DNA of 64,000 nt from Halomonas sp. TA22 (lineage in GTDB: Bacteria > Pseudomonadota > Gammaproteobacteria > Pseudomonadales > Halomonadaceae): contig NZ_CP053108.1 in the NCBI RefSeq assembly GCF_013009075.1, forward strand, positions 1,860,001 through 1,924,000, given 5' to 3'. The position numbers and the translations under genes are program-made. Positions within the stretch are counted from its first letter, which is position 1. Each line of letters opens with the position of its first letter. The notes beneath the pieces are model-generated. The model saw only the letters and a program-made list of their open reading frames with translations, was not told the DNA's origin and did no database searches. Positions 1 to 64,000 of the stretch are shown piece after piece.

Positions 1-1483
1 AGGGGGCGAGGCGTGGTCGCTCGCCAATGTTCATGCCCGGGTCGCGTTCGGGCTCATCGGGCAGCTCGAGCGACACCGAACGCTCGTCACTCAGCCACTC
101 GTTGACCCCAAGCACCGCTTCGCCGTCGAGGGTGCCCGACTGCTGGCGCAGGTTGAGCAGGCCAAGCACATAGTCGTAACGCGCCTCGGCATGGTCGGCT
201 ATGGCATTGAAGAGGTTCTGTTCGGCATTGAGCACGTCGACGATATTGCGTGTGCCCACTTCATAGCCCGAGCGCGTTGCCTCGAGCGCGCTGCGGTTGG
301 AATCGATGGCCAGGCGGCGCGCCTCGACGTTCTCCACATCGTTGCTGACCTGGGTGAACAGCGACCGTACCTGCTGGGTGGTATCGCGACGCTGGGCCTC
401 GAAATCGTACTGGCTGACTTCGAGCCCGAAGGTGCTCTGACGAATCTGGGCACTGGTGGTGCCGCCGGTGTAGACCGGCAGATTGGCGCGCACTCCGATC
501 TGGCTGTCGGAGTTGTAGCCGCTCACGTTGCTGCGGTCGTTATCCGAAAATTGATAGTTGGCAAACGCTTCCAGCACCGGCCTTACGCCTGCGCGCGAGA
601 TATCCACATTGCTTCGCGCCACCAGGATACCGGCTTCGGCCATCCTGACCATGGGGCTATTGTTCATCGCCATCTCGACCCACTCGTCGCGCACGGCAGG
701 CTGGGGAGGCTCGACGGGAAGCGCCTCGGCCAGGCCATCGATAGTGGCGTAGCGGCGGTCGGTGAGTCGCTCCAGCGCTTCGAAACTGACCTGCAGGGCA
801 TTGGCTGCAGCGATGCGCTGGGCACGTGCCAGGTCGAAGGTCGCGCGCGCCTCGTAGACATCGGTTATGCCGGTCAAACCGACTTCGAAACGCTCCTCGG
901 CTTGCTCGAGCTGACGGCTGATGGCCGCCTCCTGGGCCTGGCGCGCCTCGAGGATATCGGCGGCACGCAGAATCTCGAAATAGGCCGTGGCGACATCGAA
1001 CAGCAGCTGCTGCTCCGCGGCGGCCAGCACCAGCGCCTGCTGACTGATCTGGTGCTCGGCACGCTCGATCAACGCCCAGCGACTGGCATCGTAGAGCGCC
1101 TGGCTTGCATCGAGGCTCACGCTGGCGGCATTGAAGTTTTCATCCCCGCCAACGCGATCATAGACATCGAGCCCGCCGGTGTCTGAGGAGGAATCGATGA
1201 TCGTTGTCTGTCCCTGGCTGCTGTAACTGCGGTTGTGGGTCAGGCTCGCTCCCACCCCCACTTGGGGAAGCAACCCGCCGCGTTCGATGTTGCGCCCCTC
1301 GCTGACCTGCTGGAACTCGGCGCGGGCCGAGGCCAGGGCGGCATTGTTGGTCAGGGCATCCCGGGTCACGGTCAGCAGATCGACCGCCTGGGCAGGCGTC
1401 GCCGCAAGCGCAATCGCCAGGACTGTCGACAGGGAAAGGGTATGGGGAGTGAAGCGGGAAAGTCTGGAAGGGAATGGCATCAT
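1..1483 (-). CDS. TolC-family outer membrane efflux channel (partial, C-terminus off the left edge)
   Basis: Reading from ATG at 1483 leftwards, the frame stays open for 494 codons to the window edge. An N-terminal signal peptide of about 33 residues ending in ATPAQA precedes a mature start VDLLTVTRDAL. The body has the long coiled-coil-forming helices typical of TolC and the conserved late block RSGYEVGTRNIVDVLNAEQN. It is closely similar to the TolC protein at 37311-38801, so the window holds two paralogs. No pump genes adjoin this copy within the window, so it may be a general TolC serving several pumps or type I secretion. A second ATG at 1480 is an equally possible start. The missing part is probably only a short C-terminal tail. 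Confidence 0.88.
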   Translation of the reverse strand, partial: MMPFPSRLSRFTPHTLSLSTVLAIALAATPAQAVDLLTVTRDALTNNAALASARAEFQQVSEGRNIERGGLLPQVGVGASLTHNRSYSSQGQTTIIDSSSDTGGLDVYDRVGGDENFNAASVSLDASQALYDASRWALIERAEHQISQQALVLAAAEQQLLFDVATAYFEILRAADILEARQAQEAAISRQLEQAEERFEVGLTGITDVYEARATFDLARAQRIAAANALQVSFEALERLTDRRYATIDGLAEALPVEPPQPAVRDEWVEMAMNNSPMVRMAEAGILVARSNVDISRAGVRPVLEAFANYQFSDNDRSNVSGYNSDSQIGVRANLPVYTGGTTSAQIRQSTFGLEVSQYDFEAQRRDTTQQVRSLFTQVSNDVENVEARRLAIDSNRSALEATRSGYEVGTRNIVDVLNAEQNLFNAIADHAEARYDYVLGLLNLRQQSGTLDGEAVLGVNEWLSDERSVSLELPDEPERDPGMNIGERPRLAP

Positions 1484-1579
1484 CTTGTCTCGAAATGGGT
1501 GACGCGTATTTTCCTGCACGACCTAGTCTGCCTGCTCTCCATGCAAGCAACGTGCAAAATGGCAGCGCTTCGCAATAGA

Positions 1580-1609
1580 TCGCGCAGGAGGGATGACCCT
1601 CCTGCGCGA
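1580..1609 (-). terminator. Perfect 13-bp hairpin downstream of rpoS
   Basis: TCGCGCAGGAGGG, loop ATGA, then its exact complement, 40 bp past the rpoS stop. There is no long U-tract, so it may act as a 3' end stabiliser rather than a classical intrinsic terminator. Confidence 0.5.
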
Positions 1610-1649
1610 CGATCCCTATCTTGGCAACGGCACTTCTTGCAACGGCGCT

Positions 1650-2618
1650 CTACTCGAAGATGGTGTCTAGAGACAGACCCTGCTTCTCCAAGGTACGGCG
1701 CAGTTTCTTGAGCGCCTCGACCTGAATCTGGCGAACGCGTTCACGTGTCAGACCGATCTCCTCGCCCACCTCCTCGAGCGTGGCCGCTTCATGGCCACGC
1801 AGCCCGAAGCGACGAATCACGACCTCCACCTGCTTCTCGGTGAGTTCGGCCAACCACTCGTCGACATGCTCCTTGACGTCGCCATCGACCAGCGACGATT
1901 CAGGCCCCATGTCGTTATCGTCGGCCAATGTCTCGATCAGCGGCTTGTCGCTTTCACCCCCCACCGGGTAGTCCACCGAAGAGACCCGCTCGTTGAGCCC
2001 GAGCATCTTCTTGACCGTGGCCACGGGCTTGTCGAGGTGATCGGCGATCTCTTCGGCGGTGGCCTCGTGATCGAGCTTCTGGGTCAGTTCGCGGGAGGCG
2101 CGCAGATAGACATTGAGCTCCTTGACCACATGGATCGGCAGTCGAATGGTGCGTGTCTGGTTCATCAGCGCACGCTCGATGGTCTGGCGAATCCACCAGG
2201 TGGCATAGGTCGAGAAGCGGAAACCGCGCTCGGGATCGAACTTCTCCACGGCGCGAATCAACCCTAGGTTGCCCTCCTCGATCAGGTCGAGAAGCGAGAG
2301 TCCGCGATTGAGATAGCGCCGGGCGATCTTGACCACCAACCTGAGGTTGGATTCGATCATGCGCGCCCGACCGGCCGGATCGCCCTTCTGGGCAAGGCGT
2401 CCGAAATGGACCTCCTCCTCTGGCGTCAGCAGCGGCGAGAAGCCGATCTCATTGAGGTATATCTGGGTGGCATCGAGACTGTGGTGGTATGAATTTTCCT
2501 CGCGGCTGAGTGCCTTTTCGAACTCCTGCACATCCTTGTTGCTGGTATCGTCGTCCTGCTCTACGTTGTCGACGGTATCGAGATCAACTTCCTGAAGATC
2601 CTGTTCGATCATACTCAT
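1650..2618 (-). CDS. rpoS: RNA polymerase sigma factor RpoS
   Basis: A 322-aa group 2 sigma-70 factor, the general stress and stationary-phase sigma. An acidic N-terminus (about 1-45) is followed by region 1.2 ([21 protein letters not shown]), region 2 with the highly conserved core-binding and -10 recognition block ([12 protein letters not shown] through [17 protein letters not shown], about 90-150), region 3, and region 4 with the -35 helix-turn-helix ([19 protein letters not shown], about 278-300). Length is near the 330 aa of E. coli RpoS, and the short N-terminus lacks the large region 1.1 of RpoD. Its position just downstream of nlpD is the classical gammaproteobacterial order; in those species the main rpoS promoter lies inside nlpD, which is expected here too. 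Confidence 0.97.
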
Positions 2619-2763
2619 TTCACTACCCCGTTGTGCACTGCCCGGTCCTACCAGCGAGCCATTGGGCGGTCCATGCGGGCATCGCTGGCCGAATTATTGT
2701 TATACCGCGTTTTGCGTTATCGCGTTGCTATCCTTTACGCCAATGCCTGACGCATCACCAATG

Positions 2764-3945
2764 CTAGCGCGATGGCAGATAGTCCAGAGGGTCCTGGGGC
2801 TGACCATCCCGGCGAATCTCAAAGTGCAACTTGACGTTGTCGGCGTCGGTATCGCCCATCGTGGCGATCACTTCACCCGTTTCGACGACATCGTTCTCGG
2901 CGACGTTAAGGCTGTCGTTGTGCGCGTAGGCACTCAGATACTGATCGTTGTGCTTGAGCAGAATCAGGTTGCCGTAACCGCGCACGCCACTGCCGGCATA
3001 AACGACGATACCTGGCCCCGCCGCTCTCACAGGTTGCCCCTTTTGACCGCCGATATCAATGCCGGCAGTAATGCTTGACCCCTCGCCGAAACGCCCGACC
3101 AATTGACCATCCGACGGCCACTGCCAGGGCACCTCGGCAACTGGTGTGTAGCTGCGCTGGGAGCGGTCGCTGGCCGGACGTTCGGCCTGTCCCGCCACGG
3201 CAGTACCGGCATCGGGCGACTGAGTCTGAGCGGGCGCCTCACTCGCGCCCGGCTGCGATTCGGCTTGGGTCGGGGCATCGCGACCGTCCTCCTGGCTCGC
3301 CGCACCAGCAGCCTGGCTTGACGCCACCGCTTGCTCGGAGAGCTGTGCCTGGCTTGCTGCCTGGCGTTCGCGCGTCTCACGCTCGACCCGGTCACGGTCA
3401 CTCAGCGAGCCGTCCGCGCCCGGGCTCTCGTAGTTGAAGATCGGGCCCGGGCCCGCTTCGTCCGCGCTCGACCCACCGACCTGCGAAGCAGTCGCCAGTG
3501 CCTGCTGGTCGGTGCCGGATGCTTCCAGCCGCTCGGCCGTCAGGCGCCGGTTGCGCTCGATGGCGCTCTGATCGGGCTCCAGCCAATCCAGATTGCCGCT
3601 ACTCTGATCGACATCGATTGCACCGACCACCTGAGCGCCGCGCGGCTGGCTCGCGGCTGGTGCGGGCTGTGCCGCGCCGCCGGAGGAGAGGCGCAGCTGT
3701 TGGCCGGGGCTCAGCCGGTAAGGGGGCCCGATGTTGTTGAGCTGGGCCAGGTCGCGAAAGTCCATGTCGTGGCGCCAGGCAATGCCATAGAGGGTATCGC
3801 CGGGCTCGACCGTATAGGCGTTCGCCGCAGCCTGCTCGCGGCTGAATGTCAGGTCGCGCACCTGAACTTGCGAAGGTGACTGGGGTTGAGAGGTACAACC
3901 CACCATGACCAGCGCCACGGCGGATGCCAAAAGGGCCTTACGCAT
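2764..3945 (-). CDS. nlpD: Murein hydrolase activator lipoprotein NlpD
   Basis: About 393 aa from the ATG at 3945, which has an AAGGAAGG ribosome site. The frame is open further upstream to 4002, but that would place a non-signal segment before the lipoprotein signal MRKALLASAVALVMVGC. After the lipobox come a LysM peptidoglycan-binding domain (YTVEPGDTLYGIA to LSPGQQLRL), a long Gln/Ala/Ser-rich linker, and a C-terminal LytM/M23-like domain. The M23 zinc ligands are degenerate: the usual HxGxD segment reads AGIDIGG and the final HxH reads KLHFE. That is the pattern of amidase activators (NlpD, EnvC), which stimulate AmiA/AmiC-type enzymes at the septum rather than cut themselves. The start overlaps the end of the DUF368 gene by 8 bp, implying coupling. 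Confidence 0.94.
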   Translation of the reverse strand: MRKALLASAVALVMVGCTSQPQSPSQVQVRDLTFSREQAAANAYTVEPGDTLYGIAWRHDMDFRDLAQLNNIGPPYRLSPGQQLRLSSGGAAQPAPAASQPRGAQVVGAIDVDQSSGNLDWLEPDQSAIERNRRLTAERLEASGTDQQALATASQVGGSSADEAGPGPIFNYESPGADGSLSDRDRVERETRERQAASQAQLSEQAVASSQAAGAASQEDGRDAPTQAESQPGASEAPAQTQSPDAGTAVAGQAERPASDRSQRSYTPVAEVPWQWPSDGQLVGRFGEGSSITAGIDIGGQKGQPVRAAGPGIVVYAGSGVRGYGNLILLKHNDQYLSAYAHNDSLNVAENDVVETGEVIATMGDTDADNVKLHFEIRRDGQPQDPLDYLPSR

Positions 3946-4894
3946 CGGAGCCTTCCTTCTTGTCGGAGCGTGTCTTGTCGTGAGTGCCATGCCCCACGGC
4001 AAGCACTAATAACAACCCGGCGAGCATCAACGCGATCGCGGGAATCAATTGCGCCGACCCACCGATCAGCAGGGCATAGTCGCCCGGTGTCAGATAACGG
4101 TAGGCCAACGGGATCATCTGGTTGTTCGGTCCCAGCTGGTAGGTGACCAGCTCTCGCCAAGGCCACAGTAGTGGCAGCGAGCCGAGAATGAAACCGATCA
4201 GTAGCTGCAGGGTGCCGATATGAAAGGCGCGCAGCAGCCACGAGAGCAGGCGCGAGAAGAAGAACAGCCCGATCGCGCAGCCGATGCCGAACTGCACGAT
4301 CAGCAGCAGATCGAAGCCGCGAATGCCCTGCATGACCGTGCCGTAGAGCCCCATGGTGAGCAGCAGGAAACTACCCGACACGCCGGGTAGCAGCATGGCA
4401 CTGATGGCAATGGCGCCACCGATCATCAGCATCAGCGATTCGCTGCCTAGCGTACTGATGAGAGGCATCAGCGCCGGCAGCAACTTGGCCAGCAGCAACC
4501 CGGCCAGCAGCGGCAGCACATGCCAGATGCGCCAGTGCGTCAGGCTGCGGCTGACCACCATCGCCGAGGCGGCCACCAGGCCGAAGAAGAACGCATCGAG
4601 CAGCACCCGCTGTTCCTCCATCAGCCAGGTCACTAGGTGGGCGACACTGATCAGGCTGATCGCGATCCCCGCAAGCAGCGGTATCAGAAACATGAGGTTG
4701 AGATGCACGAAGAGCATGCCCAGGCCACCGCGGCGCCAGGCCCCGAAGGCGCTGGGGCCGAACTGCTTGATGGTATGGATCAGCTCTTCATAGATGCCGG
4801 TGACGAAGGCAATGGTGCCGCCGGAGACCCCGGGCACCGCGTCGGCGGCCCCCATGCCGGCGCCCTTGAGAAAAAGAGAGTAGTAACGCTTCAA
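3938..4894 (-). CDS. DUF368 membrane protein (candidate undecaprenyl-phosphate carrier)
   Basis: A 318-aa polytopic inner-membrane protein with two related signature loops, an N-terminal DAVPGVSGGTIAFVTGIYEEL and a central LPGVSGSFLLL, an internal repeat typical of the DUF368 family. About eight to ten hydrophobic segments are visible. DUF368 members have been reported to recycle the lipid carrier undecaprenyl phosphate across the membrane, so a role in cell-wall precursor supply fits its seat beside nlpD, ftsB and surE; this assignment comes from family knowledge and is not proven by the sequence. The ATG overlaps the pcm stop by 4 bp and the 3' end overlaps nlpD, so it lies inside the operon. 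Confidence 0.85.
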   Translation of the reverse strand: MKRYYSLFLKGAGMGAADAVPGVSGGTIAFVTGIYEELIHTIKQFGPSAFGAWRRGGLGMLFVHLNLMFLIPLLAGIAISLISVAHLVTWLMEEQRVLLDAFFFGLVAASAMVVSRSLTHWRIWHVLPLLAGLLLAKLLPALMPLISTLGSESLMLMIGGAIAISAMLLPGVSGSFLLLTMGLYGTVMQGIRGFDLLLIVQFGIGCAIGLFFFSRLLSWLLRAFHIGTLQLLIGFILGSLPLLWPWRELVTYQLGPNNQMIPLAYRYLTPGDYALLIGGSAQLIPAIALMLAGLLLVLAVGHGTHDKTRSDKKEGSDA

Positions 4895-5571
4895 CGAATG
4901 ACTCCTTCAAGCAACGGCACGAAGCGTACTGCCTCGAGGCGCTGGTAATCGTATCTTTGGCCTCGCCGGCGAACCCGGGTCAGCCACTGTTGGCCGTCGG
5001 CATCTTCCAGCGGGGCGATGAGCACTCCCCCATCGGTGAGCTGCGCAAGCAGCGCCTCGGGAAGTTCGCTGGCACAGGCGGTGAGCAGGATGACATCGAA
5101 CGGCGCCGCTTCCGACCACCCATGGCCACCATCGGCCAGGCGCAGGCGCACATTGTCGGCACCGAGCAACCGAAGCCGCTCGTCGGCGCGATGATGCAGG
5201 GTGGCGATACGCTCCAGCGACCAGATCGCCGGCATCAGACGCGAGAGGATCAGCGTCTGATAACCGGAGCCGGTGCCAATCTCGAGCACCCGGCGCGGCG
5301 ATTCGGCGACAACCAGCTCGGTCATGCGCGCCACGATCCACGGCTGCGAGAGGGTCTGCCCAAGACCGATGGGTAGTGCGGTATCCTCGTATGCGCGATG
5401 TGCCAGTGCCTCATCGAGAAACAGGTGACGCGGCTCGCGGCCAATCGTCTCGAGCACCTCGGGATTGGCGATACCCGCCTCGATCAGCCTGGCGACTAGC
5501 CGATCACGGGTTCGTTGCGATGTCATGCCGACACCGCGTAATCTGTCATCGCTCAAATCAAGTGAGTGCAT
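4891..5571 (-). CDS. pcm: Protein-L-isoaspartate O-methyltransferase
   Basis: A SAM-dependent methyltransferase that starts repair of isoaspartyl damage in ageing proteins. Visible hallmarks are [14 protein letters not shown] near the N-terminus, [22 protein letters not shown] (substrate and SAM region), motif [13 protein letters not shown], and the C-terminal VRFVPLLEG. The start is uncertain: an ATG at 5604 would intrude 47 bp into surE, 5571 overlaps it by 14 bp, and 5526 (MTSQRT) matches the start used in pseudomonads. I chose 5571 because the residues between it and 5526 ([11 protein letters not shown]) look like real family sequence. The 3' end overlaps the DUF368 gene by 4 bp. Confidence 0.93.
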
Positions 5572-6304
5572 CCAGCCAGCCCTGAACGTCTTGAAGTGCT
5601 GCATGTCGGGTCAAATCGGTCTGCAGCGGCGTGATCGACACATAGCCCGCCTCGATGGCAGCGAAATCGGTATCCGACCCATCATCGGCATTCTCCCCCG
5701 CCGCGGCAATCCAGAAGCGCTCGCGTCCACGTGGATCGCTGACCCGCATCGGCGTGGCCGCCGGTCCGCGAAACCCCTGGCGGGTGACACGAAAGCCACG
5801 GATCTCCTCCCACGGAAGGTCCGGCACATTGACGTTGAGCAGACTGCGTGGTGGCAGGGAGAGCGTATCGGCGGCCCCGACCAGGCTGGCCGCCACGCGC
5901 CCGGCGGTATCGAAGTGGCGCGAGCCCACCAGCGACATGGCGATCGCCGTCATGCCCAGGTTGCGTCCCTCCATGGCCGCCGCCACGGTGCCGGAGTAGA
6001 GCACGTCATCGCCCAGGTTGCCACCGTGATTGATGCCGGAAATCACTAGGTCGGGCTTGTCGTCCCAGACGCCGTTCACGCCCAGGTAAACGCAGTCGGC
6101 CGGGGTGCCGTCAACACTGTAGAAACCGTTGTCCAGTGCGGTCATTGCCAGTGGCCGCGACAGAGTCAACGAGTTGCTCGCCCCACTCTTGTCGCGATCG
6201 GGCGCCACCACGCGCAAGCGGGCATGCGGCGACAGCGCCTCGTAGAGTGCCCTGAGTCCCGGCGCATGAACGCCATCGTCATTGGAGAGTAACAGTTTGC
6301 GCAT
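5558..6304 (-). CDS. surE: 5'/3'-nucleotidase SurE
   Basis: A 248-aa survival protein E, a metal-dependent nucleoside monophosphate phosphatase. The active-site motifs are intact: [13 protein letters not shown] at the N-terminus (the Asp-Asp pair binds the metal), [23 protein letters not shown] and [19 protein letters not shown]. Length matches the family (about 250 aa). It sits 18 bp after truD and overlaps pcm, in the conserved surE-pcm-nlpD-rpoS order linked to stress survival. Confidence 0.96.
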
Positions 6305-6322
6305 CCACTCCTCCCGGCAAGG

Positions 6323-7387
6323 TCATAGTGTCGAATGGCTCATCAGTTCACGCAGCACCGCCGTGGCGAAGGCGCCACGCGGAAGCTCGAAGCTCACGTG
6401 CACGGCAGCGTCGCGCCTGAGCAGGCTCGGCTCACTCAGGCGTATGCGCAGCGCACGCCGCCCCATGCGCACGCCGGCACGCTCGAGCCCCGCGGCGAGC
6501 GACGCCTCCTGCTGCGCCACCACCCGCTCATGCTCCGCCGCAATGCCTCGGCTGGCCAGTTCGCCCACGCCCCAGAGCACGCCGCTGGCATGGACATCCA
6601 GAATCGCCGCCCGTTCCCGCAGGGAGTCGTCCAGCGCCTCGACCCGAAACTGGCTGGCGGTACCGTCGAGGATCGCAAGCTCCCCCTCCAGCACGCCACT
6701 CCAGCTACCCTCTGCGACCCGCCGGGCCAACAGTTGATTGAACAGGTAGCTGCGCGCACTGGAGAGCAGCATGCCGTCGCGGTCGTCGCGCTTGCGCCAG
6801 CCACGCGCCAGTACCGCACGCGCCTTGGCCAGGTTGCGCCCACCGGGGCCGAAGCGCTGCGGGCCGAAATAGTTGGCCACGCCGGCATCCACCAGGCGCT
6901 GCCAGCGCGCCTCGAATCGCGCATCGTCAATGGCTTCGCCCGTCAGCCGCAGTTCGAAACGGTTGGCACGATGCACGCCGCGCTTGAGCTTGCGCGGATG
7001 ACGGCGCTGCTCGATCAGCCGCACCGGGGTCTCGGCCAGGCGTGCCTCGAGGTCGGCCGGCGCCTCGCGCCCCGGCAAGTGCACCGAGAGCCACTGCCGG
7101 GCAATCGCATAGCGATCCTTCATGCCGGAGAAGCCGATGTCGCGTGGCGTCACCTCGCAGGCGGTCGCCAGGCGCCGGGCCAGCTCGATGGTGCTCAGGT
7201 CACGCTTCTCGACCCATAGCCAGAGGTGCTCCCCCTCGCCTTCCGGCTCAAAGCCCAGGCGCTCCTCGACGATGAAGTCCTCGGGGGTGACACGGTAATC
7301 GCCACTGGCCGGCGGCCCGAAATCGGCATCGAGCGCCCTAGGCCAATGGGGAGGCCAGGCAGCAGGCGGCGCCGGGGCATCACTCAT
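6323..7387 (-). CDS. truD: tRNA pseudouridine(13) synthase TruD
   Basis: A 354-aa enzyme that isomerises U13 of tRNA-Glu. The catalytic Asp is in the conserved segment [19 protein letters not shown] (about residues 80-98), and the later [15 protein letters not shown] and [10 protein letters not shown]-like ([17 protein letters not shown]) blocks mark the TruD fold with its inserted domain. The N-terminal about 25 residues are Pro/Ala-rich and variable. Start ATG overlaps the ispF stop (ATGA), so translation is likely coupled. Confidence 0.96.
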
Positions 7388-7893
7388 AGGTGGCGCTCAT
7401 CGCTTGCGCGGCTCAGCAGGACGACCGCCTCGGCGGCAATCCCCTCGCCGCGCCCGGTGAAGCCGAGCCGCTCGGTGGTGGTGGCCTTGACGTTGACCGT
7501 GCCTTGCGCCACGCCCAGATCGGCAGCGATGCTCTCGACCATGGCCGGTATGTGTGGCGCCATCTTGGGCGCCTGGGCCATCAGCGTGGCATCGAGATTG
7601 CCCACTCGGTAACCGGCATTGGCGATAAGCGCCATCACGTGGCGCAGCAGCTCGCGGCTGTCGGCCCCGGCCCAGGCCGCGTCGGTATCGGGGAAGTGGC
7701 GACCGATATCGCCAAGCGCGCAGGCACCAAGCAGCGCATCGCAGATCGCATGCAGCAGCACGTCACCGTCGGAGTGGGCGACAAAGCCATGCTCGAAGGG
7801 GATCGAGACGCCACCGATCATCAGATGATCACCATCGCCGAAGCGATGCACGTCGAAGCCATGACCGATACGCAGGCCGAGATTCACGGACAT
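7384..7893 (-). CDS. ispF: 2-C-methyl-D-erythritol 2,4-cyclodiphosphate synthase
   Basis: A 169-aa MEP-pathway enzyme for isoprenoid precursors. Zinc ligands are visible in [11 protein letters not shown] (Asp and His near residues 10-15) and in the His of [13 protein letters not shown]; the phosphate-binding [15 protein letters not shown] block is near the C-terminus. It begins one base after ispD ends and its end overlaps truD, giving a tightly packed ispD-ispF-truD unit. Confidence 0.97.
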
Positions 7894-8628
7894 TCAGGAA
7901 GCCGCCTCTTTGTCGGGTGAGGAGAGTGAAGCACAGGAGTTGCGCTGGGCAGCCAGGATCTGCTCAGCCAGCATCAGATCCTCGGGATGGGTGATCTTGA
8001 GGTTGTCGCGCCGGCCAGCGATCAGCCGCGGCGCATGGCCCAGCGCCTCGACGGCCGAGGCCTCGTCGGTGACCGTCACGCCAAGCCGGCGGGCCTCGTC
8101 CAGCGCATTGACCAGCAGGCGAAAGCGAAACCCTTGCGGTGTCAGGGCATGCCAGAGGCTCTCGCGCGATTCAGTCACGGCCACTCGCTTGGTCGCATCG
8201 GCACGCTTCATGGTGTCGGCCACCGGCGCGGCCAGCAGAGCACCCACCGGGTCGTCGACCAGCGCCTCGAGCAGCCGCGCCAGATCGTTTAGATCGACAC
8301 AGGGGCGGGCCACGTCATGCACCAGCACCAGGTCATCATCGGCGGCCTGTCCCTCAAGGGAGGCGAGCGCCTGGCGCACCGAGTCGGCGCGCTGCTCGCC
8401 GCCGGCAACTCGCTGCCAGTCGGCGAAGGGCACCCAGGTGGGATCGAACCAGTGATCGTCCTCGGCCAGGCACAGCCGCAGCTGGGCCTCGGGAAACGCC
8501 TGATGAAGGCGCGTCAGGGTGAGTTCGAGCACGCAGCGCTCGCCCAATGGCAAATACTGCTTGGGGCGCTGCGCCCCCATGCGACTGCCCTTTCCCGCCG
8601 CTGGCACGATCAGCCACAGGCGGCTCAT
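7894..8628 (-). CDS. ispD: 2-C-methyl-D-erythritol 4-phosphate cytidylyltransferase
   Basis: A 244-aa CTP-dependent transferase in the MEP pathway. Motifs: VPAAGKGSRMG (CTP phosphate binding), PKQYLPLGERCVLE, VAGGEQRADSVRQAL, VLVHDVARPCV (metal and substrate Asp) and the C-terminal RRDNLKITHPEDLMLAEQIL. It overlaps ftsB by 4 bp upstream and abuts ispF downstream, the standard ftsB-ispD-ispF arrangement. Confidence 0.97.
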   Translation of the reverse strand: MSRLWLIVPAAGKGSRMGAQRPKQYLPLGERCVLELTLTRLHQAFPEAQLRLCLAEDDHWFDPTWVPFADWQRVAGGEQRADSVRQALASLEGQAADDDLVLVHDVARPCVDLNDLARLLEALVDDPVGALLAAPVADTMKRADATKRVAVTESRESLWHALTPQGFRFRLLVNALDEARRLGVTVTDEASAVEALGHAPRLIAGRRDNLKITHPEDLMLAEQILAAQRNSCASLSSPDKEAAS

Positions 8629-8966
8629 GGCGCCAACTCCGCCGGTGCGGGTATCGGCAAGGCGCGCTGTTCGATGATCGCGGCCCCGGCCACCACGCCG
8701 GGCACCCAGTAGAACTGCTCGTCGGCACGCACCATGCCGATGTCGCTGCGGCCACGCTCCTCGATGGCGTCAAGCCCCGTCTTGAGGTCGACGACCTCGG
8801 CAGCCAGGCGTTCGTTGCGTGCCCGCAGCGGTGAGTTCTGCTCTTCGAGCACGTCGGCACGGGCGCGAATCTGGGCGAGCTCCTCGAGTCCGCCCTCGCC
8901 AAACCACAGGCGGTACTGCAGCAGTGCGATCAAGACGGTCAAGACGATGGCCAGCCACTTGAGCAT
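8625..8966 (-). CDS. ftsB: Cell division protein FtsB
   Basis: A 113-aa bitopic membrane protein of the FtsQLB divisome complex. One N-terminal membrane span (WLAIVLTVLIALLQYRLWF) is followed directly by a heptad-rich coiled coil (LEELAQIRARADVLEEQNSP to VDLKTGLDAIEERGR), then a short periplasmic tail with the GMVRADEQFYW motif usual for FtsB. I start at the ATG at 8966 rather than an adjoining TTG at 8969, since AGGA sits upstream. It heads the run of overlapping genes down to rpoS. Confidence 0.95.
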   Translation of the reverse strand: MLKWLAIVLTVLIALLQYRLWFGEGGLEELAQIRARADVLEEQNSPLRARNERLAAEVVDLKTGLDAIEERGRSDIGMVRADEQFYWVPGVVAGAAIIEQRALPIPAPAELAP

Positions 8967-9030
8967 CAAGGGGTCCTGTGGATAAGAAACGATGCGCGCA
9001 TTATGCCATCTTCATCGTCACCGCGCAGTG

Positions 9031-10176
9031 CTAGCGACGAAACGGCAGCGCCTGCATGGCCTGAGCACGATAGGCTTCCATATGGTGCTTCTCATCGCGA
9101 CAGAATCTGGCCACCGCGTCATGCAGTTGCGGGTCGGCAATATGGTGCAGCGAGCGTAGCGCGACCGGGGCGAATCCACGGCTGAGCTTGTGCTCGCCCT
9201 GGGTGCCCGGGTCGAACCGCGTCAAGCCCCGCGCCAGGCAGTGTTCGATGCCCTGGTAGTAGCATGCCTCAAAGTGCAGGCAGTCGGCCTGTACCTCGCT
9301 GCCCCAGTAGCGGCCGTAGAGCGTGCGGCTGCCCTGCAGGCAGAGGGCGGCAGCAACGGGCCGTCCCTTGAAGCGCGCCTGCACCAGCACCAGCGCGTCC
9401 GGCAGGCTATCGCGCAGCCGCTCGAAGAACGCCAGGTTCAGGTACCCCTGCTGCCCCCGCTCGAGGTAGGTGATGCGGTAGCAGTCATAGAAGTGTGCCA
9501 GGGCCGCGTCATCGATCTCACTACCGGTCAGGCGAACCAGCTCGAGCCCCTGCTCGGCGACGATGCGGCGCTCCCGGCGAATCTCCTTGCGCCGCTTCGA
9601 GGTCATCGCGGCCAGAAAGCCCTCGAAGTCGCCAAAGTTGCGGTCCTGCCACTGGAACTGCACGCCGTGACGCTCGATCAGCCCCGGACGCACCTGTCGC
9701 CAGGCATCGACCTCCTGCGCTTCGGCGAACAGCAGGTGCCAGCTGGAACGCGAGCCCGCCTCCCAGGCCTCGGCGAAGCGTGCCATGGCCGCGTGGCGGT
9801 CGACTCCCTCGGCCAGTACGATTCGCGGCCCCGGGGCCGGAGTGAACGGGATCGCCGTCAGCCCCTTGGGATAGTAGCGTCCGCCGGCGCGCTCCCAGGC
9901 ATCGGCCCACCCCCAGTCGAAGACGTACTCGCCGCGGGAATGGTACTTGTCGTAATGCGGCATCGCACCCACCAGGGTCGTGCCCTGCCACAGGCCGAAG
10001 TGCCGGGGTACCCAGCCGGTCTCGGGCGAGACCGCACCGCTGCCCTCCAGGGCGGCGAGGAATTCGTGACGCAGGAAGGGGTGGTCGTCGTCCACCAGGG
10101 CGTTCCAGCCGGCGCGGGGCAGCGCCTCGATGGAGGATACCTCGCGCAGTGTCAGTGACGTTTCGAGGTTCTGCAT
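9031..10176 (-). CDS. FemAB-like acyltransferase (DUF482 / GNAT superfamily)
   Basis: About 381 aa from the ATG at 10176, preceded by GGAGAG at good spacing; the frame is open to 10233 but lacks a ribosome site there. The sequence matches the peptidogalycan biosynthesis/recognition family (PF04339): HPFLRHEFLAALEGSGAV near the N-terminus, a central SKRRKEIRRERR motif, YLNLAFFERL, and the C-terminal FDPGTQGEHKLSRGF block. The fold is that of two linked GNAT-like domains as in FemAB amino-acyl transferases. The true substrate is unknown. It is a single gene between ftsB and gap, transcribed with them in direction but separated by gaps. Confidence 0.85.
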   Translation of the reverse strand: MQNLETSLTLREVSSIEALPRAGWNALVDDDHPFLRHEFLAALEGSGAVSPETGWVPRHFGLWQGTTLVGAMPHYDKYHSRGEYVFDWGWADAWERAGGRYYPKGLTAIPFTPAPGPRIVLAEGVDRHAAMARFAEAWEAGSRSSWHLLFAEAQEVDAWRQVRPGLIERHGVQFQWQDRNFGDFEGFLAAMTSKRRKEIRRERRIVAEQGLELVRLTGSEIDDAALAHFYDCYRITYLERGQQGYLNLAFFERLRDSLPDALVLVQARFKGRPVAAALCLQGSRTLYGRYWGSEVQADCLHFEACYYQGIEHCLARGLTRFDPGTQGEHKLSRGFAPVALRSLHHIADPQLHDAVARFCRDEKHHMEAYRAQAMQALPFRR

Positions 10177-10248
10177 GACGAGACTCTCCGCCGTCGGAAA
10201 AGGAGCCTCAGGATAGACGGCGGAGTACGCCACTGAAAGCCGTGCGGC

Positions 10249-11250
10249 CTAGCTTGCGGCCTGCATCACCAATGCGGTGTCCAGCATGCGGTTGGAGAAG
10301 CCCCACTCATTGTCGTACCAGGCCATGACCTTGACCATGCGGCCCTTGACGCGGGTATGGTTGGCATCGAACACGCCGGAACGGGCGTCGTGGTTGAAGT
10401 CGATCGACACCAGCGGCTGCGCGTTCACCCCCAGCACCTTGGAGCCCTCCGCCGCCTTGGCCACGATCTCGTTGATCTCCTCCTTGGTGGTATCGCGGCC
10501 GGCGGTGAAGACCAGGTCAACCAGCGAGACGTTGATCACCGGCACCCGCACCGCCAGGCCATCGAACTTGCCGGTCAGTTCCGGCAACACCAGTCCTACC
10601 GCCGCCGCCGCGCCGGTCTTGGTGGGGATCATCGAGTGGGTGGCACTGCGTGCCCGATAGGGGTCGCTGTGGTAGACATCGATCAAGTGCTGGTCGTTGG
10701 TGTAGGCGTGCACCGTGGTCATCAGGCCGCTTTCGATGCCGACGCTGTCGTTGAGCGCCTTGGCCAACGGGGCCAGGCAGTTGGTGGTGCAGGAGGCATT
10801 GGAGACCACCTTGTGTTCGGCAGTGAGCACCTGCTCGTTGACACCGAACACCACGGTGGCATCGGCATCCGGGCTGGGCGCGGAGATCAGCACGCGCTTG
10901 GCGCCAGCCTCGAGGTGCTTGGCGGCGGCTTCACGCTTGGTGAATAGGCCGGTGCACTCCATCACCAGATCCACTTCGAGAGATTGCCACGGCAGGCTGG
11001 CCGGATCGCGCTCGGAGAAGGTCCGGATACGCTCGCCATCGATGCTCAGGCTCTCGCCGTCATGGCTGACGGAAAACGGGAAATATCCATGAACCGTGTC
11101 ATGCTTGAGAAGGTGGGCGTTGATGGAGGGGTTACCCAAGTCATTGATCGCAACGACCTCGACGCTCCCGCGATAGTCGTTTTCGTAAAGTGCGCGAACG
11201 ATATTACGGCCGATACGACCAAAACCGTTGATAGCGATGCGTAGGGGCAT
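10249..11250 (-). CDS. gap: Type I glyceraldehyde-3-phosphate dehydrogenase
   Basis: A 333-aa NAD-type GAPDH. The Rossmann start [15 protein letters not shown], the catalytic cysteine in [15 protein letters not shown] (about residue 152), the His-containing [10 protein letters not shown], and [12 protein letters not shown] at the C-terminus are all present. AINDLG after the second strand carries the Asp that favours NAD over NADP. It is divergent from edd across a 186-bp gap, so both may share control; in the Entner-Doudoroff route GAPDH handles the triose phosphate from KDPG cleavage. Confidence 0.96.
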
Positions 11251-11389
11251 GATGGCCTCCTTTATCCATGAACCTTACTGAGTGGCGGCACTCTCCTATC
11301 GTCAGGATAGACAGCGTGTGCCCAGCCCTTGGAAATATTCCTGTGAAGAGAATAAGCCTATCGAAAACATGATGAGGCACCCAAGTTTT

Positions 11390-11403
11390 TGCTAACGTTA
11401 CCA
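11390..11403. promoter_or_regulatory. LacI-family operator upstream of edd
   Basis: TGCTAACGTTACCA is a near-perfect inverted repeat with the central CG typical of LacI/GntR-type operators, 34 bp before the edd start and inside the gap/edd divergent gap. It resembles gluconate-repressor sites (TGTTA-CG-TAACA type). No LacI regulator is encoded in the window. Confidence 0.55.
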
Positions 11404-11436
11404 AACTGCCACTCACCATAGCTAGCGAGGTCTTCC

Positions 11437-13322
<1,886 letters not shown>

Positions 13323-13326
<4 letters not shown>

Positions 13327-14288
13327 GCGATCCGGCGCTTGTCGGCGACATCGGCGGTACCAATGCGCGTTTCGCGCTGGTGGAGAGAGGCAATCTCGAG
13401 CCTCGAGAGATCCTGCGCCTGTCCTGCGCCGACTACCCGACACTGAGTGCAGCGATACGCGACTATCTTGCCCGAGTCGACTTGGGCGAGGAGAGCCTGA
13501 CCCAGGCCTGCCTGGCCTTTGCCTGCCCCGTGCATGCCGACCTGGTGCGCCTGACCAACAACCACTGGTCCTTCTCCAAGCGTGCCGTAAAGGATGAGCT
13601 GGGTCTGACGAGCCTGAAGGTGATCAACGACTTCACCGCCCAGGCGCTAGGGGTACCCCATGTCAGGCCCGAGGAGCTACATGCCATTGGCGGCGGCCAG
13701 GCGATCGAGAGTGCCGTCAAACTGGTGATCGGCCCGGGCACGGGACTCGGCGTGGCTGGCGTCTTTCCAGGGCAGCACGGCTGGATCCCGCTACCCACCG
13801 AGGGCGGTCATGTCACCTTCGCCCCTACCGACGAGCGCGAGGCAAACCTGCTGCGCTACTTCCGCAATCGCTATGGCCGGGTGTCGGTGGAACGCATCCT
13901 GTGCGGCCAGGGTCTGCTCGATCTCTACGGCGCCCACTGCTCGCTCAAGGGGGCCAAGCCACGCTACACCACGCCGGCAGAAGTGACCGACGCGGCGAAC
14001 GAGGGCGATGACATCGCCGTGGATACCGTGCAACGCTTCCTGAAGATTCTCGGCGACGTGAGTGGCGATGCGGCACTCACCCTGGGCGCGCAGGGCGGTG
14101 TCTATCTCTGCGGCGGCATTCTGCCGCGCCTGCTCGAATGGATGCCGCAAAGCCGTTTTCGCGATGCGTTTGCCGACAAGGGACGCATGAGTGATTACAC
14201 TGCGGACATTCCCACCTGGGTGGTCACCGCGCCGTGGACTGGCCTGCTGGGGGCGGCCGAGGCCCTGCACAATGAGGAGGTAGCGTGA
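13323..14288 (+). CDS. glk: Glucokinase
   Basis: A 321-aa ATP-dependent glucokinase of the bacterial Glk/ROK-like fold. Visible are the phosphate-1 loop [21 protein letters not shown], the catalytic-region [11 protein letters not shown] with its Asp, [12 protein letters not shown], and the [10 protein letters not shown] motif. It overlaps edd by 4 bp and its stop overlaps the GTG start of the mutarotase gene. The product glucose-6-phosphate feeds Zwf and Edd. Confidence 0.96.
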
Positions 14289-15235
14289 TACCGGCATCTT
14301 TACGAGCACTACTCGACGAGACCCAGGGCCAGCGCTTTGCGCGTTGGGCCGAACGCGACGTATGGCTGGCCAATGCGCCCTGGGGGGAACTGGCGATATC
14401 ACTTCAGGGCGCACAGGTACTGCACTTTCTACCTGCGCCCGAGGCCACGCAAGCCGCAGGCGCTCCACCCGCGTCCGAGACCTTCGAATCTACGCAGGAC
14501 GACAGCCTTGTGGCGGGGGGCTGGCTGTGGGTCACGCCCACACCACAAGCGCCGCCTGGGGCGATTCGCGGCGGCATACCGCTGTGCTGGCCGTGGTTCG
14601 CCGACGAGCATACCGCCGATGAGTCGCCGGATCGTTCAGGGCCGATGCATGGCCCGGCGCGCAAGGCCGATTGGCAGCTAGATGCGGTGGATGAGCATGA
14701 GGAGGGCATTGAAGTGCACCTCTCCCCCACCGCCCGCTTGCATTCACAACTGATTCCCCGTGCGGTGGTCCAGGCCAATGCCCAGCGGCTGCATGTCGAG
14801 CTGATCACCGAACATGTCGGCGAGACGCCGGTCAAGTTCACCGCGGCTTTGCACAGCTACCTGAGCGTGGCCGACGCCCATGCCTGTCGGGTCGAAGGGC
14901 TTGCCGGCGCGCGCTATCTCGATAAGCTCAGGGATTTTGCCGACACCCAGCAGCAAGGCGAACTGGGGGTGCGCGGCGCACTGGACCGCATCTATGAATC
15001 CAATCGCGCCACCGTGCTCGACGATGGTCAGCGGCGCCTGCGCATCGCCAAGCAGGGCAGCGACTCCACCGTGGTCTGGCATCCCGGGGATGACTTACCG
15101 CCCGACACTTCTCGCGAGGCGAGCCGGCATTTTCTGTGCATCGAGGCGGCCTGTACCCGCCTCGACCCGGTCTGGCTGGTCCCCGGCGCCCAGCACCTGC
15201 TCGGCACCACCCTGACGAGGGAGCCGATATCATGA
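14285..15235 (+). CDS. D-hexose-6-phosphate mutarotase (YeaD family)
   Basis: A 316-aa galactose-mutarotase-like beta-sandwich protein, starting at GTG in a GTGA overlap with glk. The family signature GGIPLCWPWF is followed by GPMHGPARKADW (with the active-site His) and FTAALHSYLSVAD (second His); the late catalytic Glu region is less clear to me. YeaD-type enzymes interconvert alpha and beta glucose-6-phosphate, which fits its place directly behind glucokinase. The insert with ASETFESTQDDSLVAGG is longer than usual. Confidence 0.88.
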   Translation: MIPASLRALLDETQGQRFARWAERDVWLANAPWGELAISLQGAQVLHFLPAPEATQAAGAPPASETFESTQDDSLVAGGWLWVTPTPQAPPGAIRGGIPLCWPWFADEHTADESPDRSGPMHGPARKADWQLDAVDEHEEGIEVHLSPTARLHSQLIPRAVVQANAQRLHVELITEHVGETPVKFTAALHSYLSVADAHACRVEGLAGARYLDKLRDFADTQQQGELGVRGALDRIYESNRATVLDDGQRRLRIAKQGSDSTVVWHPGDDLPPDTSREASRHFLCIEAACTRLDPVWLVPGAQHLLGTTLTREPIS

Positions 15236-16107
15236 GCGAGCCCGCACTGCTGGATGCCCCCTTCATGCTGGGCATGATGCGTCTGCATGAGAGCGACAGC
15301 CTGCGCACTCCCGAGCGGCTCGCCGATTGGATAGAGGCACGCCTCGATCAGGGGCTCTGCTGGTTCGATCATGCCGACATCTATGGGGACCGCCTCGGCG
15401 AGACACTGTTCGGCGAGGCACTGCGGGTGCGACCGGGACTCGCCAGCCGCGTGCGTATCGTCACCAAGGCCGGCATCGTCACGCCGGCCCGTGATACTTC
15501 ACGATTCGCCATCAAGCACTACAACAGCTCGGCGGCCTATATCACCCAGGCCATCGACTCCGCACTCGCCCGGCTGGGCGTCGAACGCCTCGATCACTTC
15601 CTGCTGCAGCGTCACGATCCGCTCATGGAGGCCGAAGCCACCGCCAGGGCGCTCGACGATGCCATCGACTCGGGCAAGATAGGCGCGGTAGGGGTTGCCA
15701 ACTTCCTGCCCGAACAGTGGCGGAGATTACAGGCATGCATGCACTACCGCCTCTCCAGCCACCAGCTGCAGCTGTCGCTGGCCCACCCCGAGCCGCTCTT
15801 CGATGGGCTCTACGATGCGATGATTCGTGACGGTCTCAAGCCCATGGCCTGGTCGCCGCTGGGTGGAGGAATCGTGTTCGAGGATGTGCTGGGCGAAAGC
15901 CTGTCGAACCTGGCACCACAGTTCGGCACCAGTTCGGCTGGCCTGGCCCTGGCCTGGCTGCGCGGGCTACCGGGCAAACCGGTACCGATTGTCAGTACTC
16001 TCAAGGAGGAGCGTATCGATGAGCTGCTCGGTGGGGCCGGGCTCGCCCTGGATCGCCCCACTTGGTTTGCTCTGCTGGAAGAGGCACGTAGCGAGCGTGT
16101 CGCCTAG
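15232..16107 (+). CDS. Aldo/keto reductase, YdhF-like
   Basis: About 291 aa from the ATG at 15232, which overlaps the mutarotase stop (ATGA); an open frame upstream to 15136 is only read-through in the mutarotase gene. A TIM-barrel NADPH oxidoreductase with the catalytic Asp and Tyr in FDHADIYGDRLGE, the Lys in IVTKAGIV, and the SVANF-like GAVGVANFLPEQW strand. MAWSPLGGG and the ordering match the YdhF/COG4989 branch. The substrate is unknown; being fourth in the edd operon suggests a sugar or sugar-derived aldehyde. Confidence 0.88.
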   Translation: MSEPALLDAPFMLGMMRLHESDSLRTPERLADWIEARLDQGLCWFDHADIYGDRLGETLFGEALRVRPGLASRVRIVTKAGIVTPARDTSRFAIKHYNSSAAYITQAIDSALARLGVERLDHFLLQRHDPLMEAEATARALDDAIDSGKIGAVGVANFLPEQWRRLQACMHYRLSSHQLQLSLAHPEPLFDGLYDAMIRDGLKPMAWSPLGGGIVFEDVLGESLSNLAPQFGTSSAGLALAWLRGLPGKPVPIVSTLKEERIDELLGGAGLALDRPTWFALLEEARSERVA

Positions 16108-16143
16108 GTGTCGGCTCGCCCTTAGCGCTCGTTCAACCGGGTG

Positions 16144-16785
16144 TCAGCGGACGCGAGGCCTCTCGCCCAGGAAATGCTCGGTACGGTAGGTCACTTCATT
16201 GCCCAGCCCATGGCGGGTCTCCCTGACCAGGGGGCCCGAGAGATGCTCGCCGCGCTCGCCAATCACCTCGCGCACGGCCATGGGCTGCACATTGGCCGGC
16301 GGCATGTGCACCTCGATCAAGTAGTTGCCATCCGGCAGGCCACTGCCCGGGCCGAATGGTCCCGCTTCAAAAGTGCCGTCGCTTACGTTGACGCGCGATT
16401 GCCAGCGCACACGGCTGGTCTCGCGCTCGACCACGACTCGCAGCTGCGTCGCCTCCGGCAGGTTGCTATACCCACGGATCACCATCTGGCGACGGCTATC
16501 GAGACCGGCCTCCACTTCGATCTCCACAGGCTCAGCCATCGTCTCCACATGGGAAGCCGGCGCCGCACTCTGCTCTTCAATGGGCTCTTCACTGAGCGCT
16601 CTCTGCCCTACCTGCTCGTCCGGTGCTGCTGACTGTTCGGATTGCACGTCCGGCGCGACTTCCGCCGACGGTCGCTCATCGACGGATTCGGCACCGCCGC
16701 CATTGCCCTCGTTACCACACCCATGCAGCGCTGTTACTGCCAGCAAGACCAGCACGAGCCTGCGATACCCATTCGCTGCCATCAT
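16144..16785 (-). CDS. Hypothetical lipoprotein with C-terminal beta domain
   Basis: I do not recognise a family. The 213-aa product has a lipoprotein signal (LVLLAVTALHGC, Cys at about 23), a Ser/Glu/Ala-rich disordered linker (about 25-85), and a C-terminal domain of about 120 residues with alternating strand-like stretches (VVVERETSRVRWQSRVNV, GNYLIEVHMPP) that could form an immunoglobulin-like sandwich. AGGGG stands before the first of two ATGs. It is convergent with the edd operon and stands alone. Likely anchored in the outer or inner membrane facing the periplasm. Confidence 0.75.
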   Translation of the reverse strand: MMAANGYRRLVLVLLAVTALHGCGNEGNGGGAESVDERPSAEVAPDVQSEQSAAPDEQVGQRALSEEPIEEQSAAPASHVETMAEPVEIEVEAGLDSRRQMVIRGYSNLPEATQLRVVVERETSRVRWQSRVNVSDGTFEAGPFGPGSGLPDGNYLIEVHMPPANVQPMAVREVIGERGEHLSGPLVRETRHGLGNEVTYRTEHFLGERPRVR

Positions 16786-17028
16786 CTACGACCCCTAGCC
16801 TTCAACCAATCGGCAACCACTTCATCTTCTAACCTTCGCTTATAGACACCCAATATCAACCCCTTGCTCACCAATAAGGCAAATTCCCTCTACGCAGCCG
16901 CCTCGATCGATTAGCAAGTTTTAACGTGGTCGCAACACACCGCACTTGCGACTGCTCGATTTCCAGCTAGCTTGAAATCGACGCATTACCTTGCGAACGG
17001 AATCCCCATCATCTTCATGGAGCAAAAC

Positions 17029-17520
17029 ATGATGATCAAAGACGCTACTGAACTCTTCACTCGCCTGCTGTCCGAAGCCAATAGTGCCGAGAAGCAGATG
17101 ACCCGCGCGCTGCCGAAAATGGCCCGCGCCGCAGGCGACCCTCAACTGGTCGAGGCGATCAAGCACCACCTCGAAGAGACGCGTACTCAGGTCGAACGTC
17201 TTGAGCAGGCTGCCGATACCGTGCCAGACATTCGTATCAAGCGCATCAAGAACTACAGCATGGAGAGCCTGATCGAAGAAGCGCAGGAGCTGATCGATGC
17301 CTGCGAAAAGGGCCCCCTGCTGGATGCGGCGCTGATCGGCGCAATGCAAAAGGCCGAGCATTATGAAATCGCCGCCTATGGCACCCTATGCGCCATGGCC
17401 GACCAGCTGGGCTATACCGAGGCGAAAAATATCCTGGCCGAAACGCTCAAGGAGGAGAAGTCCACCGATGAGAAGCTCACTACGCTGGCCAAGAGCAGCG
17501 TGAACAAGAAAGCGGGATGA
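17029..17520 (+). CDS. Ferritin-like DUF892 (YciE-type) stress protein
   Basis: About 163 aa from the ATG at 17029 (GGAG six bases before); the upstream frame to 16972 lacks a ribosome site. An all-helical protein matching DUF892: FTRLLSEANSAEKQMTRALPKMARAA, the HHLEETRTQVERLEQA helix, and QKAEHYEIAAYGTL with the Glu/His pair expected of a ferritin-like di-metal site. YciE/YciF-type proteins are stress-induced in enterobacteria; metal binding here is inferred. A strong terminator follows 35 bp later, so it is monocistronic. Confidence 0.88.
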   Translation: MMIKDATELFTRLLSEANSAEKQMTRALPKMARAAGDPQLVEAIKHHLEETRTQVERLEQAADTVPDIRIKRIKNYSMESLIEEAQELIDACEKGPLLDAALIGAMQKAEHYEIAAYGTLCAMADQLGYTEAKNILAETLKEEKSTDEKLTTLAKSSVNKKAG

Positions 17521-17554
17521 TCGCGGATCACTGACTCGCCCAAGCATCGGCCGG

Positions 17555-17587
17555 AAAACCCCAACCTCATGACAGGTTGGGGTTTTT
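17555..17587 (+). terminator. Intrinsic terminator of the DUF892 gene
   Basis: AAAACCCCAACCT pairs with AGGTTGGGGTTTT around a 6-nt loop and is followed by TTTTTCTT. Confidence 0.9.
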
Positions 17588-17689
17588 CTTGCTTATAGTA
17601 AGCGACTATCGGAAAGCTTGAGTAAATTATGCTGCGACGCAGCAAGAATGAGCCTATGGTGAGTGAGTACACCGCCCTGGAGGCTCATC

Positions 17690-17821
17690 ATGCAAAACCT
17701 ACCGTTGAAGCAACAGCCCTATGATACAGAGGTGCTGGAGTTCTGGGCACGACAGGCACAGCTGCAGCGCGCCGCAATGGATGCCTTCGCTGCCTATCTC
17801 TACACCAGCGCCAACCGATAA
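17690..17821 (+). CDS. Unrecognised 43-aa small protein
   Basis: A short ORF that I translated by hand: it starts MQNLPLKQQPYDTEVLEFW, is mostly one predicted amphipathic helix with the stretch ARQAQLQRAAMDAFAAYLY, and ends TSANR. GGAGG sits 6 nt before the ATG, an intrinsic terminator (17823-17856) begins one base after the stop codon, and another terminator lies 100 bp upstream. That framing makes it a convincing independent small gene. No family recognised; the helix could bind a surface or partner, for example as small granule-associated proteins do, but this is only a guess. Confidence 0.72.
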   Translation: MQNLPLKQQPYDTEVLEFWARQAQLQRAAMDAFAAYLYTSANR

Positions 17822-17822
17822 C

Positions 17823-17856
17823 AAAAAAGCCCGACCTTCACAGGTGGGGCTTTTCC
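17823..17856 (+). terminator. Intrinsic terminator of the 43-aa gene
   Basis: AAAAGCCC and GGGCTTTT arms with an inner CCT/AGG pair, ending in TTTT, directly after the stop codon. Confidence 0.85.
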
Positions 17857-18249
17857 GAGTTCTGCGTCCGTGTCATGCGCTTCACGAGACATCCTGTCCG
17901 TGCATCCATGTGCTTTTCGAGCAATCCGTGCCCGACCTTCCTTGAGTAGTGCTCCTTGCTGTGATGTCAGGATGCCAATTCGATCATCGCTTGAAACTAA
18001 CCCAGGTTAATTTTTAACGTACGTGATAACCGACAATTTCAGTAGGACAAATAATCTCACCTTTCCGTCTGGCTACTGAACCACTTGCCGCGGGCGGCGT
18101 CTCTCTTGTTGCGTACAATGGCGCGCCCCGCGCCCTACCGCGGTTCGAAAACGACACCTGCCCGGTGCCACACTGGCAGCTGCTGATCCGCGATACTGAG
18201 GTAGATAGCGACTATACCTTGGTGGCCGAATGGGGCGAGGAAGCCAGCA
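17857..18249. other. Left flank of the island; no complete gene seen
   Basis: No gene with a start and ribosome site is visible. From about 18024 a + strand frame without stops runs about 78 codons to a TGA at 18256-18258, overlapping the gpS-like start; it includes PRFENDTCPVPHWQLLIRD, which looks like coding sequence but lacks an evident start. It may be the tail of another lost phage gene. Confidence 0.4.
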
Positions 18250-18608
18250 ATGGCGGATGACCTGAAGGCCCTGGAAGAGTGGGTGGCCCCGCTACTCGCC
18301 AAGCTCGAAGCCAAGGAGCGCCGGGCACTGGCCCGCTCCATTGCGCGGGACTGCGGCGCAGTCAACGCGAGCGCATCCGGGGCCAGACCAACCCCGACGG
18401 CACACCCTACGTTCCCCGCAAGCCTCAGCAATGGCGGGCTCGCCAGGGCAGCATTCGCCGCCGCGCCATGTTCGGCAAGCGCGACCGTATCAAGCGAGAT
18501 GGCCCAACCATTGAATACCCTCAGCGCGAACTGCTCGGCTTCACCGAGCAGGACCGCACGCGCATTCGTGACCTACTGATCGATCACCTGACCCGCCCTG
18601 GCCATTGA
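18250..18608 (+). pseudogene. P2 gpS-like phage tail completion protein, frameshifted and internally deleted
   Basis: The N-terminal frame reads MADDLKALEEWVAPLLAKL followed by EAKERRALARSIARD; near 18352 the homology moves to the frame of 18279, giving RRSQRERIRGQTNPDGTPY, then VPRKPQ, MFGKR and EYPQRELLGFTEQDRTRIRDLL. This is the start, middle and end of the P2 GpS / phage virion morphogenesis family (about 150 aa). The mid-section between MFGKR and the YPxRELLGF motif is missing, so besides the frameshift there is a deletion of a few tens of codons. A relic of a P2-like tail module. Confidence 0.8.
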
Positions 18609-18621
18609 GCCACCAATGAAA

Positions 18622-18651
18622 AGCGCCCTACCGCAATCGCGATAGGGCGCT
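18622..18651. terminator. Bidirectional-type hairpin between gpS relic and antitoxin gene
   Basis: AGCGCCCTA and TAGGGCGCT arms (9 bp). On the minus strand it is followed by TTTTCATT, so it most likely ends the toxin-antitoxin transcript. Confidence 0.6.
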
Positions 18652-18685
18652 CACACTGTCCCCCCTACATACAGTGCCGGTTCTG

Positions 18686-19057
18686 TCAGGTCAGATCGTT
18701 CAGATCCACGCCCAATACCTCGGCGATCCGCTTCAGCACGCTCAGCGAGCCGGTCTTCTTGCCTGACTCGATCTCCGACAGATAGCCCTGGCTGATGCCC
18801 ACCTTCTCGGCCAGCTCGCCCGCACGCAGCCCCCGATATTCGCGGAACACCCGCACCGGCGCCACGTCATCGAGCAACGCATCGACGACGCGGGAAGGAA
18901 AGGACTCCTCGCCCGCGTCGATGCGCGCCCGGGCCTCATTCGCCGCCTGAATGTCGTGATAGTCTTCCGCCTGCTCGAGCAGCGTGGCGTAGTCCTGCTC
19001 GCTCAGCACCACCAGGCGCTCGCCGGCTGGCGTTTGGATGAATTGTGGTGTACCCAT
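18686..19057 (-). CDS. XRE-family antitoxin of a type II toxin-antitoxin pair
   Basis: A 123-aa protein with two parts. The N-terminal half (TPAGERLVVLSEQDYATLLEQ) resembles the toxin-binding region of Phd/HigA-like antitoxins; the C-terminal half is a Cro/CI helix-turn-helix (YRGLRAGELAEKVGISQGYLSEIESGKKTGSLSVLKRIAEVLGV, split here as two helices about residues 73-92 and 97-115). It follows the toxin gene by 21 bp, the toxin-first order of higBA-type modules. It should bind the two TAGCT-NNN-AGCTA palindromes upstream of the toxin gene and repress the operon. Confidence 0.88.
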   Translation of the reverse strand: MGTPQFIQTPAGERLVVLSEQDYATLLEQAEDYHDIQAANEARARIDAGEESFPSRVVDALLDDVAPVRVFREYRGLRAGELAEKVGISQGYLSEIESGKKTGSLSVLKRIAEVLGVDLNDLT

Positions 19058-19078
19058 GGTCTGCTTCCTCGTGATTCG

Positions 19079-19330
19079 TCAACGATAGATGTCGCCGCGG
19101 GCGCCGATCTTGAGCACCAACAACACCGTGCCCTGATCGTCCATGATCACCCGCCAGTCCCCGACCCGCAGCCGGATATACTCGCTGCCAACCAGCGCCT
19201 TGACATTGTTGCGCTGGGCCACCGGATCTTCGGCATAAGCCGTGATCTTACGCCGGATGCGCTGCGCGTCCGGGCGCGGCATGCGCTTCAAGACCTTCAA
19301 GGCATCTCTGCTGTACGAGATCGTTTTCAT
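19079..19330 (-). CDS. RelE/ParE-family toxin
   Basis: An 83-aa basic protein with the RelE fold signature: SRDALKVLKRMPRPDAQRIRRKI helices, then strands with VKALVGSEYIRLRVGDWRVIM and VLKIGARGDIYR. RelE toxins cut mRNA at the ribosome and the C-terminal Arg/Tyr cluster is the usual catalytic set; ParE members instead poison gyrase, and the sequence alone does not decide. First gene of the operon, with a perfect TATAAT box 8 bp before the ATG overlapped by an operator, so the transcript may have a very short leader. Confidence 0.88.
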   Translation of the reverse strand: MKTISYSRDALKVLKRMPRPDAQRIRRKITAYAEDPVAQRNNVKALVGSEYIRLRVGDWRVIMDDQGTVLLVLKIGARGDIYR

Positions 19331-19337
19331 TGCCCCA

Positions 19338-19386
19338 ATTATAGCTTAAAGCTAAAATCGCGCAAATAATTTTAGCTGAAAGCTAA
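19338..19386 (-). promoter_or_regulatory. Toxin-antitoxin promoter with two matched operators
   Basis: On the minus strand TATAAT (19338-19343) is a perfect -10. Two palindromes TAGCT-NNN-AGCTA lie at 19342-19354 and 19373-19385; the second extends to TTAGCT-GAA-AGCTAA. Their centres are 31 bp apart, close to three helical turns, and the first overlaps the -10. Confidence 0.75.
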
Positions 19387-19389
19387 CCC

Positions 19390-20080
19390 ATGCCGTCCCT
19401 TGACTCCCAACTCACCCTGCGCCGCACACTCGCCCATTTGACTGATACGCTGGAGACACACCTGAGCTCGGTGTAAGTCTCGTCATCCACACTCGCGCCC
19501 GCCAAGCGCGTGAGCCGGGCCGGGGCCGGCATCGCTATCGGCGCGGCCACCCTGCCCGCTGCCGCCATGCCGGCTATCGACAAGCCGGCCCGCTTCGGCA
19601 AGCAAAAGGCGAACTTCCGCGGCAGCTACAAGGGCATGTGGTGGTGCCCGCCGGCGGTGAAGCTCGCCGCCGCCACGCCGATGAGCTGCAGCCAACTACC
19701 CAGAGCAGGCGCTCGAACAGCTGATCGAGGCCTGCAAGCGTGCCGGACCAGCCCGGCCGACACTGGTGTGGGCGCTGGATACCGGCAAGGCCGGCCAGGA
19801 GTGGACGCTCAAGCATATCCGCCGGGCGCGTGCCGCCGGATGGGAATGCGAGGCGGCCCAGCCCAGCGAGGGGTGTGACTGGAACGACCTGCATCAGCGC
19901 GGCGAGCTGACCGAGAAGCACCTCGAGGAGTACCGTTACAACGGCGCGCTGCTGATCGCGCCTAGCGCAAACGAAAAAGCCCTGCTGATCTACGAGAAGA
20001 GCGAGCGCCGCGAGTTTTCCTTCGTGTACCGCAGCCAGACCTTCTGGTTCAAGCTCGACCTGGACAAGTACCAGAAGGTT
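19390..20080 (+). pseudogene. Broken phage toprim-domain replication protein
   Basis: Fragments in two frames. Frame one starts at an ATG (MPSLDSQLTLRRTLAHL), hits a TAA at 19474, then continues in the same frame as IDKPARFGKQKANFRGSYKG and MWWCPP. A shift near 19685 moves to another frame giving NYPEQALEQLIEACKRAG, LVWALDTGKAGQEWTLKHIR, WNDLHQRGELTEKHLEEYRY and RREFSFVYRSQTFWFKLDLDK, a toprim-type primase/helicase segment common in prophages. It stops abruptly near 20080, where it meets the integrase remnant. Nonsense, frameshift and truncation mean it cannot work. Confidence 0.75.
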
Positions 20081-20551
20081 CACTGGCATCTTCCAGGCGG
20101 CGGCTGCTGTTTTGAGGATGATCCCGAGCCAAACGATATCTTGGTTGATAGTAGAAGGCTTGATACCGCTGTTCCTGCGCATCACGGCGTGCTCAATGAT
20201 TTGCTCGCTGGACAGCTCTGTAATCAGCACGCGCGCGATCGGAAAGCGCTGCAGCTGCAAGATGGTCGCTCGCTTGCTGCGGCCAGCGTCCTGGGCGAAC
20301 TCGTGCAGGTAGCGCTCGAAGGCATCGCTCATGGTCACGCCGCGCCATTTAGCCGTCAGGATGCCGCCCGGTTGCATCAGCTCGAGCTCACGGCGCTTGG
20401 CCCACTCCTCGGCCATGGCCTTCTTGGGGAACGTTCGCGACTCTGTGAAGTCTGGTTGTCCACGGCGAGCGATGCGGATCCTCGCCAGGTATGAGAAACT
20501 GCCGCCCTTTCGCGGCCGCTTAACTATCGTCGCCAACGTTCGCTCCCCCAA
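20081..20551 (-). pseudogene. Truncated dusA-associated phage integrase
   Basis: Only the N-terminal about 157 residues remain: an arm-binding start (VKRPRKGGSFSYLARIRI, FTESRTFPKKAMAEEWAKRR) and the SAM-like core-binding domain (VTMSDAFERYLHEFAQDAGR, IEHAVMRRNSGIKPSTINQD). The catalytic tyrosine-recombinase domain is gone; beyond about 20080 the open frame is merely the antisense of the toprim relic. The likely start is TTG at 20551. It lies 87 bp from dusA, pointing away, exactly where integrases that target the dusA 5' end are found. Confidence 0.82.
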
Positions 20552-20638
20552 TGTGACAAATTCCAGCGGCGCGGAGTGCCAAAATTATGACAAGGCATCG
20601 TGTAAAACCGGCGCCTAATACTGTAAACATGAACAGTT

Positions 20639-21697
20639 ATGAATGATAAGGCAACTACCACAGCCCGCATGAATACTGGCACGGTGCGCCCCGCACTGAA
20701 TAGAACGTTCTCCGTCGCGCCGATGATGGAGTGGACCACCCGCGACTATCGCGTCTTCGCCCGCACGCTGACGCGCCAGGCACTGCTCTATACTGAAATG
20801 GTGACCACCGGCGCGATCCTGCACGGCTCGCCTCGCGAGCGCTTTCTGGGCCATGACGATATCGAGCATCCGTTGGCCCTGCAATTAGGTGGAAGCGACC
20901 CTAGCGAGCTGGCCGAATGCGCGGCCATCGCCGAGGCGTGGGGCTATGATGAGGTCAATCTGAACGTCGGCTGCCCAAGCGACAGGGTACAGAACAACCT
21001 TATTGGCGCCTGCCTGATGGGCTACCCCGAGAAAGTTGCTGCCGCGGTACGCGTCATGCGCAACGCGGTATCGATCCCGGTGACGGTCAAGTGCCGCATC
21101 GGCATCGACGAGCAGGACGAAGACGCCGATCTCGAACGCTTCATTTCCCTGGTCGCCGATGCCGGCTGCGAGACGTTCATCGTGCATGCCCGCAAGGCTT
21201 GGCTGCAGGGCCTCTCTCCCAAGGAGAACCGAGATGTGCCGCCGTTAAACTACCCCCGCGTACATCGACTCAAGGCCAGCCGGCCGGAATTACATATCGG
21301 CATCAATGGCGGTATCAAGACGCTGGAAGAGTGCCGCGCTCAGCTTGTCCATGTCGATAGCGTGATGGTCGGCCGCGAGGCATATCAGAACCCCTGGCTG
21401 CTGGCTCAGGTCGACGAGGCGCTCTACGGCGAGCCGGGGCCGGCCCACAGCCGTCATGCCGCGGCACAGGCATTTCGTCCCCACATCGCCAGACGGCTAG
21501 AAGAGGGAGCGAAGCTCAACCACATTACCCGCCACGTACTCGGCTTGTTCCAGGGCTGCCCTGGCGGACGGCGCTTCCGCCGTCATCTCTCGGAGAATGC
21601 GCATTGCGACGGCGCGGGGCTTGCCGTGTTCGACGATGCCCTGGGCATGGTACCGGAACGCGCGGCGTCGCCTATGCGTGCGTCTCAGAACAGCTAA
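20639..21697 (+). CDS. dusA: tRNA-dihydrouridine(20/20a) synthase DusA
   Basis: A 352-aa FMN/NADPH TIM-barrel enzyme reducing U20/U20a of tRNA. Motifs: SVAPMMEWTTRDYR, LQLGGSDPSELAECA, the catalytic Cys in LNVGCPSDRVQNNLIGACLM, TVKCRIGIDEQDE, FIVHARKAWLQGLSPKENRD and INGGIKTLEECRA. The first about 23 residues are not conserved and no clear ribosome site is seen, which fits a 5' end that was rebuilt when a mobile element inserted. An alternative start is the ATG at 20669. Confidence 0.95.
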   Translation: MNDKATTTARMNTGTVRPALNRTFSVAPMMEWTTRDYRVFARTLTRQALLYTEMVTTGAILHGSPRERFLGHDDIEHPLALQLGGSDPSELAECAAIAEAWGYDEVNLNVGCPSDRVQNNLIGACLMGYPEKVAAAVRVMRNAVSIPVTVKCRIGIDEQDEDADLERFISLVADAGCETFIVHARKAWLQGLSPKENRDVPPLNYPRVHRLKASRPELHIGINGGIKTLEECRAQLVHVDSVMVGREAYQNPWLLAQVDEALYGEPGPAHSRHAAAQAFRPHIARRLEEGAKLNHITRHVLGLFQGCPGGRRFRRHLSENAHCDGAGLAVFDDALGMVPERAASPMRASQNS

Positions 21698-21706
21698 ACG
21701 CGGTCA

Positions 21707-22738
21707 TCATATCAGCGCATCGGGTACCGGAGTGTAATCCGACTGGAACGTCTCCACGGCATTTTCGGCCTCCTCGATGGCGTCAAAGCGGGCAACGTGG
21801 AACAGCGCCTCGCCCTCGTTGGCCAGCGGCAGGTTGCTCATGCCGATCACGATGCCATCGGCATTGGCGCGCACCTCCCCCTCCACATTACCGAAGGGGT
21901 CAGCGACCAGGCCGAGCACCTGGCCTTTGGTGACACTGGCCCCCAACCTTACCTTGGGCCGAAGAATGCCATCGATGGGGGCACGCGCCCAACTGGAGCC
22001 ATTGGCCACCTCGGCAGGGCGCGGTGTGCTGCGCCGCCTTTCGCCGGCCAGCATGCCAATGCGCCGCATCACCCGCAGCACGCCACGTACCCCAGGGGCG
22101 ATCGCCCACTCATCGAAGCGCAGTGCCTCGCCCGCCTCGTAGGTGAGCACCGGCACCCCACGACTCTGAGCATAGTGACGCAGGCTCCCCTCGCGTAGCT
22201 CGGCATTGAGGATGACTGGCGCACCAAAGGCATTGGCCATGGCCGCCGTTTCCGCATGACTCTTCAGCTGAGCGCGGATCTGCGGCAGATTGGTGCGATG
22301 AATCGCCCCGGTGTGCAGGTCGATGATATGCGTGGCCTGATCGACGATCTGTTCGCGAAACAGCGCCGCCACCCGCGAGCCCAGCGAGCCCTGCTCGCTG
22401 CCTGGGAAGCAGCGATTGAGATCGCGGCGATCCGGCAGGTAGCGGCTATGCTGGACGAAGCCGAAGACGTTGACGATGGGTACCGCGATCAGGGTGCCAT
22501 GCAATCGTGCAATGGCCTTTGAGCGCAACAGGCGGCGTACGATCTCGGGGCCATTGATCTCGTCGCCATGAATCGCGCCACACACCAGCAGCACCGGCCC
22601 CGCTTGGCGCCCATGCACGATCTCTACCGGAATATGCAGAGGCGCATGGGTATAGAGCTTGGCCACGGGAACGTCGATCTGCCGTCGGGTGCCTGGTGGT
22701 ACGCTTATATTGGCGAGTTCAAAGGAAGAGCGGGGCAT
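21707..22738 (-). CDS. Succinylglutamate desuccinylase/aspartoacylase family protein
   Basis: A 343-aa zinc-dependent M14-type deacylase. Metal ligands appear in CGAIHGDEINGPEIV (HxxE, about residue 57) and in the His of THIIDLHTGAIHRTNLPQI; DRRDLNRCFPGS supplies substrate-binding arginines and LTYEAGEALRFDE the catalytic Glu. The C-terminal third (RAPIDGILRPKVRLGASVTKGQVLGLVADP) is a biotinyl/lipoyl-like beta domain seen in this subgroup. Substrate unknown. It converges on dusA. A 10-bp palindrome GGTAATTACC spans 22740-22749 just before the ATG. Confidence 0.87.
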   Translation of the reverse strand: MPRSSFELANISVPPGTRRQIDVPVAKLYTHAPLHIPVEIVHGRQAGPVLLVCGAIHGDEINGPEIVRRLLRSKAIARLHGTLIAVPIVNVFGFVQHSRYLPDRRDLNRCFPGSEQGSLGSRVAALFREQIVDQATHIIDLHTGAIHRTNLPQIRAQLKSHAETAAMANAFGAPVILNAELREGSLRHYAQSRGVPVLTYEAGEALRFDEWAIAPGVRGVLRVMRRIGMLAGERRRSTPRPAEVANGSSWARAPIDGILRPKVRLGASVTKGQVLGLVADPFGNVEGEVRANADGIVIGMSNLPLANEGEALFHVARFDAIEEAENAVETFQSDYTPVPDALI

Positions 22739-22828
22739 CGGTAATTACCAGACCATGAAATTGTATTAACGGCCCCCTTATACCGTGCCTGAGTATCCAT
22801 GGCGAATGCACTGGCATGTCCTCAATCA

Positions 22829-22868
22829 TACAATCATGAATGTAAGTATGGAGATGTTGCGGTATAAT
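22829..22868 (+). promoter_or_regulatory. TetR-gene promoter and AcrR-like operator
   Basis: TACAATCATGAATGTA (22829-22844) is a 7/8 inverted repeat around CATG, resembling AcrR/TtgR operators, 18 bp before a perfect TATAAT (22863-22868). It suggests autorepression of the following TetR gene. A near-identical site lies at 38843-38858. Confidence 0.65.
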
Positions 22869-22900
22869 GCTATCAGTTTGTGCCGCTACTCGAGACACCC

Positions 22901-23527
22901 ATGGCCAGAAGAACCAAAGCCGAAGCCGAAGCCACCCGCGAATCGTTGCTTGATGCCGCCGAAGAGGTCTTTCACGACAACGGCGTAGCTCGTACCTCCC
23001 TTGAGCAGATCGCCCGTCATGCCGGAGTGACTCGCGGCGCCGTTTACTGGCACTTCAAGAACAAGGCCGACCTGTTCATGGCACTTATCGAGCAGGTACG
23101 CATGCCCTTCGAGGAGCTGGTGGCGGAGGTGAGTGGCAATGCCGAGGATGTCTCTCCCCTGGAGACCCTCCGGCTCGCTTGCCATCACAGCTTCATCCGC
23201 CTGGAGCGTCCCCGCCACCAACGCATCCTTTCGATCCTTGTGCATCGTTGCGAATTCTTCAGCGATATCAATCCTCTGGAGATGCAGGAGCGTCTTGCCA
23301 AGGAGTGCCACACCGAGATGTGCCGCCACTTCCAGACGGCGTACGAGTGCGGCTTGCTGAGGGCCGATCTGGACCCCGAGACGGCCGCCAGGCTCCTGCA
23401 GGCAACGTTTGGCGGATTGCTGCACGACTGGCTGCGCAATCCCGAGCAGTATTCGCTCCGCCAGAAGGGCGGGGAGCTGATCGATGCCCTATTCAGCCTG
23501 ATGCGACATTCGCCAGCCCAAGAGTGA
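22901..23527 (+). CDS. TetR/AcrR-family repressor of RND efflux
   Basis: About 208 aa from ATG at 22901 (MARRTKAEAEATRESLLDAA); a further in-frame ATG at 22880 is less typical for the family. The N-terminal helix-turn-helix VARTSLEQIARHAGVTRGAVYWHFKNKADLF is nearly canonical for AcrR, TtgR and MexZ-type repressors, and the ligand domain has the HRCEFFSDINPL and FGGLLHDWLRNP segments common in AcrR relatives. Normally such genes sit divergent to their pump; here the matching tolC-mfp-rnd operon starts 16 kb away, linked by the shared operator. The interposed DNA includes an AT-rich second pump module. Confidence 0.9.
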   Translation: MARRTKAEAEATRESLLDAAEEVFHDNGVARTSLEQIARHAGVTRGAVYWHFKNKADLFMALIEQVRMPFEELVAEVSGNAEDVSPLETLRLACHHSFIRLERPRHQRILSILVHRCEFFSDINPLEMQERLAKECHTEMCRHFQTAYECGLLRADLDPETAARLLQATFGGLLHDWLRNPEQYSLRQKGGELIDALFSLMRHSPAQE

Positions 23528-23584
23528 TGCCGCAGTGCAGCATAAGTGACTACACTTCCTATGAGAGATCACAGGGAGAGCGCT

Positions 23585-24562
23585 ATGGATGCACTGAAGC
23601 TGGTGCGTATTCGAGAATTGGAAGTGGCGGTGCGCATCTGGCACCCCGAGGCAACGAAAACCCTGGTCGCCTGGCACGGTCTTGCCCGTCACGGCGGCGA
23701 CTTCGCCGATCTGGCCCGCGAACTAGGCCCCAATTGGCGCATTCTGGCCCCCGATACGCCGGGGCGTGGGCTATCGAGCTGGTCGATGTTTCCTGCTCAT
23801 GACTATCTCTACGAACACTACATGCAGATTGCCGTCGGGTTGCTCGATCATTTCGGCCTGCCGCGCGTGATCTGGGTGGGCACCTCGATGGGCGGGTTGC
23901 TTGGCATGTTGCTGGCGGCCGATGAAACACATGGCAGTCGAATCGAGCGCCTGGTGCTCAACGATGTGGGACCGGAGTTGAATCCTGACGGACTCAGGGC
24001 CTTGGGCAGTCGGTTTGCCTTCCCGCACCGCTTCACCTCGTTCAACGAGTTGATGACTGACCTCAAGCAGCACTATCAGGGTTTCGGCATCGATAGCGAA
24101 TCCGCCTGGCAACGCCTGGCGTTAGGCAGTACCCGCCGCCTGCCAGACGGCAGTTGGACCTACCACTACGATCCACGTATTACCGAGCAGTTCGTGCATG
24201 ACACCCCGCGAGACACCTGGGAAGACTGGGCACGCATACGCTGCCCACTCATGGTAATCCGCGGCGAGCACTCTCCCCTTCTCGATGCCGAGACGCTACC
24301 GCGGATGCGCGATGTCCAGCCGGAGCTTGAGTGTCTGACGATACCCAACTGTGGCCATGCTCCCATGCTCGACCGACCCAGCCAGGTGACGCCATTGAAA
24401 GCGTTCATCGAGCGACCCTCTCGTACCTCGAGCGCTGCAGGCAGCCCCCCGCTGCAGGTGGCCCGGAGCGAGGGCTGGAATATGGGCTGGCGGAAAGGAT
24501 GGAGAGCGCTGCAGCACTGGTGGAGCCTTTTGTGGCGCCGTTGGCGAGGGCGAAGCCGATGA
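23585..24562 (+). CDS. Alpha/beta hydrolase with odd Trp/Arg-rich tail
   Basis: About 325 aa from ATG at 23585 with GGGAGAG upstream. The alpha/beta-hydrolase core is complete: HGLARHGGDFADLARELG, the nucleophile elbow VGTSMGGLLG (Ser), an acid in IRGEHSPLLD and the His in NCGHAPMLDRP. The core should end near KAFIERP (about residue 280). A further 45 residues follow that are rich in Trp, Arg and Gly (GWNMGWRKGWRALQHWW), unlike the family. They may be read-through into former intergenic or foreign DNA. Substrate unknown. Confidence 0.82.
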   Translation: MDALKLVRIRELEVAVRIWHPEATKTLVAWHGLARHGGDFADLARELGPNWRILAPDTPGRGLSSWSMFPAHDYLYEHYMQIAVGLLDHFGLPRVIWVGTSMGGLLGMLLAADETHGSRIERLVLNDVGPELNPDGLRALGSRFAFPHRFTSFNELMTDLKQHYQGFGIDSESAWQRLALGSTRRLPDGSWTYHYDPRITEQFVHDTPRDTWEDWARIRCPLMVIRGEHSPLLDAETLPRMRDVQPELECLTIPNCGHAPMLDRPSQVTPLKAFIERPSRTSSAAGSPPLQVARSEGWNMGWRKGWRALQHWWSLLWRRWRGRSR

Positions 24563-24784
24563 CGTTTTTGTGCTTCAGCTCCCAGTGACCGCCCACCAGA
24601 AAATGCTGCAACGACACTTCACGATAGATGGCGACGATCCGCCCTAGGGGAATATCGAGTGCCAGCAATGCCACCAGATCGACATTGTAGACACTGGCAC
24701 CAGACGCCTGGGGTCCTCATCATCGACACTCTGCAAGATACCTGGGCGGCTTTCCGGTGGCGTCGTTACTGCCCGGAACATTGT

Positions 24785-26284
24785 CTACTCCGCCTCCCTA
24801 TAGTGATCTTCATCGCCCAGCTCCTCCTGCGCCTGAATGAGCAGTTCGCGGGGATCTTGCCATCCACCACCGAGCGCCTTGAACAGGGTGGCGGTGGCTG
24901 TCAGGCGGTCTCGCATCGCCTCGGCCAGCCCTAGCTGTGCCGAATGCAAGTCGCGCTGAGCATCCAGCACCTCGATGAAGCTCGTCATCCCCTCACGATA
25001 GCGTAGCTCGGCCAGCTCATGGGTGCGTTGGATCGCCTCGACCTGCTCGCGTGTCGCCTCGATCCGCTCGCCACTGGTGTCATAGGTCACCAAGGCGTCA
25101 CGCACTTCGTTGAACGCGGTATTGACCGTGACGCGATACTGGGTATCCGCCTGCTCGGCCTGCACCTCGGCGGTCTCGATACGCGCTCGCGAACGCCCGA
25201 AGTCAAAGAGCGGCCCGGCAACGGAGGCGCCAAGCCCCCAAGTTTCCGCCGACGAGGTGAAAAGATCGGTAGTTTCCGCCGCGCTGCTGCCAAGGAAGGC
25301 CGAGAGATTGAGTGAGGGCAAGCGGCTCGCTTCGGCTGCACCGATACGTGCATTGGCCGCGATCATGGCGGCCTCTGCCGCGCGAATGTCCGGGCGGCGC
25401 TGCAGAAGCGTGGATGGCAGCATGGTCGGCACTCCACTTGGCAGGGCGATCTCCTCGAGCCGTGAATCGCCAAAGTCAACCTCGGCGAACAGCTCTGCCG
25501 GCGACATGCCAACCAAGATGGCCAGGGCCCCCTCGAGCCTGCGCACCCGCTGTCTTAGGCCCGGCAACTCGGCACGCGAGGTTTCCAACTCCGATTGCGC
25601 CTGACGCAGCGCCAGCTCGTCGGTGGCGCCAAGATCGAAGCGCAACTGCTCGAGACGATAGGTTTCCGCTTGCACGGAAAGGGTATTCTCGGAAATGCGG
25701 CGTTGAGCCTCGGCACTTCTCAGATCGAAGTAGGTGGATACGACATCGGTAATGATGCCGATCCGCGCGGCATCGTGGGCGAAGGCGCTCTCCTCGAGCA
25801 TCGCTTCTGCCGCCTCACGCTCACGCGCAAGCCTTCCCCAGAGATCGACTTCGTACTCCAGGACGCCAGTGACCGAAAACATGTTGTTGGTCGATTCGAT
25901 CAGCTCGCGGATCTGCTCCATCTCGCCATTGCCGGGCAGGATGGCACCGGGCGTGCGCTCGCGGGAGGCCTCGGCCTGAAGCGCCACGGTGGGAAACTGC
26001 TCGGCACGCGACAATCCAAGCTGCGCGCGAGCCTCCTGGATACGCTGAAGCTGAAGTCTGAGTTCAAGGCTTTCGTTGGTAGCCCGCTCGACCAGCGCAT
26101 CGAGCTGGGGGTCCTCGAACTGGCGCCACCAGTCACTCCAGTCGTGGCGCTGCTCGTCGGTCAGCAGTACATGCTCGGGCAATGCCTCCGGCAGGGCGAT
26201 GTCGGGTGTCTGATACTCAGGCCCCATGACGCAGCCCGACAACATCGCAGTAATGAGCAGCGGCGTGACCAACCCCTTGCGCAT
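24785..26284 (-). CDS. NodT/OprM-family lipoprotein efflux channel
   Basis: About 499 aa from ATG at 26284, giving the lipoprotein signal MRKGLVTPLLITAMLSGC; the frame is open to 26317 but with no better ribosome site. The outer-membrane factor fold is duplicated, with WWRQFEDPQLDALVERA early, LLQRRPDIRAAEAAMIAANARIG in the middle (split across about 300-322) and YREGMTSFIEVLDAQRDLHSAQ late, all NodT hallmarks. It sits behind the AraC gene and divergent from the adaptor and pump at 27.7-31.8 kb, completing that tripartite system. Confidence 0.93.
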   Translation of the reverse strand: MRKGLVTPLLITAMLSGCVMGPEYQTPDIALPEALPEHVLLTDEQRHDWSDWWRQFEDPQLDALVERATNESLELRLQLQRIQEARAQLGLSRAEQFPTVALQAEASRERTPGAILPGNGEMEQIRELIESTNNMFSVTGVLEYEVDLWGRLAREREAAEAMLEESAFAHDAARIGIITDVVSTYFDLRSAEAQRRISENTLSVQAETYRLEQLRFDLGATDELALRQAQSELETSRAELPGLRQRVRRLEGALAILVGMSPAELFAEVDFGDSRLEEIALPSGVPTMLPSTLLQRRPDIRAAEAAMIAANARIGAAEASRLPSLNLSAFLGSSAAETTDLFTSSAETWGLGASVAGPLFDFGRSRARIETAEVQAEQADTQYRVTVNTAFNEVRDALVTYDTSGERIEATREQVEAIQRTHELAELRYREGMTSFIEVLDAQRDLHSAQLGLAEAMRDRLTATATLFKALGGGWQDPRELLIQAQEELGDEDHYREAE

Positions 26285-26342
26285 TTCACCATGTTCGTCC
26301 TTAAACATTAATAACATTCAACACCCTCGGGCTGCCGGCCAT

Positions 26343-27389
26343 TCATGATTCAAAATTTTGGTGCGTGTTACGGTATTGTCTTGGTGTCATGCCGAACCAC
26401 TGATGGCATGAGCGGTAAAAGCTGCTGAGTTCCGCAAATCCCAGGCTCCAGGAAATCTCCTTCATGCTCTTGCTGGAGTAGACGAGATATTGCTTGGCTT
26501 GCTGTTTACGTACATCGTCAAGAAGCTCCTTGAAGCTGGTGCCTTTTATCTCAAGATCACGCTGCAAAGTCCGCTTACTTACATTCAACATTACAGCCAA
26601 GTCTCCAAGACTCGGCGCATGACCGGGAAGCGATTCATCAATTATCTGTCTAATGTAATTGACGCTCTTCGATGAAGTAAACTGAGCGAGCCTGGCTTCG
26701 GCTATATCCACATGGACACGATCAAGATTGGGATTGGAAGAGCGAAGTGGTTTGGCAAGCGTCTCGTTATCGAATAGCACTGAAAAACAGGGCATGCCAA
26801 AATTTACTTTGGTATCGAGAAAACATTCGCACTCATGATTACCTGGATCATCATGTATCACATTGATCTCATGCGTAACGGGATAGTCACCCAGCAATAT
26901 CTTGCAGAATCCCATGAATCCCGTCACCCCCGCCGCCATGAAATCATAGGGGGAGCGCTCACTCGACCCGATCCTGGCCGAGACTCGTAGATGCCCCTCT
27001 TCCCGCTCGGCCCACACCTCGAGCTCATCGTCGATCAGTACGGCATATCTCGCCATGCGCTCCAGCGCTTGCTCAAAATTGGTGCTGGTCATCATGGTGT
27101 AACCGACGATTCCCAGCAAGCCGGCATCGAGCAGTTCGGCACCATGCAGGCCGAAACTGCTCCACTGCGACTCCTCCGAGGCAAGCGAGAAGAGACGAAA
27201 CAGGATGGTCTTGGAGATACGACCATTCGGGTCATCCAGCTTCGCCATATCAAGCCCCGCCGAATGACACAGACGCTTCTCGTTCATCCCGGCCAAGCGG
27301 ATCACGTCAACCTGGTATCGTGCCAATGTCGCTGCAATGGTCCCCCCTCCCATTGCTTGCCTGGAGAGGCTCTCTGCGATTTTAGTCAT
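26343..27389 (-). CDS. AraC-family regulator of the adjoining RND module
   Basis: A 348-aa protein with an N-terminal arabinose-binding-like domain of the OruR/ArgR-type AraC group (about 25-210, with LLGIVGYTMMTSTNFEQALE) and two C-terminal HTH motifs (PSLGDLAVMLNVSKRTLQRDL and MKEISWSLGFAELSSFYRSC) ending in FGMTPRQYR. The gene and its upstream gap are visibly AT-richer than the rest of the window, suggesting acquisition together with the adaptor gene. It most likely controls the divergent pump genes, perhaps through the palindrome at 27589-27601. Confidence 0.9.
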   Translation of the reverse strand: MTKIAESLSRQAMGGGTIAATLARYQVDVIRLAGMNEKRLCHSAGLDMAKLDDPNGRISKTILFRLFSLASEESQWSSFGLHGAELLDAGLLGIVGYTMMTSTNFEQALERMARYAVLIDDELEVWAEREEGHLRVSARIGSSERSPYDFMAAGVTGFMGFCKILLGDYPVTHEINVIHDDPGNHECECFLDTKVNFGMPCFSVLFDNETLAKPLRSSNPNLDRVHVDIAEARLAQFTSSKSVNYIRQIIDESLPGHAPSLGDLAVMLNVSKRTLQRDLEIKGTSFKELLDDVRKQQAKQYLVYSSKSMKEISWSLGFAELSSFYRSCHQWFGMTPRQYRNTHQNFES

Positions 27390-27588
27390 AAGCCTTCTTG
27401 TACCGTGTCGCTTGGCGCCAATTACCTGTCGCCTATTGCTACTACTAGAGGTTCGCGTTCAAATACCTCATTATTATTCACCGCCAACCAACATTCAAAC
27501 CATTTATCGACGCAGCTAAAACAGATAATCAGCTTTCAAAAGACTTTGAATTGTCCAAAAAAACTCTACCATGCTAAAATCCCGAACA

Positions 27589-27601
27589 TGCAAATATTGC
27601 A
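27589..27601. promoter_or_regulatory. Palindrome in the AraC/adaptor divergent gap
   Basis: TGCAA-ATA-TTGCA, a perfect 5-3-5 inverted repeat 77 bp before the adaptor start, within an AT-rich 289-bp gap that otherwise holds no gene. Confidence 0.4.
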
Positions 27602-27678
27602 AAATAATTCAGCTGCGCAATCGCCACTATTTTGAAATTCAACTCAATCATTAAATCATGACGCCGCGGAGGGTTTTA

Positions 27679-28731
27679 ATGAGATCGGCAAAAGCATCCA
27701 TTTTCTTATTTATATTATTATTGACTGGCTGCGGTGGAGAAGATGAGCAGCGCGAATCAGGACCGCGAGTCGTAAAACTCATAGAAACCGGTGAGCAAAG
27801 CGATATAACGAGTCGCCGCTTCGTTGGCCGAGTCGATGCATTGAGCACTGTCGATCTCTCCTTTCAAGTGGGTGGACGTCTGGTGGAGTTCCCGGCAACT
27901 CAAGGCGGCATTATTCCCGAGGGAGAGTTGATTGCGCGTCTGGAGCAAACCGATTATGCGTTGGCGGTAAGAAGAGCGGAAGCGGAAAGGGAACTCGCCA
28001 GAAGCGATATGCAACGCAAGCGCAATCTACTGGAGCACAATGCCGTCTCCCAAGCCGTGTTCGACGAGGCACGAACCAACTATGAACTGGCTGAAGTACA
28101 GTTGGAAAGTGCCCGGCAGGATCTCTCATACACCACTATTAGAGCTCCCTTCGATGCGTTAGTGACTCGCCGCCAGGCCGATCTTCACAGTAATGTTCAG
28201 CCCAATGCACAAGTCGTCCGAGTTCAGGATGTCACCGAACTCAGAGTCAGGATGAATGCACCTGAGGCATTGATAAGACATGTCGCCGAACCCGACCGTT
28301 TCAACATCGAAGCCGAGTTGCTATCGATGCCGGGGCAACGTATCCCTCTCGAGTATCGCGAACATGTCACCGAACCCGATGACGTTGCACAAACCTATGA
28401 AGTGGAATTCGCGTTCAGTGATGACGTTCCCTTCGTTGCGCTTCCCGGCATGACCGCAACGGTATTCATCTCCCTGGCGGATGCGGTGATCCCTCCCGCC
28501 GTCATGATTCCCGTCAGTGCGGTCGGCAAGGATGAGGCCGGCAATTTCCATGTCTGGCGCTACGACGCCGACAAGCAGACCGTAAGCTCTCAACAGGTCA
28601 TCGTTGGTGAGATCAGTGGCGATAGCGTTCCTGTCGTTTCGGGGCTTGAACGGGGCGAAACCATCGTTGCCGCTGGTTTGCACCTATTGCGTGACGGCAT
28701 GCGGGTCCGGCCGCTGGAACAGGCGCTATAA
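27679..28731 (+). CDS. RND periplasmic adaptor (membrane fusion protein) lipoprotein
   Basis: About 350 aa. GGAGG six bases before the ATG at 27679 decides the start over an ATG at 27658, and gives a lipoprotein signal (FLFILLLTGCGG). Then come the adaptor domains: barrel-lipoyl half motifs FVGRVDALSTVDLSFQVGGR and LSYTTIRAPFDALVTRRQAD flanking a short alpha-hairpin (about 100-140, RRAEAERELARSDMQRKRNL), a beta-barrel and a membrane-proximal domain ending GLHLLRDGMRVRPL. It lies 12 bp before the pump gene. The first third is AT-rich like the AraC gene. Confidence 0.93.
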   Translation: MRSAKASIFLFILLLTGCGGEDEQRESGPRVVKLIETGEQSDITSRRFVGRVDALSTVDLSFQVGGRLVEFPATQGGIIPEGELIARLEQTDYALAVRRAEAERELARSDMQRKRNLLEHNAVSQAVFDEARTNYELAEVQLESARQDLSYTTIRAPFDALVTRRQADLHSNVQPNAQVVRVQDVTELRVRMNAPEALIRHVAEPDRFNIEAELLSMPGQRIPLEYREHVTEPDDVAQTYEVEFAFSDDVPFVALPGMTATVFISLADAVIPPAVMIPVSAVGKDEAGNFHVWRYDADKQTVSSQQVIVGEISGDSVPVVSGLERGETIVAAGLHLLRDGMRVRPLEQAL

Positions 28732-28743
28732 AGGGAGTTTGTC

Positions 28744-31700
28744 ATGGATATCGCAAGGTCATCCATTGAGCGGCCACTCAATACCTGGCTAATCATCGTT
28801 ATCTGTTTTTTTGGCGGAATATGGGGGTTCTATGCGGTAGGCAAGCTCGAGGATCCTGCCTTCACGATCCCAAACGCCATCATCAATACCGAGTATCCCG
28901 GCGCGACCGCCCAGGAAGTGGAAGAGGAGATCACCGAACGACTGGAGAGAGCGATACAGGAGCTACCCCAGGTCGACTTCATCGAGTCCCTTTCCCTGCC
29001 GGGAAGGTCGGAAATCGAAGTGGAGATTTCCGACACTTACGGCAGCGACCAGCTTCCTCAGATATGGGATGAGCTGCGAAGAAAGGTCAACGATACTCAG
29101 GGGTCTCTTCCTGAAGGCGCCTCCCCTTCTCAGGTCAACGATGACTTCGGTGAGGTCTATGGCCTGTTCTATGCCGTGATCGCCGAGGGTTACTCGGAGG
29201 ATGAAATCCGTGATATCTCGACCTTCCTGCAACGGGAGGTACTGACCGTGCCCGGCGTTGCACGCGTCACGACCGCTGGCGAGCGAGGAGAGACCATCTA
29301 TGTGGAGATTCCCAATGAGCGCCTGACCACGCTGGGCATTCCCATCGAGCAGGTGCTCAATACCATCCAGACCGAGAACACCGTCGAGGATGCCGGATCG
29401 CTGCGCATCGGCGATAGTCATGTCAGGATCGTGGCGAGAACCCAGGTCGACAGTGTCGATAATATCGAGTCGATCCGTATCGGCCGCTCCGGCACCACCG
29501 AGCAGGTGGCGCTGGGCGACATCGCACATGTCTATCGCCAAGCCACGGAAATTCCCAATCACCTCATTCACTACAACCAGCAGGATGCCTTCACGCTTGC
29601 CATTGCGGGTGTCGAGACGGAGAACATCATCGAGGTGGGCGAAGCCGTCGAAGCCCATCTGGCATCGCTCGAAGGGCGTATTCCGCTGGGGGTGGAGCTG
29701 CATCCCATCTATGAGCAGCACCGAGTCGTGGATGATGCCATCAATGATTTCCTGATCAACCTGGCGATGTCGGTGGCCATCGTCATCGGCGTGCTGTGCC
29801 TCTTCATGGGCTGGCGGATCGGTCTGGTCGTCGGTGCCACGCTGCTGCTTACCGTACTTGGCACCCTGCTGTTCATGGCCATTCTCGATATCGAAATGGA
29901 GCGCATCTCGCTGGGAGCCTTGATCATTGCCATGGGGATGCTGGTCGACAATGCCATCGTGGTGGCAGAGGGGATGGTCATCAACATAAAGCGGGGCCAG
30001 AGCGCCACGGATGCCGCCAGTGCCTCCGCCAAGCGCACCCAGATTCCGTTGCTCGGGGCCACCGTCATCGGCATCATGGCTTTTGCGGGGATCGGCCTCT
30101 CCGACGACGTGACCGGTGAGTTCCTGTTCTCGCTGTTCATGGTCATCATGATCTCGTTGATGATGAGTTGGCTGCTTGCCATCACGGTAACGCCGCTGTT
30201 TGGTTATTACCTGCTGAAGAGTGCCAAGGGCGACGACGAGGATCCCTACGCTGGCTTTCTCTATCGTGCCTACCAGAAGCTGCTGGGCCTTGCGCTGCGT
30301 GCCAGGCTCGTGACCGTTGCCTTGCTGGCGGCCATCACCGCGCTTTGCATCTGGGGTTTCGGGCTGATTCCCCAGGCTTTCTTTCCCAACTCCAATACGC
30401 CCATCTTCTACGTCAACTACTTTCTGCCGCATGGCGCGGACATCCGCGCTACCGAACGTGACGCCAAGGAAATAGATCGATACCTGCTGGAGAAAGAGGG
30501 CGTCGAGTCAGTCGCGACCTTCATCGGGCGTGGCGCCACGCGCTTCATGCTGACTTACGCTCCCGAGCAGCCCGATCCTGCCTATGTGCAGTTCATTGTG
30601 CGAGCCCAGGACCTGGATACCATCGATGCGCTGGACCCGGTAATCTTTCGCGAGCTGAGCGAAGCCTACCCGCATGCCGAAGTGCGTACGGAGCGACTCA
30701 AGTTCGGCCCCGGGGGCGGAGCCGATGTCGAGGCACGCTTCAAGGGCAGCGACCCTGCCGTATTGCGCCGGCTAGCCGAGGAGGCGCAGCACCGGATGCT
30801 GGTTGATCCCATGCTCATCGATGTGCGCCATGACTGGCGGCAACAGGAGACGGTGGTGGTGCCCATCATCAACGAGGAGCGGGCGAGAATCGCCGGCGTC
30901 AATCGTGACGAGATCGCCCAGACGCTGCAGTTTGCCTCCTCGGGCACCCAGGCCGGCACCTACCGCGAAGGGGACAACTTCATACCAGTGGTGGCACGCC
31001 CACCGGCGAACGAGCGCGACGATGTCGACCTGCTGTCGGATCGCCTGGTGTGGAGCAATGCCGAGCAGACGTTCATCCCCATCACACAGATAGTCGATGC
31101 CTTCGACACCCAGAGCGAGGAGGGGCTGATCACTCGTCGCGATCGCGTCCGCACGCTGACGGTGCAGGCCAATCCCGCCTATGGGTATACCTCCAACGAG
31201 GCCTTTCAGTCGATACGAGGCGATATCGAGGCGATAGAGCTGCCGCCAGGCTACACCTTGGAGTGGGGGGGGGAGTACGAGGACTCAGGCGATGCACAGG
31301 CGGCGCTGGCCCAGCAACTGCCGATCAGCGTACTGATCATGCTGCTGATCTCGATCCTGCTGTTCGGAAAACTCAAGCAGCCGCTGATCATCTGGCTGGT
31401 GGTGCCGATGTCGGTCTGCGGTGTGGTGATAGGCCTTCTGATCACCGGGCTGCCCTTCACGTTCACCGCGCTGCTGGGCATGCTGAGCCTCTCGGGGATG
31501 CTGATGAAGAACGCCATCGTGCTGGTCGATGAGATCGATGACCAGATCGACTCCGACAAGGAAGCGATAAAGGCACTTGTCGACGCCAGTGTCAGCCGTC
31601 TTCGCCCGGTGCTCCTGGCCGCCGGCACGACGATTCTCGGCATGTTGCCGCTGCTGACGGACGCCTTCTTCAACAGCATGGCCGTCACCATCATGGGCGG

Positions 31701-31812
31701 GCTAGCCTTCGCCTCGCTCCTGACATTGATCGCCGTACCCGTGCTGTATGCGCTGTTCTTCAAGATTCGCTATGACAAGGAAAAATTAAAGAGCGAGCCT
31801 GACAAGGCGTAG
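28744..31812 (+). CDS. RND efflux pump inner-membrane permease (TriC-like branch)
   Basis: A 1022-aa proton-driven pump with 12 predicted membrane spans and two large periplasmic loops. TM1 carries NTWLIIVICFFGGIWGFYAVG; TM4 has GMLVDNAIVVAEGMV, keeping the first proton-relay Asp but with Asn where AcrB has its second Asp (407/408). That variant is usual in a branch of HAE-type pumps that includes TriC, so it need not mean loss of function. FAGIGLSDDVTGEF and MKNAIVLVDEID mark other conserved helices. With the adaptor and the lipoprotein channel it forms a complete exporter; substrates cannot be told. Confidence 0.93.
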   Translation: MDIARSSIERPLNTWLIIVICFFGGIWGFYAVGKLEDPAFTIPNAIINTEYPGATAQEVEEEITERLERAIQELPQVDFIESLSLPGRSEIEVEISDTYGSDQLPQIWDELRRKVNDTQGSLPEGASPSQVNDDFGEVYGLFYAVIAEGYSEDEIRDISTFLQREVLTVPGVARVTTAGERGETIYVEIPNERLTTLGIPIEQVLNTIQTENTVEDAGSLRIGDSHVRIVARTQVDSVDNIESIRIGRSGTTEQVALGDIAHVYRQATEIPNHLIHYNQQDAFTLAIAGVETENIIEVGEAVEAHLASLEGRIPLGVELHPIYEQHRVVDDAINDFLINLAMSVAIVIGVLCLFMGWRIGLVVGATLLLTVLGTLLFMAILDIEMERISLGALIIAMGMLVDNAIVVAEGMVINIKRGQSATDAASASAKRTQIPLLGATVIGIMAFAGIGLSDDVTGEFLFSLFMVIMISLMMSWLLAITVTPLFGYYLLKSAKGDDEDPYAGFLYRAYQKLLGLALRARLVTVALLAAITALCIWGFGLIPQAFFPNSNTPIFYVNYFLPHGADIRATERDAKEIDRYLLEKEGVESVATFIGRGATRFMLTYAPEQPDPAYVQFIVRAQDLDTIDALDPVIFRELSEAYPHAEVRTERLKFGPGGGADVEARFKGSDPAVLRRLAEEAQHRMLVDPMLIDVRHDWRQQETVVVPIINEERARIAGVNRDEIAQTLQFASSGTQAGTYREGDNFIPVVARPPANERDDVDLLSDRLVWSNAEQTFIPITQIVDAFDTQSEEGLITRRDRVRTLTVQANPAYGYTSNEAFQSIRGDIEAIELPPGYTLEWGGEYEDSGDAQAALAQQLPISVLIMLLISILLFGKLKQPLIIWLVVPMSVCGVVIGLLITGLPFTFTALLGMLSLSGMLMKNAIVLVDEIDDQIDSDKEAIKALVDASVSRLRPVLLAAGTTILGMLPLLTDAFFNSMAVTIMGGLAFASLLTLIAVPVLYALFFKIRYDKEKLKSEPDKA

Positions 31813-31836
31813 CCACGTCGTGGCTTGTTGACGATG

Positions 31837-31866
31837 CCCGGCGGTGGGCTCCACCGCCGGCTTTTC
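31837..31866 (+). terminator. Terminator of the AraC-linked RND operon
   Basis: CCGGCGGTGG and CCACCGCCGG arms around GCT, followed by CTTTTCT. Confidence 0.85.
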
Positions 31867-31891
31867 TGTCGCGTTCAGTGGCTAATGACGT

Positions 31892-32563
31892 TCATCCATG
31901 CCCATGTTGCTGACGGTGGGGCATCGGCAGTCGACTCAGGCGCTCTCGCGCATTCATGAAGGCATCGGCAGCCACGCTGCGGTAGGTCCCTTCACCGGCC
32001 AGATACTTCACCAGTATTCTGCGCTCTCCCACCGCCGGACAATCCTGCTGCTTGCAATGCAGGGTTACCACTACCTCCGGGTCCTCCACCAGGCTTGCCT
32101 GGCAAAGCCCATCGCTACCGGTACGCTCATGCACCACGACCGCTTCTCCCAGCAGGCAACGGGTGCACACCCTGCGCCACCGATGAAAACTACGTTGCGC
32201 CGCATGGCAGAGCGATACGCTCAAGGGAGCGGCAACCGCCAGCGCTGCCCAGAGAACCAGGAAGCCGAGCGGTACGCGAAAGAAACCGAGCGGCAGGAAG
32301 CGCAGCACCAGTAGCTCGATGGCAAGGCAGAGCACCGCCCCGAGCGTCAGCAGCACACTCAACGCAAACGAGGCGGGAACCCCACCCAGGCCCAACGAGA
32401 CCAGGACACTGGTGAGGTGATCGCCACGCAGGCTGTCGTGCTCGAAGAACTCGATCGGCAGCAACCTCAACGCGACCAGCAACCAGTAGAGCAACATCAA
32501 GGCAAGCAGGCCGGTGAAGACGATGGTGGGAAAACTCAAGAGGGTCTGGATCAGCAATTCCAT
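31892..32563 (-). CDS. YqiJ-like (DUF1449) membrane protein
   Basis: A 223-aa protein with about four hydrophobic segments in the first 120 residues (FPTIVFTGLLALMLLYWLLV, SFALSVLLTLGAVLCLAIEL, LGFLVLWAALAVAAPLSVSL) and a soluble C-terminal beta-rich part (GEAVVVHERTGSDGLCQASL) that looks like the OB-fold of YqiJ/NfeD-type proteins. In E. coli yqiJ neighbours a flotillin gene; no flotillin gene is next to this one. Assignment rests on topology and the pattern HLTSVLVSLGLGGVPASF, so it is moderate. Confidence 0.6.
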   Translation of the reverse strand: MELLIQTLLSFPTIVFTGLLALMLLYWLLVALRLLPIEFFEHDSLRGDHLTSVLVSLGLGGVPASFALSVLLTLGAVLCLAIELLVLRFLPLGFFRVPLGFLVLWAALAVAAPLSVSLCHAAQRSFHRWRRVCTRCLLGEAVVVHERTGSDGLCQASLVEDPEVVVTLHCKQQDCPAVGERRILVKYLAGEGTYRSVAADAFMNARERLSRLPMPHRQQHGHG

Positions 32564-32719
32564 GTCGCACCTCCCTACCTTTCAGCTATTGCCGGCGATC
32601 AGGGCTTGATCGCTCATGCTCTCAGCTTAGCCATCTCCGCCTGGATATGGACAACGACCATCGTCTAACCCAGCACTTCCTTGCCCTGGATCAAGTCGCC
32701 GATACCCGCCACTCTCATC

Positions 32720-32747
32720 AAGAAAAAGGCCGCCCCTTGGGGCGGCC
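32720..32747 (-). terminator. Terminator of the tolC-mfp-rnd operon
   Basis: GGCCGCCCC and GGGGCGGCC arms around a 2-nt centre; read on the minus strand the hairpin is followed by TTTTTCTT. Confidence 0.9.
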
Positions 32748-32768
32748 TGCGTTCATGCGGGATGACGT

Positions 32769-35700
32769 TTAGCTTTCACGTACGGCCTCTGCATCATCAT
32801 GCGAGTCTCGGCTGCCCATCTTCCTGCCCAGCCAATCCGAGGCGTGGGCGATCATCGCGTAGAAGGTCGGGATGAAGAAGCTACCCAACACCGCTACCGA
32901 TGCCATGCCCACCGCCACCGTGGTACCGATGTGGTGGCTGCTGGTGTCACTGGCCCCAGTGGCCAGTGCGAGCGGCAAGGTACCGAAAATGAACGCAAGC
33001 GAGGTCATGACGATCGGCCGGAAGCGCAGCTCGGCAGCGCTGATCGCAGCCTCGTGGATCGTCTTGCCAAACTCCTTGCGCTGTAGCTCGGCGAACTCGA
33101 CGATCAAGATGGCATTCTTGGCGGCAAGCCCCACTACCACCAACATGCCGATCTGCACGTAGACACTGGTGTCGAGCCCGCGCAGGACGATACCGCCAAT
33201 CCCGCCCAGGAACGCAAAGGGCGTCGCCGTGAGCACCGCCAATGGCAGCGACCAGCTCTCGTACTGAGCGGCCAGAATCAGGAAGACCATGATCAGACCG
33301 AAGACGATGGCAAGCGTAGCGGCATTGCCCATCTCCGCCTCCTGGTAGGCAGTGCCCGTCCAGCCCATGCCCCAGTTGCTGCCAAGCTCCTGCTCGACGA
33401 CCTCATTCATCGCCGCAATGGCCTGGCCGGAACTGTAACCCTCTGCCGGCCCACCCTGGAACTGGGCACCCGCATAGACGCCGAAACGCGTCACGACTGC
33501 CGGTGCCGCAGTACGCTCCAGGGTGACGAATTCGGAGAGCGGAATGCGCTGGCCATTACTGGCACGCACGAAGACCCGGCTGATGTCATCCGGCGTCTGC
33601 CTGAAGCTGTCCTCGTTCTGCAGATAGACCTGGAAGTTACGGTTCTGATAGCTGAAGTAATTGACGAAACCGGTACCGAAGGTATTCGAGAGCGTCGCGT
33701 TGATATCCGTCAACGCCACGCCATAGCTGAGCGCCTTCTGCTGATCGATCTCCGCCTGGTAGGAGGGCACGTTGACGTTGAAGGTGGTGAATACCTGATT
33801 GAGCACCGGATGCTGATTGGCAGCCTGCATCACCCGCAGCGACGCCTGGTAGAGCTCCTGGGGAGTCGCCCCCTCGAAGGATTGCAGAAAACCGGTGAAG
33901 CCCCCTGTGGTGGAGAGCCCCATGATTGGCGGCGCATTGAACGCCATCGCCGTGCCCCCCTCGATCTGTGCCCCGAGGCGCATGATGTGACCGACCAGTT
34001 CGTCGGCGGTCAGGTCACGCTCATCCCAAGGCGCCATATTGACGAAGATGATCCCACGCGCCGTATTGACTGCGCTCGAAAGGATATCGTAACCGGCAAT
34101 CGCCGAGGAGTAGCGTACCCCCGGGATCTGCTCGATCTCGTGGCTGAGCTTCTCCATGTAACGACTGGTACGGTCCAGCGATGCCGAATCGGGCAGCGAG
34201 ATGCTGGCCAGCACAATGCCCTGGTCGGTTTCCGGCACCAGCGTCGACGGTGTGCGCTCGTAGAGCCACAGCGATCCCACCCCAGTCAACACGGTCAGCG
34301 CTATCGCCACGAACCAGTGCTTGACCAGAACACGCACCACCCACATGTAGACGGTGGTAATCCAGGCGAACATGCGATCGAACAGGCGCAGCGGCGTATT
34401 GATCGCGCGCTTGAACTTCGATTCGCCCATCTTGGGCTTGTGCTTGAGGAAGATTGCGCTCAGAGCCGGCGTGAAGGTCAGCGCCATCAGCGCCGAAAAG
34501 CCCACCGAAATGGCGACGGTCAACGCGAACTGCTGATAGATCTGCCCAGTGAAACCGCCAAGGAACGCCACCGGCACGAAAACCGCCGCCATGATCAGCG
34601 AGGTGGCGATGACTGGCCCGCCCACTTCGGTCATGGCTCGCGCCGTGGCCTTGCGCACCGTGATCGACTCATCCTCGCTCAGTACCCGCTCGACGTTCTC
34701 GACGACCAGAATCGCATCGTCGACCACGATGCCGATGGAGAGTACCAGGGCAAAGAGCGTCAGCAGGTTGATCGAGAAGCCGAATAGGTAGAAGCCGGCA
34801 AAGGTCGCCAGCACCGAGACCGGTACCACCGACATGGCGATCACCGTGAAGCGCCAGTTCTGCAGGAAGATAAAGAGGATCACACCGACGATCAGGAAGG
34901 CTTCGATGAAGGTGTGAAATACCGTCTCCACCGAGGCATTGATGAACAACGTGGTGTCGTAGGGAATCACATACTCGAGACCGGGCGGAAAGCGTCCTGC
35001 GACATCGGCCATGACCGCTTTCACCGCATCGGCCGTCTCGAGCGCGTTGGCACCCGGCTGCTGATTGATGATGATCGGCGACATGGTGGCGTTATTGAGG
35101 TTCGCCTCGACGCCATAGAACGAGGCCCCCAGCTCGATACGTGCGACATCCTCGAGACGCAGCGTGGAGCCGTCCGGATTGGTGCGCAGCGCGATGTTGC
35201 GGAACTGATCGGCATCCGAGAGCCGCCCACCCGCCGTGATCGTATAGGTAAAGGCGCGCGGCTCGCGCTGCGGCGTGGCCGCCAGATTGCCCGCTGGCAC
35301 CTCTGTGTTCTGGGCGCGGATGGCAGTGGCGACTTCGCTGGGCGTCAGATCGTACTGCGCCAGTTTCTCCGGCTCCATCCAGATGCGCATGGCGAACTCG
35401 CCACCACCAAGCACTTCGGCGTTACCCACGCCGGGCACCTGGCGCAACTCGTCGAGCACGTTCAGCGTGGCGTAGTTCTGCATGAAGACGTTGTTGTAGT
35501 CGCCCTCCGGTGAGATCAGCGCCACCAGCATCAGGATCGAGTCGGAGCGCAGCTCGACCGTCACCCCCTGTGCCTGCACCTCCTCAGGCAGTTGCGAAAG
35601 CGCTCCCTGCACCCGGTTATTGACGTTGATGGTATTGATGTCGCCATCGGTGCCGATGTCGAACGCCACGCTTAGGCTCATGATACCGTTGTCGGCACTC

Positions 35701-35948
35701 GTCGAGTTCATGTAAAGCATGTTCTCGACGCCGTTGATCGCCTCGGCCAGCGGTGCGGCCACGGTCTGGGCCACGGTTTCCGCATCCGCCCCGGGGAAGC
35801 TGGCCTGCACCGAGACCGTCGGCGGCACCACACTTGGGTACTGCTCGATCGGCAGTATGCGCATGCTCATCACCCCGACCAGGGTCAGGATGATCGCCAG
35901 TACCGTGGCGAATATCGGGCGAGCGATGAAGAAATTGGAAAAATTCAT
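32769..35948 (-). CDS. AcrB-type RND multidrug efflux permease
   Basis: A 1059-aa HAE-1 pump. TM1 region NFFIARPIFATVLAIILTLVG is typical AcrB/MexB; TM4 reads IGIVVDDAILVVENVERV with both proton-relay Asp residues; TM10 has the conserved Lys in VVGLAAKNAILIVEFAE. The pore-domain segments AIRAQNTEVPAGNLA and LGTGFVNYF-like TFGTGFVNYFSYQNRN are in place. It overlaps the adaptor gene by 4 bp and is last in a three-gene operon. Closest functional analogues are AcrAB-TolC and TtgABC, consistent with TetR-type control through the operator at 38843-38858. Confidence 0.95.
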   Translation of the reverse strand: MNFSNFFIARPIFATVLAIILTLVGVMSMRILPIEQYPSVVPPTVSVQASFPGADAETVAQTVAAPLAEAINGVENMLYMNSTSADNGIMSLSVAFDIGTDGDINTINVNNRVQGALSQLPEEVQAQGVTVELRSDSILMLVALISPEGDYNNVFMQNYATLNVLDELRQVPGVGNAEVLGGGEFAMRIWMEPEKLAQYDLTPSEVATAIRAQNTEVPAGNLAATPQREPRAFTYTITAGGRLSDADQFRNIALRTNPDGSTLRLEDVARIELGASFYGVEANLNNATMSPIIINQQPGANALETADAVKAVMADVAGRFPPGLEYVIPYDTTLFINASVETVFHTFIEAFLIVGVILFIFLQNWRFTVIAMSVVPVSVLATFAGFYLFGFSINLLTLFALVLSIGIVVDDAILVVENVERVLSEDESITVRKATARAMTEVGGPVIATSLIMAAVFVPVAFLGGFTGQIYQQFALTVAISVGFSALMALTFTPALSAIFLKHKPKMGESKFKRAINTPLRLFDRMFAWITTVYMWVVRVLVKHWFVAIALTVLTGVGSLWLYERTPSTLVPETDQGIVLASISLPDSASLDRTSRYMEKLSHEIEQIPGVRYSSAIAGYDILSSAVNTARGIIFVNMAPWDERDLTADELVGHIMRLGAQIEGGTAMAFNAPPIMGLSTTGGFTGFLQSFEGATPQELYQASLRVMQAANQHPVLNQVFTTFNVNVPSYQAEIDQQKALSYGVALTDINATLSNTFGTGFVNYFSYQNRNFQVYLQNEDSFRQTPDDISRVFVRASNGQRIPLSEFVTLERTAAPAVVTRFGVYAGAQFQGGPAEGYSSGQAIAAMNEVVEQELGSNWGMGWTGTAYQEAEMGNAATLAIVFGLIMVFLILAAQYESWSLPLAVLTATPFAFLGGIGGIVLRGLDTSVYVQIGMLVVVGLAAKNAILIVEFAELQRKEFGKTIHEAAISAAELRFRPIVMTSLAFIFGTLPLALATGASDTSSHHIGTTVAVGMASVAVLGSFFIPTFYAMIAHASDWLGRKMGSRDSHDDAEAVRES

Positions 35949-37225
35949 TCGCCCTCGGCCTCCGCTCCGCCAGCCGGTGCCGCTTCAGCGCCCATCGCTT
36001 CCTCGGTCTGCTCCATCGACTCGGTCTCCTGCTGGGCCTGCTGCCTCTCGCGCTCTTCTACATCCTCGACGAGAGCTTCGGCATCGCCATCGAAAGGTCG
36101 CGCCTCGATACGGGTACCAGCCTGGATGCCCGCCGGGTCGCTGACCACGACGCGATCGCCATTGTCGAGCCCTTCGAGCACGATCTGCCAGGGACCGGCG
36201 AGATCGCCGAGCCGCACGGTACGCGCCCGGGCAACATCGTTTTCATCAAGCACGAAGACCTGCGGGCCCATCAGCCCTTGGGTCACCGCGATCTCGGGCA
36301 CCGCCATGACATCGAAGCGCTTCATCCCTTCAAGCCGCACACGCACGAACTGGCCTGGCAGAAAGTAACCCTCGCTGTTTTCGAACACGGCGCTTGCCTG
36401 CACCGTGCTGGTTTGCTGGCTCACTCGTGAGGCCAGAAAGTCCAGTTCGCCGCGCAGCAGCGCCCCCGCCTCGCCTGGAAAGGCAAGCGACACGCCGATA
36501 GAGGAGGCCTCCTCCTCGCGCAGCTGTTGGCGGAGCTCGAATGCATCGCGCTGTGGCAGTTGGAAACGCACCTCCAGCGGATCGAGTGGAGTGATGGTGG
36601 CAAGCTCGGTTCCCGAGTTGACCACGTTGCCGACATTCACCTCGCTCAGGCTGATGATGCCCGACACCGGTGCGGTGACATCGGTGTAGCCGAAATCGAG
36701 ATTGGCGCTGTCCAGCGCGGCGCGAGCCTGGGCCACCGAGGCGGTTGCCACCCGCAGGTCGGCCTGGGCCTGGTCGTGCTGCTGCTGGCTGACCGAATTC
36801 TGGCTCAACAGGCGGGCATAGCGCTCCGCATCGCGCCTGGCGCGGCTCTCTTCCGCTTGGGCGCTTTGCAGATCCGCCTCACGCTGGCGCACGGTCGCCT
36901 GGTAGAGCGCAGGTTCGATGGTATAGAGACTATCGCCACGCGCCACCTCGTCGCCGGGCTCGAAGTGGCGCGCTTCCAGCGTTCCGCTGACCCTTGCGAC
37001 CAGCACCACTTCATTGTCACTGCGCAGCAACGCGCCGTAGCTACGGTCGATGTCGACGTCGCGTCGCGCCATCTCCATCACCTCAGCAGGCCGGGCCGGT
37101 GCCTCCTGCTGCGGGCCGCCGGCTTGGGCTGGGGAGGCCTCATCGTTGCCGCAACCGGTGAGCAACAGTCCCAGCGTGGCCAGTGCCAGCAGCGGGAAGC
37201 GTGCGTTTTTTAACGTGGTTGACAT
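35945..37225 (-). CDS. RND periplasmic adaptor (AcrA/MexA-like) lipoprotein
   Basis: About 426 aa from the ATG at 37225, giving signal LLALATLGLLLTGC; the open frame to 37411 runs back into the tolC gene and is not coding. Order: lipoyl halves (RVSGTLEARHFEPGDEVARG and FGYTDVTAPVSGIISLSEV), alpha-hairpin (about 100-150, READLQSAQAEESRARRDAE), beta-barrel (LEVRFQLPQRDAFELR) and membrane-proximal domain (AGIQAGTRIEARPF). It ends in an unusual low-complexity Glu/Gln/Ala-rich tail of about 50 residues (ERERQQAQQETESMEQTEE) beyond the normal end. Confidence 0.94.
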   Translation of the reverse strand: MSTTLKNARFPLLALATLGLLLTGCGNDEASPAQAGGPQQEAPARPAEVMEMARRDVDIDRSYGALLRSDNEVVLVARVSGTLEARHFEPGDEVARGDSLYTIEPALYQATVRQREADLQSAQAEESRARRDAERYARLLSQNSVSQQQHDQAQADLRVATASVAQARAALDSANLDFGYTDVTAPVSGIISLSEVNVGNVVNSGTELATITPLDPLEVRFQLPQRDAFELRQQLREEEASSIGVSLAFPGEAGALLRGELDFLASRVSQQTSTVQASAVFENSEGYFLPGQFVRVRLEGMKRFDVMAVPEIAVTQGLMGPQVFVLDENDVARARTVRLGDLAGPWQIVLEGLDNGDRVVVSDPAGIQAGTRIEARPFDGDAEALVEDVEERERQQAQQETESMEQTEEAMGAEAAPAGGAEAEGE

Positions 37226-37310
37226 ACCAGTTTCACCTGTTCTTCGATCAAAGACATTCACGAAACGAGTGCCCGGCGCATAGCTTGATGCGCTGGTTAG
37301 CGTTGTTCGA

Positions 37311-38801
37311 TTACTGACGGGGTTGCGGACGCGCGCCGATATCGAGCGCCGCATCGTAGCGGCTGTCGCTCGATGCCTCGGGCAGCTCGAGCGAGACCGA
37401 GGCTTCGTCACTCAGCCACTCGTTGACCGCGGTGATCGCCTCGACATCAAGCGTACCTGCCTGCTGACGCAACCCCAGCAGGTTGAGCACATAATCGTAG
37501 CGAGCATTGGCATGCGCGGAGATGGCATCGTAAAGATTCTGCTCGGCATTGAGCACGTCAACGATGTTGCGCGTTCCCACTTCGTAGCCGGAGCGTGCCG
37601 CATTCAGGGCACTCTGGTTGGAAACCACCGCCTGACGGCGCGCCTCGACGGTTTCGACATCATTGCTGACACGGGTGAACAGTGAACGAACCTGCTGCAC
37701 GGTATCGCGCCGCTGCGCCTCGGCATCATACTGGGTCGACTCGAGTACGAAAGTGCTCTGGTTGATCGAGGCGCTGGTGGCCCCTCCCGTGTATAGCGGG
37801 AGGGAGGCGCGCATGCCGACCTGACTTGCCGAATCGTGGCCTTCGATCACATCGCTGTCACTGTCGGCATACTGATAGGCGGCAAAGGCCTCGAGAATCG
37901 GCATTCGCTGTGCCCGGGCGATGTCGACGTCGCTGCGCGATATCTCCACTCCCGCTTGGGCCAGCAGCAAGAGCGGGCTGTGAATCATCGCCATCTCGAC
38001 CCATTGATCGCGGTCGGCCGGTTGTGGCGGCTCGATCGGCAGCTCACCTGTCAGGCCGTCGATATTGGGGTAGCGCAGGCCAGTGAGCCTTTCGAGCGCC
38101 TCGAAGCTGACCTGCAGATCGCTCTGCGCAGCAATGCGCTCGGCACGCGCCAGGTCGTACACCGCCTCCGCCTCATCGACTTCGGTGATCGCGATCAGCC
38201 CCACCTCGAACTGCTGTCGCGATTGGCTCAGCTGACGCTCGATCGCGCGCTCCTGCGCCTGGCGTGCCTCCAGAATGTCACTGGCTCGCAGTATCTCGAA
38301 ATAGGCGCTGGCGGCATCGAAGAGCAGTTGCTGTTCGGTGGCCTGCAGCGAGAACTCCTGCTGATTGAGTTGACGATCGGCACGCTCGAGTTCGTACCAG
38401 CGTGATGCATTGAACAGTGCCTGACTCGCTTCCAGCGTAAGTCCCGCACTATTGTAGTTGTCATCCAACGCCGTGATTCCAGCCGTACCGGTGCCCGCGG
38501 AAGCTCCCGCCACACTCTGGCTGCTGTAGGCGCGGTTATGCGCTGCCTCAGCCGCCAGCGAAATCTGCGGCAGTAAGGCGCCGCGCTGAACGCCCCGCCC
38601 CGCCTCGACACCACGATAGGTCGCCTGAGCCGAGGCCAGAGTGGCGTCGTTCAACAGCGCATCGCGGGTCACCGTCAGAAGATCCGCTGCCTGAACGGTA
38701 CCGCTCAGCATCAGCGTGCCGACGGCTGTCATCAAGGCGCGCCTTGCACGCAGGGAAGCCCTGGGGCCGAGGCAATGGAGAATTATATTGGGAGGCAGCA
38801 T
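37311..38801 (-). CDS. TolC-family outer membrane channel of the RND operon
   Basis: A 496-aa TolC protein with a signal peptide ending GTVQA, mature start ADLLTVTRDALLND, two copies of the channel-tunnel helix set, and RSGYEVGTRNIVDVLNAEQN in the second half. AGGA precedes the ATG by 7 nt. It shares long identical stretches with the TolC at the left window edge, pointing to duplication. It heads the operon (85-bp gap to the adaptor gene), an unusual order, since in acrAB-like systems the channel gene is usually last or unlinked. Confidence 0.95.
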   Translation of the reverse strand: MLPPNIILHCLGPRASLRARRALMTAVGTLMLSGTVQAADLLTVTRDALLNDATLASAQATYRGVEAGRGVQRGALLPQISLAAEAAHNRAYSSQSVAGASAGTGTAGITALDDNYNSAGLTLEASQALFNASRWYELERADRQLNQQEFSLQATEQQLLFDAASAYFEILRASDILEARQAQERAIERQLSQSRQQFEVGLIAITEVDEAEAVYDLARAERIAAQSDLQVSFEALERLTGLRYPNIDGLTGELPIEPPQPADRDQWVEMAMIHSPLLLLAQAGVEISRSDVDIARAQRMPILEAFAAYQYADSDSDVIEGHDSASQVGMRASLPLYTGGATSASINQSTFVLESTQYDAEAQRRDTVQQVRSLFTRVSNDVETVEARRQAVVSNQSALNAARSGYEVGTRNIVDVLNAEQNLYDAISAHANARYDYVLNLLGLRQQAGTLDVEAITAVNEWLSDEASVSLELPEASSDSRYDAALDIGARPQPRQ

Positions 38802-38834
38802 CAGGGTTCCTATGGCAAGGCTCCGAAGCGACGC

Positions 38835-38863
38835 ATTATAGTTACATTCATGTATGTATGCTA
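38835..38863 (-). promoter_or_regulatory. Promoter of tolC-mfp-rnd operon with AcrR-like operator
   Basis: On the minus strand TATAAT (38835-38840) lies 34 bp before the start codon; TACATTCATGTATGTA (38843-38858), a 7/8 inverted repeat around CATG, fills the spacer between it and a weak -35. It matches 14 of 16 bases of the site upstream of the TetR gene at 22829-22844. Confidence 0.7.
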
Positions 38864-39076
38864 GCCTTGCACGTACCTGAATAGTGTGTACAGCGCAATG
38901 CTCTGCATTATCTCGACACTCACGACTATAGTCGCATTAGGATGAAACCCGCACGATTGACGGTTTTTTTGCGGTGACGCCTCATGACGCTCCCGCCACC
39001 CTCTTATTAGCTTGCTTTGTATTTGCACACTTACATACAATCAAAAACGTTTGCTAATCACAATCAAGGTACCACC

Positions 39077-39841
39077 ATGACCGTTCTTTCTCGCCACTGG
39101 TATGCCTCTCTCGCCCTCTCGCTGTTACCGGCCATGAGCATGGCCCAGGAGAGCCCCTGGCAAGGCAGCATTGGGGGCGGCGTGATCGTGGCGCCCGACT
39201 ACCTGGGCAGCGACGACTACGATGCATCGCCCTTGCCGTTGGTGGAGCTGCGTTATGGCGACGAATTCTACTTCAGCGTTCGCGACGGTCTGGGCTGGAA
39301 TGCTCTGCAGCGCAATGGCTGGGTGCTTTCCCCCTTCATCGGCTACACCTTCGGGCGTGACAACAAGGGTGACCTTCGCCGCTTCGATGAGGTCGATGGC
39401 GGGCTTACGCTAGGCACCCGCCTCTCCTATCGACATGCACAATGGCACTACTCGCTCTCCGCTGAAATGCCGGTAACGGGTGATGTCGATGGCGCACTCT
39501 TCGAGGCGCGAGCCAGTTGGGCCCAACCCTTCCAGGAGCGCTGGCTTGCCACCTTGGGGCCGAGCCTGACCTATTCGAGCAAGGATTGGACGCAGTCCAT
39601 GTTTCGCGTCTCCGCCGCCGATAGCGCCCGCAGTGGCATACGCCGCCATGAGCCCAACGACGGCTACTTCACTCTCGGTCTCGGCGGCACGCTCAGCTAC
39701 TCACTGACACCCCGCTGGTCGCTCACTGCCGTTGCGGGCCTCGCCTACCTGACCGGTGACGCCGCCGATAGCCCCATCGTCGAGGAGTATGGCGACGAAT
39801 GGCAGGGTTTTGCCGGCGCGTTTATCGGTTATCGTTTCTGA
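39077..39841 (+). CDS. MipA/OmpV-family outer membrane protein
   Basis: About 254 aa from ATG at 39077 (AAGG 7 nt before); the open frame to 39017 contains no signal peptide. After the signal (ending SMAQ) comes WQGSIGGGVIVAPDYLGSDDYD, the hallmark MipA/OmpV opening, then a beta-barrel with alternating strands and a C-terminal aromatic FAGAFIGYRF. MipA members act as scaffold between murein enzymes in E. coli, but most are uncharacterised porin-like proteins. Divergent from the tolC operon; the gap has an isolated half-site TACATACA at 39032-39039. Confidence 0.9.
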   Translation: MTVLSRHWYASLALSLLPAMSMAQESPWQGSIGGGVIVAPDYLGSDDYDASPLPLVELRYGDEFYFSVRDGLGWNALQRNGWVLSPFIGYTFGRDNKGDLRRFDEVDGGLTLGTRLSYRHAQWHYSLSAEMPVTGDVDGALFEARASWAQPFQERWLATLGPSLTYSSKDWTQSMFRVSAADSARSGIRRHEPNDGYFTLGLGGTLSYSLTPRWSLTAVAGLAYLTGDAADSPIVEEYGDEWQGFAGAFIGYRF

Positions 39842-39898
39842 GCAACTCCGATTTGGGAGTGGAAACGGCTTTAACACGACACGCCGCCTCTTCTATGA

Positions 39899-41812
39899 TC
39901 AGCGACGGTAGTCACGCGGCTCGATGTGCCACTTGCGCAAGCGTGAGAAGAGGGTAGTGGATTTCATTCCCAGCAGTTCGGCGGCACCGCCCTGCCCCGA
40001 CACCTTGCCGCCGGTCCGCTCCAGCGCGGCAATGGCATTGTCGCGCTGGCGCCGATGGAGCTCCCGCTCCGTCAACGGCGCCTGCGGTTCGGAGGGAGAG
40101 GCAGGTGCCTGCACATGCAGCGGCCCCTCAATCAAGAGGTCATCGAAGTTTAGGAGTCTATTCTGGGAGACGATGACCTGACGCTCGATGACGTTTTCCA
40201 GTTCGCGAATGTTGCCCGGCCAGGCATAGCGCCTGAGGATATCGAGCTGTGCCGGGGGGATGCGCACACCGGGCTTATTGAACTTCTGACAAGCGCGGTG
40301 CAGGAAGTGGCGCGCCAATAACGGTACGTCGTCGCTGCGTTGGCGCAGGGGCACGGAGTTGATGGGAAACACGTTGAGCCGGAAATAGAGATCCTCGCGA
40401 AAGCGCCCCTCCTCGATCATCTCGTTCAGGTTGCGATTGGTCGCCGCAATCACACGCACATCCACGTCGTGGGTACGGTTGGCCCCGACACGCTCGAACT
40501 GCTGATCCTGAAGCACCCGCAGCAGCTTGCTCTGTAGCTCAAGAGGAATCTCGCCAACTTCATCGAGAAACAGGGTACCGCCATCGGCCAGTTCGAAGCG
40601 CCCCGGCCGATCATTCACCGCCCCGGTAAAGGCCCCCCTCACATGGCCGAAGAACTCGCTCTCGAACAGATCGCGGGGGATCGCCGCACAGTTGACGCGA
40701 ATCAACGGTCGGTCGCTACGCGTGCTGCCGGCATGGATGGCGCGTGCGATCAGCTCCTTGCCGGTGCCGGACTCGCCGCTGATCAATACGTTGGCATCGG
40801 TGGGAGCGACCAGTGCGATCTGGCGGATCAAATGAGCTACCGCAGGGCTCTCGCCGACGATCTCGCGATGGTTGAGTTCGGCCTTGATCTCCTCCTGTAG
40901 GTACTGGTTCTCGAGCTCCAAGCGCTGCTTGAGCGATTCGACCTCCGCCAAGGCATCTCGCAGCTGCTGCTCGGCACGCTTGCGCTGGCGAATATCGCGA
41001 AACAGCACCACCGCACCGACGAGCCGCCCCATCTCGAAGATCGGCGTACTGGTGTATTCGACTGGAATCGCCTCGCCATTCTTGTGCCAGAACACCTCGT
41101 CATCGACGCGATGCACCTGGCCATCGCTGAACGAAGCATGGATCGGACACTGCTGCACCGGGAAGTGACTGCCATCGGCACGGGTGTGGTGAAACAGCCG
41201 GTGGGCGTCATGGCCGACCATATCGTCACTGCTCCAGCCCAGGATGCGCTCGGCGGCCGGATTGACGAAGGTGGTGTTGCCCTCGGCGTCGAGTCCATAA
41301 ATCCCCTCTCCGGCAGCACCGAGAATCAACTGGTTCTGACGCTCGATGCGCTCAAATACCTGCTCGACACGCTCCCAGCCAACATGCCCATGGCGATGCT
41401 GGCGGCGCAGGTCGGCCCGCGCCCGTCGCTGCTCCGCCTTGTCGCGGTCGATCAGCGTCAAAAGCAGCAGGTGCCGATCCTCCAGTCGTTGCGCAATCAC
41501 CTCGACTCGTCGCGGCTGGCGCTTGATATCCATGATCACCAGATCATCCGACCAAGCCGGCGATTGCGTCAGTGCCTCGTCGGTAAAGCTGATCCACAGC
41601 GGGAACGAGACGCCTAGACAGTGGCTGAAGGGCCGCTCGAGATGGTAGTCCCGTTTGGCTCCGAGCATCGCGCAACCAGCGTCGTTGATCGCAACCACGC
41701 AATCCGCGAAAGGATCGACGATCAGCATAGCCTGTGGCGCATGATCAAACGCAAGTTCGCTCAGGGACAGCATGTCTGGAAGGGGCTGAGGCAAGGACTG
41801 AATATGTGGCAT
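39899..41812 (-). CDS. Sigma-54-dependent PAS-domain activator of the cyanate operon
   Basis: About 637 aa from ATG at 41812 ([15 protein letters not shown]); the frame runs to 41953 but that segment crosses the binding-site palindromes. Domains: an N-terminal PAS-like fold ([20 protein letters not shown], about 24-43), a second PAS with PAC (about 163-275), a coiled linker (about 280-318), the AAA+ core with Walker A GESGTGKE (about 346), the sigma-54 contact loop GAFTGA (about 393), Walker B LFLDE, and a Fis-type HTH at the C-terminus ([20 protein letters not shown]). Divergent from the cyanate genes, whose promoter has a -24/-12 signature, so it is their likely activator. Confidence 0.9.
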
Positions 41813-41864
41813 GACAGGCTTCACTCGAGGGTATCGTCTTAACCATACAAGCCCCGCGCCACCG

Positions 41865-41918
41865 ACGATTTTTCGTAAAAAAATCAACCAAATATCGTAT
41901 TTTACGATTTTTCGTAAA
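41865..41918. promoter_or_regulatory. Upstream activator palindromes for the sigma-54 activator
   Basis: ATCGTA-TTT-TACGAT (41894-41908) is a perfect inverted repeat. ACGATTTTTCGTAAA occurs twice as a direct repeat (41865-41879 and 41904-41918, 39 bp apart). The block sits about 80-130 bp upstream of the -24/-12 promoter, the usual enhancer distance. Confidence 0.65.
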
Positions 41919-41995
41919 GCGCAGAAGACTTGGACCATTTTTAAGGAAACCACAAGCCTTTGAAATTAATAAACTTTTTTATTCTTCTCAAGAAG

Positions 41996-42011
41996 TGGCA
42001 TGCGCTTCGCT
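41996..42011 (+). promoter_or_regulatory. Sigma-54 (-24/-12) promoter of the cyanate operon
   Basis: TGGCATGCGCTTCGCT fits TGGCAC-N5-TTGCT with GG and GC separated by exactly 10 nt; it lies 89 bp before the first ATG and downstream of the activator sites. Confidence 0.7.
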
Positions 42012-42099
42012 ATTGAAAGGCAGATATCGTCGTCGAGGTATGACTGCACCTTGCCGGCGCAAACCACTTTGCAACCGCTTCCGTGAGGTGAATAACAAA

Positions 42100-43515
42100 A
42101 TGTCGGATCATGATAGCCACAATAGCCTGGGCAACCCTTTCGACCACCATCAGTCGCTGGTCCATGGCAGCCGTTGCGACTGCCACACGTGCCAAGTCGA
42201 GCAACCTCAGATTAACCACCAGGCCGTCTCCCGGCGCGCTGGTCTTGTACCGGCCGACAGCGAAGCGATGATGGATCGCATGGTCGAGAGTGCTCTGGTG
42301 CGCGGGATGTTCGGTCATAGCGACATGCACCGCCGCCAGTTCATGAAGCTGGTCGGTGGCGGTACCGTGGCGGCCGCTCTGGCGAGCCTCTTCCCAATGG
42401 AGGCCATCAAGGCGGCAGTGAAGGAGGATTCCGGCCCGCTGGAGAAGACCCGACTCGATATCGGCTTCATCCCCATTACCTGCGCTACGCCGATCATCAT
42501 GGCGCACCCTATGGGTTTCTATGAGCGTTATGGACTTGATGTCTCTGTGATCAAGACCGCAGGGTGGGCGCTGATACGCGACAATTCGCTGAATGATCGT
42601 TTCGATGCTGCGCACATGCTGACGCCGATGCCTTTGGCAATGACTCTGGGCGCCGGCTCCAGTGCCAGGCCCTTCATCACCCCTGCGGTGGAGAACATCA
42701 ACGGTCAGGCGATCGTGTTGCACAACGACCATCAGGACAAGCGTGACCCACAGCAGTGGAAGGGATTCACGTTCGGTGTTCCGTTCGAGTATTCGATGCA
42801 CAATTTCCTGCTGCGCTACTACATTGCGGAGCATGGCCTCGATCCGGACCAGGACATCCAAATCCGGGTGATCCCGCCGCCTGAAATGGTCGCCAACCTG
42901 CGTGCCGGCAATATCGATGGCTTCCTATCGCCGGATCCGTTCAACCAGCGTGCCGTTTATGAGCGTATCGGTTTCATTCATCTGCTGACCAAGGATATCT
43001 GGAACGGACACCCCTGCTGCGCCTTTGCCACCAGTGCCCGCTTCGCCCGCGAGAACCCCAACACCTATGGCGCCCTGCTACGCGCCATCATCGACGCCAC
43101 CCAGTACTCGTCGAACCCGGCCAATCGCAGCGAAATTGCCGAGGCCATCGCTCCCACCAACTATCTCAACCAGCCAGTCACGGTGATCGAGCAGGTGCTC
43201 ACCGGGCGCTATGCCGATGGTCTAGGCGGCGTGCAGAACGTGCCGGACCGTATCGACTTCGACCCCTTCCCTTGGCACTCGATGGCAGTCTGGATTCTCA
43301 CCCAGATGAAGCGCTGGGGATATATCAATGGTGACATCGACTATCAGCAAGTCGCCCGCGAGGTCTACCTCGCCACCGATGCCCAGCAGGTGATGCGTGA
43401 ACTCGGCTACGATGCTCCCGAGGAGACATCGCGCCAGTTCGAGATCATGGGCAAGCCCTTCGATTACCGCGAGCCCGACGCTTATGTCGAGAGTTTCGCC
43501 ATCCGGAGGAACTGA
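42100..43515 (+). CDS. CmpA/NrtA-family ABC substrate-binding protein (cyanate/nitrate type)
   Basis: About 471 aa from ATG at 42100, with GAGGTG upstream. The binding domain (IGFIPITCATPIIMAHPMGF onward, with WALIRDNSLNDRFDAAHML and NGHPCCAFATS) is of the nitrate/bicarbonate/cyanate branch. Unusually, a soluble N-terminal extension of about 75 residues precedes a Tat motif (HRRQFMKLVGGG) and hydrophobic segment. The extension holds a Cys cluster GSRCDCHTCQ. First gene of the cyanate operon. Confidence 0.9.
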   Translation: MSDHDSHNSLGNPFDHHQSLVHGSRCDCHTCQVEQPQINHQAVSRRAGLVPADSEAMMDRMVESALVRGMFGHSDMHRRQFMKLVGGGTVAAALASLFPMEAIKAAVKEDSGPLEKTRLDIGFIPITCATPIIMAHPMGFYERYGLDVSVIKTAGWALIRDNSLNDRFDAAHMLTPMPLAMTLGAGSSARPFITPAVENINGQAIVLHNDHQDKRDPQQWKGFTFGVPFEYSMHNFLLRYYIAEHGLDPDQDIQIRVIPPPEMVANLRAGNIDGFLSPDPFNQRAVYERIGFIHLLTKDIWNGHPCCAFATSARFARENPNTYGALLRAIIDATQYSSNPANRSEIAEAIAPTNYLNQPVTVIEQVLTGRYADGLGGVQNVPDRIDFDPFPWHSMAVWILTQMKRWGYINGDIDYQQVAREVYLATDAQQVMRELGYDAPEETSRQFEIMGKPFDYREPDAYVESFAIRRN

Positions 43516-43516
43516 C

Positions 43517-44377
43517 ATGAATCGCACCACCACCGAGTGGAAGTTCAGTCTCAACATGCGTGCCACCTTGCTGACGCTGCTGTTGCTTGCCGCCGCATTG
43601 GGTCTGTGGGAGGGGTTCAACCGCGCTCCGCTGCTCGGCGGCGGTGGCGCCGAGCTGAGCGAGTATGAAATGCTCATGGGTAGCGCCGAGGAGCAAGCCC
43701 GGGTTCCCCCTCCCTCGGCCATCTTGACGCGCGCCTGGGAGGAGCTCTCCAACCCTTTCTACGACGCCGGCCCCAACGACAAGGGAATCGGCATACAGCT
43801 CGGCTATTCGCTCTATCGCGTGCTGGCCGGCTATCTGATGGCAGCGGCAATCGCCATTCCGGTCGGCTTTCTAATCGGCATGTCGCCGCTGATGTACAAG
43901 GCGCTCAACCCCTTCATCCAGGTGCTGCGGCCGATCTCGCCGCTAGCCTGGATGCCTCTGGCACTGTTCATCATTCGCGATGCCGAGGCCTCGGCGATCT
44001 TCGTCATCTTCATCTGCTCGATCTGGCCAATGCTGCTCAATACCGCCTTTGGTGTGGCGGGCGTCAGACAGGATTGGGTCAACGTGGCTAGGACCCATGA
44101 GCTTTCACCGCTTGCGACGGCCTTCAAGGTGATTCTTCCCGCCGCGGCGCCGACCATCCTCACTGGCATGCGCATCTCCATCGGCATCGCCTGGCTGGTG
44201 ATCGTCGCCGCCGAGATGCTCGTCGGCGGTACCGGTATCGGTTACTTCGTGTGGAACGAGTGGAACAACCTGGACCTGACCAGCGTGATCTTCGCGATTC
44301 TCATGATCGGCATAGTGGGCATGCTGCTCGACCTAGCCCTGGCGTCGGTTGCCAAACTGGTCACCTATAAGGAGTAA
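43517..44377 (+). CDS. ABC permease NrtB/CynB-type
   Basis: About 286 aa from ATG at 43517 with GGAGGA upstream, one base after the SBP stop; the frame open to 43397 is antisense noise within the SBP gene. Six predicted spans with the SsuC/NrtB-type EAA loop (NVARTHELSPLATAFKVILPAAAPTILTG, about 195-223). An N-terminal insert of about 40 residues (LGGGGAELSEYEMLMGSAEE) after TM1 is periplasmic. It forms the channel with the ATPase at 44381. Confidence 0.93.
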   Translation: MNRTTTEWKFSLNMRATLLTLLLLAAALGLWEGFNRAPLLGGGGAELSEYEMLMGSAEEQARVPPPSAILTRAWEELSNPFYDAGPNDKGIGIQLGYSLYRVLAGYLMAAAIAIPVGFLIGMSPLMYKALNPFIQVLRPISPLAWMPLALFIIRDAEASAIFVIFICSIWPMLLNTAFGVAGVRQDWVNVARTHELSPLATAFKVILPAAAPTILTGMRISIGIAWLVIVAAEMLVGGTGIGYFVWNEWNNLDLTSVIFAILMIGIVGMLLDLALASVAKLVTYKE

Positions 44378-44380
44378 GTT

Positions 44381-45322
44381 ATGGCTCACGCCTTCGTGGA
44401 AGTCCAGCAGGCCGCCAAGCGCTTTCCCGGCGCCCGCGGCGATACGAATCTGACGGTGTTCGAGAACGTCAGCTTCCAGCTCGCAAAAGGGGAGTTCGTT
44501 TGCATCATCGGCCACTCTGGCTGCGGCAAGTCGACGATCATGAACGCCCTGGCCGGGCTCGACCAGTTCAGCGAAGGCACCATGATCATGGAGGGGCGAG
44601 AAATCACGGGTCCCGGACTGGAGCGGGGGGTGGTATTTCAGAACTACAGCCTGCTGCCCTGGCTCTCGGCACTCGAGAACGTGCGCTTCGGTGTGCGCGC
44701 CCGCTGGCCGAAGTGGGAGAAGGCCAAGGTCACCGAGCACAGCCTCAGCTATCTGGAGATGGTTGGCCTGAAGGGGGTGGCGGGCCGCAAGCCCGCGCAG
44801 CTCTCCGGGGGCATGCGACAGCGCGTCAGCATCGCCCGCGCCTTCGCCACCAAGCCTAAGCTGCTATTGCTCGACGAGCCCTTCGGTGCGCTCGATGCCC
44901 TGACCCGGGGCGTGATTCAGGACGAGCTGATCAAGATCTGGAGCCAGGATCAGCAGACCGTCTTCATGATCACCCACGATGTGGACGAGGCGATCCTGCT
45001 CGCCGATCGCATCCTATTGATGACCAACGGCCCCGAGGCCCGTATCGCCGAAGCAGTTGAGATCGACCTGCCACGCCCGCGCAGTCGCGCCGAGATCATC
45101 AAACATCCGCATTTCTATACACTGCGCAATTACTTGGTCGACTTCCTAGTCAACCGCTCGCATACGCTACGCACTGGTGATATCGACCAGCGCGGCCTGC
45201 ACTATCCCAAGCGCGTCAATCCGGTCGCCGAGGAGGCGAGCGGTGACGCTCAAGCCAAACCTGACCCCACCCCCAATCCGAATCTGGTCAATTTCACGCC
45301 AAAGGAGACTCGCCATGGATAA
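44381..45322 (+). CDS. ABC ATPase NrtD/CynD-type
   Basis: A 313-aa ATP-binding subunit: Walker [10 protein letters not shown] (about 44-52), Q-loop [11 protein letters not shown], signature [16 protein letters not shown], Walker [17 protein letters not shown] and switch His in [15 protein letters not shown], all of the SsuB/NrtD group. A C-terminal extension of about 60 residues ([14 protein letters not shown] onward) is usual for NrtD-like members. The 3' end overlaps cynS by 8 bp. Confidence 0.95.
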
Positions 45323-45755
45323 GCTCGAAATGCGTCATACTCTGCTCGCCGCCAAGGCACGCAAGAAGCTCAGCTGGGAAGAGATCGGCAGTGCCGTAGA
45401 CATGTCACCTGTGTGGGTGGCTTCGGCCTGCTATGGTATGAACAGTGCAAGTGGTGAGGTAGCCAGCAAGCTATGCGACCTACTGGGCGTCGATGCCGAA
45501 GTGGGCGAGGCACTCAAGACCTTCCCTACAAAGACCTGGGACGAAGCGATCCCGCAGGATCCATTGATCTACCGCCTCTACGAGGTGGTGGGAGTCTACG
45601 GTGAAACGCTCAAGGATGTGATCCAGGAGAAGTTCGGCGATGGCATCATGAGCGCCATCGACTTCTCCATGGAAGTCGACAAGATCGAGGATCCCAAGGG
45701 GGACCGGGTACTGCTGACACTGAATGGTAAGTTCCTGCCCTACAGGGCATGGTAA
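45315..45755 (+). CDS. cynS: Cyanate hydratase (cyanase)
   Basis: 146 aa, close to the 156 aa of E. coli CynS. Converts cyanate and bicarbonate to ammonia and CO2. The N-terminal helical domain (LLAAKARKKLSWEEIGSAV) and the catalytic domain with Arg and Glu in YRLYEVVGVYGETLK and Ser in GIMSAIDFSMEV make the known Arg-Glu-Ser triad. Start ATG at 45315 lies inside the ATPase end and follows AAAGGAG. Its presence identifies the ABC importer as a cyanate system, supplying nitrogen, which fits sigma-54 control. Confidence 0.97.
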   Translation: MDKLEMRHTLLAAKARKKLSWEEIGSAVDMSPVWVASACYGMNSASGEVASKLCDLLGVDAEVGEALKTFPTKTWDEAIPQDPLIYRLYEVVGVYGETLKDVIQEKFGDGIMSAIDFSMEVDKIEDPKGDRVLLTLNGKFLPYRAW

Positions 45756-45785
45756 AGCGCGCTCAATTATCGGTAGCGCATAGCC

Positions 45786-45819
45786 AACCGCCCCGACCAG
45801 TGACCTGGCCGGGGCGGTT
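45786..45819. terminator. Hairpin between convergent cynS and LpxR-like genes
   Basis: AACCGCCCCG-A-CCAG and CTGG-C-CGGGGCGGTT arms around TGAC. Only a short AT flank, so probably a bidirectional, partly Rho-independent end. Confidence 0.6.
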
Positions 45820-45837
45820 CATTGCTGACATGCAGTG

Positions 45838-46827
45838 TCAGAAGTGACGCGAGACGGTCATCGAGCCGAACGAGTCGGTACCATCCTGTCCGTGGAACTC
45901 ACGGGTCCGCCACACATGCGTGTAGGAGAGCTGCCAGCGCTGCCAGGTCAGCGCCGCTCCCACTAGCGCGTCGCCTACCTCGTTGCGCTTATCGACCGAG
46001 TGACTGCTGGTGAAGGTATTGCCATCAAGCAGCATGTTTTGGGCCATATAACGCCCTTCGAGACTGGCAAAGGCATACCAGCCAAAGCGATCGCCCGTGG
46101 TGAAGTACTGGCGCCCTCCCTGGGCCGGCGATACCGCCGGGGTACCGTAGCTACGCTGCAGCCCCTCTCCAAGGCGCATACCGTAGCCGCCACCGGCGTA
46201 GGTGTAGAGATTGCCCACGGCTCCCGTCACACTGGGCCCATGTTCCAGCGTCAAGCCCCCCAGGCGATGGCCATACCACCACTGGCGACGATAGGTGGCG
46301 TTGATGACCGGCTCGTTGCTGAGCTGGTGCTCCCAGCCCCTGGGGTTGTCGCTGTTGGTGATGCGATGGACCTCGCGCTGAAGCTGTTCCGCCCTGGCCC
46401 CCGGCCCGACGACCCCCACATCGAAGTGCAGGTCCGAGGCCTGGCGCCACTGATCGATACGCTTGTCTTCATGCAACGACAGGCCGAGCAGCAGCACTCC
46501 CGCGTAGGGGCGATCATCCTCGATCAGCTCGCGGCGGTTGATGTCGTCGGGGGTATAAATCTCGTGAGTGAAGCGATAGGAGACGCCATCCACCTCATCG
46601 AGCAGGAAATTTGGCACCCATCGCGCCACCTGCTGCGACCAGTGAGAGGGTTCCGCGGCGAAGGTCCAGCCCAGCTCCACCCCGCTGGTATAATGGCCAT
46701 CGTCGCTGCTGGCGAAGAGATCGTTCTCCACCTTCAGCGTCAAGACTCCCTCCGCTGAAGCAGTGGCTGAAAGTCCTAACGCCCCTAGCAATGCGAGGAC
46801 TTTCCAGCCTGATTTATAGCGGCGCAT
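45838..46827 (-). CDS. LpxR-family lipid A deacylase
   Basis: About 329 aa from ATG at 46827 (AAGGAAG just upstream); signal peptide ends ATASA. A 12-strand outer-membrane barrel is expected. The LpxR motifs are present: KVENDLFASSDDGHYTSGVE with the Asn-Asp and Ser/Thr residues, FTHEIYTPDDI and EDDRPYAGVLLLG, plus NDNPRGWEHQL-like (SDNPRGWEHQLSNEP). LpxR removes the 3'-acyloxyacyl chain of lipid A; catalytic conservation looks good but activity is untested. Confidence 0.88.
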   Translation of the reverse strand: MRRYKSGWKVLALLGALGLSATASAEGVLTLKVENDLFASSDDGHYTSGVELGWTFAAEPSHWSQQVARWVPNFLLDEVDGVSYRFTHEIYTPDDINRRELIEDDRPYAGVLLLGLSLHEDKRIDQWRQASDLHFDVGVVGPGARAEQLQREVHRITNSDNPRGWEHQLSNEPVINATYRRQWWYGHRLGGLTLEHGPSVTGAVGNLYTYAGGGYGMRLGEGLQRSYGTPAVSPAQGGRQYFTTGDRFGWYAFASLEGRYMAQNMLLDGNTFTSSHSVDKRNEVGDALVGAALTWQRWQLSYTHVWRTREFHGQDGTDSFGSMTVSRHF

Positions 46828-47030
46828 CTTTCTTCCTTGGCGTAAGCGGAACAAGTGGAGACAAACATGCTTGATTGTATGTTGCTCCATTACGCAAACA
46901 CAAGATAAGCATTTTATTCACCGTAAGGAATCATTCTCCAGGCGCGTCACGAAACGATCCTGATAGAAGTGACATACCACCATGACACAACCACTATGGC
47001 AAAACGTCCCAGCTGCAACAGGAGCTAACC

Positions 47031-47342
47031 ATGTACAAACTCGCCTTCTTCGTCCCCGTGGAGGATGCCGATAGCGTCAAGCAGGCGATCTTCGACACCG
47101 GCGCCGGACGCATCGGCAACTACGAGGCCTGCTGCTTCCAGACACGCGGCACCGGGCAGTTCAGAGCGCTCGAGGGAGCCGATCCGCATCTAGGCGACGT
47201 CGGCACGCTCGAGCGCGTCGAGGAACTCAAGGTGGAGCTGGTGTGCCGGGACTCGCTGATCCACGCCGCCGTGGCGGCACTCAAGCTCGCTCACCCCTAT
47301 GAGGAGCCGGCCTTTGATGTATGGCGGCTCGAGGAGATATAG
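47031..47342 (+). CDS. NIF3/YqfO C-terminal-like small protein
   Basis: A 103-aa stand-alone version of the insert domain found in NIF3/YqfO proteins (CutA/PII-like ferredoxin fold): YKLAFFVPVEDADSVKQAIF, GAGRIGNYEACCFQTRGTG, GQFRALEGADPHLG and AHPYEEPAFDVW. AGGAG lies 6 nt before the ATG. Function unknown; such proteins are widespread in proteobacteria as single-domain forms. Confidence 0.88.
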   Translation: MYKLAFFVPVEDADSVKQAIFDTGAGRIGNYEACCFQTRGTGQFRALEGADPHLGDVGTLERVEELKVELVCRDSLIHAAVAALKLAHPYEEPAFDVWRLEEI

Positions 47343-47361
47343 GCATCACGCCTCCTGAGCG

Positions 47362-48417
47362 TCATGAGGCAACGCCATGCTGCTCGGCGAGAGACTGGCG
47401 ATAGCGCGCATAGACGTGCTGGTAGGCGGCGACTCGCCCAGGGTCGGGCTCGACACATGAGCTTTCGTCGAGCTGCACCAAGCGCGCGCAAAGCGACTCC
47501 AGGGTGGTGCCCTGCTCATACTGATGGCACCAGGCTGCTTGTAGGGCAGCCCCCAGGGCGGCAGCATCGGTGATCCTGGGGCAGATCACCTGCGTTGCGG
47601 TGATGTCGGCCACTATCTGGCGCCATATCGGGCTTCGCGCGCCCCACATGCCGCAACGCCCGCTGGAGAAGAGCGCTTGATTCTCGTTGAAGCCGTTTGA
47701 ACTCGCGCCTGGCGGACCGTAATTGCCCATCAGGTCGACATAGAAGCCGATCGCCTCCTGCCACTCGGGAGAGTTGATCTCGGGTTGCCACTCCTCGCCG
47801 AACCAGCGCCCTCCGAAGGTATTCACCAGCGTCGACACGAAGGCCATGTTCTCGCCCCAGCCCGGCTTGCCGCGCAGGCAGATGCCGTAGACGCCATTGG
47901 CGGGATCGTGGATCTGGCTGGCCCACTCGAGCACCTCTTCCCAACTGGGCTGTTCGGACATCTCGATGCCGTGCTGTTCGAACAGGTCCTGGCGGTAGTA
48001 GAGCATCGAGCTCTCGGCATAGAACGGCAGCGCGTGCAGGACGCCGTCATGACTAAGACCATCACGCACCGGGCGCAGCAGGTCATCGACCTCGTACTCC
48101 TCCGGTAGCTCGTCAAGGCCGACCAGCCAACCGCGCTCGGCCCAGATCGGTGCCTCGTAGGTGCCAATGGTCATGACATCGAACTGCCCTCCCCCCGTCG
48201 CGATATCGGTGGTCAGGCGCTGGCGTAGCACGTTCTCCTCAAGCACCACCCAATTGAGGGTGATGCCGGGATGGGTCTGCTCGAATTCGCTGGTCAGGCC
48301 TTGCATGATGACCATGTCGTTATTGTTCACCGTAGCGACAGTGATCTCCTGCGCCTGAGCGGCAGCGGAGACTGCCGCGGCCAGAGTCGCCAGTGGCAAG
48401 GCGTGCGTGAGCTTCAT
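47362..48417 (-). CDS. In-frame chimera: polyol ABC binding protein fused to xylulokinase-type kinase tail
   Basis: 351 codons, open throughout. Residues 1 to about 258 are a sugar-alcohol ABC substrate-binding protein (signal ending AAQAQ, then EITVATVNNNDMVIMQGLTS, VMTIGTYEAPIWAERGWL, LYYRQDLFEQHGIEM). At GMW/GARSP (plus-strand about 47640-47645) the homology changes to the C-terminal FGGY kinase domain: RSPIWRQIVADITATQVICP, TDAAALGAALQAAWC and a normal kinase end. In related operons the order is binding protein, two permeases, ATPase, polyol dehydrogenase, kinase; so one deletion of several kb would join the two. Neither half is complete. The protein is unlikely to bind or phosphorylate sugar. 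Confidence 0.85.
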   Translation of the reverse strand: MKLTHALPLATLAAAVSAAAQAQEITVATVNNNDMVIMQGLTSEFEQTHPGITLNWVVLEENVLRQRLTTDIATGGGQFDVMTIGTYEAPIWAERGWLVGLDELPEEYEVDDLLRPVRDGLSHDGVLHALPFYAESSMLYYRQDLFEQHGIEMSEQPSWEEVLEWASQIHDPANGVYGICLRGKPGWGENMAFVSTLVNTFGGRWFGEEWQPEINSPEWQEAIGFYVDLMGNYGPPGASSNGFNENQALFSSGRCGMWGARSPIWRQIVADITATQVICPRITDAAALGAALQAAWCHQYEQGTTLESLCARLVQLDESSCVEPDPGRVAAYQHVYARYRQSLAEQHGVAS

Positions 48418-48471
48418 GTGGGGCTCCTTGAAGACGCGTGGCGTTGTTGTTGTGTCGTTTAATTATGATGA

Positions 48472-48498
48472 TTTGATCATTGAACGATCAAATGATCG
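48472..48498. promoter_or_regulatory. GATCA-rich operator for the SorC-type regulator
   Basis: TTTGATC-N7-GATCAAA (48472-48492) is a perfect inverted repeat, overlapped by CGATCA-AA-TGATCG (48485-48498), another perfect one. It lies 55-81 bp before the chimera start, in the gap behind the regulator gene. Confidence 0.65.
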
Positions 48499-48547
48499 TA
48501 TGCGGCTTCAAAAAAAGCAAAGCCAAAAGGCTTAGACTTTCCGGTAA

Positions 48548-50416
<1,869 letters not shown>

Positions 50417-51370
50417 TCACTTGGCAGGCGCGGCGCCCGGCGGATCGCCTGCTGCAGCGAGATGCGACTGCTGCCACAGATGAGCGATCAGCTCCTGGAT
50501 GAAGTTACGCACGATCAGCGACGGCCGCCTCCCCGCACGAGTCACCACGCAGAACGGCGAGGCGATGCTGACCCGATCAGGCAGCAATGCCTTGAGCTCA
50601 CCCCGCGCCACCCAGTGATCAGCATAGTAGTTGGGCAGGTTGCCGATGAAGTGGCCGCTGAGAATCAGCAGCGCCTGGGCCTCCATGTTGGAGGCATGGG
50701 CGCCGACCCTAGCGCCGGGAAAGCTGCCGAGTTCCTGCAGATTGGCATAGGGCCGCACCACAAAAGGGTGCTCGACGATCTCCTCCACCGTCACGCCGTT
50801 GCCGTCACGTTCGAACAGCGGGTGCGACGAGGCGCAGTAGATGCCGTGACGCTCGGTATAGATCCTTCGATGCTGCAGCCCCGCCATCTGCGTGGTTTCC
50901 GGCAGGATGCCAAGCTGCAACTCGCCGCTGGCGATCTCGCCGATCAGCTGGTCCGGACTGCCCACGGTGATATTGAGACGAGCCTTGGGATTCTTGCGCA
51001 GGAACTCGCCGATCACGCTCTGTAGCGCAAGATCGACATCCATGATGGTGTTGTCGACGATACCGAGCCTCAGGGTTCCGTAGACGGTACTCTTGAGTTC
51101 GCTCATCTCGCTGTCGAAATCATCTACCGAGGCCAACAGCCGCTTGCCTCGCTCGAAGAGGATAATGCCCCGGTCGGTGAGCTCGAATCCCTGCCGCCCC
51201 CGGCGGCAGACGGTGAACCCTACCCGCTCCTCCAGCGCCCGCACATGAAAGCTGACCGCAGACTGGCTCATGTGCAGTGCCGTCTGGGCACCGGCGAAGC
51301 CACGGTGTTCGGCAACTGCCAGAAAGACCCCGAGACTCTTCAGATCGGCAGATGCGAGCTTCATCGGCAT
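50417..51370 (-). CDS. LysR-type regulator of the guanidino/amino-acid cluster
   Basis: 317 aa: HTH ADLKSLGVFLAVAEHRGFAG and MSQSAVSFHVRALEERVG at the N-terminus, then a periplasmic-binding-like effector domain (GTLRLGIVDNTIMD, GELQLGILPETTQ, HPFVVRPYANL). The C-terminal about 12 residues are Ala/Pro-rich. Divergent from the ABC operon at 51513 across a 142-bp AT-rich gap, so it is probably its activator. Confidence 0.92.
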   Translation of the reverse strand: MPMKLASADLKSLGVFLAVAEHRGFAGAQTALHMSQSAVSFHVRALEERVGFTVCRRGRQGFELTDRGIILFERGKRLLASVDDFDSEMSELKSTVYGTLRLGIVDNTIMDVDLALQSVIGEFLRKNPKARLNITVGSPDQLIGEIASGELQLGILPETTQMAGLQHRRIYTERHGIYCASSHPLFERDGNGVTVEEIVEHPFVVRPYANLQELGSFPGARVGAHASNMEAQALLILSGHFIGNLPNYYADHWVARGELKALLPDRVSIASPFCVVTRAGRRPSLIVRNFIQELIAHLWQQSHLAAAGDPPGAAPAK

Positions 51371-51512
51371 GCCCCATGTCAGTGCGTAATTGCAACGTTT
51401 TTTCGGGAGTGAACAGCAAAATATATCAATTTTATTGCAGCATGCCTCCTGCTTAACTCATGACCATGCGGTTCCCACCTGCTGCATCCCATCACAACAA
51501 GAGGGCGTATCC

Positions 51513-52343
51513 ATGAAACGCATGACTTCCATCGCCGCCGGCCTGCTGCTCTGTAGCGGCATCGCAAGCAACGCTCAGGCCGACGACCTGCTCGAGGAGA
51601 TCAAGAGCGAAGGTACCTTCACCGTGGGGACCGAGGCACGTTTCGCGCCTTTCGAGTACATCGAGGATGGCGAGATCATCGGCTATTCGGCCGACATCAT
51701 GGAGCACATCATGGCCGAGCTTGAAGACGTCGAGCTGATCCGCATGGACCTGCCATGGCAGGGCATCCTGCCCGGCCTCGAACGCAGCCGCTTCGATTAC
51801 GTGATCACCTCGGTGACGGCCACGCCCGAACGCATGGAGCGCTATCACTTAAGCGCACCGATTGCCGATGCCACCATGGCGATACTCAAGCGCGCCGGGG
51901 AGGAGAGCATCTCCGCGCCCGAGGATATCGCCGGCAAGGTCGCCGCGGCGCAGTCCGGCTCGGCCCAGCTCGCTGCGCTGGAAGCGCTGGCAGCACAGCT
52001 CGAGGCGGCAGGCACCCCGGTTGCGAACATTCGCACCTACACCGGCGTGGACGAGGCCTACGCCGAGCTCGGCACCGGGCGCGTCGATGTGGTGATCAAC
52101 AGCCTGCCCAACCTGCTGGAGGCCGAGCGCACCCGTCCCGATGTCTTCGAAGTGGTGGGCACCTTTGGCGAACCGGTCTACTTCAGCTGGGCGGGGCGTC
52201 GAGACGCACAGAGCGCAAGCCTCAATGCCTTCATGGACGAGCAGATTCGGCGCCTGAACGAGGATGGCACCCTGGCCGAGCTTCAGGAGAAGTGGTTCGG
52301 TGCGCCCATGGAGCTGCCATTGGAGCTGCCAGACGCGAACTGA
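51513..52343 (+). CDS. Polar amino-acid-type ABC substrate-binding protein
   Basis: About 276 aa from ATG at 51513; signal peptide ends NAQA. Family 3 solute-binding protein: GTFTVGTEARFAPFEYIEDG, IIGYSADIMEHIM, the ligand-binding Arg-containing YVITSVTATPERM, and AAQSGSAQL. The region LPWQGILPGLERSRFD is standard. Ligand is unknown; the neighbours suggest a guanidino or ureido amino acid. First gene of the operon. Confidence 0.93.
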   Translation: MKRMTSIAAGLLLCSGIASNAQADDLLEEIKSEGTFTVGTEARFAPFEYIEDGEIIGYSADIMEHIMAELEDVELIRMDLPWQGILPGLERSRFDYVITSVTATPERMERYHLSAPIADATMAILKRAGEESISAPEDIAGKVAAAQSGSAQLAALEALAAQLEAAGTPVANIRTYTGVDEAYAELGTGRVDVVINSLPNLLEAERTRPDVFEVVGTFGEPVYFSWAGRRDAQSASLNAFMDEQIRRLNEDGTLAELQEKWFGAPMELPLELPDAN

Positions 52344-52407
52344 CCAGGAGGCGCGGGGCGGCCTGCCGCTGGCTGCCCCCGTCATCACTTCTCTCGACAG
52401 GTGCCGC

Positions 52408-53064
52408 ATGCTCGAGATTCTGTTCAATCACTATCCTGCCCTGCTCAGGGGGCTGGCCACCACCTTGACGGTATCGCTATCGGCCATCGCGCTGGGGCTG
52501 ATGCTTGGGGTATTGCTGGCCTTCGGCCTGACCAGCCGCAGCCGCTGGCTGCGCTGGCCCTGCGGACTCTACCGCAGCTTCTGGCGCGGTACGCCGATCC
52601 TGCTGCAGCTGCTGCTGGTCTACTATCTGCTGCCGGAAACCGGTATCGAAGTCTCGCCGATGAGCGCGGCGATCCTGACGCTGACCCTGAATACCGCCGC
52701 CTTCCAGGCGGAAATCTTCAGAAGCGGCATTGCGCATATTCCCCAGGGGCAGGTCGAGGCCGCGCGCATGGCGGGAATCTCTCGATGGCAGACGCGACGC
52801 TGCATCGTCATGCCCCAGGTGTTCCGCTTGACGCTGCCGCCCTTGACCAACGAAGTCATCACCATTCTCAAGAACTCATCGCTGATCTCGGTAATCGCCG
52901 TCACCGAGCTGATGCGCGTCAGCGAGCAGATCGCCTCGCGCACGTTTCAGCCGCTGGAGACCTACCTCGCCGCCGCCCTGCTCTATCTGGCGGTCAACCT
53001 GGTGCTGGCCCGGCTGAGCGCCTATCTCGAACGCCGCACCGCCGGCGGCCTGGCCACGGAGTGA
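52408..53064 (+). CDS. Amino-acid ABC permease (first)
   Basis: About 218 aa from ATG at 52408; upstream open frame to 52264 is noise. His/Glu/Gln/Arg/opine permease type with YRSFWRGTPILLQLLLVYY, the EAA loop VEAARMAGISRWQTRRCIVMPQ, and TEVITILKNSSLIS-like (TNEVITILKNSSLISVI). Pairs with the permease at 53074 to make a heterodimeric channel. Confidence 0.94.
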   Translation: MLEILFNHYPALLRGLATTLTVSLSAIALGLMLGVLLAFGLTSRSRWLRWPCGLYRSFWRGTPILLQLLLVYYLLPETGIEVSPMSAAILTLTLNTAAFQAEIFRSGIAHIPQGQVEAARMAGISRWQTRRCIVMPQVFRLTLPPLTNEVITILKNSSLISVIAVTELMRVSEQIASRTFQPLETYLAAALLYLAVNLVLARLSAYLERRTAGGLATE

Positions 53065-53073
53065 GAATCGACG

Positions 53074-53775
53074 ATGTTTGATTTCATGCTGATCTACGAG
53101 ATGCGTGGACTGATTCTGCAAGGGCTTTGGAATACCGTGTGGATCTGTTTCCTTGGGTGCCTGGTGGCACTGTCGCTGGGGTTGGCACTGGCCGCCCTAC
53201 GCCTCTCCAACCCACGCCTGTTCGCCTGGCCAGTGGCCTGTTATGTGGAGACATGTCGTGGCGTTCCACTGCTGGTACTGCTGTTCCTGCTCTATTATGG
53301 CGGCCCCAGCATCGGCCTGCGCCTGGATGCCGAGATCGCCGGCGTCACCGGTATCGGGCTGTATGGCGCCGGTTATTTCGCCGAAATCTACCGCAGCGGC
53401 TTCAAGGCTGTTTCTCGCGGCCAGCTCGAGGTGGCTCGCATGCTCGGCATTTCGCGCCTGCAGGCACTGGTCCGCATCCAGATACCCCAGATGCTGCGCC
53501 TGATCGTGCCGCCGGGGACCAACCAGCTGATCATCCTGGTCAAGGAGTCGGCGCTGATCTCGATCATCTCAGTGGACGACCTGACCAAGAATGCCACCAC
53601 CATCGTCAATCAGACGTTCAGCGTGATCGAGCCCTACGTCACCGTGGCGCTGCTCTACTGGCTGATCATCGAGATCATTGCACGCAGCGGCTACCGGCTG
53701 GAGAAGCGCCTGGCCAATCGTCGGCCACGCCCTGTCACCCACACTCAAGGAGCCTCCTTCCATGACCATGGCTGA
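53074..53775 (+). CDS. Amino-acid ABC permease (second)
   Basis: 233 aa of the same family: [23 protein letters not shown] loop [40 protein letters not shown]. It starts 9 bp after the first permease, and its last 14 bp overlap the ATPase gene. Confidence 0.94.
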
Positions 53776-54571
53776 CGCCTCACCCTCACCTTCGACTTCA
53801 CCCATCGTCGAGGCGCGCGGCATCGGCAAGCGGTTTGGCGATCTCCAGGTGCTCAGCGACATCGACTTCGCCCTCGACACCTCAGAGGTGGTCTGCGTGA
53901 TTGGCCCGTCGGGCTCCGGCAAGTCGACGCTGCTGCGCTGCCTGGCCTTTCTCGAGCCCTATGACGATGGCAGCGTCTATATCGATGGGCAGTTGCTCGG
54001 CTATGAGGAGCGTGGCGGCATGCGGGTGCGCGCCCGCGAAAGGCGCATCGACGAAGTGCGCGCACCAGTCGGCATGGTCTTCCAGCACTTTCATCTCTGG
54101 CCTCACCGCACGGCAGTGGAGAATGTCAGCGAGGCACTGCGGCTGGTCAACCGGCTGTCGCGCCGTGATGCCGAAGCCGAAGGCCTGGCGATGCTTGAGC
54201 GAGTCGGGCTGGCCGAGCGCGCCGGTCATTATCCCGAAAGTCTCTCCGGCGGCCAGAAACAGCGAGTGGCGATCGCCCGGGCGCTGGCGATGAAGCCGCG
54301 GGTGATGTTCTTCGACGAGCCCACTTCCGCCCTCGATCCCGAGCTGGTGGGCGAGGTGCTCGATGTGATGAAAAAGCTCGCCGCCGATGGCATGACCATG
54401 GTCATCGTCACCCACGAGATGGGCTTCGCCGCCCACGTTGCCGACCGGGTGGTATTCATGGACCAAGGCCGGGTCGTCGAGAGCGGCCCCCCGGCCAACC
54501 TCTTTCGCCAACCCCGCAGCGAGCGCCTCAAGCAGTTTCTCAATACCTGGCGGGAACGCCACCTCGACTGA
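53762..54571 (+). CDS. Amino-acid ABC ATPase
   Basis: About 269 aa from ATG at 53762 with AAGGAG upstream; the frame open to 53678 overlaps the permease. Walker [11 protein letters not shown]-loop [11 protein letters not shown], signature [16 protein letters not shown], Walker [17 protein letters not shown], switch [13 protein letters not shown]: GlnQ/HisP group. Slightly longer than usual because of an insert ([18 protein letters not shown]) between Walker A and the Q-loop. Confidence 0.95.
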
Positions 54572-54594
54572 TGTCATAACCTCTGGAGCCCCTC

Positions 54595-55314
54595 ATGACC
54601 ACCGACACCTTGTTCGACCATGCCCGCATCGACCAGCTGCCACGCAGTAACAGCGAGCCCTGTGGCCACAATCGCACCCTCGAGACACCGATATCGGCGG
54701 ATGGCACGCCGGAACTGGGCAAGCGCTATGAAGTCGCGGCGCGCTGCGGGCGTGCCGTACGCCTCAAGGCCGGCCAGACCCTCCGCATCATCAATACCCA
54801 GGGTACCCAGGTCTGCGATACCTGGGCCTTCAGCACCGCCAACCTCAATGAGTTCATGTCCTGGGAGCACGGCCGCGCCTGGCTCAGCGGACTGATTCCT
54901 CGGATCGGCGATCCGCTGATGAGCAATCGGCGCCGCCCGATCATGACCCTGGTCGCGGATACCTCGCCGGGCATCCACGACACTCTGATGGCCGCCTGCG
55001 ACCTGTTCCGCTATATGACGCTGGGTGTCGAGGGCTACCACGACAGCTGCGCCGACAACCTGCGCATGGCACTCAAGGCGATCGGCATCGATGCCCCGGA
55101 GGTCCCGCAACCGCTGAACCTGTGGATGAATATTCCAGTCGACGAGCAGATGAAGGTCGACTGGTGCCCGCCGGTTTCCAAGCCGGGAGATTACGTCGAC
55201 CTGCGTGCCGAGATGGACTGCATCGTCGTCATGTCCTCCTGCCCGCAGGACATCATCCCCATCAATGGCGCGGAGTGTGTGCCGGTCGAGGTGCACTTCG
55301 AGGTATTGGCCTGA
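54595..55314 (+). CDS. DUF1989 (urea carboxylase-associated) family protein
   Basis: 239 aa matching the UAAP/DUF1989 family: VAARCGRAVRLKAGQTLRII, TQVCDTWAFSTANLNEFMSW, YHDSCADNLRMAL and CSVIMSSCPQD-like VVMSSCPQDIIPINGAEC. Family members CgdA and CgdB form a carboxyguanidine deiminase, normally as two different subunits next to urea/guanidine carboxylase. Here only one DUF1989 gene and no carboxylase is present, so a different role or homomer is likely. Stop and next start overlap (TGATG). Confidence 0.9.
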   Translation: MTTDTLFDHARIDQLPRSNSEPCGHNRTLETPISADGTPELGKRYEVAARCGRAVRLKAGQTLRIINTQGTQVCDTWAFSTANLNEFMSWEHGRAWLSGLIPRIGDPLMSNRRRPIMTLVADTSPGIHDTLMAACDLFRYMTLGVEGYHDSCADNLRMALKAIGIDAPEVPQPLNLWMNIPVDEQMKVDWCPPVSKPGDYVDLRAEMDCIVVMSSCPQDIIPINGAECVPVEVHFEVLA

Positions 55315-56472
55315 TGGCCGATCTCGCTGCAGCGATCAGCGAGGCACGCCTATGGGCGGACCTGCAGGCTCTCGCCAGGATTGGCGCTCGCGACGATGGT
55401 GGCGTGGCACGTCTTGCCCTGGATGAGCATGACATTCGTGCGCGCCTGTGGCTGGTCGAGCAGGCCGCCTCCCTCGGCGCCACCGCCAGTGTCGACGCCG
55501 TGGGCAACGTGTTTCTCGACCTGCCCGGCAGCGAGGCTGGGCTTGAACCGGTGGTCACCGGCAGTCATCTCGATAGCCAGCCTGCTGGCGGCAAGTACGA
55601 CGGCGCACTTGGCGTGCTCGCCGGTCTCGAGGCGCTGCGCGCCTTCAAGGACGCCGGCATTATCCCGCGTCGTCCCCTCTCGCTGGTCAGCTGGACCAAT
55701 GAGGAGAGAGCTCGCTTCTCCCCGGGCACCTCGGGCTCGGCGGTGTTCTGCGGGGTACGGGGGCTTGCCGAGACCCGCGCCCAGAGCGATGCCGAGGGAG
55801 TATGCTTCGGCACCGCCCTGGATGACTGCCCCGCCCTGGATGACTGCCTGGCCGCGATGGAGGCGGCCGGCGTGCCACGCCACCCGCTGACCACACCGAT
55901 GCACGCCTTCGTCGAGCTGCACATCGAGCAGGGACCGATCCTCGAGCACGCCGGTGCCGCCGTGGGCATTGTCGAGGGTATTCAGGGAGTGAGCTGGTTC
56001 GAGGTGACGGTCATTGGCTATGCCAACCATGCCGGCACCACCCCACGCGCCATGCGCCAGGACGCACTGGAGGGGGCCTGTGCCCTGATCGCCTCGCTGA
56101 GAGAAGCGGCGCGTGACGCCGAGGACCGGGTACGTTTCACCATCGGCAAGTTCACGGTCAGCCCCGGCTCGGTGAATACCATCCCAGATCGAGTCACCTT
56201 CAGCATCGACCTGCGCCACCCCGAAGCGGCGACACTCGACAGCCTGACGACCACCTTCCGGCTGCGCCGAGAGGCTCGAACTCGACGCGCCCAGACTGGT
56301 ATCGGGCGCCTTCCATGACGCCATCCACCTTGCCCGCCACTGCCCTACCGGGTTGATATTCATTCCCTGCCAGGCCGGCATCAGCCATCATCCGGCGGAG
56401 TGCATCCAGCCAGGCGATGCGGCAGCGGGAGCTCGGCTATTGGCAGAGAGCCTGCTGCGACTTGCGCAATGA
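55314..56472 (+). pseudogene. M20 hydantoinase/carbamoylase-type amidase, frameshifted near the 3' end
   Basis: Frame one from ATG at 55314 is normal for about 320 residues: VTGSHLDSQPAGGKYDGALG (metal His and Asp), SWTNEERARFSPGTSGS, VELHIEQGPILE and YANHAGTTPRAMRQDAL dimer domain. It then ends in LRREARTRRAQTGIG and a stop at 56318. The missing end, RLVSGAFHDAIHLARHCPTG and HHPAECIQPGDAAAGARLL with the last metal His, is in another frame running to a TGA at 56472. The linking sequence is also shorter than in the family, so a deletion of tens of codons plus a frameshift is likely. Homologs cut N-carbamoyl amino acids such as 3-ureidopropionate. Confidence 0.85.
55815..55850 (+). repeat. 18-bp tandem duplication in the M20 gene
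   Basis: GCCCTGGATGACTGCCCC is followed directly by GCCCTGGATGACTGCCTG, giving ALDDCP then ALDDCL. Frame is kept. Confidence 0.85.
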
Positions 56473-56487
56473 CCCCAGGAGCCGATG

Positions 56488-57471
56488 ATGAACAGTTCAG
56501 CAGACAACCATCGCCGCACAACAGTGACCGGCGAAGCATATTCACCTCAGCTCGAGCCGCGCTATACCGGCATTCCGACATTCATGCGCGCACCGCTGGC
56601 CGAGCATCTGGAAGCGCTCGATATCGCCCTGGTCGGCATTCCCTTCGACGGGGGCGTCAGCAACCGCCCGGGGGCACGTCATGGTCCACGCGAGATCCGC
56701 AACATGTCGAGCATGATGCGCACCATCCACCATGTCAGCCGCGTGAATCCATTCGAGCTGTGCCGGGTGGCGGATGTCGGCGACGTGCGTTTCGCCTCGC
56801 CCTACGATCTCGACAAGGTTTCCACCGATATCACAGCCTTCTACCGTCGGCTAGCCGAAGCCGGCGTGGTGCCGCTGAGCGCCGGCGGCGACCATTCGGT
56901 GACTTATCCTATCCTCAAGGGGCTGGTGAGCGAGACCCCGATAGGGCTGATCCATATCGATGCCCATACCGACACCTGGGATGAGTTCAAGGGCACCAGG
57001 CTTCACCATGGAGGTCCCTTTCGCCTCGCCTGCGAGGAAGGACTTATCGACCCTCGGCGTACCATCCAGATCGGTATTCGCGGTGCCCAGACGACCCCGG
57101 AGGGGTGGGACTACTCCATGGAGAAGGGCATGCGCGTGATGTTCATGGAGGAGTTCGATGCGCTGGGCGTGCAGGCAGCGGTAGCGGAAGCGCGCCAGGT
57201 GATCGGCGACGCGCCGGTCTATCTATCGTTCGACATCGACAGTCTCGACCCGGCGTTCGCGCCCGGCACAGGCACACCCGAGATCGGCGGGATGACCTCG
57301 CTGCAGGCACAGCAACTGCTGCGAGGGTTCAAGGGCCTGAACCTGATCGGTGCCGATGTGGTCGAGGTCTCCCCTCCCTTCGACCCCAGCGGAACGACCG
57401 CCCTGGTCGGCGCGACCATGATGTTCGAGTTGCTCTGCCTGCTTGCCGAGGCTCGCATGGCGCGGCGCTGA
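56488..57471 (+). CDS. Ureohydrolase, guanidinopropionase/agmatinase-like
   Basis: About 327 aa; AGGAG has 6-nt spacing to the ATG at 56488 and 3 nt to one at 56485, so I chose the former. The manganese sites of arginase-fold enzymes are complete: AGGDHSVTYPI, IHIDAHTDTWDEF and SFDIDSLDPAFAPGTGTPE. The sequences RYTGIPTFMRAP, SNRPGARHGPREIRNMSSMM and HHVSRVNPFEL are reminiscent of GpuA (3-guanidinopropionase) more than of SpeB. It would free urea from a guanidino acid. Last gene of the ABC/DUF1989/M20 cluster. Confidence 0.9.
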   Translation: MNSSADNHRRTTVTGEAYSPQLEPRYTGIPTFMRAPLAEHLEALDIALVGIPFDGGVSNRPGARHGPREIRNMSSMMRTIHHVSRVNPFELCRVADVGDVRFASPYDLDKVSTDITAFYRRLAEAGVVPLSAGGDHSVTYPILKGLVSETPIGLIHIDAHTDTWDEFKGTRLHHGGPFRLACEEGLIDPRRTIQIGIRGAQTTPEGWDYSMEKGMRVMFMEEFDALGVQAAVAEARQVIGDAPVYLSFDIDSLDPAFAPGTGTPEIGGMTSLQAQQLLRGFKGLNLIGADVVEVSPPFDPSGTTALVGATMMFELLCLLAEARMARR

Positions 57472-57491
57472 AGCGCCTGTCATGAAACGCG

Positions 57492-58049
57492 TCAGGCACT
57501 GCCGAAGTAGCGTTCGCGATCTTCTGCGGTGATATCGCTGATACGCAGTGGGAAATCGTTTGTGCGCCGGTCGGCATAGAAATGGCGCAGGGTGCGCTCG
57601 ATGGTCGGGAAGGCAATCTCCTCCCAGGGGATCTCCGTCTCCTCGAACAGGGCCACCTCGAGGCTCTCCGGCCCGATATCGAAGCCGCCCTTGAGATCGG
57701 CAAGAAAGATCATGTAGACCTGATTGATATGCGGCAGGTTGATCATCGTATAGAGGCCATGGATATCGACCTCGGCGCACGCCTCCTCGCGGGTCTCCCG
57801 CGCCGCCGCCTCCACGGTGGTCTCGGCGTTCTCCATGAAGCCAGCCGGCAAGGTCCAGTACCCCTTGCGTGGCGAGATGGCGCGTCGGCAGAGCAGCACT
57901 CGGCTGCCCTGTACCGGCAGGGTGCCGGCTACGATACGTGGGTTCTGATAGTGGACGGTGCCACACGACAGGCAGTGGAAGCGCGGCCGGTCATCGCCTG
58001 CCGGAATGGAGAACTCGACGGTCTTGCCGCAATGGCTGCAGAAATTCAT
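57492..58049 (-). CDS. Nudix hydrolase with N-terminal zinc ribbon
   Basis: About 185 aa from ATG at 58049 (AAGGA before it). Two CxxC pairs (FCSHCGK and FHCLSCGT) form a zinc ribbon, and the Nudix box GFMENAETTVEAAARETREE is complete. It resembles NudC-like or ADP-ribose/NADH pyrophosphatase groups, but the C-terminus is different from E. coli NudC; substrate unknown. Convergent with the ureohydrolase. Confidence 0.9.
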   Translation of the reverse strand: MNFCSHCGKTVEFSIPAGDDRPRFHCLSCGTVHYQNPRIVAGTLPVQGSRVLLCRRAISPRKGYWTLPAGFMENAETTVEAAARETREEACAEVDIHGLYTMINLPHINQVYMIFLADLKGGFDIGPESLEVALFEETEIPWEEIAFPTIERTLRHFYADRRTNDFPLRISDITAEDRERYFGSA

Positions 58050-58147
58050 GGCATTCCTTTGATGGAGCTGAGCCATCGCGATGGCTGACGCTGCGTCTTG
58101 ACGCCCGCCCAGCGACTGGGTACAAGAGATGAAACCCGGTGGACACC

Positions 58148-58807
58148 ATGTTAGAGAAACTACGCGAACGCCTGCAAGCTCATTGCCCCCGTCGATTGAT
58201 CCTCGATCTGCCCCAAGCCGCGGTACTGATGCCTATCGTCACACGTGCCGAACCGACCCTGCTTTTCACCCGCCGTGCCGATCACCTCAAGCAGCACAGC
58301 GGCCAGGTGGCGTTTCCTGGCGGCAAATTCGAGCCAGGCGATGCCGATCTGTGGCAGACCGCACTGAGAGAGTCCCAGGAGGAGATCGCTCTCCCCCCCA
58401 CCCAGGTGGAACGGCTCAGCCAGCTCAGCGAAGTGGTCTCCCTACATGGACTGAAGGTCACGCCCTATGTCGGGCTGATCCCCCCGGACCTGCCGCTGCA
58501 TCCCGACCGCAACGAGCTGGATGCCATCTTCGAAGTGCCGCTTGTGCATTTCCTTGAAGACCTGCGTACGCATACCGACGTCATCGAAGTGGATGGCCGC
58601 GCGATCTATGTACCGAGCTACCATGTCGCTGGGCATGTGATCTGGGGGCTCTCGGCGATGATGGTGGTGGAGCTGCTGGCCGAAGGCTTCGGCTGCCCGG
58701 TGAGCCTCGAACGCGCGCCACCCGGTAGCCGACTGCGCTATCGTCCGGCCCGACGCACGCCAAGCACCCCCATGGGGCTACCCGATGATCGCACCCTTGA
58801 TGGCTGA
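58148..58807 (+). CDS. CoA pyrophosphatase-type Nudix hydrolase (NudL-like)
   Basis: About 219 aa from ATG at 58148 (an in-frame GTG is at 58139). The UPF0035 signature LLFTRRADHLKQHSGQVAFP precedes the Nudix box GGKFEPGDADLWQTALRESQ plus EEI. Homologs cleave coenzyme A to phosphopantetheine and 3',5'-ADP. The C-terminal 35 residues are Pro/Arg-rich and variable. Same direction as the following oxygenase gene. Confidence 0.9.
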   Translation: MLEKLRERLQAHCPRRLILDLPQAAVLMPIVTRAEPTLLFTRRADHLKQHSGQVAFPGGKFEPGDADLWQTALRESQEEIALPPTQVERLSQLSEVVSLHGLKVTPYVGLIPPDLPLHPDRNELDAIFEVPLVHFLEDLRTHTDVIEVDGRAIYVPSYHVAGHVIWGLSAMMVVELLAEGFGCPVSLERAPPGSRLRYRPARRTPSTPMGLPDDRTLDG

Positions 58808-58838
58808 GTGACCATCATGGCTGAACAGGAGATGCCCT

Positions 58839-59501
58839 CTGAATACCTTGATCGATGAAGGCCTGGTGGACCAGAAGCAGCTCGCCCCGCTGGTCGATGC
58901 GCTGGTAGAGCATGGCTGGTTCGTGGGCAAGGGGATCATCGACGCCATGCTCTGCCAGGCACTGCATCGCGAGTTGATGGCGCTTGCCGAGCACGATGCG
59001 ATGGCCAGTGCCGGCATCGGACGCGGCCCCCAGCACAACCTGCGTCCCGACATTCGCGGCGATGCCATCCACTGGCTGGATCGCGCAAGCCTGCCCCAGC
59101 GCCAGTATCTGAGCGCAATGCTGTGCCTGCAGCGCGAGCTCAACCAGGCGCTTTATCTCGGCCTGTTCGAATTCGAGGCTCACTTCGCCCACTATCCCCC
59201 CGGCACCTTCTACAAGAAGCATGTCGACAGCTTTCAAGGGCAAGCCAACCGCGTGATTTCCACGGTCTTCTACCTCAACCCCGACTGGCCCGAGGATGGC
59301 GGCGGCGAGATGGTGCTCTATGCCCCGGGCGCTCCCGAGAGGGAGATCGCCAGGATTCGTCCCGAGGCCGGCACCTTCGCCTGCTTCCTGTCGGAAACCA
59401 TCCCCCACGAAGTGCTGCCGACCCGCCTGCCGCGTGCCAGCATCGCCGGCTGGTTCCGCCGCAACGCCTCGCTGGGCGGGCGGGTGGACCCGCCCCAGTG
59501 A
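58839..59501 (+). CDS. 2OG-Fe(II) dioxygenase
   Basis: About 217-220 aa. No ATG is available in frame: a stop sits at 58809, and only CTG (58839) and TTG (58848) could begin it. AGGAG at 58827-58831 is 7 nt before the CTG and 16 before the TTG, favouring a rare CTG start. The double-stranded beta-helix motifs are visible: HxD in FYKKHVDSFQG, distal His in SETIPHEVLPT and 2OG-binding Arg in IAGWFRRN, with STVFYLNPDW and GGGEMVLYAP between. Related to prolyl-hydroxylase-like SM-20 proteins. Confidence 0.87.
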   Translation: MNTLIDEGLVDQKQLAPLVDALVEHGWFVGKGIIDAMLCQALHRELMALAEHDAMASAGIGRGPQHNLRPDIRGDAIHWLDRASLPQRQYLSAMLCLQRELNQALYLGLFEFEAHFAHYPPGTFYKKHVDSFQGQANRVISTVFYLNPDWPEDGGGEMVLYAPGAPEREIARIRPEAGTFACFLSETIPHEVLPTRLPRASIAGWFRRNASLGGRVDPPQ

Positions 59502-59637
59502 TGCAGCGGCAACGGAAATACATGCCCCTCGAAGGCTTGCAAGCGTGCTGTTCCCTCGTGTGCTGCTTCTTGCGCCAGAGCAATGCACCGCCGCGCGCAT
59601 CACTCTAGGATGATGACAAGCACAGAGAGGCAGTACC

Positions 59638-59856
59638 ATGACTCGACTCGCCACTATCCATCGGCATCTTCGCCAAGCCATGCGCCTGGTGACACTGCTG
59701 CTTGTGATGATGGTGGCGGTGAGCAGCCTCACGAGTCACGCCGCCACAGATGCCGGCCCTATCGAATGCACTGCCGTGGCTCAGCTTCAGCACGATGCGG
59801 GCGGCGAAGAGCACCACTGCCCCACTGCAGCGCCATGTCGTCATGGCTACAGCTAG
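59638..59856 (+). CDS. Small secreted His/Cys protein, possibly frameshifted
   Basis: 72 aa: a signal or membrane segment (LVTLLLVMMVAVSSLTSHAA) then a short metal-ligand-rich end (ECTAVAQLQHDAGGEEHHC). I do not recognise it with confidence; it recalls DUF2946/CopL-like small proteins. Shortly before the stop a second frame continues to 59948 with THSPLPPQRPPRA, a Pro/Arg ending typical of such proteins, so a frameshift near 59845 is possible. Confidence 0.5.
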   Translation: MTRLATIHRHLRQAMRLVTLLLVMMVAVSSLTSHAATDAGPIECTAVAQLQHDAGGEEHHCPTAAPCRHGYS

Positions 59857-60021
59857 CCCTCTCCGGATCAGCCGAGCGGTCGTTCACGCCTGCCGTAGCC
59901 TCGGTGACCCACTCTCCCCTTCCTCCACAACGCCCTCCAAGGGCCTGATCAGCGTTAGCGGCCTACGCCGCCCGGCAATCTTCTAACTGAACTTGTCTTA
60001 ACGTTGATCAGGAGCGAGATC

Positions 60022-60680
60022 ATGCGCTTTTTTCTCAAAGGCGGCTTTGCCTGCCGCCCCGTATCGGATGACATTTCAAGCACCACGAGGGCAAAGCAAC
60101 CGAAACCCATGTTTGCCTGGCTGCTCGCCGCCAGCCTGACGCTGGTCAGCAGCGTAGGCCTGGCTGACCCGATGCCGCCAACGTAGCAGACGGCAGCGTT
60201 TCAGTGATAGATGTCAATGCCCGGGAAGAAGTGGCCCGCATCGCTGTCGGCGAAGCGCCGGTACAGGTGGGCTTTACCGCCGATGGTACCCAGGTTTACG
60301 TCAGCCTGCGTGACGAAAATCGTGTTGCCGTGATCGACACCGCCACACGGGAAGTGATGGCCATGGTAGATGTCAATCGCCTGCCGATACAGGTCTATGG
60401 CACCCCGGATGGCAAGCTGATGTTAGTGGCCAATGAAGGTACCCGAGGCGAGTCCGACAATCGTGTCTCGGTCATCGACACCGCCAGCCGGAATGTCATC
60501 GCCACTTACGAGGTCGGGGCCGGCGCACATGGCGTGAGTGTCGATGACAGCGGTCGCTTCGCTTTTGTCACCGGCCTCCTTGACGATACGTTGTCGGTCA
60601 TCGACCCGGAAATCGGTGACATCGTCGCCACCCATGCAACCGGCCGGGGGCCCAACGGCGTGACCTGGCTGGCCAACTGA
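60022..60680 (+). pseudogene. YncE-like beta-propeller protein, broken near the N-terminus
   Basis: AGGAG stands 7 nt before ATG at 60022, whose frame encodes a signal peptide (MFAWLLAASLTLVSSVGLAD) and stops at 60186. The propeller then runs in another frame, without its own start or ribosome site: VADGSVSVIDVNAREEVARI, AVGEAPVQVGFTADGTQVYV, RVSVIDTASRNVIATYEVG and the natural end RGPNGVTWLAN. About four YVTN-type repeats remain, fewer than a full propeller, so there is a deletion as well as the shift. Confidence 0.75.
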
Positions 60681-60760
60681 CACACCGAGCGCAAGGCTTG
60701 TCATGCCCATCGATGCCGCATGACGCTGCAAGACATAGGCGCGGTGTCGGCTCATTGCCG

Positions 60761-60885
60761 TCAGCGCGCCACTCCTCGGCCCCCGGTGAGCTTGTGGATT
60801 TCGGAACCACATCGACCTTGCGAAAATCCAGCGTGACGTCGGCGCCCATCTGCCGTGCCATGGCCAGCCGCTCGTCGACGCCATG
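60761..60885 (-). pseudogene. Relic of a zinc-type alcohol dehydrogenase
   Basis: On the minus strand a short stretch reads VDERLAMARQMGADVTLDFR, KVDVV, then after a frame change EIHKLTGGRGV and a stop. This is the NAD-binding segment of medium-chain dehydrogenases (typically DxxxERLxxAxxxGAD, then a later EIxxLTGGxGxD). Nothing of the rest is visible nearby. Confidence 0.6.
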
Positions 60886-60941
60886 CCGAGCAGTCTTGAG
60901 CCAGATCAATGACAGGCAATATCAGCGAACGCTGTCAGCCA

Positions 60942-61961
60942 TCATGCTTCCGAGCCAAGACACCACCCCTGGGAGAGCATTACCTTGACCTCGCTGCCCT
61001 CGGCGAGGGCATGCGGGGAGTATGCCAACAACGGCGTCCGATCGCGCAGAGACAAGCTCAAGTCGTAGCGCTCGCCACGGAAGATGCTGCGCTCGACCCT
61101 GGCGCTCAACCCCTGGGCCCCCAGCTGGACGTGCTCCGGGCGCACCAGCACCCGCTGGCCTCCCGCAACACTGGCCTGGCCGGCGAGCGACATCAGCCGT
61201 TCGCCGACGATTGCCTGACCCGGGGTGCCGCCAGGCAGTATCAACACGCTCCCCTGGCCGATGAATCCGGCCAACCATTCGCTGCGCGGCTGGCGGTAGA
61301 GCGTCTCGGGCGTGGCCCACTGCACCAGCTCGCCCTGTCGCATCACGGCGATGCGGCCAGCCAACGACATCGCCTCGCCCTGGTCATGGGTGACATAGAC
61401 CAGGGTGGCCCCGGTACGGCGATGGAAGTCGCGAAAACATTCCTCCATCGAGGCGCGCAAGTGCCGGTCGAGATTGGCCAGCGGCTCGTCGAGCAGCACC
61501 ACCGAGGGCGAGGTGACCAGGCAGCGGGCCAGGGCCACCCGCTGGCGCTGACCCCCACTGAGTTCCTGAGGGCCGCGCTCGGCATAGGCCTCGAGATCCA
61601 CCAGTGCCAGCGCGTCGCGCACCTGCCGCCGATAGTCGCCACCCTTGATGCCACGCAGCTTCAGCGGATAACCGACGTTGTCGGCCACGCTCATGTGCGG
61701 CCACAGTGCATAGCTCTGAAAGACCATGCCCATGTTGCGCTGCTCCGGTGGTAGATGCCGGGTTGCGTCAGCGAGCAGGCGATCTCCCAACGTGATGCGT
61801 CCCGACGACAGCTGCTCGAAGCCGGCCAGCATGCGCAGCATGGTGGTCTTGCCGCAGCCACTGGGACCCAGTAGCGCGACAAACTCGCCAGGCTCGATCT
61901 CGAGGGAAAGCGAGCGCACCGCGTGATGATCGCCGAATCGCTTGTCGACACCCTCAAGCAT
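60942..61961 (-). CDS. Iron-type ABC transporter ATPase
   Basis: 339 aa from ATG at 61961, in a TGATG overlap with the permease gene; a far longer open frame upstream to 63374 is only antisense read-through of the permease. Walker A LLGPSGCGKTTMLR, MGMVFQSYALWPH, LSGGQRQRVALARCLV, Walker B VVLLDEPLANLDR, VTHDQGEAMSLA, then a TOBE_2 regulatory domain (VLVRPEHVQLGAQGL). FbpC/PotA group. Confidence 0.94.
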   Translation of the reverse strand: MLEGVDKRFGDHHAVRSLSLEIEPGEFVALLGPSGCGKTTMLRMLAGFEQLSSGRITLGDRLLADATRHLPPEQRNMGMVFQSYALWPHMSVADNVGYPLKLRGIKGGDYRRQVRDALALVDLEAYAERGPQELSGGQRQRVALARCLVTSPSVVLLDEPLANLDRHLRASMEECFRDFHRRTGATLVYVTHDQGEAMSLAGRIAVMRQGELVQWATPETLYRQPRSEWLAGFIGQGSVLILPGGTPGQAIVGERLMSLAGQASVAGGQRVLVRPEHVQLGAQGLSARVERSIFRGERYDLSLSLRDRTPLLAYSPHALAEGSEVKVMLSQGWCLGSEA

Positions 61962-63676
61962 CAGTCTTTCCACGGAATCACCCCCCTGGGGAGCCGCGAT
62001 GCCAGTAGGTTCAACGCCAGCATCAACCCCGCCACCAGGGCCACCACCAGCACTGCCAGTGCCGAAGCGAGCACGCTCTCGCCGCTTTCGTCGAGATTGA
62101 AGATCAGCACGCCCAAGGTCTCGTTGCCTGCGCTCCATAACAGCGCCGAGACGGTAAGTTCGTTGACCGCCAGCAGGAATACCAGCATGGCGCCGGCAAA
62201 CAGCGCGGGTGCCATCAGCGGCAAGACGATATTGGCCAGACGCCGCCAGGGACCTGCCCCGGCGAGTTGGGCGGCCTCCTCGAGCGAAGGGTCTAGCTGG
62301 GCGAGGCTCGCGGCCACCGGCTTGAGGCACACCACCAGAAAGCGCGCCAGGTAGGCAATGAAGATCAGGCCGAGCGTGCCGTAGAGGGTGACATGAACGA
62401 GCGGCAACGGGCGCACGAAGAGCAGGATGCAGGCGATCGCCAGTACCACACCGGGCAGGGCGTAGGGCACTTCGATGGTACTCAGCACCATGCCCTGCCA
62501 GCGTCGTGGCAGGCGTTGCAGGTGATAGGCCAGCGGCAGGCACAGCGCCATCAGCACCAATGCCGCGCCACCGGCCAGCCACAGGCTGTTGCGCATGGCG
62601 CGCCGTGTCACCCCCTGGCGGCCAAGCATCTCGTGGAAGGCGCCGAGCGATGCACTCTCCAGGGTCAATGGCACTCCCATCGCCGGCACCAGCGAACTCA
62701 CCGCCAGGGCCGCTAGCGGCGCAACCAGAATCACCGCCAGCACGGCCATCAGTAGTGCCTCCACCCCGCCGCGCCAGCGACCCAGGACAAAGCCGTGTGG
62801 TCGCCCGCTGTGACCCACCAGGCCGAAGCGACTGCGTCCCAGCAGATGCTGTTGCAGTGCCACGCCGGCCAGGGCCAGCAGACCGATCAGCAGCGACAGT
62901 GCTGCCATCTCCGCCAATACGCCGGTACCGAAACTGGCCATGCGCTGGTAGATCAACGTCGGCAGCACGTAATAGCCGGCAGGAATGCCGAGCATCGCCG
63001 GTATGCCGAAGTTGCCAAGGCTGGAGATAAAGGCCATGGCGCCACCGGCGATGAGCCCGCTGCGGCAGATCGGCAGGATCATCTGCCACCACACCTGGAT
63101 CGGGACTGCACCACTGATTCGTGCCGCCTCGACCAGCTCGCGGGGCAGCGACAGCAGACTGGTGCGCAGCGCCAGAAACACCAGCGGCGCGCTCTGGATC
63201 CCCAGCAGCACGCCAATGCCCTGCGCCGAGTAGAGCGGCTGGGGACTGCCCAGCGCAGGGGCGATACCCAGACTGTTGAGCAGTGGACTGGCCGGGCCGA
63301 ACAGCTGCAACCAGCTCAGCGCGGTGATCTGCGGAGGAATCATCATCGGCAGCATGAAGCAGAACACCAGCCACGACTTTCCGCGCACATCGGTAAGCGT
63401 GATCACGAAGGCGAACACTCCACCCAGCAGCAGGGCGATCAGCATGCCCAGAGCCGAGGTATAGAGACTATGCCACAGAGCCCGCCAGGTGCTGGCCGAG
63501 GTAAGCACGCGCCACACTGGCGAGTCGACGCCCTGATCGACGTCGCGCAATGCCTCCAGCAGCAGCCGCAGGCTGGGCGTCAGGCTGAGCAGTACGACCA
63601 AGCCCAGCAGCAACGAGAATAGCCAGCGCTGCTGGCCCACTTCGATGGAGAAAGAACGCAAGCCGACCTCAGCCAC
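61961..63676 (-). CDS. Iron-type ABC permease (fused double permease)
   Basis: About 571 aa from GTG at 63676, overlapping the binding-protein stop; an ATG at 63736 is less likely because it intrudes 68 bp into that gene. Twelve spans in two homologous halves, each with an EAA-like loop (ELVEAARISGAVPIQVWWQMILP and DPSLEEAAQLAGAGPWRRLA, split), the FbpB/ThiP architecture for ferric iron, thiamine or phosphonate import. Part of a three-gene SBP-permease-ATPase operon. Confidence 0.92.
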   Translation of the reverse strand: MAEVGLRSFSIEVGQQRWLFSLLLGLVVLLSLTPSLRLLLEALRDVDQGVDSPVWRVLTSASTWRALWHSLYTSALGMLIALLLGGVFAFVITLTDVRGKSWLVFCFMLPMMIPPQITALSWLQLFGPASPLLNSLGIAPALGSPQPLYSAQGIGVLLGIQSAPLVFLALRTSLLSLPRELVEAARISGAVPIQVWWQMILPICRSGLIAGGAMAFISSLGNFGIPAMLGIPAGYYVLPTLIYQRMASFGTGVLAEMAALSLLIGLLALAGVALQQHLLGRSRFGLVGHSGRPHGFVLGRWRGGVEALLMAVLAVILVAPLAALAVSSLVPAMGVPLTLESASLGAFHEMLGRQGVTRRAMRNSLWLAGGAALVLMALCLPLAYHLQRLPRRWQGMVLSTIEVPYALPGVVLAIACILLFVRPLPLVHVTLYGTLGLIFIAYLARFLVVCLKPVAASLAQLDPSLEEAAQLAGAGPWRRLANIVLPLMAPALFAGAMLVFLLAVNELTVSALLWSAGNETLGVLIFNLDESGESVLASALAVLVVALVAGLMLALNLLASRLPRGVIPWKD

Positions 63677-64000
63677 CGAACAGCTCACTGAAGCGGCGCT
63701 GCTGCGCCTCGGCGTTCTCGAGCGTTCGGGCGACATCCAGCGGCATCAGGGTAATCTCGTCGCGTGCCGGAAAGCCCTCGGGAGGTTCGACGCCTTCCAG
63801 CGCCGGCAGGTAGCCCTGTTGGCTGACCAGCTGCTGCCCCTGCCTGGAAAGCAGGAAATCGACGAACTTGCGTGCCGCCTCGGGGTTGTTGGCACCTTCG
63901 AGAATCGCCACGGGCTCGGTCACCGCGCTCACTCCCTCCTCGGGGAACACGAAGGTGACCGGCGAGCCCTTGGCGGACTCGCGGATCGGCAGGTAGTCGA
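63669..64000 (-). CDS. Iron-type ABC substrate-binding protein (partial, N-terminus off the right edge)
   Basis: The last about 110 residues of a periplasmic binding protein of the FbpA/phosphonate group: SPVTFVFPEEGVSAVTEPVA, NNPEAARKFVDFLLSRQGQQ and LVSQQGYLPA, ending RRFSELFGG. The overlap with the permease start indicates one operon. The ligand cannot be told from this part. Confidence 0.88.
   Translation of the reverse strand, partial: DYLPIRESAKGSPVTFVFPEEGVSAVTEPVAILEGANNPEAARKFVDFLLSRQGQQLVSQQGYLPALEGVEPPEGFPARDEITLMPLDVARTLENAEAQQRRFSELFGG

Follow-up and report, generated by a model that had tools for sequence, protein, structure and literature searches.

An in-frame fusion of polyol-binding protein and xylulokinase gene fragments as the probable scar of a recent operon deletion in Halomonas sp. 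TA22

In the classical laboratory gene fusions made by operon deletion, a deletion joins two genes in frame. Fusion genes born of deletions, in which fragments of distant genes become joined, have been described in a recent preprint, in the main text of which the authors identify no clear novel beneficial function for them (Kaul, Rossine, Brinda, Baym 2026, PMC12803068). A polyol locus of the kind treated here is known from Sinorhizobium meliloti: the smo locus holds smoC, smoEFGK, smoS, mtlK, a putative phosphatase gene and a putative carbohydrate kinase gene, and MtlK oxidises D-arabitol to D-xylulose, dependent on XylB (PMC10433430). A limited literature search found nothing in print on an operon of this kind in Halomonas, and the word stem Halomona is absent from the main text of the preprint on deletion-born fusions (PMC12803068). 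Here we analysed a window, that is, the whole stretch of 64,000 nucleotides at positions 1,860,001 to 1,924,000 of contig NZ_CP053108.1, from Halomonas sp. TA22, a member of the family Halomonadaceae. An earlier note, made from the letters alone, had read one open reading frame (ORF) in the window as a chimera of a polyol ABC binding protein (residues 1-258) and the tail of an FGGY kinase (the last 93 residues). This ORF is an in-frame fusion of fragments of two distinct genes. Very probably, a recent, single and illegitimate deletion within an operon left it behind as a fused relic that is probably non-functional. The features of the locus are collected in Table 1.

Table 1. Coordinates of the fused ORF, its parts and its surroundings in the window.
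Feature	Coordinates	Strand	Basis
Fused ORF, smoE'-'xylB-type chimera, 351 aa	47362..48417	-	ORF reading, Pfam and NCBIfam
Codons 1-258: N-terminal part of a polyol (sorbitol/mannitol-type) ABC solute-binding protein	47644..48417	-	Pfam, comparison with relatives
Proposed deletion join; parental sites of relatives share 0-1 base at exact register	47643..47644	-	Gene and probe comparison
Codons 259-351 and stop: C-terminal tail of an FGGY (xylulokinase-type) kinase	47362..47643	-	NCBIfam
Regulator-to-ORF intergenic region: conserved promoter/operator-like blocks, AAGGAG ribosome-site-like stretch before ATG	48418..48589	-	
First operator-like element CGATCATTTGATCG, intact	48485..48498	.	Alignment with relatives
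Second operator-like element; distal TGATCA half-site altered relative to relatives	48465..48479	.	Alignment
SorC/DeoR-family regulator, intact, HTH and Pfam Sugar-bind	48590..49540	-	Pfam, NCBIfam, comparison
103-aa gene, right flank of the deletion, convergent	47031..47342	+	Synteny
LysR-type regulator, left flank	50417..51370	-	Pfam, synteny
Further binding-protein gene, after the LysR gene	51390-52343		Left-flank synteny

The ORF is open throughout, and both of its ends fall exactly where the earlier note had placed them. Pfam SBP_bac_1 covers residues 37-260 of the chimera (E 3.6e-45), and Pfam FGGY_C is found at residues 259-296 with E 3.1e-6 and 27.5 bits against a cut-off of 27, the positions present being 159-196 of the 198 in FGGY_C. 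The NCBIfam XylB profile aligns with its positions 400-479 of 481 to residues 259-342 (E 5.2e-16). This match scores 58 bits, far under the whole-protein cut-off of 380, as is expected of a kinase fragment. The family switch lies between codon 258 (TGG, 47644-47646) and codon 259 (GGC, 47641-47643), and gene comparison with both parents agrees with the switch at GMW/GARSP, without a stop, that had been read from the letters. A single family running across the whole ORF had been named beforehand as what would speak against the chimera. It was looked for in Pfam and NCBIfam and ruled out, because the two families meet at 258/259.

Both parts fall short of their parent proteins. Over its 258 residues, the binding-protein part is 85-90% identical to the nearest relatives. 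The chimera leaves the family after residue 258, and this part is thus not a full-length binding protein, which in relatives has about 435 aa. A full-length relative (L113) matches the sorbitol-binding ABC protein 4RYA over residues 21-434 (E 2.7e-171), whereas the chimera departs from it after residue 258. The kinase part consists of the final 93 residues and thus does not contain complete FGGY_N and FGGY_C domains. The start of the binding-protein part resembles a signal peptide, as read by eye from the sequence, and since this start is kept, the putative fusion product is probably exported.

The ancestral state was surveyed in 80 titled loci (the best among 203 encoding a relative), every one of which has a full-length binding protein. 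The regulator lies at most 2.5 kb upstream on the same strand in 78 of them; in the two exceptions it lies about 9.5 kb upstream (L035) or the contig begins 212 bases before the binding-protein gene (L086). The kinase tail is found downstream on the same strand in 64 of the 80 loci, at distances of 6,213 to 9,622 bases measured from codon 258 in the binding-protein gene, and the N-terminal part of the kinase is contiguous with the tail in 64/64. No kinase tail lies within the stretch in the other 16 loci, 15 of whose stretches end about 10 kb past the join site and one 2.8 kb past it. Three of these 16 (L033, L034 and L035; the species are B. endophytica, F. pantelleriensis and H. salipaludis) were extended, and in each the kinase is present downstream, at a distance of 10.65 to 11.4 kb.

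Overall, the gene order in relatives is SorC/DeoR-type regulator, binding protein, permease, permease, ATPase, HAD phosphatase, SDR polyol dehydrogenase, small P-loop kinase, MtlK/DalD-type dehydrogenase and xylulokinase. In Halomonas sp. ML-15 (L036), two permeases, a MalK/UgpC-type ATPase, a HAD phosphatase, an L-iditol 2-dehydrogenase-type SDR and then a small P-loop kinase lie between the two parents; the operon ends with an enzyme of the fructuronate reductase/D-arabinitol 4-dehydrogenase family and the xylulokinase. All of these intervening gene kinds are also present in 11 mapped genomes (15 loci, which hold four same-genome pairs). For this mapping, the kinase in two records that runs off the end of the stretch was completed from duplicate records, and only the later part of the SDR query matched, its leading residues being non-coding with stops. 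The order supposed for the ancestral operon in the earlier note, which begins with the binding protein and ends with the kinase, is thus seen in 64 of the 80 titled loci, and the supposed lost content (permeases, ATPase, dehydrogenase and most of the kinase) lies between the parents in the 15 mapped loci. The intact operon looked for in related genomes is present in family relatives, and none of the 80 loci is fused.

The relatives vary among themselves. In L113, L114, L115, L116 and L119 the join points are 10.65-11.4 kb apart instead of 8.4 kb, and L035 (the same record as L114) carries a PfkB-type ORF, an aldolase-subunit-like ORF and an extra SDR between the SDR and the small kinase, these names having been judged by eye from the translations. 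The binding-protein gene of L119 (G070) is in two overlapping pieces, 11354-12028 and 12010-12657 (query 1-216 and 211-435), as if by a frameshift near codon 211-216. This may be another broken copy or a sequencing error, and the operon is otherwise present. A relative's binding-protein match in G136 (C1:2739691-2740425) contains one in-frame TGA, and in L093 and L099 the regulator gene is in several pieces, frameshift-like, upstream of a full-length binding-protein gene.

The join was compared at the codon level with the best 25 rows for each parent. The binding-protein genes of relatives match the fused ORF through the Cys-Gly-Met-Trp codons (or close variants) and then diverge, and the kinase genes match from the Gly-Ala/Ser-(Lys/Asn/Arg)-Ser-Pro codons (or close variants) onward. 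At the exact join, the parental sites of 12 loci (11 genomes, one pair of loci coming from the same genome) have no base in common upstream and at most one downstream, a pattern that speaks for an illegitimate deletion. The longest word common to both sites within 100 bases of the join is 8-11 bases in these loci; it does not exceed the longest of 30 shuffles in 11 of the 12, and in L119 it exceeds it by one base. In four of the 12 (L114, L119, L071 and L044), a 10-11 base word, TCGGCGGCGG(G), stands at the kinase join site and recurs about 12-23 bases past the binding-protein join site, at which distance it does not explain the exact join. Given this short word near the join, a slipped or two-step event is still conceivable. 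A deletion between repeats, or a misassembly through repeats, was rejected on the 0-1 base common at the exact join. Modelled on near relatives, the deletion would measure 8,442 to 11,445 bases, varying with the relative used as ancestor, and the several-kb deletion proposed earlier thereby receives a size of about 8.4-11.4 kb.

The genes on both sides of the fusion were compared with those of the relatives as well. The regulator, 81-83% identical to the one beside the intact operon in L113 and L115-L119, remains intact, as had been claimed. To its left, an SDR gene, the LysR gene and the further binding-protein gene stand in the same order in L113, L116, L118 and L119. On the other flank, the 103-aa gene gives no match in Pfam or NCBIfam at E 0.001. 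It lies directly after the kinase, convergent as in the window, in L115 and L044, and after the kinase and a transaldolase gene in L036, L037, L071, L092 and L100. Both flanks are seen around one operon in L036/L118. Since both flanks are syntenic with relatives, only the operon interior is missing, apart perhaps from a transaldolase gene. The position of the 103-aa gene differs across the family: it follows the kinase in the window and in several Billgrantia/Halomonas loci, and it precedes the regulator, on the opposite side of the operon, in Vreelandella-type loci (L067, L070, L073 and others, at about 8400-8760).

The genome is a single contig of 3,732,497 bases with 99.9% completeness. We searched 275 family genomes, among which this genome (G000) alone represents its genus, with a probe of 130 bases that spans the join. 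The probe matched in 143 of the 275, and among the matches listed (E to about 5e-7) only that of G000 spans the join, so the switch is not a matter of chance. The listed matches of other genomes end near position 47-72 of the probe or begin near 60-82, and where both halves lie on one contig, e.g., in G048, G012, G034 and G070, they are 10.7-11.5 kb apart. A protein search of 201 family genomes agrees: among the matches listed, those from other genomes stop between residues 220 and 277. The same fusion was thus sought in relatives with the probe (275 genomes) and with the protein (201 genomes), and no relative's match among those listed spans the join.

We also searched G000 for the missing genes. 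The lost stretch as it exists in L036 (8.4 kb) shows mainly ABC ATPase similarity to G000 DNA, the best being 67% identical, together with short pieces. The dehydrogenase has one match, at 41%, beside uxuA and a TRAP permease gene; this match scores best as fructuronate reductase (hexuronate cluster). The kinase finds the genome's own fused tail and one 26% match, which is glycerol kinase. With this hexuronate dehydrogenase and glycerol kinase as the best leads, a move of the operon middle to another place in the genome was rejected within the reach of these searches. Neither the DNA of the lost stretch nor the two protein queries, dehydrogenase and kinase, turned up the lost genes at another site in G000. 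For the permeases, phosphatase, SDR and small kinase, the search was by DNA similarity only, which diverged copies could escape. As far as searched, the polyol pathway appears to be gone from the genome.

In front of the fused ORF, the control region is partly unchanged. The core GATCATTTG of the first operator-like element is found in 73 of 76 intergenic sequences and the full form in 28 of them, the 76 including the window and four duplicate records. In the genome, CGATCATTTGATCG is the only exact copy. Allowing one or two mismatches adds 79 matches, three of which have a single mismatch, and some are one site counted on both strands; the control, the motif read backwards, gives 3 matches. 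Given the 79 near matches, other targets of the regulator are possible. For the second element, the window differs from the relatives at 5 of 42 conserved columns, against a mean of 1.24 over 72 sequences, of which only three depart more. This suggests that the control region has drifted or that it varies between lineages. The claim that the operator remains therefore stands for the first element and does not stand for the second, TGATCA-type one; we infer that both are binding sites of the regulator, and they are to be taken as putative. Upstream of them, at about 48510-48541 (-), there is a conserved block, AAAGTCTAAG...GGCTTTGCTTTTTTT, in the relatives' consensus, which is probably a promoter or an activator site.

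Neither dN/dS nor the near-invariant columns reveal detectable decay in the coding parts. Against 10 relatives, dN/dS of the binding-protein part is 0.06-0.21, and 8 of the 10 values fall below the median among the relatives themselves (0.18). The kinase tail has ten defined values of 0.13-0.27, seven of them under the relatives' median of 0.21. From the 11 relatives supplied, 10, 11, 10, 4 and 4 were used for the five genes, and one kinase-tail dS was undefined. The dS values to relatives are comparable among the two pieces, the regulator and the neighbours (about 0.6-1.4), several being near or above 1 and thus close to saturation. At columns with at least 95% identity, the window departs at 1 of 144 in the binding protein, 0 of 35 in the kinase tail and 0 of 154 in the regulator; the mean departures in the other sequences are 1.05, 0.42 and 1.0, respectively. 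These alignments have 82, 70 and 79 rows, window included, and exclude five duplicate titled loci, loci of 8 kb or less, rows with less than 90% coverage and rows with stops. If the fusion is unconstrained, fewer than about 0.012 neutral substitutions per site have occurred since the deletion (95% Poisson bound from 1 departure in 179), and the terminal-branch dS of the binding-protein part is about 0.53. Such a lack of decay can reflect either a recent event or maintenance of the product. Recency is the simpler reading, since maintenance would need a function, of which no sign was found.

The following course of events would account for these observations. An ancestor of the strain would have carried a SmoEFGK-type polyol operon. 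One illegitimate deletion, with 0-1 base of homology and a length of about 8.4-11.4 kb, would have joined codon 258 in the first gene, that for the binding protein, to a point near codon 404 in the last, the xylulokinase gene, the reading frame being kept by luck, at a chance of 1 in 3. The binding protein would thereby have been shortened by its C-terminal 40% and the xylulokinase by about 80%, and with the stretch between them the two permeases, the ATPase and phosphatase, the two polyol dehydrogenases and the small kinase would have gone. The regulator, its promoter region and the fused ORF would have been left. We infer the singleness of the event, its recency and the lack of function, and by this route the strain would have lost growth on sorbitol, mannitol and D-arabitol. 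Judged from its sequence, the fusion product is most likely a non-functional relic of recent origin.

Such a join could also arise in the computer, if the cell still had the intact operon and 8-11 kb had been dropped from the assembly. The occurrence of the fusion in one genome, the sole representative of its genus, would suit this explanation. Nevertheless, the assembly is a single contig of high completeness, the lost genes are not found elsewhere in it, and 0-1 base at the join with an 8-11 base word within 100 is too short to mislead an assembler, all of which makes such an error very improbable. With one genome representing the genus, a deletion during laboratory culture is conceivable as well. 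It is extremely improbable that the region was lost long ago and that the fused pieces were later imported together. The operon is indeed patchy in the family, where 152 of 201 genomes match at E<=1e-20 and at least two of the 152 (G105 and G184) match only at about 1e-24, like a distant paralog. However, this older loss with lateral replacement sits poorly with the synteny on both flanks, with comparable dS values for the fused pieces, the regulator and the neighbours, and with coding parts in which no decay is seen.

A recent deletion that left a relic has also to be weighed against a deletion that left a working gene, in which the chimera would be expressed from the regulated promoter and selected, e.g., as an exported half binding protein. 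The ORF is intact, with a start, a ribosome-site-like stretch and a signal-peptide-like beginning, and the regulator and the first operator-like element are intact too. Moreover, coding parts without detectable decay are equally expected of a maintained protein. On the other hand, a recent event yields the same picture, the binding protein is short by 40%, the kinase is reduced to its last 93 residues, and the transport and catabolic genes of the operon are gone. No other genome carries the fusion among the matches listed (275 searched), and the preprint's main text points to no clear beneficial function for fusions of this kind (PMC12803068). On balance, we consider it highly unlikely that a functional fusion was selected. 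The same small chance attaches to the idea of a newborn gene already in use, an exported half binding protein under a polyol-responsive regulator and kept by selection; if true, this would count among the early cases of operon loss giving rise to a new gene. The recent deletion with a relic as its product is the reading we prefer, and the fusion is probably a recent loss scar of modest interest.

This locus is a natural example, resolved to the base, of how the loss of a pathway in one step can leave a new ORF under an intact regulator. Automatic annotation may name the chimera an ABC binding protein, and such names are not evidence for the use of sugar alcohols. Given sequences of sister strains, the fusion could help to date and follow a deletion-born fusion.

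The comparison with known systems places both the lost operon and the fusion. Like the smo locus as described, the relatives' operon holds a DeoR-type repressor, a binding protein, two permeases and an ATPase, and the two also share sorbitol dehydrogenase, mannitol dehydrogenase, phosphatase and kinase genes (PMC10433430). The relatives' operon differs in having a xylulokinase gene at its end and a small P-loop kinase gene inside, either of which may correspond to the S. meliloti kinase, and the present strain differs in that almost the whole operon is gone (PMC10433430). Compared with the classical laboratory fusions, the present fusion is natural and is not known to be selected. As in the deletion-born fusions of the preprint, there is one ORF without an evident immediate function and a split ancestral state in relatives, and the narX example given there is likewise built from genes of one operon (PMC12803068). 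Those examples, in the main text, come from many genomes or from an evolving population, whereas the present fusion comes from one genome; unlike them, it joins the first and last genes of one operon (PMC12803068). With fragments of two genes in one ORF, full-length split parents in relatives and the intervening DNA absent as far as searched, the fusion belongs to the deletion-born fusions already described and is a well-resolved further case of them.
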